Under the pieces are notes generated by a model. That model was given only the letters and a program-made list of their open reading frames with translations. It did not search any database and had not been told where the DNA came from. Shown here one piece after another: positions 1 through 64,000 of a stretch of 64,000 nucleotides of DNA (the first letter of the stretch is position 1; each line of letters opens with the position of its first letter). Location of the stretch: assembly GCA_020852175.1 (NCBI GenBank), contig JADZBH010000016.1, positions 186,001-250,000 of the forward strand, read 5' to 3'. Made by a program: the position numbers and the translations under genes. The DNA is from Bryobacterales bacterium. GTDB taxonomy: Bacteria; Acidobacteriota; Terriglobia; Bryobacterales; Bryobacteraceae.

Positions 1-560
1 TTCTGCGCGACTTCGACACGGAAACCGACAAGGGCTCCGGCATCACCTTCGACGGCAAGGATCTGTGGATCGCCTCCACCTACGATTCCCGCATTGTGCG
101 CACCGATGCGCGGACGGGCAAGGCGCTGCAATCGTTTGCCTGCCCCGGCGCGGGCGTGGTTCATTGGGCGCCGCGTGGCGCCCATCCGCGCGCCACCGGC
201 GCACACGGTCTGGAATGGCGCGATGGCGAGCTTTGGATCGCCGTGCCCCCGGCCATGACGATCTATGTCACCGACCCCGCCACGGGCAGCGTGAAACGCA
301 GCTTTCCCGCGCCGGGCGTGCGCCCCCACGGCATCGGCTGGGACCCCGACGGCTCTCTCTGGTGCACGGATTCCATCTACCGCGCCTTCTTCAAGATGGA
401 CCCGCGCACCGGCGCCATCAAGCGCCAACTCATGATGCCGCTGCGCGAGCCGCTGGTGGACGATCTGCTGATTGTTCCGCACGGCATGACGGTGCACGCG
501 GGCCACATCTGGTTCTCCGTGGCCGAGACGGGCGAGGTGTACCGCGTCCCGCTCGCCTGA
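1..560 (+). CDS. SMP-30/Vgb-like beta-propeller protein (5' end outside window)
   Basis: The frame is open from the first bases (codons from position 3) and ends with TGA at 558-560, leaving about 185 C-terminal residues. Four blade-like repeats are visible, each with a G-x-x-W/F-D core, an LWI/LWC/IWF strand and a D-x-x-T-G turn (DARTGK, DPATGS, DPRTGA). This is typical of the SMP-30/virginiamycin-B-lyase-like six-bladed propellers. The start, and any signal peptide, lie upstream. Function beyond a propeller fold cannot be stated; ligand binding or lactonase activity are the family options. Confidence 0.7.
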   Translation, partial: LRDFDTETDKGSGITFDGKDLWIASTYDSRIVRTDARTGKALQSFACPGAGVVHWAPRGAHPRATGAHGLEWRDGELWIAVPPAMTIYVTDPATGSVKRSFPAPGVRPHGIGWDPDGSLWCTDSIYRAFFKMDPRTGAIKRQLMMPLREPLVDDLLIVPHGMTVHAGHIWFSVAETGEVYRVPLA

Positions 561-658
561 TCGGCCGTCCGCGCGCCGTGTACTACGATGAAGAGGTTCA
601 TGTTCCCGCACCTCCATAGCGCTTTCTCCGCCCGTTTCTTCGCCGCCGGGGTCCGCTC

Positions 659-1027
659 ATGATGTGGAGCGCTGCGGGCGCCGCCGCGCTCGCGCTCGCC
701 GTCATGCTCGGCGCGTTCGGCGCGCACGGACTGCGCGGCAAACTCGACGCCTACTCGATGGGCATCTACGAGAAGGCCGTCTTCTATCACTTTGTCCACG
801 CGCTCGGATTGCTTGCCGTGCCGGTCATGGCCCGGATTGGAGCGATCAGGCCGGGACAGGCCGCCGCCGTGTGCGTACTGCTGTTGGCCGGGATCGCCAT
901 CTTTTCCGGCAGCCTCTACCTGCTTGCCGTGACCGGCACGCGCTGGCTCGGCGCCGTCACGCCGCTGGGCGGGGTGAGTTTCATCGCCGCCTGGGCCGTG
1001 CTTGCCTACGCCCTCGCCCGTTCCTGA
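659..1027 (+). CDS. DUF423 (YgdD-type) small integral membrane protein
   Basis: This is a 122-residue, very hydrophobic protein with about four membrane segments. The family hallmarks are an N-terminal L-G-A-F-G-A-H-G-L block (residues about 17-25), a Y-x-x-A-V-F-Y-H-F-V-H-A-L helix near residues 39-51, an FSGSLY motif and a C-terminal T-P-L-G-G-V-S-F loop. Length and start match E. coli YgdD. The biochemical role of DUF423 is not established. A possible 20-codon open frame (600-662) overlaps its start by ATGA; see findings. Confidence 0.85.
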   Translation: MMWSAAGAAALALAVMLGAFGAHGLRGKLDAYSMGIYEKAVFYHFVHALGLLAVPVMARIGAIRPGQAAAVCVLLLAGIAIFSGSLYLLAVTGTRWLGAVTPLGGVSFIAAWAVLAYALARS

Positions 1028-1141
1028 CGGCGCGGCGCGCGAACCCGCCGGCTTGCTCCCGCCGCATTTCGTTCGGTGTCTGGCGAAATCCTCCGATGAG
1101 TAATACAGCGGACACTTCTGCTCACACCCTTAGGCGGAACA

Positions 1142-2605
1142 ATGACAATTCAACAAAAGACCAGACTCCTGAGCCGGACGGCCGTTGGAGTCATGATCGT
1201 ACTCGCCCTCGCCGTAGCGGCTCTGTTTCAGGTGCAACGGGCCTTGCGCCGAAGCACGGACAACCGGTTTGACTCGCGGGCGCTGGCCGTGCATCTACGG
1301 CAAAGCTCCGACGATTTGACTCGCTTGGCGCGCAGCTACGTGGCGACGGGCGATTCCTCTTTCGAAAAGATGTATTGGGATGTGATCGCCGTCAGGAACG
1401 GGGAGAAGGCGGGCGAGGACGGACGCCGGATTTCCTTGCAGCAGCGCATGAAGGATCTCGGCTTCTCCAGGGCGGAATTCGACAAGCTGAAGCAGGGGGA
1501 GGACCTGTCGAACACGCTGGCTGGCACCGAGACCACGGCGATGAACGCCGTCAAGGGCCAGTATGCGGAGGCGGGCGGGCAATTCACGAAGCAGGCGCCG
1601 CCGGACATCGAGATGGCGCGGCGTGTCTTGTTCGATGCGCGGTATCACGGCACGAAGAGGCAGATCGCGAGCTATGTCTCCGAATTTGACCGTATGCTGG
1701 ACAGCCGTACGTCGGAGGCGGTGGAGCGGCACACCCTGTGGGCCAATCTCCTGTTGGGGACGATCACGCTGCTCACGATCGGGATCATCGCCCTGTCGAT
1801 GTCGTTCATCCGCACTTTTAGCGGCGTTGTACGGCAGGCCGCGGGGCAGTTGCACGCCTCGTCCGAGCAGGTGGTGACGGCCGCCAACCATGTGGCGCGC
1901 TCGGGCCAGACACTGGCGCAAGGAACCTGTGAGCAGGCATCGTCGCTCGAGGAAACGTCGGCTTCGTTGCAGCAGATCGCGGCGATTTCGCAGAACAACC
2001 TGGCGCGGGCGGGTTTGGCGGCGGAACTGATGGAAGCGGCCGAAGGCCATGTGGCCAAAGGCAATGCTTCGCTTACCGAGATGACCGAATCGATGGAGCG
2101 GATTCAAGCCGAAAGCGGCAAGATCGCCCAGATCATCAAGGTGATCGACAGTATCGCGTTCCAAACCAACATTCTGGCGCTGAACGCGGCCGTGGAGGCG
2201 GCGCGGGCAGGCGACGCCGGCATGGGCTTTGCCGTGGTCGCCGACGAGGTGCGCAACCTGGCGCAGCGTTCCGCGCAGGCGGCCAGGGACACGACCGGGC
2301 TGATCGAAAAATCGGTGCGGAGCGCGAGCGAAGGGACCGAAAGGCTGGCTGGACTGGCCGAGGCCTTCCGCGCGATCACCGAGAACGCGGCGGCGGTGAA
2401 GCGGGAGGTGGAGGGCGTGAACGGGGCCAGCCGCGAAGAGGCGCGGGGCATCGAACACATCACGGCCGCGATTCGCCAGATCGATCAGGTGGTGCAGAGC
2501 ACGGCGGCGACGGCGGAGGAAAACGCGGCGGCTGGCGAGGAGATCGCGGCCCAGTCGGGCAATCTGCGTACGATCGTCGAGCGTTTGGAGGCGCTGGTGA
2601 GCTAG
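1142..2605 (+). CDS. Methyl-accepting chemotaxis protein
   Basis: This 487-residue chemoreceptor senses a periplasmic signal and controls CheA. It has TM1 at about 13-31, a roughly 170-residue four-helix periplasmic sensor, TM2 at about 201-222 and a cytoplasmic signalling domain. The hairpin tip is canonical: [20 protein letters not shown] and the following [13 protein letters not shown] lie at about 335-380. No clear HAMP domain is seen between TM2 and the signalling helices. The C-terminus (ERLEALVS) lacks a CheR-binding pentapeptide. An AGGCGG stretch lies 5 nt before the ATG. No che genes are adjacent, so it is an orphan receptor whose ligand is unknown. Confidence 0.93.
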
Positions 2606-2618
2606 CGTTCGCTCTCCG

Positions 2619-2648
2619 GGGCCGCGCGTGTCCACACACGGACGGCCC
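2619..2648 (+). terminator. Possible intrinsic terminator hairpin after the chemoreceptor gene
   Basis: GGGCC (2619-2623) pairs with GGCCC (2644-2648). Inside it CGTGT (2627-2631) pairs with ACACG (2636-2640) around a CCAC loop. The hairpin lies between the MCP stop and the promoter of the next gene. There is no U-tract, so it may be only a stabilising or Rho-assisted structure. Confidence 0.35.
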
Positions 2649-2676
2649 TGATGGCTGCTGTGATAAACTCCGCCCG

Positions 2677-3492
2677 ATGCGATATCTGCTTTTCGTCTGG
2701 CTCGCCTGCGCGGCCTACGCCGCCCAGGAGCGCAACGACATCGAGTTCGCGCGGCATGGAGGCGTCCCGTTGACGCTGGACGCCTCCGTGCCCGAGGGCA
2801 AGGGACCCTTCCCGACGGTAATCGTCGTCCATGGCGGCGGTTGGCAGAACGGCTCCAAGCGCAGCTACGAAAAACCCCTGCTGCCGGTGTTGACCGATGC
2901 CGGGTTCACCTGGTTCACCATCAATTACCGGCTGGCGCCGGAGCATCCCTACCCGGCCGCGGTGGTGGACGTGGAATCCGCCGTGCGCTGGGTGAAGGCC
3001 CACGCGAAGGAATATAAAGTGGACACGCGCCGGATCGCGTTGATGGGCGAATCGGCGGGCGGACACCTGGTGGCTTTCGTGGGTGTGCGTCCCACGAAGC
3101 AGACGCGCGTCGCGGCGGTCGTCGATTTCTACGGGCCGCACGACCTGGCACGCCGTGAAAGCGGACGCGAGGAGGTGAGCAAGAGCCTGCGCCTGTTCCT
3201 GGGCGTGGATAAACCCGATGCCGCCGGACTGGCCAAGTTGAAGGAGGCCTCGCCCATCACCTATGTGAAGCGCGGCTTGCCGCCGTTCCTGTTCATTCAT
3301 GGCACCAAGGACGTCACCGTGCCTTTCGAGCAATCGACGCTGCTCTGCGACCAACTGAAAGCATCGGGCAACCGCTGCGAGGTGTTCGCCGTGGAAGGCG
3401 CGCCGCACGGCGTCGGCCGGTGGGAGAGCCAACCCGAGTGGCAGGCCTACAAGACAAAAATGGTGGAGTGGCTTCGCGCCACGCTGCGGTAA
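2677..3492 (+). CDS. Secreted alpha/beta-hydrolase, carboxylesterase/lipase type
   Basis: A 271-residue esterase with a short signal peptide (about residues 1-16, ending A-Y-A-A). The oxyanion-hole motif HGGGW lies near residues 52-56 and the nucleophile elbow is GESAGG. The inferred triad is Ser126, Asp212 and His244, in the order and spacing expected for the HSL/BD-FAE-like family. It probably hydrolyses small ester or acyl substituents in the periplasm, for example on plant polysaccharides or phenolics; the substrate is unknown. No ribosome binding site is seen, and a TAAACT element ends 7 nt before the ATG, suggesting a leaderless mRNA. Confidence 0.88.
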   Translation: MRYLLFVWLACAAYAAQERNDIEFARHGGVPLTLDASVPEGKGPFPTVIVVHGGGWQNGSKRSYEKPLLPVLTDAGFTWFTINYRLAPEHPYPAAVVDVESAVRWVKAHAKEYKVDTRRIALMGESAGGHLVAFVGVRPTKQTRVAAVVDFYGPHDLARRESGREEVSKSLRLFLGVDKPDAAGLAKLKEASPITYVKRGLPPFLFIHGTKDVTVPFEQSTLLCDQLKASGNRCEVFAVEGAPHGVGRWESQPEWQAYKTKMVEWLRATLR

Positions 3493-3577
3493 GTCCCCTT
3501 GCGCTTCCCTTCACTGTGCTAATTTCTGGAGCATGGCCCGCGAGGGCGGCGAAAGAACTGGGTATTTGGAGAATCAT

Positions 3578-3898
3578 ATGGCCAGGCACGGCACGTTGAT
3601 GGACATGGTGCAGCACTCGGTGGCCACTGGGATGGCCAAGGCGTCGATCCAGACCGCCGAGACGAAACTGAAGGATGTGGAAACGGCAAACCAGGCGTTG
3701 AGCCAGCGATGGCAGCAGATGCTGAATTCGCCGCAGGCCGCGGCCTACAAGGCCAACAATAATGTCGGGGATTGGGAGCAGACCCAGTTGATCATCGACG
3801 TGCAGAACCTTGTGACCGGGCTGGCCAAAGTGGTCATTGCCCAGCAGGCGGTCATCACGGCCATGCTCGGCGCGCTCAAGAACCTGAACCAGAAGTAG
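3578..3898 (+). CDS. Small helical protein of unknown function
   Basis: A 106-residue soluble, mostly helical protein with no family I recognise. The start at 3578 is chosen because GGAG (3568-3571) sits 6 nt before the ATG. An in-frame ATG at 3533 would add 15 residues and lies 7 nt after an extended -10 (TG-C-TAATTT, 3517-3525), so a leaderless longer form is also possible. The C-terminal part (about 73-103) is a hydrophobic helix rich in V/I/A that could mediate oligomerisation. It ends convergent with the oxidase-assembly operon, 11 nt away. Confidence 0.6.
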   Translation: MARHGTLMDMVQHSVATGMAKASIQTAETKLKDVETANQALSQRWQQMLNSPQAAAYKANNNVGDWEQTQLIIDVQNLVTGLAKVVIAQQAVITAMLGALKNLNQK

Positions 3899-3909
3899 CC
3901 GCGGGGCCC

Positions 3910-4323
3910 CTACATCCGGTAGAGCATCCAGTACACCACGACGCCGCTCACCGAAACGTAGAGCCACACGGGCAGCGTCCAGCGCGCGATCTTCCGGTGC
4001 GCCGGGAAGCGCTTCTGGAACGCGCGATGAAGCGTCAGGATCGCCAGCACGGGCACCACCGAGGCCAGAACGGTGTGCGTCAACAGGATGCCCAGGTAGA
4101 GCGTCCGGATGGGGCCCACGCCCTGAAACCGCACCGAACCCACCTGGTAGTGGTACACGAGGTAGGAGACGATGAAGGCGACCGAGACGGTGAACGCCGC
4201 CAGCATCGCGTAGCGGTGCTCCTCGCGCCGTTTGTTCCGGATGAAATAGTAGCCTGCCACCAGCAATACGCCCGAAAGGGCGTTGAGCGTGGCGTTGAGC
4301 GCGGGAAGGGAACGGTAGTCCAT
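3910..4323 (-). CDS. DUF420 membrane protein, cytochrome oxidase assembly-associated
   Basis: A 137-residue protein with four membrane segments and the DUF420 pattern: NATLNALSG at the N-terminus, a conserved YHYQVG after the second segment, and H-x-x-L-A-x-x-V-P around the third. DUF420 proteins include Bacillus YozB/CtaM, needed for caa3 oxidase maturation. Being last in a ctaA-ctaB-Sco unit supports the same role here. The start ATG at 4323 lies 5 nt after the Sco stop, so the two are probably translated together. Confidence 0.82.
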   Translation of the reverse strand: MDYRSLPALNATLNALSGVLLVAGYYFIRNKRREEHRYAMLAAFTVSVAFIVSYLVYHYQVGSVRFQGVGPIRTLYLGILLTHTVLASVVPVLAILTLHRAFQKRFPAHRKIARWTLPVWLYVSVSGVVVYWMLYRM

Positions 4324-4328
4324 GAGGC

Positions 4329-4889
4329 TCAGGGGGCGCTTTCGCCGGCCAGTTGTTTGATGCCCGCGATCAGTTTGGGCACATCGGCGTCGTCGGCGGT
4401 CCCGTAAAAGCCGCGCACCGTGCCGCGGGCATCCACCAGCACAAGCCGCGTCGAGTGGTTCAACGAGCCGTCCACGTCGCCTAGCGTGAAGGCGTCGCGC
4501 ATCAGGGCGTGCAACTGTTCTCGCGTACCGGTAAGGAAGCTCCAGCGCCGCGTGTCGGCCGCATAACGCCTGGCGTAGGCGTCCAGATGGGCCGGCGTGT
4601 CGTGCTCGGGATCCACGGTGAAGCTCACATAGCGCACGTTGGCCAGGCCGCTCGTGGCCCCGGCGGCCGTCTTCATCAGGCGGCTCATGCGCGGGCAGGG
4701 ACCCTTGCAGGTGGTGTAGATGAAGCCGGCCACCCACACTTTGCCGCGCAGTTCGCGCTCGCTCGCGAAGGTGCGTCCGTCCTGTGCGGTGAGCGTGAAG
4801 GCGGGAATGGTTTGAAAGCTGGGAAGCGGCTCGGGCGTGCGGGAGCAGGCCGCCAGAAGCAGGAACGCGGGAAGGGCTCGGCGTGTCAC
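4329..4889 (-). CDS. SCO1/SenC-family copper chaperone lipoprotein
   Basis: A 186-residue thioredoxin-fold protein that delivers copper to, or reduces cysteines of, the CuA site of cytochrome oxidase. It has a lipobox LLAAC (Cys15), the CxxxC copper motif CKGPC (Cys61 and Cys65) and the downstream copper-ligand histidine in LNHST (His145). The GTG start overlaps the ctaB stop as GTGA (4886-4889), which fixes the start and implies translational coupling. It acts on the outer face of the cytoplasmic membrane, anchored by lipid. Confidence 0.9.
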   Translation of the reverse strand: MTRRALPAFLLLAACSRTPEPLPSFQTIPAFTLTAQDGRTFASERELRGKVWVAGFIYTTCKGPCPRMSRLMKTAAGATSGLANVRYVSFTVDPEHDTPAHLDAYARRYAADTRRWSFLTGTREQLHALMRDAFTLGDVDGSLNHSTRLVLVDARGTVRGFYGTADDADVPKLIAGIKQLAGESAP

Positions 4890-5776
4890 CGGTCGATCAA
4901 CATCAGGCCATACAGCACGGGCAGGTAGGCCACCGAGGCCAACAACACCTTGCGCGCGCGCGCCGCGGTTTTCTCCGAAGCCACGCGCCAGGCGGCATAA
5001 AAGAAGAGCGTGCCCGCGGCCAGAGCGCCGAACAGGTAGAGCCTGCCGGTCATGCCGAGGAACGACGGCGCCAGGCTGGCCGGAATCAACAGCGCGGAGG
5101 TGAACAATATGTGGCGCGCCGTGGAAGCGCCGTCCGGCTCCACCACCGGCAACATGCGAATGCCGGCCTTGGCGTAATCGTCGCGGTACATCCAGGCGAT
5201 CGAGTAAAAGTGTGGAAACTGCCACAGGAAGAGGATAGCGAACAACGCCCACGCCTCCAGCGACAGGTGGCCATGCGCCGCCGCGTAGCCGATCAGCGGC
5301 GGCATCGCGCCGGGAATCGCCCCGACGGTGGTCGAATGCGGGCTTACCCGCTTCAATGGCGTGTAGAGCAGCAGATAGCTGGCCAGCGTGAACAGGCCCA
5401 GCGCGGCCGACAGCAGGTTAGCGCCCCAGGCCAGTTCGACGAAGCCCAGCACCGATAACCCGATGCCGAACCAGAACGCGTGCGCCCGCGGCATGCGGCC
5501 GCCCGGAATCGGACGGTTGCTCGTGCGGCGCATCAGCGCATCGGCGTCCCACTCATACCACTGGTTCAACGCCGCCGTGCCGCTGGCCAGCAGTCCCGTT
5601 CCGGCCAGCGTATGCAGAAATGCCAGCCAGCCGAAATCCGGACGATGCCCGAACAGACAGCCGATCGCCGTGCTCATCATGATGAGCCAGGTGATCCGCG
5701 GCTTGGTCAAAGCCGCGTAGTCGCGCAGTTGGGGCCGTGTGTGCGGGGTCATCGGGTGAGGGGACGCCAGAAGCAT
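4886..5776 (-). CDS. ctaB: Protoheme IX farnesyltransferase (haem O synthase)
   Basis: A 296-residue UbiA-family integral membrane prenyltransferase that adds a farnesyl group to haem B to give haem O, the substrate of CtaA. The first Asp-rich motif lies in NQWYEWDADALMRRTSNRP (from Asn71; Asp77, Asp79, Arg83/84) and the second in the MYRDDYAKAGIRMLP region. The ATG follows the ctaA stop directly (TAAATG). A second in-frame ATG at 5752 would remove eight residues and is also possible. About eight to nine membrane segments. Confidence 0.94.
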   Translation of the reverse strand: MLLASPHPMTPHTRPQLRDYAALTKPRITWLIMMSTAIGCLFGHRPDFGWLAFLHTLAGTGLLASGTAALNQWYEWDADALMRRTSNRPIPGGRMPRAHAFWFGIGLSVLGFVELAWGANLLSAALGLFTLASYLLLYTPLKRVSPHSTTVGAIPGAMPPLIGYAAAHGHLSLEAWALFAILFLWQFPHFYSIAWMYRDDYAKAGIRMLPVVEPDGASTARHILFTSALLIPASLAPSFLGMTGRLYLFGALAAGTLFFYAAWRVASEKTAARARKVLLASVAYLPVLYGLMLIDR

Positions 5777-6694
5777 TTAGTGTGACATATTCGCGGCGGA
5801 TCTCATAGGAGCGATCACCACCGGCCGGACGTGCCGCGCCGCCTGAATCGCGAACAACGTGCTGGTGGCTAGCGTGAGGGCTCCGGTGGCCACATGGGCC
5901 ACCGTGAACCACACCATGACGGGCATCGGTTGCGGCGCCTCGGCCGTGACCACGCGGCTGATGTAGGCAGCCACCCCGAGAAATACCTGGACGAACGTCA
6001 CGCCCAGCAGAACAATGGCATAAGTTCGCAGCGTCCTGTGGTGCGGATAGCTCAGCAGCGCGAAGACGGCCACGAACAGCACCACCCCCGTCACCACCAC
6101 CGCGCCGCCGACGTGCCACAAAATATCCAGCGCCTTATGCCGGTAGGCCGCGCCCAGAAACACCTGCGCCAGCATGAAGGGAGGCAGCCACAGCCCGAGC
6201 GTGCGTAAACTGAGCGAGCCCGTCGCGTCCACCATCTCCGGCTCGTCGCGGAACGACGGCGCCGTGAATAGCGCCAGGGCCACCGTCGTGGAAAAGAAGA
6301 TCTCCGCCAGGCAGGCGTGCGAAATGCTCACCCATTTCGGCAGCAGATACAACACCGTCAACCCGCCCAGCAAGCCCTGAAAGCAAACCGCCGCCAGCGC
6401 GGCGAAGCCCAGCCGCCGCATCCAGGCGCGATCGTCGCGCCGGTAGAGCCAGACAGCCATGATGATGGTGAGAAAGCCCACCGTCGTGGCCACCATGCGA
6501 TGGCCATGCTCAAAAAAGATGTTGCCGTACATGGGCGGCATCAACTGCCCGTAGCTGAGCGGCCAGTCCGGCACCGACAGCCCGGCTTCCTTCGATGTCA
6601 CCGTCGCCCCGGCCACCACCAGAAACAGCGTGCAACACGCCAGAAAAATGGCGTAGCGAAAAAGCGCGAGGCTGGCTGTCGAGTGACGCGGCAT
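5777..6694 (-). CDS. ctaA: Haem A synthase, COX15/CtaA family
   Basis: A 305-residue polytopic protein that oxidises the C8 methyl of haem O to give haem A. The signature FEHGHRMVA (Glu62, His63, His65, Arg66) and further membrane histidines (SHACLAE, WHVGG) are the expected haem ligands and catalytic residues. It is first in the operon ctaA-ctaB-Sco-DUF420. A promoter is visible at 6742-6769, giving a leader of about 40 nt without an obvious Shine-Dalgarno sequence. Together with ctaB it implies an aa3- or caa3-type terminal oxidase elsewhere in the genome. Confidence 0.94.
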   Translation of the reverse strand: MPRHSTASLALFRYAIFLACCTLFLVVAGATVTSKEAGLSVPDWPLSYGQLMPPMYGNIFFEHGHRMVATTVGFLTIIMAVWLYRRDDRAWMRRLGFAALAAVCFQGLLGGLTVLYLLPKWVSISHACLAEIFFSTTVALALFTAPSFRDEPEMVDATGSLSLRTLGLWLPPFMLAQVFLGAAYRHKALDILWHVGGAVVVTGVVLFVAVFALLSYPHHRTLRTYAIVLLGVTFVQVFLGVAAYISRVVTAEAPQPMPVMVWFTVAHVATGALTLATSTLFAIQAARHVRPVVIAPMRSAANMSH

Positions 6695-6741
6695 GGCGGA
6701 CGGAGAAGGAGTTGTCGTGATCGGTCCCAGACGTGCCTCTT

Positions 6742-6769
6742 ATTGTATCGCAGGATATTTTGTTGTCTA
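6742..6769 (-). promoter_or_regulatory. Sigma70-like promoter of the ctaA operon
   Basis: On the minus strand -35 TAGACA (6769-6764; five of six to TTGACA), a 16-nt spacer and -10 TACAAT (6747-6742; five of six to TATAAT). It lies about 48 nt upstream of the ctaA start in an otherwise gene-free gap. Confidence 0.6.
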
Positions 6770-6865
6770 GCAGGATCTCGCCCGGATCTCGTCCGGCTCC
6801 TGCCCGGCGGCGTTTTCCGCGGCAGCGAGCCCGGGATTCGCCATCGTTTGGTATAGACTGTCCCC

Positions 6866-7792
6866 ATGCGATTCCTGGCGCCGCTTGCGTTGGCGGCCTG
6901 CCTCTGCGCGCAAACGCAACCGGTGCGGCGGCCTCCCATCACGGGCGTGGCCCACATTGCCCTGTATGTCAAGGACGTTCAGGCCGCGCGCTACTTCTAC
7001 ACCGGGCTGCTCGGCTACCAGGAGTGCTTCGACCTGAAGAACCCCGACGGCTCGCTCTCGCTCACCTTCATCAAAATCAACGACCGCCAGTACATTGAAC
7101 TCTTCCCGGAACGCGCCGCCGGCACGGACCGCCTGGCCCACATCTCGATTGAAACCACCGACGCCGCGCAGATGCGCCTCTATCTCGCATCGAAGGGCGT
7201 GAAGGTTCCCGGGAGCGTGCCCAAGGGCCGCATCGGCAACTCGAATTTCAACGTGAAGGACCCCGACGGCCACACCGTCGAGATCGTGCAATACGAACCC
7301 GCGGGTTGGAGCGTGCGCGAGCGGGGCCGCTTCCTGCCCGCCGAACGCGTATCGGCGCGCATGTTGCACCTGGGCATCCTCGTTGGTTCGCTCGGCAGGT
7401 CGCTTGCGTTCTATCACGGCATCCTCGGATTTCAGGAAACCTGGCGCGGCACGCGCGACCCCAAGGCGCTCAGTTGGGTGAATGTCCGCGTGCCTGAAGG
7501 CAGCGACTACATCGAACTCATGCTCTACAAGGAACTGCCCGCTGAAACCAGCCGCGGAAGCCAGCACCACATCGCCCTCGAAGTGCCGGACATGGACGCC
7601 GCGCTGCGCTGGCTCACTCCGCGCGCCCTGGCCACCGGCTACCGGCGTCCGCTCGAGGTCCGGACCGGCGTGAACCGCCGCCGCCAGTTGAACCTCTTCG
7701 ACCCCGATGGCACGCGCACCGAATTGATGGAACCACGCACCGTGGATGGATTGGCGCCGCCCGTCTCCGCGGCCCCGCCGCCCATTCCTTGA
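6866..7792 (+). CDS. Secreted tandem VOC (glyoxalase/dioxygenase-fold) protein
   Basis: A 308-residue protein with a signal peptide (about 1-17) and two vicinal-oxygen-chelate modules, roughly residues 28-150 and 168-298. Module 1 has HIALYVKDV, YIELF and HISIE; module 2 has HLGILVGSL, YIELM and HHIALEV, so each supplies His/Glu positions suited to a divalent metal. Substrate and reaction are unknown: isomerase, lyase and dioxygenase are all possible for this fold. Export of a VOC protein is unusual outside Acidobacteria and Planctomycetes. TAGACT ends 6 nt before the ATG, suggesting a leaderless transcript. Confidence 0.85.
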   Translation: MRFLAPLALAACLCAQTQPVRRPPITGVAHIALYVKDVQAARYFYTGLLGYQECFDLKNPDGSLSLTFIKINDRQYIELFPERAAGTDRLAHISIETTDAAQMRLYLASKGVKVPGSVPKGRIGNSNFNVKDPDGHTVEIVQYEPAGWSVRERGRFLPAERVSARMLHLGILVGSLGRSLAFYHGILGFQETWRGTRDPKALSWVNVRVPEGSDYIELMLYKELPAETSRGSQHHIALEVPDMDAALRWLTPRALATGYRRPLEVRTGVNRRRQLNLFDPDGTRTELMEPRTVDGLAPPVSAAPPPIP

Positions 7793-7827
7793 ACCACGCC
7801 GGCATGGAATCGTGTCACGCTAGAACG

Positions 7828-10800
7828 ATGCGGATCGCTCTGGGATTGGCGCTGGCCGCGGGCCTCAGCGCCCAGGCCGCCGAGGTGCGGTTCGATCGCG
7901 ACGTCCGCCCTATTCTTTCCGACCGTTGCTACGCCTGTCACGGCCCGGACCAGGGCACGCGCAAGAGCAAGCTGCGCCTCGATATCGAAGCCGAAGCCAA
8001 GGCCGAGCTGGGCGGCGGACGCTTCGGCATCGTCGCCGGGGATCCGGACAAGAGCGGCATCGTGCAGCGTGCGATCTCCGCCAACAAGGCGCTGCGCATG
8101 CCGCCCGCCTATCTCGGCCATGCGGCGCTGACCGCCAGGGAAATCGGCACGCTGCGCCAGTGGATCGCCGAAGGGGCGCACTATCAAAGCCACTGGTCGT
8201 TCATACCGCCGCTGAAGCCGCCGCTGCCCGAAGTGCGCGATGCCAACTGGGCGCGCACGCCCATCGACCGTTATGTCCTGGCCCGCCTGGAGCACGAGGG
8301 ACTGCGCCCATCGCCACCCGCGGGCCGCGCGCGCCTGCTGCGCCGCGCCACGCTCGACCTCACGGGTCTGGCGCCTACGCCCGAAGAGTTACGCGCCTTC
8401 CTGGACGACGCCTCGCCGGCCGCCTACGAACGCGCCGTCGACCGTCTGCTCGCCTCGCCCCGCTATGCCGAGCGCATGGCCATCCGCTGGCTCGAAGCCG
8501 CCCGCTACGCCGACACCAACGGCTACCAGAGCGACGGTCCGCGCGACATGTGGCGGTGGCGCGACTGGGTGATCGCCGCTTTTCACAAGAACAAGCCCTT
8601 CGACGAATTCACCATCGAACAGATTGCCGGCGATCTGATTCCCGGCGCCACGCTGGACCAGAAAATCGCCACCGGTTTCAACCGCAACCACCGCACCAGC
8701 GCCGAAGGCGGCATTGTCGATGAAGAGTTCCGCGTGGAGTATGTGGCCGACCGCGCCGAAACCACGGCCATGGTCTGGCTCGGCTCGACGCTCGGCTGCG
8801 CCCGCTGCCACGATCACAAGTACGACCCCTTCACGCAGAAGGACTTCTATTCGCTGTTCGCCTTCTACAACAACGTCCCTGAAAAGGGCTTCGTCTACAA
8901 CTTCGGCAACGAGGAGCCGTACATCAAGGCGCCGCTGCCCGAGCAGGCCCTCCGCCTGGCCGCGCTCGACGCCGCCGTGAGCCAGGCCGAATCCCGCGTG
9001 CGGGCACTGGAAGCCGCGGCCCGCAAGGCCGAGCGCAAATGGGCGCGTACTTACAAGGAGCCTGTCCGACGGGACTGGACGCCGCAGGAAGCGCTCGCCC
9101 TCCGGGACGACACGGGCGGGGACTTCACCGGCAAGGACGGCCGTGAACTGGCGCCGGCCGCCGAGGTCCGCCTGAACTACCGCGACCCGTTCACCTTCGC
9201 CGCCTGGATCGAACCTCGCGAGTACAAAGGCGCCATTCTCTCCAAGGCCGAGGACTATTGGGAAGGATCGGGCCACGGTCTCTATCTCATCGATGGCAAG
9301 CTCCGCCTCCACGTTATTTTCCGCTGGACCGACCTGGGCTTCCGCGTCGAGACCGAAGAGGCGCTGCCGCTAAACGTACGCCAGCACGTCGCCGTCACCT
9401 ACGACGGCAGCATGAAGGCTTCGCACGCGCGCATTTATGTGAACGGCAAGCCGATGCGGATGAAAATCCTCTTCGATCAGGGCATCTGGCCGCTCGATCC
9501 CAATGAACCCTGGCGTATCGGCTCCGGCGGCGGTCTGCGCTTCAACGGACGCATTGACGGCGTCCGCGTGTGGCGCCGCGAGATGCCCGCCTCCGAGGTG
9601 GCCGCCATCGCCGTGGCCGAAACCGCCGCCACGATCGCGCAGAAGAAAGAGGCCGCCCGCGACGAGGCCGAACGCGAGAAGCTGTGGCTGGCCTTTCTCG
9701 ATCTCGGCGCTCCCGGCGAACTGCGCCAGGCGCGCGCCGCGCTCGGCCAGGCCCGCATCGCCCGCGATGCGTATAACGCCACGATTCCCACCGTCATGGT
9801 GATGCAGGAGCGCGCCGAACGCCGCCCCACTTTCCTGCTGAAACGCGGCGCCTACGACGCGCCCGGCGAACCGGTCGAGCCCGCCACGCCCGCCGTGCTG
9901 GGCGGCTGGAATCCGGAGTGGCCCCGCAACCGCCTGGGCCTAGCCCGGTGGATTGTGTCGCGCGACAATCCGCTCACGGCCCGCGTCACCGTGAACCGTT
10001 TCTGGCAGATGCTCTTCGGCATGGGCCTGGTGAAAACCGTCGAGGATTTCGGTTCGCAAGGCGAACTGCCGCTGCACCGGGAACTGCTGGACTGGCTCGC
10101 CGTCGAATTCATGACCTCCGGCTGGGACGTGAAGCACATCATGAAGACCATCGTCATGAGCGCCACCTACCGGCAGTCCTCGAAGGTGGATGCCGCGCTG
10201 CGCGAACGCGACCCCGAGAACCGCCTGCTGGCCCGGGGGGCGCGCCAGCGCCTGGCGCCTGAAATGGTCCGCGACCAGGCGTTGCAGGCCAGCGGCCTTC
10301 TGGTTGAAAAAGCCGGAGGCCCCAGCGTGAAGCCCTACCAGCCCGCGGGATTGTGGAAGGAGCTTTCCAACGGAGAGGACTACAAGCCCGACACGGGCGA
10401 CGGTCTCTACCGGCGCACGTTATATCAATACTGGCGCCGCACCGTCGCTCCGCCCTCGATGGTCAACTTCGATTCGCCCAGCCGCGAAACCTGCGTGGTG
10501 CGCGAAACCCGCACGAACACGCCTCTCCAAGCGCTCGATCTGATGAACGACGTCACTTATGTCGAGGCCGCGCGCAAACTCGGCGAGCGTATGTGGCGCG
10601 CCGCCGGCGACGATGCCGGACGCCTTCGCGCCGGATGGCTGCTCGTTGTTTCACATGAGCCCAACGCCCGCGAACTCGCCGCCGCCACCGCCGCCCTGGG
10701 CCGGTTCCGCGCTTACTATCAGGCTCATCCGGATGAAGCGCTCCGCTATCTCGCCTCGGGCGACTCACCTCGCGACACGGCCATCCCGGCCCCCGATGCC

Positions 10801-10863
10801 GCCGCCTTCGCCGCCGCCGGCAGCCTCATCCTCAACCTCGACGAAACCGTGACCAAGGAATGA
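7828..10863 (+). CDS. PSCyt1-DUF1549-LamG-DUF1553 (PSD1) cytochrome-like protein
   Basis: A 1011-residue exported protein. After a signal peptide (about 1-19) comes a planctomycete-type cytochrome c domain with CYACH (Cys34, Cys37, His38), then DUF1549 (about 145-350) containing a second CxxCH (CARCH, Cys324-His328), a LamG/concanavalin-like domain (about 445-600) and DUF1553 (about 690-960). The first ATG with a signal peptide behind it is 7828; an in-frame ATG at 7789 is less likely. Such proteins always pair with a DUF1501 protein, as here, and are linked to polymer-degrading bacteria, but their reaction is not known. Confidence 0.92.
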
Positions 10864-10867
10864 CGCG

Positions 10868-12259
10868 ATGAATCGACGCCAATGGTTCGGACACACGCTC
10901 GGCGCACTGGGGCAGGCCGCCTTCGCCACGCTGCAGGCCAGAAACGGCGGCTTGCCTCACCTGCCCACGCACACGCCCGCGGCCAAGCGCGTCATCTATC
11001 TCTTTATGTCCGGCGGCCCGTCGCAAATCGAGTTGTTCGACTACAAGCCTGGCCTCGCCGCGTTCGCCGGCAAGGACCTGCCCGAATCCGTGCGCAACGG
11101 CCAGCGTCTCACGCAGATGTCGGCCACGCAGTCCAGTTTCCCCATGGTGCCTTCGAAGTTCGGTTTTGCCCGGCACGGCCAAAGCGGCGCCTGGGTGAGC
11201 GAACTGCTGCCCCACACGGCCGGCATCGCGGACCGCCTCGCCTTCATCAAGTCGATGCACACCGAGGCCATCAATCACGATCCCGCCGTGACGTTTTTTC
11301 AAACCGGTTCGCAGATCGCCGGCCGTCCCTCCATGGGGGCCTGGACCATTTACGGTCTCGGTTCGGAGAGTGAAAATCTGCCCGGCTTCGTCGTCATGCT
11401 TTCGCTGGGCGGCGGTGGCGGGCAGCCCTTGTACGACCGTCTGTGGGGCTCGGGCTTTCTGCCCACCAGGTATCAGGGCGTGAAGTTCCGCTCCATCGGC
11501 GACCCGGTGCTGTACCTGTCCAACCCCGAGGGCTTCAGCGCCGGAAACCGCCGCGTCTTCCTCGATGCGCTCAAGGAGATCAACGAGAACAAGCTCGATG
11601 AATTCGGCGACCCCGAGACGGCCACGCGCATCGCCCAGTACGAGATGGCGTTCAAAATGCAGTCCTCCGTGCCTGAGTTGATCGACCTGTCGCGGGAAAG
11701 CAACTCCACCTACGCTCTCTACGGCGAGGATGCCCGCAAGCCCGGCACCTTCGCCTATAACTGCCTGCTTGCTCGCAGGCTCGCCGAACGCGGCGTCCGA
11801 TTTATTCAGCTCTACCATCGCGACTGGGATCATCATGCCGGTCTGCCCAAGGGCCTGCCCTCGCGTTGCCAGGAAACCGACCGGCCCGCCGCCGCGCTCA
11901 TCACCGACCTCGCCCGGCGCGGCATGTTGGACGACACGCTCGTCGTCTGGGGCGGGGAATTCGGCCGCACGGTGTACTGCCAGGGACGCCTGACCGCCGA
12001 TAGCTATGGCCGCGACCACCATCCCCGCTGCTTCACCGTCTGGTTGGCCGGCGGCGGCATCAAGCCCGGTCTCTCGCTCGGCGTCACCGACGACTTCTCC
12101 TACAACGTGGTCGAGAATCCGGTTCACGTCCACGACCTTCAGGCCACCATCCTCCACTGTCTCGGCGTCGATCACACCAAGCTCACCTACCAGTTCCAGG
12201 GACGCCACTTCCGGCTCACCGACGTCCACGGCAAAGTGGTGAAACCGCTGCTTGCCTGA
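10868..12259 (+). CDS. DUF1501 protein, exported by Tat
   Basis: A 463-residue protein of the sulfatase/phosphatase-like superfamily, 4 nt behind its PSCyt/PSD1 partner. The N-terminus [14 protein letters not shown] is a twin-arginine leader. The family blocks are visible: [16 protein letters not shown] (about 48-63), [24 protein letters not shown], the [10 protein letters not shown] motif and GRDHHP near the C-terminus, which supply the likely metal ligands. Substrate unknown. The pair probably acts as one extracytoplasmic unit. Confidence 0.92.
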
Positions 12260-12325
12260 AGCCGCGCGCCTTCCCGGACTTCGCCGCGGGTAACCGGAAC
12301 AAGGGCGCGGATATACTTTATGTGG

Positions 12326-13426
12326 ATGTCAACGGTTACCCCAACCATGAGCGCTCAACTGCGGGAGCGCGTACGGGCGCACAAGGAGGCGCTCGACGCG
12401 CATGTACGCGAAATCGTCGCCTGGCATTTCAATCCCGAAACCGGCTGTCCGTTCTGGCTGGACTTCGCCGCCCGCGCCGGGTGGGACCCGCGCAAGGAGA
12501 TCGCCTGTTACGAGGACCTCGACCGTTTCGGCTACTTCGAGGACGAATGGCTGCGCGGCGGTCCCGTGCGCCAGTGGGTTCCCAAGGGCCTGGCCCACCT
12601 GCCCACCTACATCTTTGAAACCGGCGGCAGCACGGGCGTTCCCAAGGCCCGCATCCAGATGAACGACTTCCGCACGGACTACGAGCAGTTTTCGCACACG
12701 CTGCCCGGCACCGCCTTTCCGCGGGGCGCCGACTGGCTCATGGTGGGCCCGTCGGGTCCGCGCCGCCTCCGCCTCGCCGTGGAACACCTGGCCCAGTTCC
12801 GCGGCGGCATCTGTTTCATGGTTGACCTCGATCCCCGCTGGGTGGTGAAGCTGATCAAGTGGGGCGAATTCGAGATGGCCGAGCGCTACAAACAACACGT
12901 TGTCGATCAGGCCCTCACGCTGCTCAAGGCCCACGACAATATCCAGTGCATGTTCACCACGCCCAAACTGCTGGAAGCCCTCTGCGAAAAGGTGAACCTG
13001 CGCAAGCTCGGCATCCGGGGCATCTTTTGCGGAGGCACGGAAATGACGCCCCAGTTCCACCGCTTCGCCGTCGAGGAACTGCTGGACGGCATCTATTTCG
13101 CGCCCACTTACGGCAACACGCTGATGGGGCTGGCCACGCACAAGGCGCCCGTGCCGGAAGACAACTGGGCCATCATCTACTACCCGCCCGCTCCGCGCGC
13201 CGTGCTCGAAGTGGTCGATCCCAACGAACCCGCCACGCTCGTTCCGTACGGCGCCACCGGGCGCGTCCGGCTTACCACGCTGACCAAGGAGACGTTCATC
13301 CCCCGCTTCCTGGAACGGGACGAATGCGAGCGCGAAGCTCCCTGCGAACAGTATCCCTGGGATGGCGTCCGCAATGTCCGCCCCTTCGCCAGTCTCGGCT
13401 CGAACGTCGTCGTCGGGGTCTATTGA
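12326..13426 (+). CDS. PaaK/LuxE-like adenylate-forming protein
   Basis: A protein of about 366 residues with the AMP-binding P-loop ETGGSTGVPK (about residues 97-106), an FCGGTEM block and a YGNTLMG block matching the A5 region. It is shorter than phenylacetate-CoA ligases and close to LuxE acyl-protein synthetases in length; the C-terminal domain looks reduced. It is likely to activate a carboxylic acid. The next gene, an aldehyde-dehydrogenase-fold reductase, starts within its stop codon (TGATG), so the two probably work together. The ATG at 12326 is preferred because TATACT ends 8 nt upstream; ATG 12320 is an in-frame alternative. Confidence 0.75.
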   Translation: MSTVTPTMSAQLRERVRAHKEALDAHVREIVAWHFNPETGCPFWLDFAARAGWDPRKEIACYEDLDRFGYFEDEWLRGGPVRQWVPKGLAHLPTYIFETGGSTGVPKARIQMNDFRTDYEQFSHTLPGTAFPRGADWLMVGPSGPRRLRLAVEHLAQFRGGICFMVDLDPRWVVKLIKWGEFEMAERYKQHVVDQALTLLKAHDNIQCMFTTPKLLEALCEKVNLRKLGIRGIFCGGTEMTPQFHRFAVEELLDGIYFAPTYGNTLMGLATHKAPVPEDNWAIIYYPPAPRAVLEVVDPNEPATLVPYGATGRVRLTTLTKETFIPRFLERDECEREAPCEQYPWDGVRNVRPFASLGSNVVVGVY

Positions 13427-14862
13427 TGCGGCATCTCCCCATACTCCGCCAGGGCCGTCCTTACTACAGCGTGGACCGCGCGCGCGCCATCCACCACCGC
13501 ACCAAGGAACCCTTCGTCGAAATCAGCCAGGCCAACGTGGGACTCATCCGCCGCGACTTCCTCCAACTGGAAGCCGTGGCCGGCCGCCTCTCCGATTTCA
13601 CCAGTGAAGAACTGATCCGCCTGTGCGCCAGCGCAGCCGGGCACTTCGCCAACTCGACGCTGCCGCTCGGCGAAGGGACGCAAACGCCCCAGGAGTATGT
13701 CGAGGCCACCTCGGCCACCACCGGACTGCCGTACAACATGGTGCGCCGGAATCAGGCCAAGATCGAAGGCGTGCTCGCCAACATGGCCGGCGTCCTGCGC
13801 GGGCTGACGCGCAACCTCGACCTCTCCATTCTCGACCGCGGCCATGGCGAAGCCGCGGGCACGGTCGTGAGCTACTTCCGCCGCACGGACTCGCTCGGCG
13901 TCGTGCTGCCCTCGAACTCGCCCGGCGTGCATTCGCTCTGGGCGCCGGCGTTCGCCCTGAAGACGCCTCTTGTGTTGAAACCCGGCGGCCAGGAACCCTG
14001 GACCCCGTACCGCATGATTCAGGCGCTGATCCGGGCCGGCGCTCCCCCGGAGGCGTTCAGCTACTACCCCGCGGACCACGCGGGCGCGGGCGAAATCCTG
14101 CGCCGCTGCGGCCGGGGCATGGTGTTTGGCGATGTCTCCACCACCAGGGTCTGGGCGCGCGATCCGCGCGTCGAGGTCCACGGCCCCGGCTGGAGCAAGG
14201 TGGTCATCGGCGACGACATGGCGGACCGCTGGCCCGAGTACATCGACGTCATCGCCGCCTCCATCGCCGAAAACTCCGGCCGTTCCTGCGTCAACGCGAG
14301 CGGCGTTTGGACGCCCCGCCACGGGCGCGCCATCGCCGAAACTCTCGCCGCGAAACTCGCCGCCATCCAACCCCGCGCCGCCGACGACCCGGAAGCCGCC
14401 ATTGCTCCTTTCGCCGACCCCGGCGTTGCCCGCCGCATGAACCAGATGATCGACGGCATCCTCGCCGAACCCGGCGCCATCGACCTTTCCGAAGCCGCCG
14501 GCCGCGGCCCGCGCCTGGCCGAACACGACGGCTGCGCCTACCTGCTGCCCACCATCGTCTGGTGCGATTCGCCTTCACACCCCGCCGCCAACAAGGAGTT
14601 CCTGTTCCCCTACGCGAGCGTCGTCGAAGCGCCCGTTGCGGCCATGCCCGGCATACTCGGCCCCACGCTCGTGTGCACGGCCATCACGGAAGATCGCGGC
14701 TTCCAGCAGCGTCTGCTCGCCGCGCAACATATCGGCCGCCTCAATTTCGGTCCCATCAAGACCATCCAGATCGTCTGGGACCAGCCGCACGAAGGCAACC
14801 TGTTCGAACACCTCTACGCCCGCCGCGCTTTCCAAACGATGCTGGAACCCGCCACAGCCTGA
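13426..14862 (+). CDS. Aldehyde-dehydrogenase-fold acyl reductase
   Basis: A 478-residue ALDH-superfamily protein, start overlapping the stop of the adenylating gene. The ALDH core is present: LPSNSPGV in place of the usual PWN motif, LVLKPGG cofactor strand, VFGDVST, and the catalytic cysteine in NSGRSC (Cys288). The general-base motif ELGG is replaced by a GPGWSK block without glutamate, which is typical of acyl-CoA or acyl-enzyme reductases rather than oxidising dehydrogenases. With the preceding gene it resembles the LuxE/LuxC logic: activate an acid, transfer it to Cys, reduce it to an aldehyde. The substrate is unknown. Confidence 0.78.
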   Translation: MRHLPILRQGRPYYSVDRARAIHHRTKEPFVEISQANVGLIRRDFLQLEAVAGRLSDFTSEELIRLCASAAGHFANSTLPLGEGTQTPQEYVEATSATTGLPYNMVRRNQAKIEGVLANMAGVLRGLTRNLDLSILDRGHGEAAGTVVSYFRRTDSLGVVLPSNSPGVHSLWAPAFALKTPLVLKPGGQEPWTPYRMIQALIRAGAPPEAFSYYPADHAGAGEILRRCGRGMVFGDVSTTRVWARDPRVEVHGPGWSKVVIGDDMADRWPEYIDVIAASIAENSGRSCVNASGVWTPRHGRAIAETLAAKLAAIQPRAADDPEAAIAPFADPGVARRMNQMIDGILAEPGAIDLSEAAGRGPRLAEHDGCAYLLPTIVWCDSPSHPAANKEFLFPYASVVEAPVAAMPGILGPTLVCTAITEDRGFQQRLLAAQHIGRLNFGPIKTIQIVWDQPHEGNLFEHLYARRAFQTMLEPATA

Positions 14863-14878
14863 TCCGCCGCCGCCCCCG

Positions 14879-16171
14879 ATGAAGATTCTCTCCCTCATCG
14901 CCGGCGCCGGTGACATGTACTGCGGCTCCTGCCTGCGCGACAATGCCCTGGCCGGCGAGTTGAAGCGGCGCGGCCACGAACTCACCCTCATCCCCCTCTA
15001 CACGCCCGTCCGCACCGATGGCGCCGGTTATTCCGAACCCCGCGTCTTCTTCGGCGGCATCTCCGTCTATCTCGCCCAGATGAGCGGCCTGTTCCGCCGC
15101 CTGCCCAAGTTTCTCGATACGGTTTGGGATCTTCCCGGCGTCATCAAGGCCTTCGCCGGGCGCGGCGTCGAGGTCGATCCCAACCATCTGGGAGCGCTCA
15201 CCGTCTCCATCCTCCAAGGCGAACACGGCCGCCAGCGCAAGGAGATCGAACACCTCCTCCACTGGCTGGGCCGCATGCCGCCTCCTGATGTCGTCACCAT
15301 CCCCTATACGCTGCTGATCTCGCTGGCCCGCCCCCTGCGCCAGGCCACGGGCCGCCCCGTCGTGTGCACCCTGCAGGGCGAGGAGTTCTTTCTCGACGGT
15401 CTCCGCGAGCCCTACAAATCCCAGGCCCTCGATCTCATTCGCCGCCAGGTGGCCGATGTCGATGCCTTCATCGCGGTCAGCCGGTACGAACGCGAGTTCA
15501 TGTCCAGCTACCTCGCCATCCCGCGCGAGAAAATCCACGTCGTGCGCCTCGGTGTCGATACGGCGGGCTCGGCCCTGCGCACGCCCGGCACTCCCGAGGC
15601 CCCCGTCTTTGGCTTCCTGGGACGTATCGCACCGGAAAAAGGCCTTCACCTGGCGGCTGGCGCGTTGCTCCAGTTACGCGCCCGGGGCGAACTCCGCCGG
15701 GCCACGCTCCGCGCCGCCGGTTACCTGGCGCCCGAACGGAGAGGCTACCTCGACGAGCAGCGGCGGAGGTTCCGCGACGCGGGTTGCGAGGATGCTTTCC
15801 ATTACGCGGGCGCGCCTGACTGGTCCGGCAAGATGGCTTTTCTACAAGGACTCGATCTGATCGCCATGCCCACCGCTTTCGACGAGCCCAAGGGGCTGCC
15901 CGCGCTGGAGGCTCTGGCTAACGGCGTCCCGGTGATCGCCCCGCGCCGGGGCGCCTTCCCGGAATTGATCGGTGAGGCGGGTGGATACCTGTTCGACCCT
16001 GGCGACGCCTCCTCTCTGGCCGAAACCATGCTCGCCGCCGTTTGCGAATGGGATGCCGCCATGCACCGGGGCCGTTTGGGCCATGCCCGCGTCCATGCCG
16101 GCTGGACGCTATCCCACATGGCGGCTCAAACCGAAGAGGTGTTCCGCGACGTGGCCGCCCGGGCCCGCTGA
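14879..16171 (+). CDS. GT4-family glycosyltransferase
   Basis: A 430-residue GT-B enzyme that transfers a sugar from a nucleotide donor. The N-terminal Rossmann domain starts KILSLIAGAGDMYCGSC with an acceptor-side GGISVYL block. The C-terminal donor domain has FGFLGRIAPEKGLHL and the E-x7-E signature in PKGLPALEALANGVPVIA. It sits 16 nt after the reductase gene and is probably cotranscribed, suggesting glycosylation of a product linked to that pair, for example a lipid alcohol. No signal peptide; cytoplasmic or peripheral. Acceptor unknown. Confidence 0.87.
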   Translation: MKILSLIAGAGDMYCGSCLRDNALAGELKRRGHELTLIPLYTPVRTDGAGYSEPRVFFGGISVYLAQMSGLFRRLPKFLDTVWDLPGVIKAFAGRGVEVDPNHLGALTVSILQGEHGRQRKEIEHLLHWLGRMPPPDVVTIPYTLLISLARPLRQATGRPVVCTLQGEEFFLDGLREPYKSQALDLIRRQVADVDAFIAVSRYEREFMSSYLAIPREKIHVVRLGVDTAGSALRTPGTPEAPVFGFLGRIAPEKGLHLAAGALLQLRARGELRRATLRAAGYLAPERRGYLDEQRRRFRDAGCEDAFHYAGAPDWSGKMAFLQGLDLIAMPTAFDEPKGLPALEALANGVPVIAPRRGAFPELIGEAGGYLFDPGDASSLAETMLAAVCEWDAAMHRGRLGHARVHAGWTLSHMAAQTEEVFRDVAARAR

Positions 16172-16193
16172 CATCCTCTGCTTGCCGCGAATC

Positions 16194-17102
16194 CTACCGC
16201 TCGCCCTCGGCCAGCAAATAGGTGTCCGCCAGACGCCTCCGCGCCTGCTCGGTCCGCGGATGCTCCGCGCCAAAATCCCGTTCGGCGGACTCCACGGCCG
16301 CCTGCAACGTCAACAGGGCATCCTGCACGCGTCCCAATTCCCGTTGCGCCGCGGCCAGGTGAAACTGATGCCGTGTCAGTTCGCTCTCCCCTGGCGGCGC
16401 CTCCATCTGCCCCAGAAACTCCACCTTCTCCCGGTACAACCGCTCCGCGCTGGCAAAGTCCCGCCGCGCCAGGGCGAGATCCGGAATCGCCATCGCGATC
16501 ACCGTCGAGTTTTGCTGAATCTTCGGCTCCAAGGTGTCCTTTAGGAGCCTCCGTTCGAACTCGATTCCCTTTTCGATCACAGCCCGCGCATCCTCGTACT
16601 TCTGCTGCGTCAACAGCACGTCGCCCAGGCTTTTCAACGACGCCAGCACCCGTTCCGGCCGTTCATTGAACTCCACAGCCACCGCCGCGCGCCGGAAATG
16701 CTTCTCGGCTTCGTTGAAATCGCCTGTGTCGAAGGCGATCTCGCCCCACAACTGATGGCCCGCCGCCAGTTTCACCCCGCGCGACGCCTCGCCCAGTTCC
16801 TCGAATCCCCGTAATGCCAGCGTCAGGTGCGCCACCGCATCGTCTTTCCGGTTCCGCGCATAGGCCCCGTGCGCCGCCAGATATTCGATGTCGGCCCCCA
16901 TCTCCTGGCGCGAACGTCCATCGGTGATTCGCTGGGCGAGAGTTCGCGCCTGCGCCATCCGCCGGTCGAACTCCCCCCAGTTACGCGCCTCCGCGGCCCG
17001 CCCAGCCGCGGCAAGATGTTCACTACACACGTCCTTCTTCCGCAGCCCGTACAGAAGCAGGGCAAGCAGGAGACCAGCGGCGAGCCACCACATAGTCACC
17101 AT
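16194..17102 (-). CDS. Membrane-anchored TPR protein
   Basis: About 302 residues. One N-terminal membrane helix (WWLAAGLLLALLLYGL) is followed by a long helical array with TPR-type repeats, for example A-x-x-H-x-x-L-A-L-R-G-F-E-E-L-G, GDFNEAEKHFRRA, KYEDARAVIEKG and DFASAERLYREK. It probably acts as a scaffold facing the periplasm or cytoplasm. The start is uncertain: ATGs at 17129, 17102 and 17093 are in frame and none has a good ribosome binding site. It follows the sigma-factor operon after a 61-nt gap. No specific function can be given. Confidence 0.7.
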   Translation of the reverse strand: MVTMWWLAAGLLLALLLYGLRKKDVCSEHLAAAGRAAEARNWGEFDRRMAQARTLAQRITDGRSRQEMGADIEYLAAHGAYARNRKDDAVAHLTLALRGFEELGEASRGVKLAAGHQLWGEIAFDTGDFNEAEKHFRRAAVAVEFNERPERVLASLKSLGDVLLTQQKYEDARAVIEKGIEFERRLLKDTLEPKIQQNSTVIAMAIPDLALARRDFASAERLYREKVEFLGQMEAPPGESELTRHQFHLAAAQRELGRVQDALLTLQAAVESAERDFGAEHPRTEQARRRLADTYLLAEGER

Positions 17103-17163
17103 TTCGGCAGAGCATCGCCCCGGCGACATAGGGGGAAGCGCCTAGTCGCGACCGAAGGGATTG

Positions 17164-18192
17164 CTACCTGCTTTCCCGCTTGCGCTCCAGAATCATCGGT
17201 CCCGGACCCTCGCGCACCGTGTAACCGGCCGGCACCTCGAACAGACTCGCGGCCGGTTCGGCGCGGCTCAGGCCGGTCAGCCGCATCGTGGTCTCGCCGT
17301 GCATCGGATCCAGCGTCCGCGACGACACCATTGTCATCAACTCCGGCGACAGGCAGGTTTCGGTCACGATCTCGATGGGACGGTCGTTGCCGATCTGCCC
17401 GGCGGGAATCGTGTGCGTCCGCCGCGTGGCCTCGCAACTCACGCCCTCGACGGTCTGCTTGCCCAGCGTCTCCACGCGGCCGTCCTTGCTCTCGCCCGAG
17501 CGGAAGACCCTCACCGCCGGCATGCCCATCGGGCCGCCCGGCGGCGGGCCTCCCATCGGCACGCGCGGTAGCGCGGGCATCAGGTTCTCGGTCAACACGT
17601 CGCCCGTGGCGCCGTCCCGAACCGTCCGCACCTCCACCTCGCGCACCACGGTCACGTTGTGTCCGGCCTCGGCCGCACCGCCCGCTTCCGGCTTCGGCTG
17701 CCGGCGCAGCGTAACGGCCTTGCCCCTCAGCGCCTCCAGGTCTGGCAGCGGCATCACCGTCGCGGTCTTCTCCTTCTCATTCAGGATGATCGTCCGTTTC
17801 GCCACCGGATCGTGGATGAAGACCATCGCCGGCATCTCCACGACCGCCGCGCCCACCGCCGCCGGAGTAGTCTCGGTGCGCGTGCGGCCTTCGGAGTCTC
17901 GCGCCGTTTTCGAGTGCGACTTGCGCTCGATCCTGGTGCCGTCGGCCAGCACCTGGAGGAACCCGTTCTCGATCGTCGCCGAATACGGCGCCCCTTTCAT
18001 GCCGCTTCGCAGCTTCACCGCATCCTCGGCCGCCACGAAGCCGATGGTGGCTTCCTGGGGCGGGGCTCCGGCCACCGCCGCGGCCTCCCAACTGAAGCTT
18101 CTCATCTTCACCGTGCCGCCTTCGGTCTGTGCCGTTTGCCCGGCAAGGCTCAGGGCAGCCGCCGCGGCCAGCAAAATCGCTTTGTGTGTCAT
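17164..18192 (-). CDS. Secreted protein of unknown function, third gene of the ECF sigma operon
   Basis: A 342-residue protein with a clear signal peptide (about 1-19, ending S-L-A-G-Q). The rest is beta-rich with strings such as VFIHDPVAKRTIILNEK and ATVMPLPDLEAL, a proline/glycine-rich centre and VETLGKQTVEGVSCEATRR near residue 245. I do not recognise a family, although the pattern (signal, then surface-strand repeats next to an ECF sigma gene) is common in Acidobacteria. Its ATG follows the anti-sigma stop directly (TAAATG) and AAGGAG lies 8 nt upstream. Likely part of, or a target of, the envelope response. Confidence 0.65.
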   Translation of the reverse strand: MTHKAILLAAAAALSLAGQTAQTEGGTVKMRSFSWEAAAVAGAPPQEATIGFVAAEDAVKLRSGMKGAPYSATIENGFLQVLADGTRIERKSHSKTARDSEGRTRTETTPAAVGAAVVEMPAMVFIHDPVAKRTIILNEKEKTATVMPLPDLEALRGKAVTLRRQPKPEAGGAAEAGHNVTVVREVEVRTVRDGATGDVLTENLMPALPRVPMGGPPPGGPMGMPAVRVFRSGESKDGRVETLGKQTVEGVSCEATRRTHTIPAGQIGNDRPIEIVTETCLSPELMTMVSSRTLDPMHGETTMRLTGLSRAEPAASLFEVPAGYTVREGPGPMILERKRESR

Positions 18193-18795
18193 TTACCGTG
18201 CTCCTTGGACTGAATTACCGACATGAACAAACCGGATGGCCCGCGCCGTGCCGTCCGTGCCGAACAGAACGTCGGCCGGCATCTCGCGCGCCGCGTCTCC
18301 CATTGACATCGCCTCGCCTCCGCCCAGGCCGAACCGCAACAACTCCCGGCGGGGAATCCGCGCCCGAACCACACGGGCCCATTCGCCCGGTTCCAGGACC
18401 GGACCCGGCCGCAGGGGAAAGAAGTCCGTGGCGATCTCCCGAGGCTCGGGCTCCGAGGGCCGAAGCGAGGGCTTCGGCCTGGCCTTTCGTGCCACGCGCA
18501 CCTCCGACTGCCTCGGCGCGGACGCCTCTACTTGCGGGGACTTCGGCACGGCCGCTTCTACTTGCGGCGCCTTTGGCGCGGCCACGCGCAACTCCAATCT
18601 CTCTTCCGGGGGCCACAGCAGCAGCCCTGCAAAGGCTCCCGCCGCGCATGCCGCCGCGCTCCAAGCCCATCGCCACCGCGCTCCCTCATGCCGGCGCCGG
18701 AACCCGGCCCTCAGCGCCCGCTCCACCTCCGGCGGGGCGCTCGCGGCGCGGTGCTCCCGCCCCAATTCCCGCAGAACCCTGTCCAGCGCCGTCAT
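18193..18795 (-). CDS. Putative anti-sigma factor, single-pass membrane protein
   Basis: A 200-residue protein whose ATG overlaps the sigma stop by ATGA (18792-18795). The first 40 residues are charged and helical, as in anti-sigma domains, but no zinc-binding HxxxCxxC is present. One membrane helix spans about 42-61. The periplasmic part starts with a short duplicated segment (PKAPQVEA and PKSPQVEA, about 75-91) and ends in a small domain of about 80 residues. The anti-sigma role is inferred from gene order and topology, not from a recognised domain. Confidence 0.6.
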   Translation of the reverse strand: MTALDRVLRELGREHRAASAPPEVERALRAGFRRRHEGARWRWAWSAAACAAGAFAGLLLWPPEERLELRVAAPKAPQVEAAVPKSPQVEASAPRQSEVRVARKARPKPSLRPSEPEPREIATDFFPLRPGPVLEPGEWARVVRARIPRRELLRFGLGGGEAMSMGDAAREMPADVLFGTDGTARAIRFVHVGNSVQGAR

Positions 18796-19370
18796 CGCAC
18801 CACGCTCCGCCCGGCCAGCGATTGTTGCAGCAGCGCACGCGCCCGGTGCAACCGGGACCGCACCGTTCCCACGGGCGCTCCCAGCGCCGCCGCCGTCTCT
18901 TCGTAGGTCATCTCTTCGAACTCGATCAGCACCACCACCTCGCGATAGGCCTCCGGCAACGCCGCCACGGCCGCGCGCACCGCCGCCAGCCGTTCGGCCT
19001 GCGTCATGGCTTCCAGAGGGTCCCGCTCGCGCGCCGCCGGTTCTCCGGCTTCGTCCGCCGGTTCCCACACCGCCGACGAGGCCAATGCTTTCCGCACGCG
19101 GTTCCGCGCGATTCCGAGCAGCCAGGCGCCTAGTGGCGCACGCGCCGCATCGTACCGGTCCGCCAGTTCGAGAAACGCCACGAAGGTCTCCTGAGTTATG
19201 TCTCCCGCCGCCGCTTCCGTTCCGGTCATGCGCAACGCATACCGGTAGAGCCGCGCGTGGTGCCGCCGGTAAAGCTCCCGCCAGCAGGCCTCATCGCCCG
19301 CCCGCAGACGCCGCACCAGTTCGGCATCGCCGGCCCGCCGCGCATCGAAGAGCAATCCAAACCAGTTCAT
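18792..19370 (-). CDS. ECF-type RNA polymerase sigma factor
   Basis: A 192-residue sigma factor with region 2 (about 30-95; RYALRMTGTEAAAGDITQET) and region 4 (about 130-182; the helix-turn-helix is in MTYEETAAALGAPVGTVRSR). The linker contains a short acidic stretch. It directs polymerase to a small regulon, probably including its own operon. It is first of three coupled genes. No -35/-10 pair of its own could be identified with confidence in the 112 nt upstream. Confidence 0.92.
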   Translation of the reverse strand: MNWFGLLFDARRAGDAELVRRLRAGDEACWRELYRRHHARLYRYALRMTGTEAAAGDITQETFVAFLELADRYDAARAPLGAWLLGIARNRVRKALASSAVWEPADEAGEPAARERDPLEAMTQAERLAAVRAAVAALPEAYREVVVLIEFEEMTYEETAAALGAPVGTVRSRLHRARALLQQSLAGRSVVR

Positions 19371-19482
19371 GCTCGCGGTCCGTTCGACGTGTCATCCGGC
19401 ATTCCGTTCGGTTTACCCAGCATCGGTTCCTGATGGGGATTCCGGAAAAGCTCACGGAAAGTTCCCGTGCCGTCTGAATTTT

Positions 19483-20589
19483 TTACGCTTTTCGCGCTCT
19501 GGCGGCCTCGGCCGCCTGGATCAGGAAGAAGGCCGCCAGCGAGACCGAGGCCACCACCGAATAGGGTTTTCCCGCCAGCGCGAAGCCGAACGGCACGGGC
19601 GTCGCGAACAGCGTGGCCGCGATGCGCCCCGGCGGCCAGGATCCCTCGAAGATCGCCAGCCACACCGGCACCAGCAGCAGGGCCGCGTCGTAGCCGTAGA
19701 CGTGCGGCACGACCAGCAACGAAGCCAGCGGCGCCAGCACGAACATGCGCCACGCCGGCGCTCCGCGCAGCGCCCAAACGAGCACGGCGCACACGCACGC
19801 GCCGAAGGCTGCCGGAAACCATACGCCCTCGATGCCCAGGTTCGCCGCCAGGCCCTGCACGCTGATCATGAACTCCGGCGTGGGCGACAAACGGTCCAGG
19901 TCCTTGTTCAGCAGCAGCCGTACATAGGACTCCGCGCCAGGCCAGCCGCCCAACGCCAGACACGCCGCCACCTCGGCCGCCGCCGCCGCGCAGAAGCCCG
20001 CCAGCATCCGCCAGCGCCTCTGTACCAGCAGCGCCACCGGCCACAGCAGCACCAGGTGGAACTTTACCAGCATCAGCGCCAGCACCGCGCCCGCCGCCTT
20101 GTCGCGCCCCCGCCGCTCCAACTCGTATGCGCCCGCCAGCAGCGCCAGCAGCACGGCGCAGTCCTGCCCCGAGGCGATTCCCAGCGGTCCCGGCAAGAAC
20201 ATCGCCGAGAACACCAGCGCATCGCCGCCAAACCGCCGCCAAGCCCATGCCCAGGCTCCCAGCAGCAGAACCGTTTGCAGGGCGATCCACGCCGCGAAGG
20301 CCGTACCGTAAGGCAGCAGCCCCAACGGCGCCAGGACAAGCGAATAGAAGGAGGGCCGCACGAACGGCACCAGAGTTCCCAGTTCCGGATAGATCTTGCG
20401 CTCCTCGGCCAACTGCACGGCGGGTTCGTGCATCTCCGCGAACCGCCCCTCCAGCGCCAGCCTGGCTCCGGTATAAAGATTCAGGAAATCGTGCGACCGC
20501 GCCGCGGGCAGCATCAGCGACCCCAGCAGCCCCCAGAACACGCACATCCCCGCCACCACCACCCAGACCGTAAGCGAAACCCTCGGCAT
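19483..20589 (-). CDS. GT87/DUF2029 polyprenyl-phosphate-dependent mannosyltransferase-like membrane protein
   Basis: About 368 residues with about nine to ten membrane segments. The family features are the first-loop block SHDFLNLYTGARLALEGR, which carries the Asp expected for catalysis by GT-C enzymes, then YPELGTLVPFVRPSFYSLVLAPL. GT87 enzymes transfer sugars from polyprenyl-phosphate donors on the periplasmic side. The start at 20589 is chosen as the only ATG before the first membrane helix; a GTG at 20628 is an alternative. No polysaccharide genes are adjacent. Confidence 0.8.
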   Translation of the reverse strand: MPRVSLTVWVVVAGMCVFWGLLGSLMLPAARSHDFLNLYTGARLALEGRFAEMHEPAVQLAEERKIYPELGTLVPFVRPSFYSLVLAPLGLLPYGTAFAAWIALQTVLLLGAWAWAWRRFGGDALVFSAMFLPGPLGIASGQDCAVLLALLAGAYELERRGRDKAAGAVLALMLVKFHLVLLWPVALLVQRRWRMLAGFCAAAAAEVAACLALGGWPGAESYVRLLLNKDLDRLSPTPEFMISVQGLAANLGIEGVWFPAAFGACVCAVLVWALRGAPAWRMFVLAPLASLLVVPHVYGYDAALLLVPVWLAIFEGSWPPGRIAATLFATPVPFGFALAGKPYSVVASVSLAAFFLIQAAEAARARKA

Positions 20590-20652
20590 CCTCACCAGAC
20601 TAAGCCATGCCGGCGCGTCGGAACACACGGCGTGCGATCGCGCGCCGCCACC

Positions 20653-22176
20653 CTATTTCGCATACCCCTTCGGCGGCGTAGCCTTGATCGCCCGCTCGAA
20701 CGCCCACGCCCGGATGTGGTTGATCTGTTCCTTCATCGTCCGCGAGAGCGGCACCTGTTTGGCGGCCAGCGTCAGCAGATCCTGCGCCTTCACAGGCACA
20801 TCCTCCAGTTTCGCCCTGGTAATCGCGCCGATGACGCATTGTTCGATCTCGGCGCCCGTCCAGCCCTGCGTGAACTCCATCAACTGGGGAATGTTCAGCG
20901 TCTCGGGATCGTAGCCACGCCGTGCCAGGTGGATGCGGAAAATCTCCATCCGCTCCTCCTCGGTCGGCAGGTCCACGAAGAACACCTCGTCGAATCTCCC
21001 CTTACGAATCATCTCGGCCGGCAGCAGGTCGATCCGGTTCGCCGTCGCCGCCACGAACAGCCCCGGCGTCTTCTCCTGCATCCATGTGAGGAAGAACGCG
21101 AAAATGCGCCCCTGCTCGCCGCTGGACTCCGTGCTGGTCACCGCCATCTCGATTTCGTCGAACCACAGCACGGCCGGCGCCAGATCCTCCATCATCTTGC
21201 ACGCGTCGGCGAAGGCCACCTCCGGGCTACCGTAGCGTCCCGAAAACACCTCCACCATGTCCATCCGGTACAGCGGCAACTGAAAGTGCGACGAGATCGC
21301 CTTCACGCACAGGCTCTTGCCGCAGCCTGGAATGCCCATCATGAGCAGTCCCTTGGGCACGATCTCCTGGCTCAGCGACTCCCGCATGTCGAACAGCTTC
21401 CGCCGCTCCAGCAGCCACCGCTTCAGGTTTTCCAGGCCGCCGATGATGTCCATCGTGGTCGGCGTGGAGATGAACTCCAGCACACCGCCCCGGTTCACCA
21501 GCATCCGCTTTTCCTCGAGCAGGTCCTGCCAGGATGCCTCGCTCAATGCGCCCCGCGCCGCGAGGGCCCTCCGCAAAGCGTAACGCGTCTCATCCAGGGT
21601 CAATCCCTGCAACGCGGGCGCCAGGGTCCGCAGCAGCGCATCGTCAGGCGGCGACGGCAGGTCCCGCGTCTCGTCGCGCAGGAAGGAGACGATCTCGGTC
21701 AAATCCGGCGGACGCAACTCCATATACAACACCGCGCGGTCCAACTCGGCCGGCACGGCCCGCACCGGCGAAGTCACCACGATGTACTTTCCGCGGTCGC
21801 GGCACAACTCATACAAATCCCGCAGCCATCGCCGCACCGCGGCGGACTCACGCATCGGCTCATGGAAGTCCCGCAGTTGGAAGATGCCGGGCCCTTCGTG
21901 CGCCGCGATGAATTCCAGCACGCTTTCCGCCGTGCCGGTTCCCGCTTCGGCGGCGGCCCCGGCGCGCCATAGTCCGCGCGTCAGGCTCCACGACCACACA
22001 GGCACGGGCGAGCCCAACAACGCACCGCCCGTCTCGGCCAGAATCCGTCCCACGCGCTCCTCTTCCGGCGTCCTGACATACACCAGGGATCGTCCGGTAC
22101 GGAACGCATCGGCGAAGGCGCGCGCCGCACGGCTCGCCGCGGGCAGGGAAGGTGAGGCTGTCTGCGTGATAACCAC
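20653..22176 (-). CDS. Ycf46-like AAA ATPase
   Basis: A 507-residue protein with an N-terminal domain of about 240 residues typical of Ycf46-type proteins (SLVYVRTPEEER near 30-41; TSPVRAVPAELDRAVLY near 135-151) and a single AAA module. Walker A is GIPGCGKS (281-288), Walker B LWFDE (337-341), sensor-1 Asn380 and the arginine-finger region RKGRFDE (391-397). The start is GTG; there is no Shine-Dalgarno sequence. Cyanobacterial and chloroplast relatives are tied to CO2 or carbon-metabolism responses, but the role in heterotrophs is unknown. Confidence 0.85.
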   Translation of the reverse strand: MVITQTASPSLPAASRAARAFADAFRTGRSLVYVRTPEEERVGRILAETGGALLGSPVPVWSWSLTRGLWRAGAAAEAGTGTAESVLEFIAAHEGPGIFQLRDFHEPMRESAAVRRWLRDLYELCRDRGKYIVVTSPVRAVPAELDRAVLYMELRPPDLTEIVSFLRDETRDLPSPPDDALLRTLAPALQGLTLDETRYALRRALAARGALSEASWQDLLEEKRMLVNRGGVLEFISTPTTMDIIGGLENLKRWLLERRKLFDMRESLSQEIVPKGLLMMGIPGCGKSLCVKAISSHFQLPLYRMDMVEVFSGRYGSPEVAFADACKMMEDLAPAVLWFDEIEMAVTSTESSGEQGRIFAFFLTWMQEKTPGLFVAATANRIDLLPAEMIRKGRFDEVFFVDLPTEEERMEIFRIHLARRGYDPETLNIPQLMEFTQGWTGAEIEQCVIGAITRAKLEDVPVKAQDLLTLAAKQVPLSRTMKEQINHIRAWAFERAIKATPPKGYAK

Positions 22177-22297
22177 TTTATTATGACGAATTCAGCCCTA
22201 CAAAAAGTCGAAGCGGTCGTAGTACCGGGCGGCCAACTTTCGGTACTTCCGCTTCATGCGCGGGCATCCCCCGGGCGGCAAGAATCAGGATAGAGAC

Positions 22298-23857
22298 ATG
22301 CAGTACGACGGACGAAACGACTCACCCGTTCTGCGCCTGTTCCGGCGCGTCGCGCTCGCGCTCTGTCTCGCCTTCCCGGTCGCGGCGTTGTCACTCATCT
22401 TTTTCCAACTCCGTTCCCCGTACGCAGGGCCCGATCGAACCCGCTCCGCCGAGGTTCTTGGCAACGTCGAGCAGAGCCTCCGTGAAAATCTCGACCGGCT
22501 CGCCGAGGGCGCCGAGTTCAGCGAAGGCCCCGAGGCCCGCGAAGCACGCATTGCCGGCATGACGCGCGTCTACGAAGCCGCCGCCGCTCCGCTCGCAGGC
22601 GTGGATGAAGGCAGGCGCTGGGCCGCCATGCTCATACAGGCGGCCAGCCTCGCCGCGAAACCCCGCCCCGGCGCCTCGCGTGACGCGGTTGAGATGGAAA
22701 TGCGCGCCGCCGGAGCCACCGTTCTCGGCGCGATCGGCCAGCAGATGGCCCGCCTGGAAAACCCGCCCTACGAAGCCTTCGAGAAGCAGCGCCGCCAGTT
22801 CGTGATCTTTTGTCTTGCCGCTCTCGCCGTCATACTCTTTCCACTCGCCTATCTCCTCATCGCGGAGTGGCGTGACTACAGCGACGCGCAGCAACCCCCG
22901 CCGGTCACCGCTGCTCCCTGGATGGAGGACGCCTTCCAACGCCTGCCCGAGGCGGTTCTTGTTTTCGATGACACGCTTCACGTCCGCTGGGCCAACGCCG
23001 CCGCCGAACGGCTGCTCGCCTACAAGCCACGCGAGATGGAAGGCGTCCCGGCTTCGACCCTCTTCCCCGGCGCGTCCGGCCCGGCGGGCGCTCTCTCTCC
23101 GGCCGCACACTCGGGTCCCCGCCGCCAAACCGTCAGGCGGGCCAACGGAGAGCCTTTTGAAGCCAGCTTTCAAGCCGTGCGCGCCGGGGCCCGCACAATG
23201 CTGCTGTTGCGCGAGCGGACCCCGGAACCCGCGGGCGCGTTGAACCCGCGGCTTGTCGATATCGAGGGCCTGCGCCAGGAACGCGACTTCTTCACGGCAT
23301 TTCTCGATTCGGCGCCCGCTCCGCTGCTGGTCTTCGACCGCGAGGCCCACATTCTGCATTGCAACCAGGCCGCGGCCGCCATGCTGGGCGCACCGCCCGT
23401 CCAATTGTCCGGCCGCCCTTACTGGGAGGCGCTGCTGGAGGAGCCTGAACGCGAACTCGCGGCCCGCCAATGGAACGAGCTTCTCGTGACCAAGGGCCGC
23501 CAGCAGGTTTTCGAACATTGGCGTCCTGGCTCCCCAGCCGCGCTTGTCGTGGGCTGCCAGCGGCAAACCGTGCTCGGCAAGGAGGGCGAGGTCCGCCACG
23601 TCGTCGCCGCCCTGGAACCCATCACGCCCCTTGCCGCCGCGGCTGGCAACGGACCCTCGGCCCTGCTGTTGCAACCATCGCCGAATGGCTCGCGCGATAC
23701 CCTGGAAGACCTGCTTACCGAGATGATCGGTTACGCCGAGTTGGCGCTGATGGCCATGCCCGAGGTGCTGGAGTCGCGCCAGGATGTGGAACGCGTGAGG
23801 ACCGCCGCCCAGAACGCCGTCGGCCTCTGGTACCGCGCCTCCGGCCGCGGCCGTTGA
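22298..23857 (+). CDS. Membrane PAS protein ending in a degenerate histidine-kinase dimerisation helix
   Basis: A 519-residue protein: TM helix at about 17-35, periplasmic helical domain (about 36-165), TM helix (about 168-188), PAS domain 1 (about 205-300) and PAS domain 2 (about 335-450). The last 55 residues (RDTLEDLLTEMIGYAELALM and onward) match the first dimerisation helix of hybrid-type kinases, usually H-D-F-N-N-L-L-T, but the phosphoacceptor His is absent and the protein stops without an ATPase domain. It is therefore a sensor without kinase activity. AGGA lies 8 nt before the ATG, which decides the start over an upstream in-frame codon. Confidence 0.75.
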   Translation: MQYDGRNDSPVLRLFRRVALALCLAFPVAALSLIFFQLRSPYAGPDRTRSAEVLGNVEQSLRENLDRLAEGAEFSEGPEAREARIAGMTRVYEAAAAPLAGVDEGRRWAAMLIQAASLAAKPRPGASRDAVEMEMRAAGATVLGAIGQQMARLENPPYEAFEKQRRQFVIFCLAALAVILFPLAYLLIAEWRDYSDAQQPPPVTAAPWMEDAFQRLPEAVLVFDDTLHVRWANAAAERLLAYKPREMEGVPASTLFPGASGPAGALSPAAHSGPRRQTVRRANGEPFEASFQAVRAGARTMLLLRERTPEPAGALNPRLVDIEGLRQERDFFTAFLDSAPAPLLVFDREAHILHCNQAAAAMLGAPPVQLSGRPYWEALLEEPERELAARQWNELLVTKGRQQVFEHWRPGSPAALVVGCQRQTVLGKEGEVRHVVAALEPITPLAAAAGNGPSALLLQPSPNGSRDTLEDLLTEMIGYAELALMAMPEVLESRQDVERVRTAAQNAVGLWYRASGRGR

Positions 23858-23862
23858 GCGCG

Positions 23863-24801
23863 CTACTCGCGCGCGCCTTTCACCACCGACTGCGAGTACA
23901 GCCGCTGCAACTCCCGCCGGGCCACGTCGGCCCACGCCGTCGAAGGGTCCAGTTGGATATACGTCCGCCAGTGCCTCACGGCTTTCATGTTCTGTCCGGC
24001 CGCCTGGTACAACAGCGCCAGATTGTAGTGGGCGTCGGCGTAGTTCGGATCGTTCTTCAACGATTGCACATAGTATTGCTGCGCCTGCCCCCGGTCGCCT
24101 TTCTCATCGAACAGGTTTCCCAGATTGAACAGCGCCAGCGCATACTTCGGATTCACTTCGAGAGCCCGCCGGTAGAACTTCTCGGCGCGGTCCAGTTGCC
24201 GTGAATTGAAGTACAGCGTCCCCAGGTTCACCATGGCGGCGGTCAGGCCCGGGTCCAGCGCGATGGCCACGCGATAGGCATCCATCGCCTGCTCCAGCGC
24301 CTGGCCCATCTGCTCGATTTCCAGTCCCCGTTGAAACCAGTGCTCCGCCTCGCGTTTCTTCCGCTGCGCCGTTTCGTCGCGTTGCTTTTCCCTGCGCTCG
24401 GGCGGAAAACTCACCAGCCGCCTCACCTGCTCCTCGGCGAAATCCAGCAGCAGTTGCCCCGACTCGGCATCCATCCGCATTCGCCCATGCTGCACCCGGA
24501 TGCGCTTGCCTTCGGCGTGCAGGCCCAGTTCCGTGAGAGGGTCCTTCACCTCGCTCAACTTCGCCCGGATCGCCGCCAGCGTCTTTTCGATCCGCGCCAC
24601 CGGCACCTTCTGCGCCTTCAGACGCGCCAGCGCGCGCAATGCGATCAACTGCGTGAACGTGTACACATCGGTGCGCTCCAGCAGGCCCTTCCGCTCCCAC
24701 ACACGCAGATGGCGCTCTTCGAGTCCTACTACGCGAAGCGCTTCTTTCCGGGTGTATTCCTGCTTGCCCGCGCCTGCTTGCACCGTGACGGATTGTAGCA
24801 T
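23863..24801 (-). CDS. MerR-type DNA-binding domain fused to TPR repeats
   Basis: A 312-residue protein. Residues about 15-80 form a MerR-like winged helix-turn-helix (YTRKEALRVVGLEERHLRVWERKG, then TFTQLIALRALARLKAQKVP). Residues about 155-300 are four TPR units (AMDAYRVAIALDPGLTAAMVNLG, AEKFYRRALEVNPKYALALFNLG and so on). There is no effector-binding cysteine region. The TPR part suggests control through a protein partner. It lies downstream of the bicupin gene on the same strand (56 nt gap) and ends convergent with the PAS gene, 5 nt apart. Confidence 0.82.
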   Translation of the reverse strand: MLQSVTVQAGAGKQEYTRKEALRVVGLEERHLRVWERKGLLERTDVYTFTQLIALRALARLKAQKVPVARIEKTLAAIRAKLSEVKDPLTELGLHAEGKRIRVQHGRMRMDAESGQLLLDFAEEQVRRLVSFPPERREKQRDETAQRKKREAEHWFQRGLEIEQMGQALEQAMDAYRVAIALDPGLTAAMVNLGTLYFNSRQLDRAEKFYRRALEVNPKYALALFNLGNLFDEKGDRGQAQQYYVQSLKNDPNYADAHYNLALLYQAAGQNMKAVRHWRTYIQLDPSTAWADVARRELQRLYSQSVVKGARE

Positions 24802-24857
24802 GCGGCGCAGTGTCCAACGTGTGATTCAGCAGCCCGCGGGCCCCCCGGCGCGGTTGG

Positions 24858-25691
24858 CTAACGGGCGCCCCCGAACGGATACAACCACCGAGCCGCCAAA
24901 ATCCGCGCCTGCCTGCCGCCCGTGTTGTAAAAGCCCACCGTCGTGTTCAGCCGGAAGTAATATGCATCGCCCGCCTTTGCCGGCAGACGCCCCTCCACGC
25001 CATCGCCGCCGCCTCCGGCCACCATCTCGCCCTGTCCTTCCAGCACCACGTACAACTCCTCCTCGCGGTCATGATGATGAGGAAAGTTCGTTCCGCCCGG
25101 CGCCATGTCCATCACGAACAGGCTCGTCAACGTCGCCGCCGCCGCCATCCGGTCCCGCGTGCTCCTGGTGTCGCCCACCAGCAGTTGGTACAGCGTCGAT
25201 GGCGGATGATTCCCCACCACCTGCTTTTTCACCTCGCCCGCGTTGGCGATCTGCAACTCCGGCGAACCCGCGCGCGCCGACGGCACCTTGTATCCGAACA
25301 CCAGCATCTCGACGCCCCCCGCCCCCGCGCGCAACTCCACGCGCTCATTCACCGGGACATAGACGAAGTCCTCGGCCCGCAACGCGCGGCCGTTCACCGT
25401 GCCCGCGCCTTTCACCACGAACCAGGTCTGCTCCTCGCCGGGGAAGGCATGGGCCGCGCAGGCCGCGCCCTTGTCCGCCACCACGCGCGCGAACCGGGCC
25501 AGCCCCCGCATCGCCGCCGTTCTCGGCGAGCCCTCGCCGAAGATCGCCTGCGTCTGGCAACCGGCCGCCGCCAGCGGCATCGTCCGCGCAGGCTCGCTCC
25601 CCATCGTCACGCGGTAAAACGTCGGATCCACCGCCCTGTCGGCGCCCATCGCCGCGCCGCTCAGCACCAGCATCGAGAGTAGGATTTTCAC
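24858..25691 (-). CDS. Secreted bicupin
   Basis: A 277-residue protein with a signal peptide (about 1-17) and two cupin folds. In the first (about 45-150) the metal motif is altered. The second (about 180-265) has FPHHHDREEELYVVLEG, a complete H-x-H-x3-6-E set for a divalent metal. The GTG start at 25691 is chosen because it gives a good signal peptide and because TAGAGT (25704-25699) ends 7 nt before it; GGAGG overlaps this spacer. It may be an oxidoreductase or a sugar-binding cupin; function unknown. Confidence 0.75.
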   Translation of the reverse strand: MKILLSMLVLSGAAMGADRAVDPTFYRVTMGSEPARTMPLAAAGCQTQAIFGEGSPRTAAMRGLARFARVVADKGAACAAHAFPGEEQTWFVVKGAGTVNGRALRAEDFVYVPVNERVELRAGAGGVEMLVFGYKVPSARAGSPELQIANAGEVKKQVVGNHPPSTLYQLLVGDTRSTRDRMAAAATLTSLFVMDMAPGGTNFPHHHDREEELYVVLEGQGEMVAGGGGDGVEGRLPAKAGDAYYFRLNTTVGFYNTGGRQARILAARWLYPFGGAR

Positions 25692-25751
25692 GCCCTCCAC
25701 TCTAATCCAACTTGCTTCGCCGCGCTCCGCCCGCGATATGCTGTCTTTCTC

Positions 25752-26750
25752 ATGCCCAGCCTGGTTCAACTCCGCCACCCGCGCCATGGCCGCGCCGCCG
25801 CCGCCGTTGAAGGTTCCGCGCTCCGCCTCCTCGCCTTCCCCACGCTCTATCACCTGGCCTCGCACGCCCTTGTGCAGGGTCTGTCCCTCGATGCGGCCGC
25901 GCGCGCCGCCGCCACAAGCGAAACGCTCTCCTACGATGCCGTCCACGCAGGTGAATCCCCCTGGCGCCTGCTGCCCTCCTTCGACCATCCCGCCGAGCCG
26001 GCCCGCTGCCTTGTGTCCGGCACCGGACTCACCCACCGCCAAAGCGCCGCCAACCGCAACGCCATGCACGCCAGTCCGTCGGAAAAGCCCACGGACTCCA
26101 TGCTGATGTACCAGTGGGGCGTCGATGGCGGCCGCCCCGCGCCCGGCTCCCCCGGCGCCTCGCCCGAATGGTTCTACAAAGGTTCCGGCGCCAGCCTGCG
26201 CGGCCACCTCGATCCCCTGGCCGTCCCCAACTTCGCCTGCGACGGCGGGGAGGAGGCCGAACTGGCCGGCGTCTATCTGATCGACCCCTCCGGCGCGCCA
26301 CGACGCCTTGGCTTCACCGCCGGCAACGAGTTCTCCGATCACGTCTTTGAAAAGAAAAACTACCTCTATCTGGCCTCCTCCAAGCTGAGGGAATGCGCGA
26401 TCGGCCCCGAACTCGCCACGGGTCTCGACTACAACCAGATCGCCGGACGGGCCGCCATCCTCCGCGGCGGCGGCGAGATCTGGTCCAAACCACTCCTCAC
26501 CGGCGATGCCGCCATGTGCCACTCCCTGGCCAACATGGAGCACCACCATTTCAAGTTTCCCGCCCACCGCAGGCCTGGCGACGTGCACATCCACTTTTTC
26601 GGGGCCGGAGCCTTCAGCTTTGGCGACGGCGTCAAACTGGAACACGGCGACGTGATGGAGGTATCCTTTGTAGGATTGGGCAGGCCGCTGCGGAATCCCT
26701 TAATAGTGGAAGAGGGCGCGGAGCAGTTAGTAACCGTGCGTCCCCTGTAG
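25752..26750 (+). CDS. AraD1/GguC family protein (FAH superfamily)
   Basis: A 332-residue protein of the fumarylacetoacetate-hydrolase fold resembling Agrobacterium GguC and the AraD1 group. Visible blocks are GTGLTHRQSAANRNAMH (about 97-113), a WFYKGSG segment (about 138-144), the acidic metal-binding GEEAELAGVYLID (about 165-177) and GFTAGNEFSDH (about 187-197). Members are linked to sugar-acid breakdown, including L-arabonate/galactonate-type routes. The LacI regulator and galactose operon follow directly, so a role in the same sugar pathway is likely. TATGCT lies 9 nt before the ATG and no Shine-Dalgarno sequence is visible. Confidence 0.82.
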   Translation: MPSLVQLRHPRHGRAAAAVEGSALRLLAFPTLYHLASHALVQGLSLDAAARAAATSETLSYDAVHAGESPWRLLPSFDHPAEPARCLVSGTGLTHRQSAANRNAMHASPSEKPTDSMLMYQWGVDGGRPAPGSPGASPEWFYKGSGASLRGHLDPLAVPNFACDGGEEAELAGVYLIDPSGAPRRLGFTAGNEFSDHVFEKKNYLYLASSKLRECAIGPELATGLDYNQIAGRAAILRGGGEIWSKPLLTGDAAMCHSLANMEHHHFKFPAHRRPGDVHIHFFGAGAFSFGDGVKLEHGDVMEVSFVGLGRPLRNPLIVEEGAEQLVTVRPL

Positions 26751-26774
26751 CGCGAGTTGCCCTCACGAAAATTC

Positions 26775-27776
26775 ATGGCTGTCAGCATCAAAGACGTCGC
26801 CGCGCGCGCCGGTGTCTCCACCGCCACCGTCTCCCATGTCCTGAACCAGACGCGCAATACCAAGCCGGCCACGCGCCAGCGCGTGCTGGAAGCCGTCGCC
26901 GAGCTTGGTTATTCGCAAAACCTCTCGGCCCGCAACCTCGCCGTGGGGCGGTCGAGCCTTCTCGGCCTGATCCTCTCCGACATCCGCAACCCGTTTTTCC
27001 CCGAGATCACGTCGGCCTTCCAGGACCAGGCGCTGCTGCACCACATGGAAGCGCTCGTGCTGAACACCAACTACGACACGCAGCGCACGCTCGACTCGGT
27101 GAAGCGTCTCGTCGGCCTTCAGGTGCCCGGCGTCGCCGTGGTCACCTCCCAGGTGGATCCTTCCATCAGCGCGATGCTCCAGGAGCGCAAGATCGCCGCC
27201 GTCTACCTCGACCTGGGCCGTGTCGACCGCTACATCTCCAACATCACCGTCCAGTACGAACAGGGCATCGCCGAGGCTCTCGAACACCTGGCCTCGCTGG
27301 GCCACCGGCGCATCGGTTTCCTCGGCGGGCCTGCCCATCTACCCTCCTCGGGCCGCCGGAAACAGGCCTTTCTCGACAGCGCCCGCCAGCTTGGCATCGA
27401 GCCCTGTGGCCCGGTCACCTCCGACTTCACCGTCAAGGGCGGCTACTATGCCTGCTCGAAGCTGCTGTCCAGTTCCCGCCCCACGGCCATTGTCGGCGGC
27501 AACGACCTGACCGCCATTGGCGCGCTCCACTGCGCCTTCGACCGCGGCCTTCGCGTCCCGGATGAGCTCTCGGTCGTCGGCTTCGACGACATCACTTTCG
27601 CCGAATACACGCAACCGGCGCTCACCACCGTCCTCATCCCGCGCCTGGACATCGGCCGCACGGCCTTTCAGGCGCTCTGGCACATGATTTCCTCCGGCGA
27701 TAGCGAGGGCCGCGAGTATCCCGTCGCCACACGCCTCATCGTCCGCCAGTCCACGGCCCCCGCCCCTAAACCGTAA
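26775..27776 (+). CDS. LacI-family transcriptional repressor
   Basis: A 333-residue regulator. The N-terminal helix-turn-helix is canonical (SIKDVAARAGVSTATVSHVLN, about residues 3-23), followed by the hinge helix (YSQNLSARNLAVGRS) and a periplasmic-binding-like sugar-sensing domain. The start at 26775 places the HTH at the usual position. It lies 24 nt after the AraD1 gene and 89 nt before the symporter operon, whose promoter contains a 12-bp palindrome of the LacI type. It most likely represses that operon until a galactose-related sugar is present. Confidence 0.93.
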   Translation: MAVSIKDVAARAGVSTATVSHVLNQTRNTKPATRQRVLEAVAELGYSQNLSARNLAVGRSSLLGLILSDIRNPFFPEITSAFQDQALLHHMEALVLNTNYDTQRTLDSVKRLVGLQVPGVAVVTSQVDPSISAMLQERKIAAVYLDLGRVDRYISNITVQYEQGIAEALEHLASLGHRRIGFLGGPAHLPSSGRRKQAFLDSARQLGIEPCGPVTSDFTVKGGYYACSKLLSSSRPTAIVGGNDLTAIGALHCAFDRGLRVPDELSVVGFDDITFAEYTQPALTTVLIPRLDIGRTAFQALWHMISSGDSEGREYPVATRLIVRQSTAPAPKP

Positions 27777-27779
27777 GCG

Positions 27780-27806
27780 CCTGAACGGTCAATTTTCTTG
27801 TTCAGG
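27780..27806 (+). repeat. 7-bp inverted repeat between lacI-type gene and symporter promoter
   Basis: CCTGAAC (27780-27786) is repeated in inverse as GTTCAGG (27800-27806), with a 13-nt loop. It could be a weak terminator for the regulator gene, although no U-tract follows, or a second operator-like dyad upstream of the -35 region. Confidence 0.4.
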
Positions 27807-27809
27807 AAG

Positions 27810-27839
27810 AAGACACTTACTTTGTGCGTAGAGTATAAT
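27810..27839 (+). promoter_or_regulatory. Promoter of the galactose/symporter operon
   Basis: A perfect -10 hexamer TATAAT (27834-27839) is preceded at 18 nt by AAGACA (27810-27815), which matches the -35 consensus at four of six positions. Transcription would start inside or next to the operator palindrome, about 20 nt before the symporter ATG. Confidence 0.6.
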
Positions 27840-27851
27840 TTAAGCGCTTAA
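27840..27851 (+). promoter_or_regulatory. LacI-type operator
   Basis: A perfect 12-bp palindrome TTAAGCGCTTAA with the central CG step typical of LacI/PurR-family operators. It begins one base after the -10 hexamer, so a bound repressor would block polymerase. The adjacent LacI-family gene is the obvious binder. This is inferred from sequence and position. Confidence 0.65.
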
Positions 27852-27865
27852 CGGACATTCCCGTC

Positions 27866-29578
27866 ATGCCACGCATCTTTCTGACTCCCGTTGACTACCT
27901 GATCCTGCTCACTTACCTGCTCTTCGTCATCGGCATCGGCTATGCGCTGAAACGATACATGAAGTCCAGCGACGACTTCTTCCTCTCCGGCCGGTCATTA
28001 CCCGCCTGGGTCACCGGGCTTGCCTTCCTCTCGGCCAATCTCGGAGCCCAGGAAATGATGGGCATGGCCGCCTCGGGCGCCAAGTACGGCATCGCCACCA
28101 GCCATTTCTACTGGGTGGGCGCCGTGCCTGCCATGGTCTTCGTCGGCGTCTTCATGATGCCCTTCTATTACGGCTCGCGCGCCCGCTCGGTCCCGGAATA
28201 CCTGAAGCTCCGCTTCGACGAAAAAACGCGCGGCTTCAACGCCCTGTCCTTCGCCGCCATGACGGTCTTTTCCTCCGGCATCTCCCTCTATGCCATGGGG
28301 CTTCTCCTGAATGTCCTTCTGGGCTGGGATTTCAACGCCTGCATCTTCCTTTCCGCCCTCGTCGTCCTGCTCTACATCACCCTGGGCGGCCTCACCTCGG
28401 CCATCTATAACGAGGTCCTGCAATTTTTCCTGATCGTCGCCGGCTTTCTTCCGCTGGTCCTTCTCGGGTTGGAAAACGTGGGCGGCTGGAACGGTCTCAC
28501 GGCACGCCTGGCCACGGTCAGCGCCGAGCGCGGCTTCTCCGCCGGGGCCTATACGTCGCTGTGGAGCAACATGGGCGATGCCTCGCGCAACCCGCTTGGC
28601 GTCGAGTGGTTCGGAACGCTGATGGGACTCGGCTTCGTCCTCTCGTTCGGCTACTGGTGCACCGACTTTCTCGTCGTCCAGCGCGCCATGGCCGCCGACT
28701 CCATTCTCGCCGCCCGCCGCACGCCTCTCATCGCCGCCGTTCCCAAAATGCTCTTCCCCTTCCTCGTCGTCCTGCCCGGAATGATCGCCATCGCGCTCAC
28801 CAAGACCTCCGGACCCGGCGGCTTCGCGCTTCCCCTGAAGCCCGACGGCGCCGTTAACTTCGACATGACCATCCCCATGATGCTCGGCTATTACTTTCCG
28901 CCCGGCATGCTCGGCCTCGGCCTCACCGCCCTGATGGCCTCCTTCATGTCCGGCATGGCGGGCAACGTCACAGCCTTCAACACCGTCTGGACCTACGACA
29001 TCTACCAAGCCTACATCCGGCCCAAGGAGTCCGACCAGCACTACCTTTGGATGGGCCGCGCGGCCACCGTCGGAGGCATCGGCGCTTCCATCGCCGCCGC
29101 CTACCTGGCCACCCGCTTCAACAACATCATGGACTTCCTGCAACTGGTGTTCGCCTTCGTCAACGCCCCGCTGTTCGCCACCTTCCTGCTCGGCATGTTC
29201 TGGAAACGCGCCACCGGCCACGGCGCCTTCTTCGGGCTGGTCTGCGGCACCTCCGCCGCCGCGCTCCATCACGGGCTCACGCTTCCCGCGGGCTCGGCGC
29301 CGGGCATCAAAGGCGGCTGGCTCGCCGTTCTTGCCCACTACCCCAGCGAAATGGCGCAGAACTTCTGGACTGCCATCTACGCCTTCACCTTCTGTTTCGC
29401 CGTCACGCTGCTGGTCAGCCTCGTCACGCGGCCGCATCGTGAGCAGGACATGCGCGGCCTGGTCTGGTCGCTCACGGAAAGACAATCCGACGCCGGCCTT
29501 CCCTGGCATCAGAAACCGGCCACGCTCGGCCTTCTGATTCTCGCCGCCGTCGCGGCGCTCAATCTTCTGTTCTGGTAG
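27866..29578 (+). CDS. Sodium/sugar symporter, SSS (SLC5) family
   Basis: A 570-residue polytopic protein with about 14 membrane helices. The SSS hallmarks are DDFFLSGRSLPAWVTGLAFL (about 35-54), the GLxSAIYNEVLQFFL helix (about 176-190), and G-L-T-A-L-M-A-S-F-M-S-G-M-A-G-N near 352-367. It imports a solute with Na+. The downstream coupled galK and galT genes make galactose, or a galactoside or galactose derivative, the likely substrate. It is the first gene of the LacI-controlled operon. Confidence 0.9.
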   Translation: MPRIFLTPVDYLILLTYLLFVIGIGYALKRYMKSSDDFFLSGRSLPAWVTGLAFLSANLGAQEMMGMAASGAKYGIATSHFYWVGAVPAMVFVGVFMMPFYYGSRARSVPEYLKLRFDEKTRGFNALSFAAMTVFSSGISLYAMGLLLNVLLGWDFNACIFLSALVVLLYITLGGLTSAIYNEVLQFFLIVAGFLPLVLLGLENVGGWNGLTARLATVSAERGFSAGAYTSLWSNMGDASRNPLGVEWFGTLMGLGFVLSFGYWCTDFLVVQRAMAADSILAARRTPLIAAVPKMLFPFLVVLPGMIAIALTKTSGPGGFALPLKPDGAVNFDMTIPMMLGYYFPPGMLGLGLTALMASFMSGMAGNVTAFNTVWTYDIYQAYIRPKESDQHYLWMGRAATVGGIGASIAAAYLATRFNNIMDFLQLVFAFVNAPLFATFLLGMFWKRATGHGAFFGLVCGTSAAALHHGLTLPAGSAPGIKGGWLAVLAHYPSEMAQNFWTAIYAFTFCFAVTLLVSLVTRPHREQDMRGLVWSLTERQSDAGLPWHQKPATLGLLILAAVAALNLLFW

Positions 29579-29587
29579 GACAACTCC

Positions 29588-29794
29588 ATGGGACTCGACA
29601 TCCGCAAACCGATCGGCCTTCTCTTTCTCCTTCTCGGACTCATCCTCGCCGTCTACGGACTGGCCGGAGGACCCGCGCAGTACGCCAGAAGCAACGGCCA
29701 CAACATCAATCTCTGCTGGGGTTCGCTCATGGCCCTCGCCGGGGCCGTCTTTTTATACGCCGCGCGTTCTTCCCGCGCTTCCCACACGAAATGA
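29588..29794 (+). CDS. Small two-helix membrane protein of the symporter operon
   Basis: A 68-residue protein with two hydrophobic helices (about 9-25 and 43-60) separated by a short polar loop. It lies 9 nt after the symporter stop and overlaps galK by ATGA (29791-29794). Proteins of this type follow SSS symporters in several Acidobacteria, so it may be an accessory subunit, but its function is not known. Confidence 0.7.
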   Translation: MGLDIRKPIGLLFLLLGLILAVYGLAGGPAQYARSNGHNINLCWGSLMALAGAVFLYAARSSRASHTK

Positions 29795-30930
29795 CCGATA
29801 CGCTTTCCCTGGAATTCCACCAACTGTTTGGCCGTAAGCCGCGCCTGTTCCGCGCGCCCGGCCGTGTCAACCTGATCGGCGAACACACCGATTACAACGA
29901 CGGCTTCGTCATGCCGGCCGCCATTCAGTTCGCCACTTGGGCCGCCGCCGCCCCGCGCAGCGACCGTACCGTGCGCGTCCATTCGGCCAATCTCGGCTCC
30001 ACCATCGAATTCTCGCTCGATCATCGCGGCGCCGCGCCTTCGCGCACCTGGCAGGACTACGTCCAGGGCGTCGCCCTGCAAATCGAACGGGAGGGCCATG
30101 CCCTTCATGGCGCCGACCTTCTCCTGCGCGGCGACGTTCCTCTCGGCTCCGGCCTCTCCTCCTCGGCTTCCCTCGAAGTCGCCTCGGCCCGGGCGCTGCT
30201 GGCCTGCTCCTCGATTGAGTTGCCGCCGCTGGCCATCGCCCGCCTCTGCCAGCGCGCCGAGGTGGAATTCGTGGGCATGCGCTGCGGCATCATGGATCAG
30301 TTCGCCTCCTGCTTCGGCGAAGAAGGCCACGCCCTGCTGCTCGACTGCCGCACTCTGGAGCATGAATATCTGCCGCTTCCCGAGGGCGCCTCTCTCGTGG
30401 TCGCCAACACCATGGTGAAGCACGAACTGGCTTCGAGCGCCTACAACGACCGCCGCCTCGACTGCGAACGCGCCGCGCGCATCGCCGGCGTCACGCATTT
30501 GCGCGATCTCAACTCCGGCGGCATCGCCCGCTGGCTCCCCCGCTGGAGCGGGTCCACCGGCCGCCGCGCCCGCCACATCATCACGGAGAACGAGCGCGTC
30601 CAAAGCGCCGCTGCCGCCCTTCGCGACGGCCGCCTCGACGATTTCGGCGCCCTCATGTACGCTTCCCACGAGTCCTTGCGTGACGATTACGAAGTTTCCT
30701 GCACCGAACTCGACACCATGGTTGAACTCGCCCGCGCCGCCCCCGGCGTCTATGGCTCCCGGATGACAGGAGGCGGATTCGGCGGCTGCACCATTTCCCT
30801 GGTCCGACGCGATGCCGTCGCGGCGTTCACCGCCCGGCTGGCTGCGAGCTACCAGGCCGCTACCTCTCTTGCCCCCGCCATCTTTGTCTGCCACGCCGTG
30901 GCCGGCGCCAGGGAGGAGGCCGCGGCATGA
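29791..30930 (+). CDS. galK: Galactokinase
   Basis: A 379-residue GHMP kinase that phosphorylates alpha-D-galactose to galactose-1-phosphate. It has the galactokinase signature GRVNLIGEHTDYN (about 24-36), the GHMP ATP loop PLGSGLSSSASLE (about 117-129) and the C-terminal MTGGGFGGC motif (about 325-333). The start is fixed by the ATGA overlap with the preceding gene, and its own stop overlaps galT the same way. It is cytoplasmic and forms the first step of the Leloir route. Confidence 0.95.
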   Translation: MTDTLSLEFHQLFGRKPRLFRAPGRVNLIGEHTDYNDGFVMPAAIQFATWAAAAPRSDRTVRVHSANLGSTIEFSLDHRGAAPSRTWQDYVQGVALQIEREGHALHGADLLLRGDVPLGSGLSSSASLEVASARALLACSSIELPPLAIARLCQRAEVEFVGMRCGIMDQFASCFGEEGHALLLDCRTLEHEYLPLPEGASLVVANTMVKHELASSAYNDRRLDCERAARIAGVTHLRDLNSGGIARWLPRWSGSTGRRARHIITENERVQSAAAALRDGRLDDFGALMYASHESLRDDYEVSCTELDTMVELARAAPGVYGSRMTGGGFGGCTISLVRRDAVAAFTARLAASYQAATSLAPAIFVCHAVAGAREEAAA

Positions 30931-31979
30931 ACCCGCTCAACGATGTTCCTCACCGCCGCTATAACGCACTTACCGGCGATTGGACCATCGTATCTCCCCA
31001 CCGCACCCAGCGTCCATGGCAGGGGCAGGTGGAACGCCTGCCGCACGCGCAATCTCCCTCCTACGATCCCACCTGCTATCTCTGCCCTGGCAACGAACGC
31101 GCCGGCGGCCATCGCAATCCCGGCTACTCCTCCACCTTTGTCTTCGACAACGACTTCGCCGCCCTGCTGCCGCACGCGGAACCCTTTGCGCTCGACAACG
31201 GCCTGCTCCGCGCCCGGGGCGAACAGGGACTTTGCCGCGTGCTGTGCTTCTCCCCCGATCACTCCCTGACGGCATCCCGCATGAGCGACGGCGCGCTTGC
31301 CCTGGTGGCCGCCGAATGGGGCCGCCAGTTCGCCGAACTCTCCCGCCTCCCCTTCGTCCGCACCATTCAGATCTTCGAAAACCGCGGGCAGATGATGGGC
31401 GCCTCCAACCCTCACCCCCACTGCCAGATCTGGGCCACCGAAAGCATTCCCTTTGAACACGCCCGCGAGTTCGACGCGCAAAAGGCCCATCTGCGCCAGC
31501 ACGGCGCCTGCCTGCTGTGCACCTATCTTGCCCAGGAACTCGACGCCGCCGAACGCATCGTGTGCGAAAACGCCTCCTTCGCCGCCCTGGTCCCCTTCTG
31601 GGCCGTCTGGCCGTTTGAAACGCTTCTCCTTCCGCGCCGCCACGTCAACTCCATCGGCGAACTGACCTCCGCCGAGCAACTGGACCTGGCCAACCTGATG
31701 CGCCGCCTCACCACGCGCTACGACAATTTGTTCGAATCCCCGTTCCCCTACACCATGGGCTTCCACCAGCGTCCGGCCGGCGGCGGCGATCATCCCCACG
31801 TCCACCTGCACGCCCACTACTATCCGCCGCTGCTGCGCTCGGCCACCGTGCGTAAATTCATGGTCGGTTTCGAAATGCTCGGCGGTCCGGCCCGCGACAT
31901 CACGCCCGAATCCGCCGCCCGGCGCCTCCGCGAATGTAGCGAAACTCATTACCTTGACGTTCAGGGAACGCAACCATGA
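30927..31979 (+). CDS. galT: Galactose-1-phosphate uridylyltransferase
   Basis: A 350-residue HIT-superfamily enzyme that exchanges UMP between UDP-glucose and galactose-1-phosphate. The zinc pair is CYLC (Cys50 and Cys53) and the active-site HPH is in NPHPHCQIW (His163 and His165). A second metal/structural set appears in H-P-H-V-H-L-H-A-H-Y near the C-terminus. Coupled by ATGA at both ends. No galE or galM lies in this operon, so the epimerase must be elsewhere. Confidence 0.95.
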   Translation: MNPLNDVPHRRYNALTGDWTIVSPHRTQRPWQGQVERLPHAQSPSYDPTCYLCPGNERAGGHRNPGYSSTFVFDNDFAALLPHAEPFALDNGLLRARGEQGLCRVLCFSPDHSLTASRMSDGALALVAAEWGRQFAELSRLPFVRTIQIFENRGQMMGASNPHPHCQIWATESIPFEHAREFDAQKAHLRQHGACLLCTYLAQELDAAERIVCENASFAALVPFWAVWPFETLLLPRRHVNSIGELTSAEQLDLANLMRRLTTRYDNLFESPFPYTMGFHQRPAGGGDHPHVHLHAHYYPPLLRSATVRKFMVGFEMLGGPARDITPESAARRLRECSETHYLDVQGTQP

Positions 31980-33358
31980 AACGACGCAGCTTTCTTTCGG
32001 CCTCTTTCGCCGCCGTCCCCCTGGCCTCGCGGCTCGCCGCGCCGCTACCGGCGCAGACAAGCCGCGCGCGCCCCAACATCGTCTTCATCATGGCCGACGA
32101 CCTGGGCATCGGCGACCTGGGCTGCTATGGGCAGAAGAAGATCGCCACGCCGAACATCGACCGTCTCGCCCGCGAAGGCACTCTCTTCACCCAGGCCTAC
32201 TCCGGCGCCACGGTCTGCGCCCCCTCCCGGGGTTCGCTCATGACAGGCAAACACCTCGGCCACGCCACCATCCGCGGCAACCGCGAGCCCGAGGTTCCCA
32301 TCCAGCCCGGCGAGGTCACCATCGCCGAGGTGTGCAAGATGGCCGGCTACAAAACCGGCATGTTCGGCAAGTGGGGCATTGGCGGACCGGTCAACCTGGG
32401 CCGCCCCAACGCCCAGGGCTTCGACGAGTGGTTCGGCTACCCCACGCAACTCCACGCCCACATGTACTACCCCACCCATCTTTGGCACAACGAAACGCCG
32501 GTCTTCTTCCCGAAGAACTTCAACGGAGCCAACGGCGAGTACGCGCCCGGCATCATCTTCCCCAAGGCGCTCGACTTCATCGACCGCCACAAGGCCGAAT
32601 CGTTCTTCCTCTATCTGCCCTTCACCTATCCCCACACCAACAACGAACTCGGCAAGCAGAAGGGCGACGGCATGGAGGTGCCCGATCACGGCTCCTATAA
32701 GGACAAACCCTGGCCCGCACCCGAAAAAGGTTTCGCCGCCATGGTGGAACGTCTCGATATCGCCGTCGGCCAGGTGCTCTCCAAACTCGCCGAACACCAT
32801 CTGGAGCGCGACACGCTCGTCATTTTCACCTCCGACAATGGCGCCCATCAGGAAGGTGGCCACACGGTGGACTTCTTCGACTCCAACGGCATCTACCGGG
32901 GTTGGAAGCGCGATCTGTATGAAGGCGGCATTCACGTCCCCTTCCTGGCCCGCTGGCCCGGCCACGTACCGGCCGGACGCAAAAGCGAGCAGGTGTTCGC
33001 CTTCTGGGACATGCTGCCCACCATCGCCGAACTCACGGGCGCTCCCATTCCCGAGGGCATCGACGGCATCTCCATGGCCAACGCCTTCCTCGGACGTCCG
33101 CAACAAGATCACGAGTATTTGTACTGGGAGTTCCACGAGCGCGGCTTCGATCAGGCCGTCCGCCTCGGGACATGGAAGGGAGTCCGCCGGAGCGCCAGCC
33201 ACGGAGCCATCGAACTCTACGACCTCGCGGCCGACCCCGCGGAAACCAGCGATTCCGCCGCCCTCCACCCCGATGTGGTCCGGCGCATCGCCGCCATCAT
33301 GTCCAGCGCCCGTACTGAATCCGCCGAATTCCCCGTTCGAAAGCAGGCCCCCCAATGA
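31976..33358 (+). CDS. Exported formylglycine sulfatase
   Basis: A 460-residue arylsulfatase-family protein. The twin-arginine leader (MKRRSFLSASFAAVPLAS) directs export. The sulfatase signature CAPSRGSLMTGK has the cysteine (Cys81) that becomes formylglycine. Calcium ligands are DD at 41-42 and DN in FTSDNGAH. Position in a galactose operon suggests removal of sulfate from a galactose-containing polymer or sugar. A formylglycine-generating enzyme or anaerobic maturase is not in the window. Overlaps galT and the next gene by ATGA. Confidence 0.92.
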   Translation: MKRRSFLSASFAAVPLASRLAAPLPAQTSRARPNIVFIMADDLGIGDLGCYGQKKIATPNIDRLAREGTLFTQAYSGATVCAPSRGSLMTGKHLGHATIRGNREPEVPIQPGEVTIAEVCKMAGYKTGMFGKWGIGGPVNLGRPNAQGFDEWFGYPTQLHAHMYYPTHLWHNETPVFFPKNFNGANGEYAPGIIFPKALDFIDRHKAESFFLYLPFTYPHTNNELGKQKGDGMEVPDHGSYKDKPWPAPEKGFAAMVERLDIAVGQVLSKLAEHHLERDTLVIFTSDNGAHQEGGHTVDFFDSNGIYRGWKRDLYEGGIHVPFLARWPGHVPAGRKSEQVFAFWDMLPTIAELTGAPIPEGIDGISMANAFLGRPQQDHEYLYWEFHERGFDQAVRLGTWKGVRRSASHGAIELYDLAADPAETSDSAALHPDVVRRIAAIMSSARTESAEFPVRKQAPQ

Positions 33359-35388
33359 AACGTCCCCTCATCCTCGCACTGGCGCTCGCCGCCACGCTCG
33401 GCGCGCAGATCAACCTGCGTCCGCCCTCCGTGCCGCTCATCGCGCACGACCCCTATTTCAGCCTCTGGTCGCCTGCCGACACCGCCACGGCTACCGCTCC
33501 GCGCCATTGGACCGGAACCGAACAGCAGATGGCCGCCGCCATTCGCATCGACGGCAAACCTTACCGCATCCTGGGCAACTGGCAACGCGCCGCCGCTCCG
33601 GCCCGGCAAACGAAGCTCGAAGTCAGCGCCACCCGCACTACTTACTCCTTCGAGCAGGATGGCGTCCGCGCCGAACTTACTTTTCTTACTCCCGCCCTGA
33701 TGGACGACCTCGACGTTCTCTCGCGCCCTTTGTCATACATCCTCTTCGACGTCCGCTCAGCGGATTCGCGCTCCCATTCGGTGCAACTCTACTTCGACGC
33801 CGGCGCCACGCTCGCCCTGAACACCGTCGAGGACCGCTCCGCCTGGTCCCGCCTCCGCGCAGGCCGCATGGAGGTCCTCCGCACCGGTTCGGAAGAGCAG
33901 CGCATCCTCGGTAAGTCCGGCGACAACCTGCGCATCGACTGGGGCCATTTCTATCTCGCCGCACCCGCGCAAGCCGGTCTTTCCACCGCCATCACCAACC
34001 TCCGCGCACGGAACGAGATTCTCGAATCTGGCCGCTTCCCAGAGGCCGACGACTTCGACGCCCCGTCGCAGCCTTCGCGCAACCAGCCCGTCCTGGCCGC
34101 TTACTTCGATCTCGGCCAGGTCACGGCCCCGGTCTCGCGCCGGCTGATGGCAGCCTACGACGACCAGTTCTCCATCCAATATCTGCAACGCAACCTGCGC
34201 CCCTACTGGCGCCGTACGGGCGGCACCGCCGCGGACCTGCTCCGCAAGGCCGATGCCGAATTCGAATCCCTCCGCGGCCGATCGGCCGCCTTCGACGCGG
34301 CGCTGCACAAGGAACTGGCCGCCTCCGGCGGTTCCCAGTATGCCGACATCGCCATCCTCGCGTACCGGCAGGCGCTGGCGGCACATAAACTCGTTGCCGA
34401 CATCAACGGGACTCCACTCTATTTTTCCAAGGAAAACTTCTCCAACGGTTGTATCGCCACCGTGGATGTCACTTACCCTTCGGCGCCGCTCTTTCTTGCG
34501 TTGAACCCCACGCTCCTGAAAGGCATGCTGACGCCGGTTCTCGACTACGCCAGCCTGCCCCGCTGGCGCTTCCCCTTCGCCCCGCACGATCTGGGCACTT
34601 ACCCGCTGGCCAATGGCCAGGTGTATGGCGGCGGCGAACTTACTGAAGAAAATCAGATGCCCGTCGAGGAGTCCGGTAACATGCTGATCCTGCTGGCCGC
34701 TCTCGCGCAGCGCGACGGCAACGCCGAATACGCCCGCCCCTATTGGCCGCTGCTCGTCAAATGGGCGGCCTATCTCAAGGAAAAGGGCATGGACCCGGAC
34801 AACCAACTCTCCACCGACGACTTCGCCGGACACCTCGCCCACAACACCAATCTCTCGATCAAGGCCATCCTTGCGCTCGGCGGTTTCTCACAACTGGCCC
34901 GCATGCTCGGCCACGCCGCCGTGGCGGACGAATACGGCGCTCTCGCAAAAGGAATGGCCGCCCGCTGGGAGCCTATGGCCGCCGACGGCGATCACTACCG
35001 CCTGGCCTTCGACAAACCGGGCACCTGGAGCCAGAAATACAACCTCGTCTGGGACAGGCTTCTCGGCCTCAACTTATTCGACCCCGCCATCGCCCGCAAG
35101 GAAGTGGCGTTCTACTTGCGCAACCAACATAAGTACGGACTCCCCCTGGACAACCGTTCCGGATATACCAAGCTCGACTGGATCACCTGGTCCGCCGTGC
35201 TCGCACCGGACCGCGCCGGCTTTGAGGCCCTCATTGCCCCCGTCCATAAGTTCCTCGATGAATCGCCTTCCCGCGTTCCCATGACCGATTGGTATTGGAC
35301 AGCCGAAGGCACGCAGCGGGGCTTCCAGGCGCGTTCCGTCGTGGGCGGCGTCTATCTGAAGTTACTGGCCGAACGAATGAAACCGTAA
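33355..35388 (+). CDS. Secreted DUF4965/DUF5127 'glutaminase A-like' protein
   Basis: A 677-residue exported protein (signal peptide about 1-18). It has the domain order of GtaA-like proteins: DUF4964/DUF5127 beta-sandwich region (about 20-270) starting RPPSVPLIAHDPYFSLWSPA, then an alpha/alpha-toroid region (DUF4965 and DUF1793, about 280-670) with FSNGCIATVDVTYPSAP and LSTDDFAGHLAHNTNLSIKA. The glutaminase name comes from fungal members. The toroid fold and the position at the end of a sugar operon argue for a glycan-active role here, which is inference. Last gene of the operon. Confidence 0.85.
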   Translation: MKRPLILALALAATLGAQINLRPPSVPLIAHDPYFSLWSPADTATATAPRHWTGTEQQMAAAIRIDGKPYRILGNWQRAAAPARQTKLEVSATRTTYSFEQDGVRAELTFLTPALMDDLDVLSRPLSYILFDVRSADSRSHSVQLYFDAGATLALNTVEDRSAWSRLRAGRMEVLRTGSEEQRILGKSGDNLRIDWGHFYLAAPAQAGLSTAITNLRARNEILESGRFPEADDFDAPSQPSRNQPVLAAYFDLGQVTAPVSRRLMAAYDDQFSIQYLQRNLRPYWRRTGGTAADLLRKADAEFESLRGRSAAFDAALHKELAASGGSQYADIAILAYRQALAAHKLVADINGTPLYFSKENFSNGCIATVDVTYPSAPLFLALNPTLLKGMLTPVLDYASLPRWRFPFAPHDLGTYPLANGQVYGGGELTEENQMPVEESGNMLILLAALAQRDGNAEYARPYWPLLVKWAAYLKEKGMDPDNQLSTDDFAGHLAHNTNLSIKAILALGGFSQLARMLGHAAVADEYGALAKGMAARWEPMAADGDHYRLAFDKPGTWSQKYNLVWDRLLGLNLFDPAIARKEVAFYLRNQHKYGLPLDNRSGYTKLDWITWSAVLAPDRAGFEALIAPVHKFLDESPSRVPMTDWYWTAEGTQRGFQARSVVGGVYLKLLAERMKP

Positions 35389-35398
35389 GCGGAGCGGC

Positions 35399-36214
35399 CT
35401 AACGGCCCTTCAAATACTCGCCCAGCGCGGCCGGGTCGTCCGTCAGGATGCCGTCAAAGCCCAGTTCCACATACCGGGGCCATTCCTCCGGCTTGTTCGA
35501 CGTGCCCGAATACAGCTTCAGCCCGGCTTCAATGAGCGCCCGGAACTGCTCCGCCGTCGCATCGTCCAACCGCAACATCAGATAGTGCGCGCCATGCTTC
35601 CGCGCCACCTCCAAATACTCAGGCTTGTAGCGCCGTGTGCTCAGCAGACAGATTCTTACGCGCGGGTTCAGCTTCCTCATCATGTCCGTCGTCCGGTAAT
35701 CGGACGACTGCAGGATGAACCGGTCCTCCACGCCATGCTTCCGTAGGGCCGCCTCGATCAGCCGCACGAACCTGTCCACCGGAACCGAACCATCGTCCGG
35801 CATCTTCGTCTCGCCCAACAGCAGCGCACCCGATCCCTTCACCGCTTCGAGAAATTCGTCCAGCGATGGCATCCCCGCGCCCGGCGACGCCCGATAGCCC
35901 GGCGAGTTCTTCCGCGCGAATGAGCCGCAGTCCAGCCTCCGTAATGCGGCCAGCTTCATCGACCGGATGGGCATGGCTTTCTCCGCGCGGCAGACGCCCG
36001 GATTCACCACCGAGTCATGATGCAGCACTATGCCATCGTCCGCCGTCAGGTTCATGTCGAATTCAATCACCGGCACGCCCAGCTTCAGGGCATGGCGGAA
36101 TGCCGCCAACGTATTCTCGGGCCGCAGCGCCGCCCCGCCACGATGGGCGATGATCACCGGGCCGGCCGCCATCGCCACCGATGTCCATAAGACACCCCAA
36201 AAAATCAGCCTCAT
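35399..36214 (-). CDS. Glycerophosphodiester phosphodiesterase family protein
   Basis: A 271-residue TIM-barrel enzyme with a signal peptide (about 1-17). It has the GDPD signature: IAHRGGAALRPENTLAAF (about 22-39; His24 and Arg25 catalytic), metal ligands in EFDMNLTADDGIVLHHD (about 52-68) and a C-terminal GFDGILTDDP. It would hydrolyse glycerophosphodiesters in the periplasm, releasing glycerol-3-phosphate. It overlaps the upstream cyclophilin gene by ATGA (36211-36214). Third gene of the polA unit. Confidence 0.92.
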   Translation of the reverse strand: MRLIFWGVLWTSVAMAAGPVIIAHRGGAALRPENTLAAFRHALKLGVPVIEFDMNLTADDGIVLHHDSVVNPGVCRAEKAMPIRSMKLAALRRLDCGSFARKNSPGYRASPGAGMPSLDEFLEAVKGSGALLLGETKMPDDGSVPVDRFVRLIEAALRKHGVEDRFILQSSDYRTTDMMRKLNPRVRICLLSTRRYKPEYLEVARKHGAHYLMLRLDDATAEQFRALIEAGLKLYSGTSNKPEEWPRYVELGFDGILTDDPAALGEYLKGR

Positions 36215-36870
36215 TCCACCACCGCCTTTTCAATCCTGTCCAGCCGCGCGAAACTCCGCGCGAAATACTCCTCCCCCAGGAGTTCCGATTGTGCAGGATC
36301 CGGGCCCTGCCCGCGTGGAGGCAGTTCGCCATAGGAGTAATACAGCTTTTCCACCACGTCCAACCCTTCCGTCACGCGACCGAACGGAACAAAGCCCGAC
36401 CGATCCAGATCGAGATTATCCCGTAAGTTCACAAAAACCTGTGTTGCCCGGGTGTTCGGTCCCCGCACGGCGAAGGTGATCGTACCCTTTCTATTTCTCA
36501 AGCGCCTCGGCGGCAGAGGCGATTCGTCCGGAATGTAAGTGGCCGACCAGAGAGCGTTCAGCTTGGGGTTCCCATTAATGCCGAACTGCGCCACGAATCC
36601 GCGGATCACCCGGTGAAACCGCACGCCGTCATAGAAGCCGTCGCTGGCCAGGCCGTAAAAATGATCCGCCCCTTTCGGCGCCCACTCGCGTTTTACTTCT
36701 ATCGTGAACGGTCCCCTGGTGGTTTCAAACCGCACGCGGTACTCCGCCGGCGGCGGGGCCTTGGGCTTCGGAACGTCGGCCTTCTTCTCCTCCCGTGGAG
36801 CGCCTCCGCAGGCGGCCACCACCGCTGCCATCACAGTCACCGGAACCAACACCCACTTACTTCGCATCAC
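36211..36870 (-). CDS. Cyclophilin-type peptidyl-prolyl isomerase lipoprotein
   Basis: A 219-residue protein with a lipoprotein signal (VVAAC, Cys21) and a proline/lysine-rich linker followed by a cyclophilin domain (about 45-200): FYDGVRFHRVIRGFVAQFG with the catalytic Arg, and the later ATQVFVNLRDN block. It catalyses cis-trans isomerisation of prolines in exported proteins. The start codon region overlaps the 3' end of polA by 14 nt (ATG 36870) or 11 nt (ATG 36867). Confidence 0.92.
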   Translation of the reverse strand: MMRSKWVLVPVTVMAAVVAACGGAPREEKKADVPKPKAPPPAEYRVRFETTRGPFTIEVKREWAPKGADHFYGLASDGFYDGVRFHRVIRGFVAQFGINGNPKLNALWSATYIPDESPLPPRRLRNRKGTITFAVRGPNTRATQVFVNLRDNLDLDRSGFVPFGRVTEGLDVVEKLYYSYGELPPRGQGPDPAQSELLGEEYFARSFARLDRIEKAVVE

Positions 36871-39424
36871 GCCAATTCTCTCCCGTTCCCACCTCGACCA
36901 ACAGCGGCGCCTCCAATTCCACGGCGTTCTCCATGAGCTTCTTCACCATCGCACTCAGCCGCTCCACCTCCTCGGGAGGCGCTTCAAATACTAACTCATC
37001 ATGTACCTGCAATAACATCCTTGCCCGCCATCCTTCTTCCTCCAGCCGCCGCGCGATCCGGATCATTGCCAGCTTGATGATATCGGCCGCCGTTCCCTGC
37101 AACGGCGTATTGACGGCCGTTCTTTCTGCAAAGCCGCGTGCCGCCGGGTTCCGCGCGTTCATATCCGGAATCGGCCGTCTCCGGCCGTGCAGGGTCAGCG
37201 TGAAACCCGTTTCCCGCACCGTGGCGATGGTCTCCTCGATCCATCGCTTCACGCCCGCATACCGCGCGAAGTAACTCTTGATGTACCGTTCGGCTTCGCC
37301 CCTCGGTATGCCCAATTGTGCCGCCAGTCCGAAAGCCGACTGCCCGTATACGATTCCGAAGTTCACCGCCTTGGCGTTGCGCCGCATCTCGCCGGACACC
37401 AGTTCCGGCATCACGCCGAATACTTCAGCCGCCGTCCGCGTGTGAATGTCCTCGCCGCGCTGAAACGACTCCACCAGCACACGGTCCTTGGAAAAATGCG
37501 CGAGCAGCCGCAACTCGATCTGCGAATAATCGGCGGCCACCAACCGCCAGCCCTGCTCGGGAACGAATGCCGCTCGAATCTCCCGCCCCATCTCCGTGCG
37601 CACGGGAATGTTCTGCAGGTTGGGATTGAACGACGACAGGCGTCCCGTCGCCGCGCCCGCCGGGTTGAACGTCGTGTGCAGGCGTCCGGTGGAGGCGCGC
37701 ACCAGCGCGGGCAGCGCATCCACATACGTTCCCTTCAGCTTGGTCAACTGCCGGAACTCCATAACGTGCGCGGCGATGGGATGCTCCGGCGCCAGCGATT
37801 CCAATACGTCGGCGGCCGTCGAATAGTTCTTCGTCTTGCCCGTGCGGCCCATCGCCGGAATGGCCAGTTCCTCGAACATCACCTTGCCCAACTGCGGCGG
37901 CGAATTTATGTTGAACGCATGTCCGGCGATCTCGTGGATCAGCCCGCTCACCCGTTCGATCTCAGCCTCCATCCGCGCCGACAGGGCTGCCAGCGCCTGC
38001 TCGTCAATGCGAATCCCGGTTCGCTCCATCCGCGCCAGCACGGGCAGCAACGGACGGTCAATCTCGCGGTAAAGGTCCATCAAACCGCGCCGGTCCACCT
38101 CGGCGCTCAAGGCCGCGGCCATCGCGCGCACATCGGCCGCCGCGTGCTCCACGCTCGCCGAAGGAGCATGGCCCAGCCTGCGCGACGTCATCGCCGCCAG
38201 GGTGCAGCCCGCCGGATCGGCCTCCAGCAGGAATTCATACAGCGCCACATCGTGCGACACGCGCGGCAGTACTGCCTCGGGCAGTAGTTTCGCATCGTGC
38301 GCCGCCAGCGTCACGCCTTCCGGCAGCGCTTCGGGCACGGAGGCGAGCAACGTCTCCGGCGCGCTCGCGCATCTCTCCTCGCACGCCAGTCCAAATTGCA
38401 TCGCCCCGGCCACGATCCCCACCGGAGTGCCGGCTTGTTCCAGCCACGCGGCCAACCCGGCTGCCGTCTCCAGCGCCGCCGTCTCAATCCCTCGCGCCGC
38501 CTCCGTCGCGCCGCCGTCGCCCGCCCCGGCCGCCTCGGCCGCGTTCAACTCCTTCAGCGCCGTGAACATCTCCAATTCGTTGTAAAGCGCGCGCAGCGCC
38601 ACACCGTCGGCTGGCCCCGCCGCCACGGCTTCAAGAGACCACTCGATCGGCACCGCCGTGTCGATGGTCGCCAGTTTCTTGGACAGCTCCACCTGGGCGC
38701 GGTTGTTCAACAGGCTTTCGCGATACTGCTTGCGTTCCACCTCGGCGGCGCGGTCCAGCAGCGTCTCTACCGATCCGAACTTCACGATCAGATCCTTCGC
38801 GCCCTTGTCGCCAATGCCCGGAGCGCCGGGTATGTTGTCCACCGCGTCGCCCTTTAACGCCAGCAGATCGGCCACGCGTTCCGGCGGCACCCCCATGAAC
38901 TCCTCCACCTTGGCGCGGTCGTACAGGGTATCGTCCTTGGCCGGATTCAGCATCAGTACGCGGTCGTTCACCAACTGCAACATGTCCTTGTCGCTGGACA
39001 CGATCACCACGTCCACGCCCGCCCCGCCCGCCTGCCGCGCAATGGTGCCAATCACGTCGTCGGCCTCAAAGCCCGCGTATTCGAGCACCGGAATCCGCAT
39101 GGCCTCCAACAAGCGCCGGGCATGAGGCACCTGCGCGATGAACTCCGGCGGCGTCTCGGTCCGGTTGGCTTTGTATTCGGCGAACTGCTCCGTGCGGAAG
39201 GTCGGACCTTCGCTCTCGAACACCGCCGCCAGGTACTCCGGCTTTTGCGCCGCGCACAACTTCTTCAACATCGCGTTGAAGATGTAGACCACCTCGGTGG
39301 GCACCCCGCCCTGCGTCCGCATCGGCGGCGCTCCCGTTCTGGCCCGCGCATGGAATGCCCGGAACAGAAACCCGAAGGTGTCGATCAAAAACAACCGCGG
39401 CCGTGCCTGTGCGCTGCTTGCCAT
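36857..39424 (-). CDS. polA: DNA polymerase I
   Basis: An 855-residue polymerase. The N-terminal 5'-nuclease domain begins FLIDTFGFLFRAF. The middle domain has no DxE exonuclease motif where the proofreading site should be, so 3'-5' exonuclease activity is probably absent. The polymerase domain carries motif A DYSQIELR (about 632-639), motif B RRNAKAVNFGIVYG (about 679-692) and motif C QVHDELV (about 803-809). The ATG at 39424 has AGGA shortly upstream and puts the nuclease domain at the usual distance. It fills Okazaki gaps and repair patches. Confidence 0.96.
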   Translation of the reverse strand: MASSAQARPRLFLIDTFGFLFRAFHARARTGAPPMRTQGGVPTEVVYIFNAMLKKLCAAQKPEYLAAVFESEGPTFRTEQFAEYKANRTETPPEFIAQVPHARRLLEAMRIPVLEYAGFEADDVIGTIARQAGGAGVDVVIVSSDKDMLQLVNDRVLMLNPAKDDTLYDRAKVEEFMGVPPERVADLLALKGDAVDNIPGAPGIGDKGAKDLIVKFGSVETLLDRAAEVERKQYRESLLNNRAQVELSKKLATIDTAVPIEWSLEAVAAGPADGVALRALYNELEMFTALKELNAAEAAGAGDGGATEAARGIETAALETAAGLAAWLEQAGTPVGIVAGAMQFGLACEERCASAPETLLASVPEALPEGVTLAAHDAKLLPEAVLPRVSHDVALYEFLLEADPAGCTLAAMTSRRLGHAPSASVEHAAADVRAMAAALSAEVDRRGLMDLYREIDRPLLPVLARMERTGIRIDEQALAALSARMEAEIERVSGLIHEIAGHAFNINSPPQLGKVMFEELAIPAMGRTGKTKNYSTAADVLESLAPEHPIAAHVMEFRQLTKLKGTYVDALPALVRASTGRLHTTFNPAGAATGRLSSFNPNLQNIPVRTEMGREIRAAFVPEQGWRLVAADYSQIELRLLAHFSKDRVLVESFQRGEDIHTRTAAEVFGVMPELVSGEMRRNAKAVNFGIVYGQSAFGLAAQLGIPRGEAERYIKSYFARYAGVKRWIEETIATVRETGFTLTLHGRRRPIPDMNARNPAARGFAERTAVNTPLQGTAADIIKLAMIRIARRLEEEGWRARMLLQVHDELVFEAPPEEVERLSAMVKKLMENAVELEAPLLVEVGTGENWRDAK

Positions 39425-39443
39425 GTTCCTACCATGATAGGGG

Positions 39444-39495
39444 GCGAGGATTGGTGGTGAGGACAGGCGGCGAGGAAAGGCTGCGAGGCGGGCAG
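39444..39495. repeat. Four tandem degenerate 13-nt repeats in the polA leader
   Basis: The heptamer GCGAGGA or a one-base variant starts at 39444, 39457, 39470 and 39483, exactly 13 nt apart; the copies share GCGAGGA followed by a GG-rich tail. In the polA transcript they form a pyrimidine-rich leader just before the start codon. Purpose unknown. Confidence 0.6.
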
Positions 39496-39542
39496 GGGCC
39501 GTTCCAGACACCCCTCCGCCGTTGGCTCCGTCTCGCCCATCG

Positions 39543-39571
39543 GGTGTAAGACGAAGGTATATTGCTGTCAA
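39543..39571 (-). promoter_or_regulatory. Probable polA promoter
   Basis: On the minus strand a perfect -35 TTGACA (39571-39566), a 17-nt spacer and a weak -10 TACACC (39548-39543). The start point would give a leader of about 110 nt that includes the 13-nt repeats. Confidence 0.5.
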
Positions 39572-39860
39572 TCAGCCACACTAGCCCTCGTAACGTGTGA
39601 CTTGCCGTACACAGTGGGTTCCGGTGCAGGGCTTTGTTATCAGCCGATTCCGGGCGTGGCTTGGGACGGCATGATTTTCTGGCGAGTTTTCTCTCCACTT
39701 ATCTCTCTCCGTCAACGTCATTAGGAGTATGCCGTCTCAGTTGCAGGGCTATCGCCAAGCGGGCGTGCAGGGATGTCTGCATGGCGCCTGGAGAATTGTC
39801 CCACTACCCACGATGAGTAAGCAATGTCACGCTGGGGCGCCGGTTTGTGTTTTGTGGGGC

Positions 39861-39915
39861 TTGAATTATTCGGCTATTTTTATCAAAATAATTATTAAAA
39901 TTATTAAATTATAAT
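39861..39915 (+). promoter_or_regulatory. AT-rich promoter region with TATAAT box
   Basis: A tract of A/T runs ends in TATAAT (39910-39915), 34 nt before the ATG at 39950. The tract resembles an UP-element and is also a likely target for nucleoid silencing proteins. No good -35 hexamer is seen. Confidence 0.45.
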
Positions 39916-39949
39916 TGACCGTGTGAGCACCTTCGACCATAATGGCGGC

Positions 39950-40411
39950 ATGTTGAAAGGACTCATTTTCTTGGTGGCCTTGGGAATGGCAATCGGCCCG
40001 CGAACGCTCAATGAACCGCAGACAATCCTGCTGGACGGAAACGGCGTGAAATTGGCAACACTGTTCGCAGGCTTGGATACGATGGAAGTAAAGTATCCGT
40101 TATTGCGCGAGTCAGCGAGACGCTGCGGCCAACGCGGAACCTTGACTCTGCTCGACAAACTCATGGGGACTAAGGTGGCCCAGGCATTTTTCCCCTGTTA
40201 TCCTTCTTCGTGTGTTGGCTACGGCTATAGGGAGATAAAGGTGTCCTGCGTTGGAGATTGCAATCCTGAACCATACGATAACGAATGGATCGATTCCAAA
40301 TATGACCCCTCCGATGAAACCTACAACTATGGGTGGAAAAACGGCGTGACGCACGGGTGTATCGCGGGTGGTGAATCCTGCCCCTGTAATCGTCCTGCCT
40401 GCATGTTATAG
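39950..40411 (+). CDS. Cysteine-rich secreted protein of unknown function
   Basis: A 153-residue protein: hydrophobic leader (about 1-16), a middle part with a helix around residues 35-80, and a C-terminal half holding eight of nine cysteines (59, 83, 88, 100, 104, 137, 144, 146, 151), including SCVGDC and a terminal CPCNRPAC. The pattern suggests a disulfide-stabilised extracellular or metal-binding protein. GTG 39923 would add nine residues before the leader. Base composition and codon use are visibly less GC-rich than in neighbours, which may mean recent acquisition. No family recognised. It is followed by a coupled propeller-like gene. Confidence 0.6.
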   Translation: MLKGLIFLVALGMAIGPRTLNEPQTILLDGNGVKLATLFAGLDTMEVKYPLLRESARRCGQRGTLTLLDKLMGTKVAQAFFPCYPSSCVGYGYREIKVSCVGDCNPEPYDNEWIDSKYDPSDETYNYGWKNGVTHGCIAGGESCPCNRPACML

Positions 40412-40424
40412 GAGGCAATGCGAT

Positions 40425-41393
40425 ATGCAAATCATCGTAAAAATCATTTCGCGCTTCATTCCCTGTGCCGTTGCACTGAGCGCCACGTGGGCCTTTGCGG
40501 CAGGGTTGCGTCCCGATTCGGTCACCGAACTGCCCTTTACCACTTCGACGGTTCCTTCCGTTTGGAGCGGTGGCGCATTAATGCGGCTGGAGGACGCCGA
40601 TACCGGGCGTCCCCGCGTTGAGATATTCGACAGAAATGGCAGTAAGATCGCGGGCCTGACAATTGCCATTCCAGGCGCATCGCAGATCAACGTGCTGGAG
40701 GGGTGTTTCTCGCGCGGGCGGGATGGCACGGTCGCGGTATGTGGGTCCGCCTACAATTCGGCCAGCCAGGGCTTTTCTTTTCTGGCGATTTTCGCTCCTG
40801 GCGCGGAGCACAACCGCGTCGTTCGTACCTCGCCCTACAAAGCCCGCCGCGTGGCCGTGCTGGCCGACGGCTCCATTTGGACGCTCGGCCACGAGGCTCG
40901 CGAAGGCGTCGAAACCGACCCCGCCCACCATGTCGTCCGCCGCTATCGCGCCGATGGAACGCCAGCCGGTTCGTGGCTGCCGAACAACTCGTTCGCGAAC
41001 AAATTGGACAAATGGCACGTCGACCGCTATTCCGAGATGGCCGCCTCGGCCACCAGGGCCGGTTGGGTTTCGCAAACCGCCCGTGCGTATGTCGAGTTCG
41101 ACGCCTCGGGCCGGATGACCGCCCAGGTCCCCATGCCGCCCAACGAACTTGAGCGCCACAGAATTTCCGGCCTTGCCTTGTGCGACGATGGCCGCGTTGT
41201 GCTGGGGTTGGTGGACCAGCAGCCCGCGACCGCCGCTTTCCAACTCTTCGAACTGGACCGTGACCAGGCGGCCTTCCAGCGCATCGCCACCACGGAGCGT
41301 GTCGGCTCGCTGATTGGCTGCGAGGAGGGCAGACTGGCCGCTGGGGGCACCCGGTTGGGTGGTCCCGTAATCCGCTGGCTGGCCTGGGAATAG
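40425..41393 (+). CDS. Secreted propeller-like protein paired with the cysteine-rich protein
   Basis: A 322-residue protein with a signal peptide (about 1-25). The mature part is beta-rich with spaced blade-like strands (ALMRLEDADTGRPRVEIFD, TVAVCGSAYN, VAVLADGSIWTLGHE, VVRRYRADGTPAG, RAYVEFDASGRMTAQV, GLALCDDGRVVLGL), suggesting a propeller. GGAGG (40411-40415) lies 9 nt before the ATG and overlaps the stop of the preceding gene, so the two genes form an operon and the start is well supported. Function unknown; it may bind or present the cysteine-rich partner. Confidence 0.7.
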   Translation: MQIIVKIISRFIPCAVALSATWAFAAGLRPDSVTELPFTTSTVPSVWSGGALMRLEDADTGRPRVEIFDRNGSKIAGLTIAIPGASQINVLEGCFSRGRDGTVAVCGSAYNSASQGFSFLAIFAPGAEHNRVVRTSPYKARRVAVLADGSIWTLGHEAREGVETDPAHHVVRRYRADGTPAGSWLPNNSFANKLDKWHVDRYSEMAASATRAGWVSQTARAYVEFDASGRMTAQVPMPPNELERHRISGLALCDDGRVVLGLVDQQPATAAFQLFELDRDQAAFQRIATTERVGSLIGCEEGRLAAGGTRLGGPVIRWLAWE

Positions 41394-41423
41394 CCCATTG
41401 CCGCCGGTAGGCCTGGGTGCGGT

Positions 41424-41458
41424 CCGCCAGCCACACGCGTTGCGGCACGTCGTGGCGG
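41424..41458 (+). terminator. Possible terminator hairpin after the propeller-like gene
   Basis: CCAC (41431-41434) and CCG (41424-41426) pair with GTGGCGG (41452-41458) with a small bulge and a 17-nt loop. No clean U-tract follows. It is the only structured element between the propeller-like gene and lpxC. Confidence 0.25.
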
Positions 41459-41574
41459 GATAACCACGTTGTTGGCCTTACCGCGTTTGTGTTTTCAAAT
41501 AGATAGAATATGGTTCCTCACCTGCATAGTACGGACAGGTCGTCATCCTATACCCTGCACCAGGAGCCATCCTT

Positions 41575-42465
41575 CTGCGATACGAAACCACTATCCAACG
41601 TCCGGTCGAGTGTTCCGGCGTAGGTCTCCACAGCGGCGCGCCCGTTTCCATCCGCATCCTCCCGGCTCCGGCCGGCACGGGCATCGTGTTTGTCCGTAAG
41701 GATCTGGAACACTTCCTGATTCCAGCTCTGTGGCGGCATGTGGCCCGGGTCAGCTACGCCACCAGCCTGATGCGCCAGGGGGTGCTGATCTCCACCACGG
41801 AGCACCTGCTCAGCGTTTTCTACTCGATGGGCATCGACAACGCCTACATCGAGATCAACAATCTCGAGGTGCCTATCCTGGACGGTTCCGGGCGGCAGTT
41901 CGTGGAGATGATCCAGGGCGCCGGATTGCGCACCTACCGCAGGCGCCGCAAGTATCTTCGCATCAAGTCGCCGGTCAGCGTCGAGGGCAACGGCAAGCGG
42001 ATCACGATTCTGCCGAGCGACCGTTTTCTGCTTACCTGCGACATCTATTTCGACCATCCGCTGGTGGGCCGGCAGACTCTGGAGATGGAGGTGACGCCGG
42101 AGCGTTATGCCGCCGACATCTCCCCGGCGCGGACCTTCGGCTTCCAGCATGAACTGGACCAGATGCGCCACATGGGGCTCATCCGGGGCGCCACGCTGGA
42201 ATCGGCCGTCTGTTTCGATGGCGATGGCGTGCTGAACGAGGGCGGCCTGCGCTTTCCCGACGAGCCCTGCCGCCACAAGGCGCTGGACCTGATTGGCGAC
42301 CTGGCTCTGATCGGGCGGCCTTTGCTGGGCCATGTGATCGCCGAACGCGCCGGACACGCCATGCATGTGGCGCTGGTTTCCAAGATCATGTCCGACCCGT
42401 CGCTGTACGAGATTCTCAGTTTCGACCAGTTGGCCACGCGCGTTGCCCACGCGCTGGTCAGCTAG
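41575..42465 (+). CDS. lpxC: UDP-3-O-acyl-N-acetylglucosamine deacetylase, apparent CTG start
   Basis: A 296-residue zinc deacetylase, first committed step of lipid A synthesis. The motif SGVGLHSG and ligands His77 (TTEHL), His234 and Asp238 (RHKALD) and the GHA histidine are all present. The frame opens after a TAG at 41527 and contains no ATG, GTG or TTG before 41686, which lies inside the first domain. CTG 41575 is chosen because AGGAG (41562-41566) is 8 nt upstream and because this start gives GVGLH ending at residue 19, exactly as in E. coli LpxC. A sequencing error or an ATC start remain possible. Confidence 0.88.
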   Translation: MRYETTIQRPVECSGVGLHSGAPVSIRILPAPAGTGIVFVRKDLEHFLIPALWRHVARVSYATSLMRQGVLISTTEHLLSVFYSMGIDNAYIEINNLEVPILDGSGRQFVEMIQGAGLRTYRRRRKYLRIKSPVSVEGNGKRITILPSDRFLLTCDIYFDHPLVGRQTLEMEVTPERYAADISPARTFGFQHELDQMRHMGLIRGATLESAVCFDGDGVLNEGGLRFPDEPCRHKALDLIGDLALIGRPLLGHVIAERAGHAMHVALVSKIMSDPSLYEILSFDQLATRVAHALVS

Positions 42466-42477
42466 CCTTCCGGCGCC

Positions 42478-43050
42478 ATGAGAGCCGCGCTGGCGCTGCC
42501 GAGCGCCATCACTTTCGTCCGCATCGCGCTGTTTCCCTGGATTGCCTGGGCCATCGTGCAGGGCCGTTTCGATACGGCCGTACGCGTATTCATGGCCGTG
42601 GCGCTCACCGACGCGCTGGATGGTTTTGTCGCCCGCCGCTGGCATCTGGCCACACGCTTCGGCACGATTCTCGATCCGATCGCCGACAAGTTGTTGCTGG
42701 TGACCGTGTTTGCCAGCCTGGGCTGGGCGGGCACCGTGCCGGGGTGGCTGGTGGTGATTGTTTTTGGCCGCGATACGCTGATTCTGCTGCTGGCCGGGGT
42801 GACGATGGCCACGGGACGCGTCCGCACGTTTCATCCCTCGGTGTGGGGCAAGTTGAGCACGGTGGTGCAGGCGGGCACGGTGGTGGTGGCGATGGTGCAC
42901 CACGCTCATTTGCTACCGGAATTTCCCGGCGGAACCGGGCGCGTGGCCGAACTGATGTACGGACTTTGCGCGCTGGCCACGGCAGGCAGCGGGTTCCATT
43001 ATCTTTACCTGTGGCGGAAGCGGTTGTCGGAGGGGGGCCCGGGGGAGTAG
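42478..43050 (+). CDS. CDP-alcohol phosphatidyltransferase (PgsA-like)
   Basis: A 190-residue membrane enzyme with about five helices. The family signature is DALDGFVARRWHLATRFGTILDPIAD (D-x2-D-G-x2-A-R-x8-G-x3-D-x3-D; about residues 41-67, quoted here by pattern). It transfers a phosphatidyl group from CDP-diacylglycerol to an alcohol, most likely glycerol-3-phosphate. It starts 12 nt after lpxC and is probably cotranscribed with it, forming an envelope lipid group. Confidence 0.88.
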   Translation: MRAALALPSAITFVRIALFPWIAWAIVQGRFDTAVRVFMAVALTDALDGFVARRWHLATRFGTILDPIADKLLLVTVFASLGWAGTVPGWLVVIVFGRDTLILLLAGVTMATGRVRTFHPSVWGKLSTVVQAGTVVVAMVHHAHLLPEFPGGTGRVAELMYGLCALATAGSGFHYLYLWRKRLSEGGPGE

Positions 43051-43071
43051 GCTAGAGGTGACGGTGGCTGG

Positions 43072-43644
43072 ATGATTCGCTTCACCCCATCCCGGAACTA
43101 CCTTGCCGCGGGAGTCGTGGCGCTGGCGTTCGCGATTCTGTGCGGCTGGTACGCCTGGCGATGGGCGCCCAGCTACATTCCTTCCTTCCTCTTCCTGTTC
43201 ACTGCCGGGCTGTTGTTCACCATGGCCTTCCGTCCGGCGGTCGAGGTGTCGGAGAAGCTGCTGAAGGTGGGCGGCCGCGAGATTTCGTGGGACGAGGTGG
43301 AGCGGGTGGACACCACGGGCTGGGTGCAGCCGCTGGTGTTGTCCATCACGCTCGACTCCGAAGAGAAGATCTGGCTGGTGGTGGCCTGCGAGTTGGAGCA
43401 GAATCATAAGCTGCTCGGGTTGGTGCACCGCCATGCTCATGCCGCGCTGCTGGACGGCGTGCCGCATCACGAGTTTTGGGGCGAACGGGCACGGAGCGAA
43501 GAGGGCCAAGCGCAGGGAACGGCGCGTCAGGATCCGTCGAAGTATCCGCTGCTGAGCGCGGAGGACGAAGCCGAGGTGGAGCGTCTGTACCAGCGTTTGA
43601 AGACCGTTGGCCATCTGGACCAGCGGGGCGGCGAAGAGAACTAA
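43072..43644 (+). CDS. Membrane protein of unknown function
   Basis: A 190-residue protein with two hydrophobic helices near the N-terminus (about 11-28 and 33-52), then a cytoplasmic domain with a PH-like strand pattern (VEVSEKLLKVGGREISWDEV followed by VLSITLDSEEKIWLVV) and a charged C-terminal tail with an acidic helix (AEDEAEVERLYQRL). The arrangement recalls membrane PH-domain proteins, but this is only a resemblance. It lies between the CDP-alcohol transferase and DUF218 genes on the same strand. Confidence 0.65.
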   Translation: MIRFTPSRNYLAAGVVALAFAILCGWYAWRWAPSYIPSFLFLFTAGLLFTMAFRPAVEVSEKLLKVGGREISWDEVERVDTTGWVQPLVLSITLDSEEKIWLVVACELEQNHKLLGLVHRHAHAALLDGVPHHEFWGERARSEEGQAQGTARQDPSKYPLLSAEDEAEVERLYQRLKTVGHLDQRGGEEN

Positions 43645-43653
43645 TCCTTGGCG

Positions 43654-44244
43654 ATGAAGCGTCCAGTGAAGGCTGCGCTGGCGGTGTTGCTGGTGGCCGG
43701 AGGACTGCTGGCCACGCGCGAGTTCTGGTTCCGGCGGATGGGCGCATTCCTGGTGGAAGCCGCGCCGCCGGTGAAGGCCGATGGAGCCGTGGTGCTGGCG
43801 GGCGACTGGCGCGGGCAGAGGGTGCTGAAGGGCGGAGAACTCGTTCGTGAAGGCTTTGTGCCGGTGGCGCTGGTGGACGGGCCGCCGCAGCATTTCGAGA
43901 TTCCCGAATCCGACCTGGCGGTCCCCTATGCCGTGAAGCGCGGCTACCCGGAGTCCTACTTCATCCGTTTTCCCATGGAAGCGTGGTCCACCGACGAGGA
44001 GGCCAGGATCGTGGTGGCCGAGTTGCGCCGCCGGGGCTGGCGCAGTTTCCTGCTGGTGACGAGCGACTATCACACGCGGCGTGCCGGCCGCATTTTCCGC
44101 AAGTACACGGGCGGCCTGCGCATGACGGTGGTGGCCTCGCCGGACAAGGCGTTCAGCGCCGAGGGCTGGTGGCGTTCGCGCGAGGGGCGCAAGACCTTCG
44201 CCTTCGAGTGGATGAAGACGTTGACGGAGCCGTTCGGGATCTGA
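43654..44244 (+). CDS. YdcF/ElyC-type DUF218 protein
   Basis: A 196-residue protein with an N-terminal membrane helix (about 5-21) and a DUF218 domain: DGAVVLAGD (about 44-52), STDEEARIVVAELRRRG and the conserved TSDYHTRRAGRIF (about 136-148). E. coli relatives ElyC and SanA affect envelope polysaccharide or peptidoglycan assembly. The genomic neighbours (lpxC, lipid synthase, MsbA-like exporter) fit such a role. ATG 43654 is preferred to an in-frame TTG at 43648. Confidence 0.8.
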   Translation: MKRPVKAALAVLLVAGGLLATREFWFRRMGAFLVEAAPPVKADGAVVLAGDWRGQRVLKGGELVREGFVPVALVDGPPQHFEIPESDLAVPYAVKRGYPESYFIRFPMEAWSTDEEARIVVAELRRRGWRSFLLVTSDYHTRRAGRIFRKYTGGLRMTVVASPDKAFSAEGWWRSREGRKTFAFEWMKTLTEPFGI

Positions 44245-44247
44245 ACC

Positions 44248-45990
44248 ATGCGGCTGGCCTGGCGTACCCTTTCCCCTTTTCTGTGGAAGCACCGGCGCGG
44301 CCTGGGGGCGGGCCTGGCGGCGCTGCTGCTGAAGGACCTGTTCGGCGCGCTGCTGCCGCTGGCCATCAAGGCGGGCGTCGATTCGCTGACGCAGGGCTTC
44401 GCGCTGACCAAGCTGCTGTGGTTCACGGCGGCGATGCTGGGCTTGTCGGTGCTGAAGGGCGTGTTCCAGTACATCATGCGGGTGCGCGTGATAGGCGCTT
44501 CGCGCGACATCGAATATGAGATGCGCCAGGATCTGTTCGCCCGCCTGATGCGGTTGGACGGCGGCTTTTTCGGGCGCTATCGCACGGGCGACATCATGGC
44601 GCGGGCGACCAACGACCTGAACGCGGTGCGGATGATGCTGGGCCCGGGCGTAATGTACTGGACCGAGACCTCGATCACGTTCGTGCTGGCGGCGGCCATC
44701 ATGGCCTACGTGGACTGGCGTCTGACGCTGGTGGCGCTGCTGCCGGCGCCGGTGGTGAGCCTGGCGGTGATCTGGTTCGGGCGGCAGATTCACATGCGGT
44801 TCGAGCGGATACAAAGCCTGTTCAGCGACATTTCGAGCCGGGTGCAGGAGAACCTGGCTGGCGTGCGCCTGGTGAGGGCGTATGTGCAGGAAGAGAGCGA
44901 ACTGAGGCAGTTCGAGCGGCTGAACCGGGACTACATCAAACAGAACCTGAAGCTGGTGCTCACCTCGGGCATGTTCATGCCGATGTTGGAGACGTTGATC
45001 GGCATGGCGCTGCTGATCGTGTTGTGGGTGGGCGGGACGCGGCTGCTGGAAGGGAAGATGACGCTGGGCAGCTTCCTCATGTTCAACGTCTATATGGGCA
45101 TGTTGGCGTGGCCGATGATCGCGCTGGGGTGGGTGGTGAACCTGATGCAGCGGGGCACGGCATCGCTGGAGAGGTTGAACGCGCTGATGGCGGAGCGGGC
45201 GGAGATCGCCGCGCCGGAGCGGCCCGAGCCGCTGCCAGCGCCGGTACGCGGGGCCATCGAGTTCCACCACGTCACGGCGCTGTTCGGCGAAAGGACGGCG
45301 CTGAGCGAGTTGAATCTGTCGATTCCGGCGGGCGCCACGGTGGCCATCGTGGGCCAGACGGGAAGCGGCAAGAGCACACTGGTGCAGATGATTCCCCGGA
45401 TGCTCGATCCGGCCGCGGGGACGGTCACGCTGGATGGTATCGATCTGCGGCGGTTCGACCCCGAGGAGTTGCGGGCGCGGATCGGATTCGTGCCGCAGGA
45501 GACTTTTCTTTTTTCGGCCACGCTGGGTGAAAATATCGCGTTCGGCGTGCCGGATGCGGGCACGGAGCGGATTCGGCGCGCGGCGGCGCAGGCGGGGCTG
45601 GGTCCGGACCTGGATGGTTTCCCCGAGGGGCTGGCCACCGTGGTGGGCGAGCGGGGGATCACTCTTTCAGGCGGCCAGAAACAGCGCACGGCGATCGCCC
45701 GGGCGCTGCTGCGCGACCCTTCCATTCTGATTCTCGATGACGCGCTAGCCAGCGTCGATACGGTCACCGAGGAGGCGATTCTTCAGAACCTGGCGGCCGT
45801 GATGAAGGGCCGCACGACGATTCTGATCTCCCATCGCGTTTCGACGGTGCGGCTGGCGGACCGGATTTTCGTGATCGACGAGGGGCGCTTGGCCGAGCAG
45901 GGAACGCACGATGAGTTGGTGTCGCTGGGCGGCTATTACGCCGACCTGCACCAGAGGCAACTGCTGGAAGAGGAGTTGGAGACGATTTAA
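44248..45990 (+). CDS. ABC transporter, fused permease and ATPase (MsbA-like)
   Basis: A 580-residue half-transporter: six membrane helices (about 15-310) and a nucleotide-binding domain with Walker A GQTGSGKS (about 369-376), Q-loop FVPQETFLF, signature LSGGQKQR (about 472-479), Walker B ILILDDA and the switch His in ISHRVS. It works as a homodimer and exports lipids or drugs; next to lpxC a lipid A or glycolipid flippase role is plausible. The ATG follows the DUF218 stop by 3 nt. Confidence 0.9.
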   Translation: MRLAWRTLSPFLWKHRRGLGAGLAALLLKDLFGALLPLAIKAGVDSLTQGFALTKLLWFTAAMLGLSVLKGVFQYIMRVRVIGASRDIEYEMRQDLFARLMRLDGGFFGRYRTGDIMARATNDLNAVRMMLGPGVMYWTETSITFVLAAAIMAYVDWRLTLVALLPAPVVSLAVIWFGRQIHMRFERIQSLFSDISSRVQENLAGVRLVRAYVQEESELRQFERLNRDYIKQNLKLVLTSGMFMPMLETLIGMALLIVLWVGGTRLLEGKMTLGSFLMFNVYMGMLAWPMIALGWVVNLMQRGTASLERLNALMAERAEIAAPERPEPLPAPVRGAIEFHHVTALFGERTALSELNLSIPAGATVAIVGQTGSGKSTLVQMIPRMLDPAAGTVTLDGIDLRRFDPEELRARIGFVPQETFLFSATLGENIAFGVPDAGTERIRRAAAQAGLGPDLDGFPEGLATVVGERGITLSGGQKQRTAIARALLRDPSILILDDALASVDTVTEEAILQNLAAVMKGRTTILISHRVSTVRLADRIFVIDEGRLAEQGTHDELVSLGGYYADLHQRQLLEEELETI

Positions 45991-46484
45991 CGAGGGGTGC
46001 GGCGGCGCCTGGGGGCGGGGCGTTCTTGGGGTGGCAGGGCGGCCGCGCGGCGCGAATCCTGCAAGGCGAGCAGGCGGTCCATCACGCGATCCAATTCACG
46101 GCGCAGGCGGGTTTCCGAGAGCACCAACGAGGAGAACTGCCGGGCCACATGCACCTGGCAACGGCCCAGAGCCCACAAATGGCGCTCCTCCTCGCCGGAA
46201 TCCGCGCAGCCGGATTCGTCATAGGCGATGCAGAAGAGACCGGTCTCGATGCGGGCCATGCGGAGGAGGCGGAACTGGAGCTGCGCGAAATCGCCGGCCA
46301 GGTGAGCTTCCAGGAAGGTCTGGGGCTGGAAGTGTTCCAGGCAGGCGCCGAGGAAACGCTGGTATTCCTCTTCATACTCGCCGGGCACGGTGATTTGGGC
46401 GGGTGTCAACGGGTGGCGCCAGGAGCGGGGCACGCGGGACGGGGGGAGTCCGCCGGGTGGGGCCAGGTGCAGTTCATCGGGCAT
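45987..46484 (-). CDS. Conserved-looking helical protein of unknown function
   Basis: A 165-residue soluble protein. It starts MPDELHLAPPGGLPPSRVP, then has a helical region (EYEEEYQRFLGACLEHFQP, ARIETGLFCIAYDESG, RQFSSLVLSETRLRRELDRV) and an Arg/Pro-rich tail that is probably disordered or binds nucleic acid. GGGAG lies 12 nt before the ATG. The final 4 nt overlap the convergent end of the ABC transporter gene. I do not recognise a named family. Confidence 0.6.
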   Translation of the reverse strand: MPDELHLAPPGGLPPSRVPRSWRHPLTPAQITVPGEYEEEYQRFLGACLEHFQPQTFLEAHLAGDFAQLQFRLLRMARIETGLFCIAYDESGCADSGEEERHLWALGRCQVHVARQFSSLVLSETRLRRELDRVMDRLLALQDSRRAAALPPQERPAPRRRRTPR

Positions 46485-46623
46485 GGTTGTGTGTCTCCCG
46501 CGGTGAGCGTAGTGCGGGGGCAAGGGCGGCGCGGCGGGCTCCCGGCGGGATGTGCATGAAGGCGTGGAAGAAATAAAACGCGAGCGGCCGTGAACGGTTC
46601 GGAACGATACACTGATGGGTGCC

Positions 46624-48204
46624 ATGAGACAACCGACACGCCGTGTTCTGCTGGCCGCCGCGGGAGGCATGAGCGTGGCGGGCGGGAATGCCGCGGCCCA
46701 GCCGGGCGCGGGCGGGGGCAACGAACTCGTGGTGAACCCGCGGCCCTTGTTCGACATCTCGCGGAACCTCTACATGCAGTTCATGGAGCCGTTGGGGGCG
46801 ACGGACTCTTCGGTGGAGGCGGCCTGGGACTACCGGATCAACGACTGGCGCGAGGATTTCGTGGCCGCGACCGCCGGGCTGGGGCCGCAAACCATGCGCT
46901 GGGGCGGGTTGTTCAGCCGTTACTACCGTTGGCGCGAGGGCATTGGACCGGTGGAGCGCCGGCCGCACATGCGGAACTATGTGTGGGGCGGCCATGAGTC
47001 CAACCGGGTGGGCACGCACGAATTCCTGGCCTTTTGCAGGCGCGTGGGGGCCGATCCGCTGGTGTGCGTGAACTTTCAGTCCGACGGTTTTATCACTTAC
47101 AGGAACAAGCCGGAGGGGGACCGTTCGGCGGGGCCGTCCGAGGCGGCCGATTGGGTGTCCTACTGCAACGACGCGGACCACCAGGAGCGGGCGGCGAACG
47201 GCGCTCGCGCGGCGATGCCGGTGAAGCTGTGGCAGTTGGGCAACGAGACTTCCTACGGCAAGGGCGGCTTCACGCTGGAGGAGGCCATCCGGGCGACGGT
47301 GTCGTTTTCCGAGGCGATGAAGCGGCGCGACGCGTCGATTCAAGTGATCGGCTGGGGCGACCGGGGCGAGACGCCAGAGGGCCGGAACCTGTGGGCGGGC
47401 GAGCTGGTGAAGCGCGCGGGCGAACATATCGACATGGTGGCGATGCACATGATGGGGCAGTCGCCCACGCGGCCCGATACGGTGTTGAAGGGTTACGAGT
47501 ATCAGAAAGACCCGGCGCGCGCCTGGGAGGAGCTGCTGGAACTGGCCGCGCGCGTGGACATGCGGCTGAAGGAGATGATGCATGCGCTGTCCGGCCAGGA
47601 CTCCAGGCACGGCCTGGCGGTGACCGAGGGGCATCTTTCGTTGCAACCGCACAATGCGAATCCGATTTTGACCGAGTGGCTGTCGGCGGCCTATCACGCG
47701 CGGTCGTTGAACACCTACCTGCGTCACGGGGCGCGGGTGCGCATATGCACGGGCGCCGATTTCGCGGGGAACCGCTGGACGGTGAACGCGGTGATGATTC
47801 AGACGCCGGGCGGAAGTTCGCACCTGCTGCCCGCAGGTTCGATCATGAAGCTGTACCGGGCCACCTGCGGACGGCAGGGTGCGGCGGTGGAGAGGGCGCC
47901 GGCGGCGCTGGACGTGGCGGCGTCGGTGGACGGAGATAAAACCGTGCTGCATGTGTTGAACACGGATTACCGGAGCGCGGTGAAGGCGGTGTTGCGCGTG
48001 GCGGGGCGGCGGATCGTGTCGGGCGTGGTGAGGGAGATCGCGCCTTCCGAGCCGCGGGCGTATGTGGATACGCAGCATCCGAAGACGTTCGAGCCGGTGG
48101 AAAAGCCGCTGGCCGCGCAGGCGGGCGAGGCTGTTGAGTGGAGCTTTCCGGCGCGCAGCGTAAGCGCCGTCATTCTGACGACGGAGAAGGAAGACAAGGC
48201 ATGA
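46624..48204 (+). CDS. GH51-like alpha-L-arabinofuranosidase family protein, exported
   Basis: A 526-residue protein with a Tat-like leader (QPTRRVLLAAAGGMSVAGG) and a clan GH-A-type barrel. The acid/base motif is LGNETSYG (Glu208); the candidate nucleophile is Glu335 in VTEGHLS; the C-terminal beta-sandwich (about 390-525) is typical of GH51. It probably releases arabinose or a similar sugar from plant or microbial glycans outside the cytoplasm. ATG 46624 is preferred to ATG 46615 because of the spacing to TACACT (46608-46613). The stop overlaps the next gene by ATGA. Confidence 0.78.
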   Translation: MRQPTRRVLLAAAGGMSVAGGNAAAQPGAGGGNELVVNPRPLFDISRNLYMQFMEPLGATDSSVEAAWDYRINDWREDFVAATAGLGPQTMRWGGLFSRYYRWREGIGPVERRPHMRNYVWGGHESNRVGTHEFLAFCRRVGADPLVCVNFQSDGFITYRNKPEGDRSAGPSEAADWVSYCNDADHQERAANGARAAMPVKLWQLGNETSYGKGGFTLEEAIRATVSFSEAMKRRDASIQVIGWGDRGETPEGRNLWAGELVKRAGEHIDMVAMHMMGQSPTRPDTVLKGYEYQKDPARAWEELLELAARVDMRLKEMMHALSGQDSRHGLAVTEGHLSLQPHNANPILTEWLSAAYHARSLNTYLRHGARVRICTGADFAGNRWTVNAVMIQTPGGSSHLLPAGSIMKLYRATCGRQGAAVERAPAALDVAASVDGDKTVLHVLNTDYRSAVKAVLRVAGRRIVSGVVREIAPSEPRAYVDTQHPKTFEPVEKPLAAQAGEAVEWSFPARSVSAVILTTEKEDKA

Positions 48205-49988
48205 GACATCTGGTTATGGCGCTGGCATCGGTGGCGGCGCTGTGGGGGCAGGCGGCGTCGAGGGCGGAGTTTCCGCAGCCGCAGTTCGAGCGCGAGCAGT
48301 GGATGACGCTGAACGGCGCGTGGGAGTTCGAGTTCGACGACGCCGGCGCGGGCCTGAACGAGAGGTGGCAGGCGGGCGGGCGCGCGTTCACGAAAAAGAT
48401 CATGGTGCCGTATGCGTTCGAGTCGAAGCTGAGCGGCATCGGCGACACGGGTTTTCATCCATGGGTGTGGTACCGGCGGGCGGTGACGCTGCCGGCGGCG
48501 TGGAGCGGCAAGCGGGTGCTGCTGCGGTTCGGCGCGGTGGATTACCGGGCGATGGTGTGGGTGAACGGAGAACTGGCGGGCGGCCATGAGGGCGGTAACG
48601 TGCCGTTCCGGTTCGACATTACGGCGCATTTGAAACCGGGGGCGAACACGATCACGGTGCGCGCCGAGGACATCCCCACGGATGAGTACCAGCCGCGCGG
48701 GAAGCAGTACTGGCAGCCTAAATCGCGGGGGATTTTTTATACGCGCACGTCGGGCATCTGGCAGCCGGTGTGGCTGGAAGCGGTGGGCGGCAATTACCTG
48801 GACAGCGTGCGGATCACGGCGGGCATGGAGGGCACGGCGCGGTTCGAGGCGCGGCTGGCGCGCCAGGAGTCTGGGCTGGAGTTGCGCGCCGTGGTGGAAG
48901 ACGCGGCGGTGAGCATGACGACGCTGGCCGAACCGGTGCAGGTGCTGTCCTACACGGACGCGACGCCGCGGCTGTGGTCGCCGGACACGCCGAACCTGTA
49001 CAACGTGACCTTCGAGCTGCGGCGCGGCGGGCAGGTGCTGGACCGCGTGAAGTCGTACTTCGGCTTCCGCACGGTGGCGATGGGCAGCGACACACTGTTG
49101 CTGAACCGGCGGCCGTTGTTTCTGCGGACGGTGCTGGACCAGGGCTATTGGCCGGACGGGATTCTGACGCCGCCAAGCGATGAAGCGATTCAATACGACA
49201 TCCGCATGATGAAGGAGATGGGCTTCAACGGGGCGCGGAAACACCAGAAGATCGAGGATCCGCGGTTTCTGTACTGGGCCGACAAGATGGGGCTGCTGGT
49301 GACCGGCGAGATGGCCAACGCGGTGAAATACGACGAGACATACGCGGCGCGGTTCACACGGGAGTGGATCGAGGCGGTGGAGCGGGATTACAACCATCCT
49401 TCGCTCATCCTGTGGATTCCGGTGAACGAAAGCTGGGGGGTGCCGGACCTGGCGGACACGCGGCAGCAGCAGCACCTGAAATCGCTGTACGCGCTGACGA
49501 AGTCGCTGGACGCGACGCGGCCGGTGGTGGACAACGACGGGTGGGAGCATACGGACCACACCGATTTGACCTCGTTGCACGATTACGCGGGCACGGGGAC
49601 GCGGCTGCGGGAGAAGTATGCGCGCCTGTCGCGGAAGCCGGGTTCGCCGATTCCGGACAACGGGCGGCCGGCGATGATTCCGGGATTTGCGTATAACGGG
49701 ACGCCGTACTGGATGAGCGAATTCGGCGGCGTGGCGTATCTGCCGAAGGGGCTGGAGGCGTCGGCCGAGGCGTGGGGCTATTCGGGCGTGGAGCGGGACG
49801 AGGCGCTGGCGCAGGCGCGTATTGCCGGGCTGTTCGAGGCGGCCTCGAAGCTGCCGTTCAACGCGGGCTACTGCTACACGCAGTTGACCGACGTGGAGCA
49901 GGAGATCAACGGGCTGATGACGTACGACCGGAAGCCGAAGTTCGACGTGAAGAAGATCAAGGAGTGGAACAGCTACCCGCGCTGGTGA
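48201..49988 (+). CDS. Glycoside hydrolase family 2 enzyme, exported
   Basis: A 595-residue protein: signal peptide (about 1-18), jelly-roll sugar-binding domain (about 25-180), immunoglobulin-like domain (about 190-290) and a TIM barrel. The acid/base is Glu410 in NHPSLILWIPVNES and the nucleophile Glu507 in YWMSEFGG. The family includes beta-galactosidases, beta-glucuronidases and beta-mannosidases; the exact specificity cannot be read from the sequence. It is translationally coupled (ATGA) to the GH51-like gene, suggesting joint attack on one glycan. Confidence 0.9.
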   Translation: MRHLVMALASVAALWGQAASRAEFPQPQFEREQWMTLNGAWEFEFDDAGAGLNERWQAGGRAFTKKIMVPYAFESKLSGIGDTGFHPWVWYRRAVTLPAAWSGKRVLLRFGAVDYRAMVWVNGELAGGHEGGNVPFRFDITAHLKPGANTITVRAEDIPTDEYQPRGKQYWQPKSRGIFYTRTSGIWQPVWLEAVGGNYLDSVRITAGMEGTARFEARLARQESGLELRAVVEDAAVSMTTLAEPVQVLSYTDATPRLWSPDTPNLYNVTFELRRGGQVLDRVKSYFGFRTVAMGSDTLLLNRRPLFLRTVLDQGYWPDGILTPPSDEAIQYDIRMMKEMGFNGARKHQKIEDPRFLYWADKMGLLVTGEMANAVKYDETYAARFTREWIEAVERDYNHPSLILWIPVNESWGVPDLADTRQQQHLKSLYALTKSLDATRPVVDNDGWEHTDHTDLTSLHDYAGTGTRLREKYARLSRKPGSPIPDNGRPAMIPGFAYNGTPYWMSEFGGVAYLPKGLEASAEAWGYSGVERDEALAQARIAGLFEAASKLPFNAGYCYTQLTDVEQEINGLMTYDRKPKFDVKKIKEWNSYPRW

Positions 49989-50009
49989 GACGGAGGCCTG
50001 AGCGGAGGC

Positions 50010-50042
50010 GAGGCGGGAGGAGCCGGAGCCGCCGCCCGCCTT
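50010..50042. terminator. GC-rich hairpin in the convergent gap between GH2 and ManD-like genes
   Basis: AGGCGGG (50011-50017) pairs with CCCGCCT (50035-50041) around a 17-nt loop. It could terminate transcripts from both sides, but no U-tract follows in either direction. Confidence 0.35.
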
Positions 50043-50066
50043 ATGAGCCTGTTCGCGCGCCGGAGG

Positions 50067-51443
50067 CTACTGCTTAATGACGGTGCCGTCGCGGCGGCGG
50101 ACGACGCCCCAGCCGCCGTTCAGAGCCTGGCGGCCCGAGGGCATGCCGCCTCCGCGTGATGTGGTCTGGGAGCCGCCGAAGGGGTATTTCTTCGCGGCGG
50201 CCTCATTGATTTCGATGCCCCAGCCGGGCGCCTCGTTGGCATAGGCGTAGCCGTCCTTGTAGGTAGGCATGCCGGTGAAGATCTCCTGAAGACGCGGGTT
50301 ATCGAGGCCGCTCCATTCCTGGATGCCGAAGTTGTAGCAGGCCAGGTCGAGGGCGACGTTGGCGGCGTGGCCGATGGGGGAGACGTCGCCAGGGCCATGC
50401 CAGGCGGTGCGGACGCCAAAGATTTCACCCATGGCGGCGATTTTCCGGCAGGGCGTGAGGCCGCCGGCCTGGGAGACGTGGACGCGGATGTAGTCGATGA
50501 GGCGCTCGGCGATGAGCGGGGACCATTCGTGCGGGGAGTTGAAGAGTTCGCCCATGGCGATGGGGGTTGCGCACTGCTGGCGCGTGAGGCGGAACCAGGC
50601 GATGTCCTCGGGCGAGAAGGGATCCTCGAAGAAGTAGAGTTTGAACTGTTCAACGTCCTTGCAGAACTGGAGGGCCTGGGTGGGCGTGACGCGTTCATGG
50701 ACGTCGTGGCAGAGTTCGATCTCGTCGCCGAGCTGTTTGCGGCACTCCTCGAAGAGTTTGAGGGCGCGGCGGATGTAGACGGCGGGTTCGTAGACGGGGT
50801 CGTTGTGAAGCGAGGCGGCGCGGTTGCCGCCTCCCCGGCCGCCGTAGCCGTCCATGCCGGGGATGCCGACCTGGACGCGGATGTGGCGGACCTTCTCGGT
50901 TTCGATGTAGCGCTTGGCCATGTCGATGACCTGTTGGATTTCGCCGCCCGAGGCGTGGCGGTAGACATCGGCGGCCTCGCGCAGCTTGCCGCCCATGAGC
51001 TGGTAGACGGGCATGCCGGCCTGGCGGCCCTTGATGTCCCACAGGGCCTGGTCCACGCCGGAGATGGCGTTGTTCAGCACGGGGCCGTTGCGCCAGTAGG
51101 AGGAGTTGTAGCACATCTGCCAGGTGTCGTCGATGCGGTCGGCGGGGCGGCCGATGAGAAGGGGCTTGAGGTACTTCTCGACGGCGGGCACGACGAGGTC
51201 GGCGCGCTGGGTGAAGGTGCCGCAGCCATAGCCATAGAGGCCGTCCTGATCGGTGATGACCTTGACGACGATCAGGCGCAGGCCGGTGGGTGCGGTGGCG
51301 ATCACCTGAATGTCCTTGATCTTGGGCGAGGGCATGGCGCGGGTGGCGCGCGCGGCCTGTTCCTGGGCGGCGGCCTCGCGCCGTGTCATCAGGGTGGCGA
51401 ACCCCGCCGAGGAGGCGAGCTTCAGCAGACTTCTGCGGTTCAT
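50067..51443 (-). CDS. ManD/RspA-like enolase-superfamily dehydratase with Tat leader
   Basis: A 458-residue protein of the mandelate racemase group. Residues such as HDVHERVTP, FFEDPFSPED, GELFNSPHEW and RTAWHGPGDVSP correspond to the metal ligands and catalytic blocks of D-mannonate dehydratase/RspA relatives. These act on sugar acids and are usually cytoplasmic, but here the N-terminus NRRSLLKLASSAGFA is a twin-arginine leader, so export is likely. The ATG overlaps the stop of ccmD (ATGA 51440-51443), placing it at the end of the cytochrome c maturation operon. Confidence 0.82.
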   Translation of the reverse strand: MNRRSLLKLASSAGFATLMTRREAAAQEQAARATRAMPSPKIKDIQVIATAPTGLRLIVVKVITDQDGLYGYGCGTFTQRADLVVPAVEKYLKPLLIGRPADRIDDTWQMCYNSSYWRNGPVLNNAISGVDQALWDIKGRQAGMPVYQLMGGKLREAADVYRHASGGEIQQVIDMAKRYIETEKVRHIRVQVGIPGMDGYGGRGGGNRAASLHNDPVYEPAVYIRRALKLFEECRKQLGDEIELCHDVHERVTPTQALQFCKDVEQFKLYFFEDPFSPEDIAWFRLTRQQCATPIAMGELFNSPHEWSPLIAERLIDYIRVHVSQAGGLTPCRKIAAMGEIFGVRTAWHGPGDVSPIGHAANVALDLACYNFGIQEWSGLDNPRLQEIFTGMPTYKDGYAYANEAPGWGIEINEAAAKKYPFGGSQTTSRGGGMPSGRQALNGGWGVVRRRDGTVIKQ

Positions 51444-51598
51444 CCTTTGTTCTCCCGTTCTTCGAGCATACGTTTGAGGGTATCCACTTCCTTGCGCAGT
51501 TTACTCTCCCTGGCGACTAATGTCAGCAGGTAAGCGGCGAGAAGAAACCAGGCGACGGCGAAGCCGTAGAACATGAATTGAAAATTGCGTTCGTCCAT
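51440..51598 (-). CDS. ccmD: CcmD-like small membrane protein
   Basis: A 52-residue protein: a short N-terminus, one membrane helix (MFYGFAVAWFLLAAYLLTLV, about 9-28) and a charged helix with heptad spacing (RESKLRKEVDTLKRMLEERE). Size, topology and position directly after ccmC match CcmD, which helps release holo-CcmE from the CcmABC complex. It overlaps the next gene by ATGA. Confidence 0.8.
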   Translation of the reverse strand: MDERNFQFMFYGFAVAWFLLAAYLLTLVARESKLRKEVDTLKRMLEERENKG

Positions 51599-51617
51599 GG
51601 GGGGATCCGTTCGGAGA

Positions 51618-52307
51618 TTACAGGTTGTGGGTGTACCGCCGCAGGGCGTCGAGTTCGCGTTGCATCCGCTCCTGGCCGAGGCGGAGCATCATGATGACGC
51701 CGGCGAAGGCGGTGAGGGCGAACCAGTTTTGAAAGAGCATGTGCTCCATGGCGGGGTCCATGCGCTGCTCGCCGCCGGTGCGGAAGCTGAGGACGGCGCC
51801 GGGGTGTTGGGTGCGCCACCAGTCGATGGATTTGTAGGTGATGACGACGCTGACGAAGGCGAACAGGCTGACGACGGCGGCGATGCGGGCGCGTTGTCCG
51901 GGCTCGTCGATGGTTTTGCGGAGCAGAAGGTAGCCGGCGTAGATGAGGAAGCAGATGAAGGCCCAGGTGAGGCGTGGGTCCCAGACCCACCAGACGCCCC
52001 AGATGATCCGGGCCCAGACCATGCCGGTGCCGAGGCCGAGCATGGTGAAGATGGTTCCGACCTCGGTGAGGGCGACGGCGAACTCATCGGCGCGGGAATC
52101 GCGTTTGACGAGGTAGTAGATGCTGGCGACGGCGGCCAGGAAGTAGGCCGAAAACGAGGTGATCCAGCCGGGCACATGGAAGTACATGATGCGGTAGATG
52201 GCGCCCTGGGCGGCTTCGTCGGGCAGTTGGAGAAGGATGACGTAGAGGTTGCGGACCAGGTAGAGGCCGCTGAACAGGGCCATGGCCATGAGGATCTTGG
52301 TTTTCAT
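51618..52307 (-). CDS. ccmC: Haem exporter component CcmC
   Basis: A 229-residue protein with six membrane segments. It has the tryptophan-rich WGVWWVWDPRLTWAF motif (about 103-117) that holds haem, flanked by the conserved periplasmic histidines (YFHVPG near 42-47 and the one before the last helix, EHMLFQNW). CcmC loads haem onto CcmE. It lies between ccmB and ccmD. Confidence 0.93.
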   Translation of the reverse strand: MKTKILMAMALFSGLYLVRNLYVILLQLPDEAAQGAIYRIMYFHVPGWITSFSAYFLAAVASIYYLVKRDSRADEFAVALTEVGTIFTMLGLGTGMVWARIIWGVWWVWDPRLTWAFICFLIYAGYLLLRKTIDEPGQRARIAAVVSLFAFVSVVITYKSIDWWRTQHPGAVLSFRTGGEQRMDPAMEHMLFQNWFALTAFAGVIMMLRLGQERMQRELDALRRYTHNL

Positions 52308-52318
52308 GCGGTACTCCT

Positions 52319-52987
52319 TCAGTTGACCAGTATGACGTCGATCAAGGCCAGGGAGAGCGAGGTGAAGATGATATCAAAGCCGATCAGGAGCTTGACCCAA
52401 ACCCAGTCGTCGCCGGTGATGCCCGTGCCCGAGAGCAGGGCGGAGGTGAGCTGCATGGCCGCCATCAGGACGGGGATGAGCATGGGGTAGACCAGCACGG
52501 GGAGCATGAGTTCGCGCAGGCGGAGATTGACGGTGAGGGCGCTGAACATGGTGCCGATGACGGTCATGCCCCAGGTGGCCAGCGCGCAGGTGAGGGCGAT
52601 CCAGCCGGGGAAGCGGAGCCAGTCGGCGTTGAACAGGATGCCGAAGACGGGCAGGGCGATCAGTTCGACCACGGCCAGGAGGGCGAAGTTGGCGAGGGCC
52701 TTGCCGAGGAAGAGCGCCCAGCCGGGAAGGGGCGAGGCGACCAGGGCGTCCAGGCAGTCGTTGGACTGTTCGCGGGCGAAGGAGCGGTTCAGCACGAGCG
52801 CGCCGGCAAAGGCGAAGACGAGCCAGAGAAGGCCGCCGCCGAATTCGCGGGCGTCGCCCGAGATGTCCAGGACGAAGCTGAACAGAACCAGGATGACCAT
52901 GGAAAAAGCCGCGGCGGCGTTGATGGACTCCTTGGTGCGGAGTTCGCTGCGGAGGTCTTTCCAGGCGATGGTGAGGACGTGGCGCAT
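52319..52987 (-). CDS. ccmB: Haem exporter permease CcmB
   Basis: A 222-residue membrane protein with six helices. The N-terminus HVLTIAWKDLRSELRTKE and the block NRSFAREQSNDCLDALVASPL are typical of CcmB. It pairs with CcmA to form the ATPase that frees holo-CcmE. The start at 52987 lies 4 nt after the ccmA stop. Confidence 0.92.
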   Translation of the reverse strand: MRHVLTIAWKDLRSELRTKESINAAAAFSMVILVLFSFVLDISGDAREFGGGLLWLVFAFAGALVLNRSFAREQSNDCLDALVASPLPGWALFLGKALANFALLAVVELIALPVFGILFNADWLRFPGWIALTCALATWGMTVIGTMFSALTVNLRLRELMLPVLVYPMLIPVLMAAMQLTSALLSGTGITGDDWVWVKLLIGFDIIFTSLSLALIDVILVN

Positions 52988-52991
52988 GGGC

Positions 52992-53699
52992 TCAGGAGTC
53001 CTCCCCATAGTTGCGGTAGACCCAGGCTGGGTCGGCGAGAATTTCCGGCGTGCGCTCGCCTTTGTGGACGAGTTTGCCGCGCACGAGCAGGGCCCAGTGC
53101 GTGGCCAGTTCCATGGCCTCGCGAAGCTGGTGGGTGGACATGACGACGGTGGCTCCTGCGGCCAGGCGTTCGGCGAGCAGGCGTTGGAGCAGGGCGATGG
53201 AACGGTCGTCGAGCGCGGTGAAGGGCTCGTCCAGCAGCAGCAGGTCCGGCGCATGCAGGAAGGCGCGGGCGACGGCGAGCCGCTGGCGCATGCCTCGAGA
53301 AAATTCGCGGGCACGGGCGTGGGCGACGTGATTAAGGCCGACCCGTTCGAGCCAGTCCAGAGCGGTCTGGCCGGGGTTGGCGACGCCGTAGAGCGTGCCG
53401 AAGAGTTCGAGATTTTCCCGGGCGGAGAGCTCGTCGTAGATGCCGATGCCGTGGCCGAGAACGCCGGTTTTGCGGCGCGCGCCGGAGGAGTGGCCCTCCG
53501 AGCCGAAGACGCTCACCGAGCCCTGGGAGACGGTGGAAAGGCCGGCGAGGATCTTGAGCAGCGTGGTTTTGCCCGCGCCGTTGCGGCCGAGCATGGCCAG
53601 GCACTCGCCAGGCGCGACGCCCAGGGTGACGGCGCGCAGGGCGGGGAAGTCGCCGAAGTATTTCCAGACCGCTCGTACGTCGAGAGCGGCGCCGCTCAT
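52992..53699 (-). CDS. ccmA: Haem exporter ATPase CcmA
   Basis: A 235-residue ABC ATPase with Walker A GRNGAGKTT (about 37-45), a signature loop FSRGMRQRL (about 133-141), Walker B LLLLDEPFTALD (about 153-164) and switch His in STHQ. It powers CcmABCD. The start overlaps the preceding gene by ATGA (53696-53699). Confidence 0.92.
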   Translation of the reverse strand: MSGAALDVRAVWKYFGDFPALRAVTLGVAPGECLAMLGRNGAGKTTLLKILAGLSTVSQGSVSVFGSEGHSSGARRKTGVLGHGIGIYDELSARENLELFGTLYGVANPGQTALDWLERVGLNHVAHARAREFSRGMRQRLAVARAFLHAPDLLLLDEPFTALDDRSIALLQRLLAERLAAGATVVMSTHQLREAMELATHWALLVRGKLVHKGERTPEILADPAWVYRNYGEDS

Positions 53700-54664
53700 G
53701 TCCCGGAAGCTCCCTTGCGGTAGAGGATGAGGAAGCCGATGGCAAGGACGGCCAGGGAGAGGGCGAGGATCTCCTTGTAGCGGAGATAGACCCTGGGGCG
53801 GATCTGCTGGAGCCCTGCGCCGCCTTCCTCCTCCACGTTCTCGACGCCGCCCTGCGAGGAGCGGAGCGAACCCGTGCCTTCAAAGCCGATGGAGAAGGAC
53901 CGCTTGGTGAGTTCGAAGATACCGGCCTGGGTTTGCGGCTCGGCGCCGAGTTCCTTCACGTCGCCGGAGAGGGTGACGCCCCGGGGGGCGACGACGCGGA
54001 CGGGCCCGTCGTGAAAAATCCTACCCGTGAATACGGGTGGATTGGGCGTGGGCAGGGCATAGGACACGTCGAAGCGGGTTTCGCCGGGTTTGACGGGGAA
54101 GTCCACCGTATAGATACCGGCGGTCCTGGTGGGTTCGAGAGCGCGTTCGATGGGCAGCGAGTTGGGTCCGGCCACCATGACGCGGGCCTTGCCGCCGGCG
54201 GCCTCGGGCAGGGCCAGGCGCAGCGTGCCGCGGGCGGTGTCGTAGTAGGCCGTCGTGCCGGTGTTCTGGAAGATGATGCTTTCGTTGACGGTGAGGCCGG
54301 AGGCGCCGGGCTCCAGCAGAATCATGTGGGTGGTCACCTTGGCCTTGGCGTCGCTGGTGGTGGAGTTATAGACGTTGACGGTGATTCCTGTGGCGGCCTG
54401 GCCGGGGGGAATCATGTGGTTGAAGACCATGCCGTCGTGGACGGCCTGCACGAGTTGAGGGCCCTGGACGTCCTGAGCGAACTTGAACTCGCCGGTGCGA
54501 CCGGCCTTGATGGTATCGAGCGCGTTGGGGCCGTTTTGATCGAGCTTGAAGAGCGTGACGGTGGCGCCGGGTTGGGGCTTGCCGGTGGTGCCGTTGACGA
54601 CCGTGCCATCGACGGCGGCCGAAAGCGTGGCGGCCGCGAGCAAGGCGGCCAAAAGGAGTCTCAT
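53696..54664 (-). CDS. Secreted, C-terminally anchored protein inside the ccm operon
   Basis: A 322-residue protein: signal peptide (about 1-17), a carboxypeptidase-regulatory-like beta-sandwich (DGTVVNGTTGKPQPGATVTLF, about 19-39), two further beta domains, and a C-terminal membrane helix (ILALSLAVLAIGFLILY). It is not a standard Ccm component, yet it sits between the CcmI-like gene and ccmA with coupled junctions on both sides (54661-54664 and 53696-53699). It may be a periplasmic scaffold for apocytochrome handling; this is inferred only from position. Confidence 0.7.
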   Translation of the reverse strand: MRLLLAALLAAATLSAAVDGTVVNGTTGKPQPGATVTLFKLDQNGPNALDTIKAGRTGEFKFAQDVQGPQLVQAVHDGMVFNHMIPPGQAATGITVNVYNSTTSDAKAKVTTHMILLEPGASGLTVNESIIFQNTGTTAYYDTARGTLRLALPEAAGGKARVMVAGPNSLPIERALEPTRTAGIYTVDFPVKPGETRFDVSYALPTPNPPVFTGRIFHDGPVRVVAPRGVTLSGDVKELGAEPQTQAGIFELTKRSFSIGFEGTGSLRSSQGGVENVEEEGGAGLQQIRPRVYLRYKEILALSLAVLAIGFLILYRKGASGT

Positions 54665-54942
54665 GATTGGCCTCCCTGGGCGGCTTGTTCGATTTCGGCG
54701 AGGGTTTGGGCAAGCTCCTTCTGAAGGTCGAGCTTGGTGCGCTGGTAGTCTTCGTCGCTCAGTTTGCCGAGGCGGAATTCGAACTGGAGGTCGCGCAGGT
54801 TCTCATAAATGCGGGCTTTACGTTCTTCCAGATGACGGGTGGGCGATTCGCCTTCCTCTTGTGGCAGGTCCGAGGGCCGGATGAACAGGATGAAGGCGAT
54901 GGCGGCCAGGACAATGGCGATGGCGGCGGCGATGAGGGGCAT
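54661..54942 (-). CDS. CcmI-like membrane protein (N-terminal part only)
   Basis: A 93-residue protein with one membrane helix (about 2-21) and a charged cytoplasmic or periplasmic helix (EERKARIYENLRDLQFEFRLGKLSDEDYQRTKLDLQKEL) that matches the N-terminal segment of CcmI-type apocytochrome chaperones. The TPR domain of full CcmI is missing. The ATG overlaps the last base of the ccmH stop (TAATG). Confidence 0.7.
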   Translation of the reverse strand: MPLIAAAIAIVLAAIAFILFIRPSDLPQEEGESPTRHLEERKARIYENLRDLQFEFRLGKLSDEDYQRTKLDLQKELAQTLAEIEQAAQGGQS

Positions 54943-55412
54943 TATTCGAGTTTGGAAAGATTCTGATCGATGGAATCACGGTATTTATCGAGCACGGACG
55001 GGTCCATCTCGGGAACGGGGGCGGGTTTGCGCATGTGCGAGATCCACTTGTAGATGGCCAGCAGGCCGATGAGGACGGCGGCGACGGGCATCCACCAGGC
55101 CAGGAGATTGAAGCCCTCGGCGGGCGGAACCACGAGGGCCTTGAGGCCCTGCTCCTTGACGAAGACGGCGACGATAGCGTCGTCGGACATGCCTTTGTCG
55201 AGCATCTGGCCGATGCGCGCGCGGGCCGGCGCCGAATAGTGGCAGCCGATCATGGGGCAGTCGCCGACGGAGTTCTTGCAGGCGCCGCAAAGGCAGGCCA
55301 GGCGCATGCCCACGCGCTTGACGGCCGGGGCGATGAAGTCGCTGGAAACCTGGGCGAGGCAGAGGTAGCTGGCGATGAGGAGCAGTGCGAGGCGTCCTGC
55401 GCGTCTAGTCAC
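54942..55412 (-). CDS. ccmH: CcmH/CycL-type apocytochrome thiol oxidoreductase
   Basis: A 156-residue protein with a signal peptide, a CcmH domain and a C-terminal membrane helix (about 109-130). The redox motif is LACLCGAC (Cys40, Cys42, Cys45), followed by two more cysteines (Cys52, Cys57), more than the usual single CxxC. The later block ARARIGQMLDKGMSDDAIVAVFV is the standard CcmH helix bundle. The GTG start at 55412 overlaps the ccmF stop by 8 nt. It keeps apocytochrome cysteines reduced for haem attachment. Confidence 0.85.
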   Translation of the reverse strand: MTRRAGRLALLLIASYLCLAQVSSDFIAPAVKRVGMRLACLCGACKNSVGDCPMIGCHYSAPARARIGQMLDKGMSDDAIVAVFVKEQGLKALVVPPAEGFNLLAWWMPVAAVLIGLLAIYKWISHMRKPAPVPEMDPSVLDKYRDSIDQNLSKLE

Positions 55413-57426
55413 CCTGCACCGCCTTGGGCTTGGCAACGCCCTGGGCGACTCCCATCACCCTGGTCTTGGCGAACTCGTATTTCACCTTGGAGGGGACCAG
55501 GCAGACGAGGGTGCCGAACACCAGGGCGCCGAAGCCGAGCCAGATCCAGCCGACCAGCGGGAAGATGTAGGCCTGGATGATGGCTTTGCCGTCCTGCATC
55601 CCGGCGAAGTTCAAATAGAGGTCCTCGTGCAGCCGGCGGCGGATGGAGACGACCGAGGACTGCTGGCCCTGGCCCGCGGAATACAGGCGCTGTTCGGGCG
55701 TGAGGGTGTCGATGTGCCTGCCGCCCTGGTAGATCTCGACCACGGCGTGGCCCCAGGAGTAGTTGTCGTTCTGTCCTTCTTTGATCTCGGTGACCTTCAA
55801 CTGGTAGCGGCCGAGCTCGAACCGGTCGCCCATGGCCACCTGGAGCGTGCGCTCCTTGTTGAACGCGGCGCCGGTGAAACCGATGAACATCATGACGATG
55901 GCGACGTGGACGATGTAGCCGCCGTAGCGGCGCGTGTTGCGGTGGGTCAACTCGACCATAGCTCTCAGGAGGTTCTGGCCGGTCTTGGCGGCGATGGCGC
56001 GTGCGCCCTTGAGGAACTCGATGGCGACGGTGATCAGAACGAAGAAGCAGAGGCCGAACGACATGAGCGCGTAGGGGTGGCGGATGCCGAGGCCGAACAG
56101 CACGCCTGCCAGGACGATGCCTCCGGCGGTGGGCCAGAGGAAGGCCTTCTTGAGGCTCTCGAAGGAGCTGCGGCGCCAGGCGATGAGCGGGCCGACACCG
56201 GTGAGCAGCAGCAGGAAGAGGGCGATGGGGATATTCACGCGGTTGAAGAACGGGGCGTCGACGCTGATCTTTTCACCCGTGACGGCTTCGCTGATGACGG
56301 GGAACATGGTGCCCCAGAGAATGGAGAAGCAGGAGGCGAGCAGGATGAGGTTGTTGAACAGGAAGCTGGATTCGCGCGACAGGACGCTCTCCAGGTGGGC
56401 TTCGCTTTTCAGATAGCCCAGACGGTCCAGGATGAGCCACGCGGTGGCGGCGATGTGGATGGATAGAAAGACGGCGAAATAGGGGCCGATGGGGGATTGG
56501 GCGAAGGCGTGCACCGAGCTGACCACGCCGGAGCGCGTGAGGAAGGTGCCGAAGATGCAGAGGAAGAACGTGGCGCTGACCAGCACCATGTTCCACACCT
56601 TCATCATGCCCTTCTTTTCCTGCATCATGACCGAGTGGAGGAAGGCCGTGGCGGTGATCCAGGGCAGCAGCGAGGCGTTCTCCACCGGATCCCAGCCCCA
56701 GTAGCCGCCCCAGCCGAGAACGGCGTAGGCCCAGCCGGCGCCGATGAGGATTCCCATGCTTTGGAAGAGCCAGGTGACCAGCGTCCAGCGGCGCGTCGTG
56801 TGAATCCAGGAGTCGCCGGGCTGCCGCGTGATGAGCGAGCCCATGGCGAAGGCGAACGGAACGATGAAGCCGACGTAGCCGAGGTAGAGCGTGGGCGGGT
56901 GGATGGCCATCGACCAGTATTGGAGAAGCGGATTCAGGCCGTTGCCGTCCGGGACGGCGCGAATCTCCTTGCCCACGGCGAGCACCTCGAAGGGTGACAT
57001 GGGGTAGGTGATGAGCAGCAGGAAAAAGGCCTGAGTGATCATCAGCGTGGCCGTGACCCAGGGCATCATCTCGCGGAATTTGGAGCGATTCTGCCAGACG
57101 ACGATCGCCGAGTAACAGGCCAGAATCCAGGACCACAGCAGCAGCGAGCCTTCCTGGCCGCCCCACCACGCCGTGAATTTGTAGAGCGTGGGCATGGCGA
57201 TATTGACGTGCGCGGCGACATAGGCGAGCCGGAAGTCGCATGTCAGCAGGGCGTAGACGAGGAAGGCCGCGGCGAAGGTTTGCAGGCCCCACTGGGCGTA
57301 GACGGCGCGCTCGGCGGACTTGACCAGGAAGGGGCGCCGCTTCCATTTGCCCACGACGGAGCCGAACACGGCATAGATCGACAGGCAAAAGGCCAGGATG
57401 AGGGAAAGTGCGCCCAGATTTTCCAT
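55405..57426 (-). CDS. ccmF: Cytochrome c haem lyase CcmF
   Basis: A 673-residue polytopic protein with about 14-15 membrane helices. The haem-handling tryptophan motif GWGGYWGWDPVENASLLPW (about 231-249) is intact, and conserved histidines flank it. CcmF joins haem from CcmE to the CxxCH cysteines of apocytochromes. It lies between ccmE and ccmH on the same strand. Confidence 0.95.
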   Translation of the reverse strand: MENLGALSLILAFCLSIYAVFGSVVGKWKRRPFLVKSAERAVYAQWGLQTFAAAFLVYALLTCDFRLAYVAAHVNIAMPTLYKFTAWWGGQEGSLLLWSWILACYSAIVVWQNRSKFREMMPWVTATLMITQAFFLLLITYPMSPFEVLAVGKEIRAVPDGNGLNPLLQYWSMAIHPPTLYLGYVGFIVPFAFAMGSLITRQPGDSWIHTTRRWTLVTWLFQSMGILIGAGWAYAVLGWGGYWGWDPVENASLLPWITATAFLHSVMMQEKKGMMKVWNMVLVSATFFLCIFGTFLTRSGVVSSVHAFAQSPIGPYFAVFLSIHIAATAWLILDRLGYLKSEAHLESVLSRESSFLFNNLILLASCFSILWGTMFPVISEAVTGEKISVDAPFFNRVNIPIALFLLLLTGVGPLIAWRRSSFESLKKAFLWPTAGGIVLAGVLFGLGIRHPYALMSFGLCFFVLITVAIEFLKGARAIAAKTGQNLLRAMVELTHRNTRRYGGYIVHVAIVMMFIGFTGAAFNKERTLQVAMGDRFELGRYQLKVTEIKEGQNDNYSWGHAVVEIYQGGRHIDTLTPEQRLYSAGQGQQSSVVSIRRRLHEDLYLNFAGMQDGKAIIQAYIFPLVGWIWLGFGALVFGTLVCLVPSKVKYEFAKTRVMGVAQGVAKPKAVQGD

Positions 57427-57462
57427 GATGAGTGCGGTTTGCTCCTTAGCGAGGCGGGTGGA

Positions 57463-57915
57463 TTAGATGGACGCCTTGCCGCCGGAGGCGGGCGGGGCGG
57501 TCTGGCCGGGGGGCTGATAATTCTGGCCCGGCTTGGCTTCGTACTTGGAAGCGCACTTGGCGTCGATTTTCGTGGCGTGGAATACGCCGTCGCGGCCCAT
57601 GCGGCCGTGGGCCACCGCCTGGGCGCCGCCTTTGAAGGTATCCGGCAGCGGGTCGTTGGCGTCGTAAAGCACGGGGACGGTCAGGTCGTTTTGCTTCAGG
57701 AGAAAGCGGACCTCATGGCCATTGCGCTGCACGGAGCCTTCGGCCACGTCGCCGGCCACGCGGAGGCGTTTCGTGTAGACGTCGTCGCCCATCTTCTTCA
57801 GCTCGGAGACTTCCTTGTAGTAGGATTTCGTGTCGCTGATGCCGCCGACGGCGAGCCAGGCCAGCGTGCCGATGATGACCGTGGTGAGCAATCCGAATTT
57901 AATGTAAGGCTTCAT
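57463..57915 (-). CDS. ccmE: Haem chaperone CcmE, cysteine (CX3Y) variant
   Basis: A 150-residue protein with an N-terminal membrane anchor (about 7-25) and an OB-fold domain (about 45-120). The covalent haem-binding residue, histidine in the common HX3Y motif, is cysteine here: KCASKY, Cys121 and Tyr125. The CX3Y form is known from Desulfovibrio and archaeal systems. The tail (about 126-150) is Pro/Gly-rich. GGGAG lies 6 nt before the ATG. It is the first gene of the ccm operon. Confidence 0.92.
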   Translation of the reverse strand: MKPYIKFGLLTTVIIGTLAWLAVGGISDTKSYYKEVSELKKMGDDVYTKRLRVAGDVAEGSVQRNGHEVRFLLKQNDLTVPVLYDANDPLPDTFKGGAQAVAHGRMGRDGVFHATKIDAKCASKYEAKPGQNYQPPGQTAPPASGGKASI

Positions 57916-57935
57916 GCAGCTCCCTTTCAGCCTTC

Positions 57936-57941
57936 AGTATA
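57936..57941 (-). promoter_or_regulatory. Probable -10 box of the ccm operon
   Basis: TATACT on the minus strand, 20 nt before the ccmE ATG. No good -35 hexamer is visible at 16-18 nt; the gap to the divergent M20 peptidase gene is 145 bp. Confidence 0.4.
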
Positions 57942-58060
57942 TCGCCGCGATTCGGGAAATACTTGTTACGGCGGCGGCCCGCCGGCCGGATCGCGGAAAA
58001 GCGGGCGTGGGATGCCGGGGGAGGAGAGCGGATTTGAGGGCCACGATACACTGAAAGTTC

Positions 58061-59377
58061 ATGCCGGGCACAGTGTTGGGGCGGGGCGCCGGGCCGGCGC
58101 CCTCGAAGGGAGCCGCGGGGTTGGCGGCGTTGCCCGGAGTGTGTGAACTATTGGACTGGTTCGGGCGGGAGCGCCAGTGGATCAACGAGCGCCATGTGGA
58201 GCTGTGCCGCATCGCGGCGCCGACGTTTCAGGAGCAGCGGCGGGCCGAGTGGATGGCGGCGGAGTTGCGTCGCTGGGGGTGGGAGGCGAAGCTGGACCGT
58301 GCGGGGAACGTGGTGGCCCACCGGCCCGGTCCGAAGGCGGTGGTGGAGAAGGGGCCGGTGGTGGCGGTGACGGCGCATTTGGACACGGTGCTGGCGCCGC
58401 GGTCGCCGGAAGCGATTGAAGCCGCCAGGGACGGGCGGTTGCGCGGGCCTGGGGTGTCGGACAACGGAGCGGGCCTGGCGGGATTGCTGGCTGTGGCGCG
58501 CGCGGTGGAGGAGTCGTCCGTGCTGCGCGAAATGGCTCTGCCGTTGGTGCTGGCGGCCAACGTGGGGGAGGAAGGCGAGGGCAATCTGAGCGGGATGAGG
58601 TATTTGTGCCGTGCCGGGGGATTGGCGGGCCGGGCGTCGGCGTTCGTGGTTCTGGACGGGCCGTCGACGGACCACATCACGACGGCGGCGCTGGCCAGCC
58701 GGCGGTTCGAGATCACGATTGGCGGGCCGGGCGGGCATTCGTGGAGCGATTTCGGAACGGGAAATCCGGTCCACGCGATGGGACGGGCGGTGGCCTTTTT
58801 TTGCGAGGCGATGGCGGGGTTGGCGGGCGGTGAAGGCGAGGCTCCGCGGACGGCGTGGAATTTCGGAGTGATCGAAGGCGGCACGTCGATCAATTCGATA
58901 CCCGTGCTGGCGCGGGCGAAGCTGGATTTGCGCAGTGAGAGCGCGGCGCGGATCGATGAGATGGCCGCGCTGATGACGCAGTCGCTCGAGCGGGCGCTGG
59001 AGGCGGAAAACGGCGCGGTGACGGTGGGGCGCAACGGAAGCGGAGCGGGCCGCGTCACGGCCAAGGTGAGGGAGATCGGTTCGCGTCCGGGCGGGCGGTT
59101 GCCGGCGGGTGCGGCGCTGCTGGAGCATCTTCAGGGCGTGGACCGGCACCTGAACATCCGGGCGCAGTTGGATTGCGCCTCGACGGATGCGAACATTCCG
59201 TTGTCGTTGGGAATTCCGGCGGTGTCGATTGGCGCGGGCGGGCATGGGGGCGGGGCGCACACGCAGGAGGAATGGTTTCACGCCGAGGGGCGGGAGACGG
59301 GTTTGCGGCGCGTGATGCTGCTGTTGTTGCTGCTGCTGGGAGACCTGGATTCCGGCTTCACGGCCCGGTTGGGCTGA
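58061..59377 (+). CDS. M20-family metallopeptidase
   Basis: A 438-residue cytoplasmic zinc peptidase or deacylase. The two-metal site is visible: His106 and Asp108 in AHLDT, Asp134 in SDNGAG, Glu170/Glu171 in VGEEGEG, and a GGPGGHSWS dimerisation-domain block. It is closer to PepT-like and tripeptidase members than to the DapE-like gene downstream. TACACT ends 8 nt before the ATG and no Shine-Dalgarno sequence is visible. Substrate unknown. Confidence 0.85.
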   Translation: MPGTVLGRGAGPAPSKGAAGLAALPGVCELLDWFGRERQWINERHVELCRIAAPTFQEQRRAEWMAAELRRWGWEAKLDRAGNVVAHRPGPKAVVEKGPVVAVTAHLDTVLAPRSPEAIEAARDGRLRGPGVSDNGAGLAGLLAVARAVEESSVLREMALPLVLAANVGEEGEGNLSGMRYLCRAGGLAGRASAFVVLDGPSTDHITTAALASRRFEITIGGPGGHSWSDFGTGNPVHAMGRAVAFFCEAMAGLAGGEGEAPRTAWNFGVIEGGTSINSIPVLARAKLDLRSESAARIDEMAALMTQSLERALEAENGAVTVGRNGSGAGRVTAKVREIGSRPGGRLPAGAALLEHLQGVDRHLNIRAQLDCASTDANIPLSLGIPAVSIGAGGHGGGAHTQEEWFHAEGRETGLRRVMLLLLLLLGDLDSGFTARLG

Positions 59378-59417
59378 GGGGGCGAGGGGGCGCGAATGCG
59401 GGGCGGGCAAACGCATT

Positions 59418-59423
59418 TATAAT
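59418..59423 (+). promoter_or_regulatory. -10 box of the HtrA gene
   Basis: A perfect TATAAT within an AT-rich patch (59415-59429), 40 nt before the HtrA start. A GGGGAGG ribosome binding site lies between them. No clear -35 hexamer. Confidence 0.5.
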
Positions 59424-59463
59424 TAAATACAGAACGAGGCCCCAAGGGGAGGCCGACCATCGT

Positions 59464-61065
59464 ATGAACTGGAAGCAACGAATTCGCGAACCGAAGATGA
59501 TGCCGCTGGCCCTGATTCTGGGCACACTGGCGGTCGGCATTCTGATTGGCACGCTGATCCACACCGAGGTGAGGGCCGACAAGGGGTCCGACAAGCCGGT
59601 GACCGATGCGTCGCCGCTGAAGATACCGGCGCCGGTGAAGCTGCAAAACGAGTTCACGGCGATTGTCAACAAGGTGGAGCCGGCGGTGGTGAACATATCC
59701 ACCGAGTACAAGCCAAAGCCGGAGACGGCGCGGAAGCGCGTGCGTCCGCCGGCGGGCGAGGAGGAAGAGGAGGACGAGGAGGGCATGGACCTGTTCCGCC
59801 GCTTCTTCCGGCAGGGTCCGCTGGGCGAGGCGCCGCAACCGCAGCCTCGGGGCGGGGGCGAAGGATCGGGCTTCATCGTCGATCCGAAGGGCTACATCAT
59901 CACGAACCACCATGTGGTGGACGAGGCGACCACGATCAAGGTGAAGCTGCACGGCGATCCGTCCGAGCACAAGGCGAGGCTGATCGGCATTGACGTGGAG
60001 ACGGACCTGGCGGTGATCAAGATCGACGCCGGCCGTACGCTGCCGTTCGTGCCGGTGGGCAACTCCGACGCGGTGCAGGTGGGCGACTGGGCGATCGCCA
60101 TCGGTTCGCCGTTTGGGCTGGAGGCCAGCGTGACGGTGGGCATCGTGAGCGCGCAGGGGCGCGACGTGGCGCAACAGTTCCAGAAGTTCATTCAGACCGA
60201 CGCGGCGATCAACCCGGGCAACTCGGGCGGTCCGCTGCTGAACATCCGGGGCGAGGTGATCGCCGTGAACACGGCCATCGCCACGCGGAGCGGCGGCAAC
60301 CAGGGCATCGGGTTCGCGCTGCCGGTGAACATGGCGGTGAAGGTGTACAACCAGTTGACGCGGTATGGGCGCGTGATGCGCGGTTCGATCGGCATCTCCT
60401 GGACGCGCGGCCAGGAACGGCCGGAACTGCTGAAGGCGCTTGGTGTGAACCACGGCGTGATTGTCGAGCAGGTGACCAAGGACGGGCCGGCGGACAAGGC
60501 GGGCGTCAAGACCGAGGACATCATCGTGTCGATGAACGGCAAGCCCGTGAAGGACGGCGAGGACCTGGTGGCGCGCGTGGCCGATACGGCGATTGGCGAC
60601 AGCATCACGGTGACGGTGGACCGCAAGGGCAAGAAGCTGGACCTGCCGATCACGGTGCGGGACCGCGCCGATGTGTTCAAGGACGATCCGCGGTTTGCCC
60701 GGAACCGGCCGCCGGCCGAAGAGGAGTTGGGCGAGCCGGCCGAGGCCAAGTTCGGTCTCTACGTGAAGGGTCTGACCGCCGCCGAGCGCGAGCAGATCAA
60801 GGGCGGCGAAGGCGCGGGCGTCCGGGTGACGCAGGTGATGGAAGGCAGCTTCGCCGAGGAGATCGGCGTGCAGGCGGGCGACACGATACTGTCGATCAAC
60901 CGCAAGCCGGTGTCCAGCGTGGAAGAGATCCGGGCGATTCAGGGGACCCTGAAGCCGGGCGACCCCGTGGCGTTCCGGATCGCGCGGGCCAATCCGATGA
61001 CGCGCCGGAGCGGGCCGCCGGAGTACACGGTGTTCTTCGTGGCCGGTACGCTGCCGAAAGAATGA
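59464..61065 (+). CDS. HtrA/DegP-family periplasmic serine protease
   Basis: A 533-residue protein: membrane anchor (about 13-33), linker with an acidic run (EEEEEDEEG near residues 100-108), trypsin-like domain with His150 (NHHVV), Asp181 (ETDLAV) and Ser254 (GNSGGP), then two PDZ domains (about 325-410 and 435-520). It degrades or refolds damaged envelope proteins. GGGGAGG lies about 11 nt before the ATG. It is alone, between the M20 gene and the lysine riboswitch. Confidence 0.95.
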   Translation: MNWKQRIREPKMMPLALILGTLAVGILIGTLIHTEVRADKGSDKPVTDASPLKIPAPVKLQNEFTAIVNKVEPAVVNISTEYKPKPETARKRVRPPAGEEEEEDEEGMDLFRRFFRQGPLGEAPQPQPRGGGEGSGFIVDPKGYIITNHHVVDEATTIKVKLHGDPSEHKARLIGIDVETDLAVIKIDAGRTLPFVPVGNSDAVQVGDWAIAIGSPFGLEASVTVGIVSAQGRDVAQQFQKFIQTDAAINPGNSGGPLLNIRGEVIAVNTAIATRSGGNQGIGFALPVNMAVKVYNQLTRYGRVMRGSIGISWTRGQERPELLKALGVNHGVIVEQVTKDGPADKAGVKTEDIIVSMNGKPVKDGEDLVARVADTAIGDSITVTVDRKGKKLDLPITVRDRADVFKDDPRFARNRPPAEEELGEPAEAKFGLYVKGLTAAEREQIKGGEGAGVRVTQVMEGSFAEEIGVQAGDTILSINRKPVSSVEEIRAIQGTLKPGDPVAFRIARANPMTRRSGPPEYTVFFVAGTLPKE

Positions 61066-61070
61066 GACGC

Positions 61071-61090
61071 GCGGCGGACGTTGACGCCGC
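61071..61090 (+). terminator. Hairpin after the HtrA gene
   Basis: GCGGCG (61071-61076) pairs with CGCCGC (61085-61090), loop of 8 nt, starting 6 nt after the stop. There is no U-tract, and the right arm overlaps the spacer of the next promoter. Confidence 0.35.
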
Positions 61091-61110
61091 CTGCCGCGGT
61101 CAGCTAATCT
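61081..61110 (+). promoter_or_regulatory. Promoter of the lysine riboswitch operon
   Basis: -35 TTGACG (61081-61086; five of six) and -10 TAATCT (61105-61110, TANNNT type) with an 18-nt spacer. The expected start point, about 61117, lies a few bases before the first conserved riboswitch nucleotide. Confidence 0.55.
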
Positions 61111-61120
61111 GAGAGTTCCC

Positions 61121-61298
61121 GGTAGAGGAGCGAGCGCCAATAGTAGCCCGCCGAGCGGTTCCGCGGCCAGCGGACGGCGGGGGAACGGGGCAAGCGGTAA
61201 TGCTCGCCGAAATCGTACGTGCGCGAGCCCGCGCGGACGGTTGGGGGGTCAGGTCAAATCCTGCCCACTGTCATCCGCTTCATGGATGGAGTGCTATC
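61121..61298 (+). promoter_or_regulatory. Lysine riboswitch (L-box) aptamer
   Basis: The 178-nt stretch carries the conserved L-box pieces in order: GGTAGAGGAGCGA (61121-61133), AGTAGCC (61142-61148), P2 stem CCGCCG/CGGCGG (61148-61153 with 61175-61180), GCTCGCCGAAA (61202-61212), P4 base GACGGT/ACTGTC (61236-61241 with 61267-61272), P5 CATCC/GGATG, and GGAGTGCTATCC (61288-61299). GGTAG pairs with CTATC (61294-61298) as P1. Size and order match the B. subtilis lysC aptamer. The downstream genes are a DapE-like deacylase, asd and lysC, so it represses lysine synthesis when lysine is abundant. The switch mechanism in 61299-61369 is not clear. Confidence 0.85.
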
Positions 61299-61301
61299 CG
61301 A

Positions 61302-61335
61302 GGAGAGCCGAATACCCTTCTCTCTCTTCCCTCCT
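61302..61335 (+). terminator. Possible expression platform of the lysine riboswitch
   Basis: After the aptamer, GGAGAG (61302-61307) can pair with CTCTC in the pyrimidine-rich run at 61319-61327, followed by a C/U-rich tail. This could act as a regulated terminator. A second small hairpin (GGCG/CGCC, 61346-61356) sits just before the start codon and could hide the ribosome site instead. Confidence 0.3.
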
Positions 61336-61369
61336 TCTGTGTCAGGCGATTCGCCGGGTGCGAGATTCT

Positions 61370-62377
61370 ATGCATCTGTTCGAACTGACGCGCACGCTGA
61401 TCGATATTGAATCCATCACGGACAACGAGCTGGCCGTGGGCCACTTCGTGCATAACTATCTGGCGGAGATGGCCGGGCGGTACGACGGCACGGTGGAGCG
61501 GATCGAGGTGGAACCGAACCGTTTTAACGTGCTGGCGTGTTTTGGCGCGCCGGTAGTGACGCTGTCGACGCATCTGGACACGGTGCCTCCGTTCATTCCT
61601 TCGCACGAGGACGAGGAATACATTTGGGGACGCGGCGCCTGTGACGTGAAGGGAATCATCGCGGCGATGCTGCACGCCGCCGAGCGCGTGCTGAGCGAAG
61701 GCGCGCGCGGATTGGCCCTGTTGTTCGTGGTGGGCGAGGAGCGCAACAGCGCGGGCGCGTATCACATGTCCAGGCTGGGGCGCGGATCGAAATATCTCAT
61801 CAACGGCGAGCCGACCGAATGCAAGCTGGCGCTGGGCAGCAAGGGCGCGCTGCGTTATGAGGTGGTGGCGCGGGGAAAGATGGCGCATTCGGCGTATCCG
61901 GAACTGGGCGAACCGGCCATCGAGAAATTGTTGGACGCGCTGGCGGCGCTGCGGAAGATCGAGTTGCCCGCGGACGCCGTGCTGGGCGCGGGCACGATGA
62001 ACATTGGCACCATCCAGGGAGGCCGCGCGCCGAACGTGATTTCCGACTACGCCAAGGCGGAGATTCTGATCCGCCTGGTGGACGACGGCGCCTCGACGAA
62101 GGAGGCCGTACGGGCGGCCTGCGCGGGCCTGGCCGAGCCGGTGGAGGTTTTGTGCCTGCCGGCGATCCGCATGGAGGCCGTGGAGGGAATCGAGACCACG
62201 GTGGTGAGCTACACCACCGATATTCCGGCATTCGGCGGAGCCTGGGGGCGTCCCCTGCTGCTGGGGCCGGGAACGATTCACGTGGCGCATACCAGCGAGG
62301 AGCGCGTGCCAAAGCGCGAGTTGGAAGCGGCCGTGGATCTTTATGCACACATGGTGAGGAGGTTGTTGACAGCGTGA
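61370..62377 (+). CDS. DapE/ArgE-like M20 deacylase of the lysine operon
   Basis: A 335-residue M20 amidohydrolase with the metal site His68 and Asp70 (THLDT), Asp92 (ACDVKG), Glu123/Glu124 (VGEERNS) and a late His (IHVAHTSEE), plus the GKMAHSAYPE dimerisation block. Relatives remove acyl groups from N-acyl-ornithine, N-acyl-lysine or N-succinyl-diaminopimelate. The lysine riboswitch upstream and the coupled asd and lysC genes favour the N-acyl-DAP step of lysine and cell-wall synthesis. The ATG at 61370 is the first that leaves the catalytic domain intact. The stop overlaps asd as GTGA. Confidence 0.85.
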   Translation: MHLFELTRTLIDIESITDNELAVGHFVHNYLAEMAGRYDGTVERIEVEPNRFNVLACFGAPVVTLSTHLDTVPPFIPSHEDEEYIWGRGACDVKGIIAAMLHAAERVLSEGARGLALLFVVGEERNSAGAYHMSRLGRGSKYLINGEPTECKLALGSKGALRYEVVARGKMAHSAYPELGEPAIEKLLDALAALRKIELPADAVLGAGTMNIGTIQGGRAPNVISDYAKAEILIRLVDDGASTKEAVRAACAGLAEPVEVLCLPAIRMEAVEGIETTVVSYTTDIPAFGGAWGRPLLLGPGTIHVAHTSEERVPKRELEAAVDLYAHMVRRLLTA

Positions 62378-63420
62378 GCGAACGCATTCCTGTTGGAGTC
62401 TTGGGCGCCACCGGCATGGTGGGCCAGCATTTCGTGAAGTTCCTGGCGGACCATCCGTGGTTTGAGATCCGGTTCGTGGGGGCGAGCGACCGCTCGGCGG
62501 GCAAGAAGTATAACGAGGCGACCAGTTGGCGGCTGCCGGGCGTGATGCCCCAGGCCGTGGCCAACCTGACGGTATCGGAATGCAAGCCGGGCGGCGCGCC
62601 CCCCATCGTGTTTTCGGCGATGGACGCGGCCGTGGCGACCGAAATCGAGCAGGAGTTCGCCAAGGCGGGCCACACCGTGCTGTCGAATTCGCGCAACCAC
62701 CGCATGGAGCCCGACGTGCCGCTGCTGGTGCCGGAGTTGAATTCGGATCACCTGAGCGTACTGGCGGCGCAGAAAAAGGCGCGCGGCTGGAGCGGGCAGA
62801 TCGTCACCAACCCGAACTGTTCGACGATCGTGCTGACGATGGCGCTGGGGCCGCTGGTGGGGTTCGGCATCGAGCGCGCGGTGGTGACGACGATGCAGGC
62901 CATCTCCGGCGCCGGCTATCCGGGCGTGCCCTCGATGGACATCACGGCCAACGTGGTGCCCTATATCGGCGGCGAGGAAGAAAAGATGGAGATGGAGACA
63001 CAGAAGATTCTGGGCTCCTGCGACGGGCGGGGTTTCGCGAACCACCCGATGAAGCTGAGCGCCACCTGCAACCGGGTGCCGGTGGTGGATGGCCATCTGG
63101 TTTCGGTGTCCGTGGAGCTTGCCTCGAAACCCACGGCGGAAGAGGTGCGGGCGGCGATGGAGAACTTCAGCGCCGCGCCGCAGAAACTCGGGCTGCCGAG
63201 CGCGCCCGCGCGGCCCGTCATCTACATGCCGCAGCAGGACCGTCCGCAGCCGCGGCGCGACGTGGAGCGTGAAAACGGCATGGCCGTGTTCGTGGGCCGT
63301 TTGCGGCCCTGCCCGGTGTTTGACTGGAAGTTTCTGTGCCTGGGACACAACACGGTGCGCGGCGCGGCCGGGGCATCGGTGCTGAACGCCGAACTGATGA
63401 AGGCGCAAGGCCTGGTTTAG
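62374..63420 (+). CDS. asd: Aspartate-semialdehyde dehydrogenase
   Basis: A 348-residue NADP enzyme that reduces aspartyl-4-phosphate to aspartate semialdehyde. It has the nucleotide loop GATGMVGQ (about 11-18), the catalytic cysteine in NPNCST (Cys149), and the NSRNHRM block (about 105-111) typical of the archaeal/fungal-type enzyme rather than the E. coli type. The GTG start overlaps the preceding stop by GTGA (62374-62377), so it is coupled to the DapE-like gene. Confidence 0.94.
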   Translation: MSERIPVGVLGATGMVGQHFVKFLADHPWFEIRFVGASDRSAGKKYNEATSWRLPGVMPQAVANLTVSECKPGGAPPIVFSAMDAAVATEIEQEFAKAGHTVLSNSRNHRMEPDVPLLVPELNSDHLSVLAAQKKARGWSGQIVTNPNCSTIVLTMALGPLVGFGIERAVVTTMQAISGAGYPGVPSMDITANVVPYIGGEEEKMEMETQKILGSCDGRGFANHPMKLSATCNRVPVVDGHLVSVSVELASKPTAEEVRAAMENFSAAPQKLGLPSAPARPVIYMPQQDRPQPRRDVERENGMAVFVGRLRPCPVFDWKFLCLGHNTVRGAAGASVLNAELMKAQGLV

Positions 63421-63449
63421 AACGGGCGCGGGAGGAACGGAGCGCGGCG

Positions 63450-64000
63450 ATGATTGTCATGAAGTTTGGCGGCAGTTCGGTGGAGTCGGCCGAGGCGATC
63501 GGCCGCGTGGTGTCGATCGTGGAGGCGCGGCTGGAGCGGCGTCCCGTGGTGGTGGTGTCGGCGATGGGCAAGACCACGAACCGGCTGCTGGAGTGCGCGC
63601 GGCTGGCCGTCGAGGGCGGGCGCGAGGAGGCTTTGGCGAAGCTGGCCGGGCTGCGCGAGTTTCATCACGCCGAATCGCCGGAGGAGGTGCGCGGCGCGAT
63701 TGACGCGCACTTCGACGAACTGGCGGAACTGTTGCGCGGGCTGTCGGTGCTGGGCGAGATGACGCCGCGTTCGGTGGACGCCATTTCGGCGTTTGGCGAG
63801 CGGATGTCGAGCCTTGTGGTGGCGGCGGCGTTCCGGCAGCGGGGCATCGCGGCGTCGCACCTGGACGCGCGCGAGATGATCGTCACCGACGACCGGCACA
63901 CGCAGGCGGCGCCGCAGTATGCCGAAACCTATGAGCGGCTGGCGGCGCGGCTGCCCGTGCTGGCGGCGCGCGGCGTGGTGGTGATGGGCGGCTTTATCGG
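63450..64000 (+). CDS. lysC: Aspartate kinase (3' end outside window)
   Basis: The first 183 codons of an aspartokinase: the amino-acid-kinase signature VMKFGGSSV (about 3-11), VVVVSAMGKTTNRLL and the SAFGERMSS block are visible; the ACT regulatory domains would lie beyond the window. It phosphorylates aspartate at the head of the lysine/threonine/methionine pathway. GGAGG lies 14 nt before the ATG, which is longer than usual. Third gene of the lysine riboswitch operon. Whether it is monofunctional cannot be seen here. Confidence 0.9.
   Translation, partial: MIVMKFGGSSVESAEAIGRVVSIVEARLERRPVVVVSAMGKTTNRLLECARLAVEGGREEALAKLAGLREFHHAESPEEVRGAIDAHFDELAELLRGLSVLGEMTPRSVDAISAFGERMSSLVVAAAFRQRGIAASHLDAREMIVTDDRHTQAAPQYAETYERLAARLPVLAARGVVVMGGFI

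Follow-up and report, generated by a model that had tools for sequence, protein, structure and literature searches.

A cysteine-type CcmE with its own form of CcmH in a cytochrome c maturation operon common in Acidobacteriota

Introduction

What kind of machine is encoded by a cytochrome c maturation (ccm) operon in which the haem chaperone CcmE has a cysteine in place of the haem-binding histidine, and which also contains a ccmH gene? The question is raised by a locus in the genome of a Bryobacterales bacterium (assembly GCA_020852175.1; 5.0 Mb, 92.5% complete), within a 64,000-nt stretch of DNA (contig JADZBH010000016.1, positions 186,001 to 250,000 of the forward strand) that we call the window. 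CcmE proteins with a CX3Y motif are a feature of System I*, which according to the review PMC3601427 goes back to work on Desulfovibrio and archaea (Allen 2006; Goddard 2010). A preliminary description of the window took as its premise that CcmH is missing from CX3Y systems, and read the operon as an intermediate type of the maturation machinery. That premise is outdated: the same review, from 2011, states that CcmH is present in about one-third of bacteria with a Cys-type CcmE, naming delta-proteobacteria, Chloroflexi and Firmicutes, and does not treat a lack of CcmH as characteristic of them. The combination of Cys-type CcmE with CcmH is already known, and is not new. From sequence comparisons, we think it likely (probability about 0.82) that the window encodes a functional System I*-type machine for cytochrome c maturation that has its own form of CcmH.

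Results

The operon and its CcmE

The operon is on the minus strand, in the order ccmE, ccmF, ccmH, ccmI-like, P, ccmA, ccmB, ccmC, ccmD (E-F-H-I-P-A-B-C-D):

57463..57915, minus strand: ccmE, Cys-type haem chaperone (C121-x3-Y125, CASKY); PF03100, E = 1.1e-23; ATG start, 150 aa
55405..57426, minus strand: ccmF, haem lyase; PF16327/PF01578; TIGR00353 411 bits, below cut-off
54942..55412, minus strand: ccmH, with CxCGxC...C....C cysteines instead of LRCxxC; PF03918, E = 1e-11
54661..54942, minus strand: ccmI-like, 93 aa; TIGR03142 27.1 bits, slightly below the cut-off of 29.3
53696..54664, minus strand: gene P, 322 aa, between ccmI and ccmA; PF13620 below cut-off
52992..53699, minus strand: ccmA, ABC ATPase; PF00005; TIGR01189 140.9 bits, cut-off 131.6
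52319..52987, minus strand: ccmB, membrane subunit; PF03379, E = 4.1e-32
51618..52307, minus strand: ccmC; PF01578; TIGR01191 143 bits, below cut-off
51440..51598, minus strand: ccmD, alternative CcmD family, 52 aa; TIGR04391 30.9 bits, cut-off 24

By profile matches, the cluster contains the whole System I* core set of CcmA, CcmB, CcmC, CcmE and CcmF. CcmF has the WGGYWGWDPVENAS motif and the four His columns common to E. coli, Cupriavidus and Bacillota CcmF, and CcmC has WGVWWVWDPRLTW and both conserved His residues; in alignments, the two proteins retain the His and WWD residues that they have in common with E. coli. The preliminary gene inventory (a CX3Y CcmE, a CcmH with extra cysteines, CcmD, a CcmI of 93 residues, and no CcmG in the cluster) stands as far as it goes, but it left out the conserved 322-aa gene P. 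The mechanical ORF of ccmH begins at TTG 55436; its true start is probably GTG 55412, which overlaps the ccmF stop.

The only cysteine in the window CcmE is Cys121, in the motif Cys121-Ala-Ser-Lys-Tyr125. When the protein is aligned with CcmE from E. coli, Cupriavidus and Metabacillus, C121 and Y125 fall in the same columns as His130 and Tyr134 of E. coli CcmE, so that the motif is the CX3Y of System I* and not the HX3Y of canonical System I. The CcmE-family profile also matches the structure of the D. vulgaris cysteine-type CcmE (2kct), with the cysteines aligned. Both C121 and Y125 are kept in 17 of 17 relatives (alignment A1), and comparison of ccmE with its 95%-identical relative L032 (L, G and f are our labels for loci, genomes and families) gave dN = 0.025 and dS = 0.45, so C121 is not a sequencing error. 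Cys121 in the window CcmE is real and conserved.

As possible objections, the preliminary description had named a histidine-type CcmE elsewhere in the genome, and close relatives that all have the ordinary HX3Y form. Neither was found. The source genome has a single PF03100 match, which is the window CcmE, and the relatives are all Cys-type. The nearly complete genomes G187 and G289, from the same family, have one CcmE each, both with CASKY (L082 and L081), so these close relatives do not have a hidden His-type CcmE. No match to ResB (PF05140), the marker that we used for System II, was found in the source genome at its 92.5% completeness, and we rejected System II as the acting machinery on this basis. 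The genome contains one CcmE, one CcmH and one CcmI-like gene, and it has 24 matches to the cytochrome c domain. Because there is no ResB, the CcmE is the sole one and cytochrome c domains are numerous, the window operon is probably the cytochrome maturation machine that this genome uses.

CcmH has its own cysteine motif

The window CcmH profile-matches the CcmH structures 2hl7 and 2kw0, and is the only PF03918 match in the source genome. Its presence departs from the original 2006 description of System I*, in which there is no CcmH, and in place of the LRCxxC of canonical System I it has CxCGxC (alignment A3; comparison with E. coli). This motif is shared across the phylum: CxCG(x)C is present in all 69 of the Cys-type Acidobacteriota loci that we read with CcmE, CcmF and CcmH together, 68 of them by pattern and one (L081) by hand, since in that protein CDCGC lies upstream and RCPVCQ is a later match. 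The F-H-I clusters of family f2, which were fetched separately from CcmE, also have CxCG(x)C. His-type loci instead have RCxxCQ (18 of 18, including five Proteobacteria plasmids). Two Bacillota Cys-type loci have neither motif; their CcmH has PGCx8C. Among the Archaeoglobales, Geoglobus and Ferroglobus combine a CXXXY CcmE with CcmH-like proteins in which LX[SN]C[EDH]C is present and LRCXXC is not (PMC4600277).

In a quick CcmF tree (71 rows, root not inferred), a single branch (SH-aLRT 82) separates the His-type loci from the rest, with one change of the CcmE residue in the whole tree. The association between CcmH motif and CcmE residue therefore amounts to one phylogenetic event, and because the root was not inferred neither His nor Cys can be called ancestral.

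Some genomes have additional CcmH-like proteins. Six loci (L221, L222, L225, L227, L228 and L230) contain second, unlinked ones in which PCC replaces the usual cysteine pair, and genome G017 has a second F-H-I cluster (L226:1460-2206) whose CcmH has YCPVCP, in contrast to L104, its Cys-type partner locus.

A short CcmI and a conserved gene of two beta-sandwiches

The CcmI-like protein comprises a membrane helix and a coil, and has no tetratricopeptide repeats (TPR), so it is not the TPR-bearing CcmI of canonical System I. By profile alone the call is weak, but the gene's position is conserved, and there is no second TIGR03142 match in the source genome. Most relatives have a C-terminal zinc ribbon in CcmI, which has been lost in the window gene, L032 and L033.

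Gene P occupies a conserved position between ccmI and ccmA in Acidobacteriota. Its product has a signal peptide, a transthyretin/CarboxypepD_reg-like beta-sandwich (residues ~17-100), a second beta-sandwich (~105-264) and a membrane helix (~291-318). In a structure model (pLDDT 84.6, made from the 23-sequence alignment A2), fold matching identifies the first domain as transthyretin-like (3e8v, Z = 12.3), and the second beta-sandwich is similar to the N-terminal domain found in M1 aminopeptidases (Z ~11). These likenesses between modelled folds do not give P a function. We rejected a peptidase role, as there is no catalytic domain despite the M1 aminopeptidase N-terminal likeness. We also considered a role as a metal or haem ligand, and found no invariant His, Cys or Met in alignment A2. 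In many relatives, P has an extra C-terminal stretch that resembles the membrane helix and coil of CcmI (E-values down to 4e-6 with a first-pass CcmI profile). P is absent from several Cys-type families, in which ccmI abuts ccmA, so it is not universally required. The two Bacillota plasmid loci have a 310-aa gene at the same position, with only a weak match to P (hhalign probability 32%, E = 4.8e-4, over 250 columns); synteny suggests that it is a homolog.

The operon has no CcmG

No CcmG-type gene was found near the window cluster on the operon strand, as the preliminary description had reported for the cluster. In the Acidobacteriota Cys-type loci, nearby thioredoxin genes are solely on the opposite strand, whereas 15 of the 18 His-type loci have a DsbE-type gene within the operon, near ccmF, and the two Bacillota plasmids have a thioredoxin gene on the operon strand. 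Unlinked to the operon, the source genome encodes one DsbD and several thioredoxin-like proteins, of which two are TlpA/ResA-like. The ResA/TlpA-like L070 and L069, which are outside the cluster, could serve as CcmG; L070 scores 52.8 bits against DsbE, for which the cut-off is 123.

The histidine form is the exception in Acidobacteriota

The preliminary description had proposed a survey of acidobacterial CcmE sequences by residue and accompanying genes. In a sample of 396 Acidobacteriota genomes, 242 have a CcmE match, 192 have CcmH, and 186 have both (lists compared by hand). After exclusion of G252 and G315, whose PF03100 matches are too weak or doubtful, about 214 of 240 genomes are Cys-type and about 26 are His-type, and about 160 of the Cys-type genomes have CcmH. 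These numbers are approximate because the type of each genome was extrapolated from the loci that we read in its family, and one genome of the His-type family f83 is Cys-type. The His-type families number six (f22, f26, f41, f48, f83 and f86). Direct reading of 194 distinct CcmE proteins, a small number of them encoded on plasmids from other phyla, gave 168 that are Cys-type, 25 that are His-type, and one, which is archaeal, that is neither. L146 is Cys-type; the His call made for it by a simple pattern is an artefact. Thus in Acidobacteriota, a large soil phylum, the Cys-type CcmE is the rule, and the histidine form known from textbooks is exceptional. CASKY is found in Terriglobia-like families, and CPSKY in most others.

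The archaeal protein, from a Natronorubrum bangense plasmid (L257:7001-7456), lacks both HX3Y and CX3Y at the expected position and has a C-terminal tail rich in His, Asp and Glu; it was scored as His by pattern through this tail, and we excluded it from the His counts. Among the His-type genomes, G254 has two CcmE loci (L128 and L129), one of them away from the ccm operon. No relatives were found in the viral contigs that we searched.

The loci fall into three main arrangements: (i) A-B-C-E-F-(G)-H, in which CcmE is His-type and CcmH has RCxxCQ; (ii) A-B-C-E-F, with a CPSKY CcmE and no CcmH found, which is the reduced System I* pattern (f17, f35, f46, f69, f72, f74, f77, f79, f87 and the one f83 genome); and (iii) E-F-H-I-(P)-A-B-C, the arrangement of the window operon, in which CcmE is Cys-type. 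Family f2 has a variant of (iii) with two separate clusters, E-A-B-C and F-H-I-P, and a smaller group that includes f5, f18, f32 and f36 has E-F with no CcmH detected. Absence of CcmH at a locus does not mean absence from the genome: f10, f21, f54 and f63, for example, have PF03918 matches elsewhere. In Cys-type families f16, f25, f30, f45, f47, f59 and f85, CcmF and CcmH form a single reading frame of 825-975 aa (loci L113-L115, L124, L125, L135, L136, L146, L161-L171, L249 and L251-L253).

Discussion

A possible mechanism

In the mechanism that we propose, CcmABCD would load haem onto Cys121 of CcmE, probably through a thioether bond, with Tyr125 as axial ligand. In Methanosarcina acetivorans, Cys120 of CcmE is required for haem attachment (PMC9084895). 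The thioether is not certain, because D. vulgaris CcmE is reported to bind haem non-covalently via its Cys, according to a study cited in PMC3884852. CcmF, together with an adjacent or fused CcmH, would pass the haem to the CXXCH sites of apocytochromes, and the CxCGxC cluster of CcmH may replace the usual LRCxxC pair as a thiol or metal site. Short CcmI and P would stand in for the TPR-bearing CcmI, with P possibly in the role of its TPR part. In place of a CcmG encoded in the operon, the unlinked DsbD and TlpA/ResA-type thioredoxins may supply reductant.

How haem is released from the CcmE cysteine is an open question, since a thioether is expected to be very stable (PMC3601427). The systems usually cited for this question are the reduced ones of Desulfovibrio and archaea. 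Acidobacteriota provide a much larger set in which any CcmH linked to a Cys-type CcmE has a changed thiol motif as well, often together with P, and the changed CcmH and P are specific, testable candidate partners for haem release. A bolder proposal, which we make tentatively and consider somewhat doubtful, is that Cys-type CcmE and CxCGxC CcmH would each provide half of a single haem-transfer chemistry based on thiols, which either replaced the His-type chemistry or came before it, and that P, with short CcmI, would be an undescribed apocytochrome-handling subunit replacing the TPR domain of CcmI, common to Acidobacteriota and Bacillota.

Other readings of the locus

The chance is about even that the association between CcmE residue and CcmH motif arises simply because the operon is inherited as a unit, and that the two are not linked mechanistically. 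The single change of the CcmE residue on the CcmF tree fits this explanation, and gene order, CcmG and P also differ between the same two clades; the archaeal CcmH-like proteins that accompany a CXXXY CcmE (PMC4600277) also lack LRCXXC and carry CxC, and the Bacillota CcmH likewise lacks LRCxxC, which argues for a link, with shared ancestry as a possible explanation in both cases. A little short of even odds, in our estimate, is that the operon is a plain member of the known System I* that has retained CcmH, leaving nothing further to explain. The frequency of CcmH among such bacteria (PMC3601427) and the CcmH-like proteins of Archaeoglobales (PMC4600277) speak for this reading, but for the gene order, the phylum-wide split in CcmH motifs, P and the CcmF-CcmH fusions we found no published account in the literature searched, mostly outside subscription journals.

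That the operon is an evolutionary intermediate between a full System I (His, CcmH, CcmG, CcmI) and a reduced System I* (Cys, neither CcmH nor CcmG), much as the preliminary description had it, now seems improbable. The operon does combine CcmH and a remnant CcmI with the lack of a linked CcmG, and CcmH-less Cys-type systems of order A-B-C-E-F occur in the same phylum. However, A-B-C-E-F and E-F-H-I-P-A-B-C are on separate deep branches of the CcmF tree, with the His clade between them (as rooted for drawing), and the gene order and CcmH motif are unlike those of canonical System I. This arrangement persists across dozens of families and extends to Bacillota; it is the dominant, internally consistent one in Acidobacteriota, where it comes with a CcmH motif of its own and an extra gene. 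It is very improbable that CcmE is degenerate or its cysteine incidental, with haem transferred independently of C121. The non-covalent haem binding reported for D. vulgaris CcmE (as cited in PMC3884852) would be compatible with this, but CcmE has no cysteine other than C121, which is invariant, ccmE is under purifying selection, and no alternative machinery was found in the genome. A second, His-type CcmE that could do the work was looked for and rejected, as the source genome has none.

Comparison with known systems

With System I* the Acidobacteriota loci share a CX3Y CcmE, together with CcmABC and CcmF, and the lack of a linked CcmG, and a Cys-type operon from Desulfovibrio matures cytochromes in E. 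coli (PMC3601427). The window operon differs in having a CcmH with CxCGxC, a short CcmI, gene P and the order E-F-H-I-P-A-B-C-D, an arrangement that appears to be undescribed in the literature we searched. Canonical System I, as in E. coli and Cupriavidus (A-B-C-D-E-F-G-H(-I)), has homologous CcmA, B, C, E, F and H, and its haem-handling His and WWD motifs are conserved in the window. The window operon differs from it in having Cys for His in CcmE, a CcmH without RCxxCQ, no operon CcmG, no TPR-containing CcmI, another gene order, and the extra gene P.

Outside the phylum, the two Bacillota plasmids, Metabacillus pB218 and Cytobacillus firmus p1, have the order E-F-H-short I-P-like-A-B-C with a CPSKY CcmE, and in pB218 also the alternative CcmD; unlike the window operon, they have a TlpA gene in the operon, a CcmH with PGCx8C, and a P-like protein without a detectable CarboxypepD_reg domain. 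Geoglobus and Ferroglobus, by the published description (PMC4600277), are similar in CcmE and in the absence of LRCXXC from their CcmH-like proteins, but they are archaeal and have a duplicated CcmF flanked by two CcmH-like genes. The window holds an ordinary member of an arrangement that is widespread in Acidobacteriota and is itself a variant of System I*.
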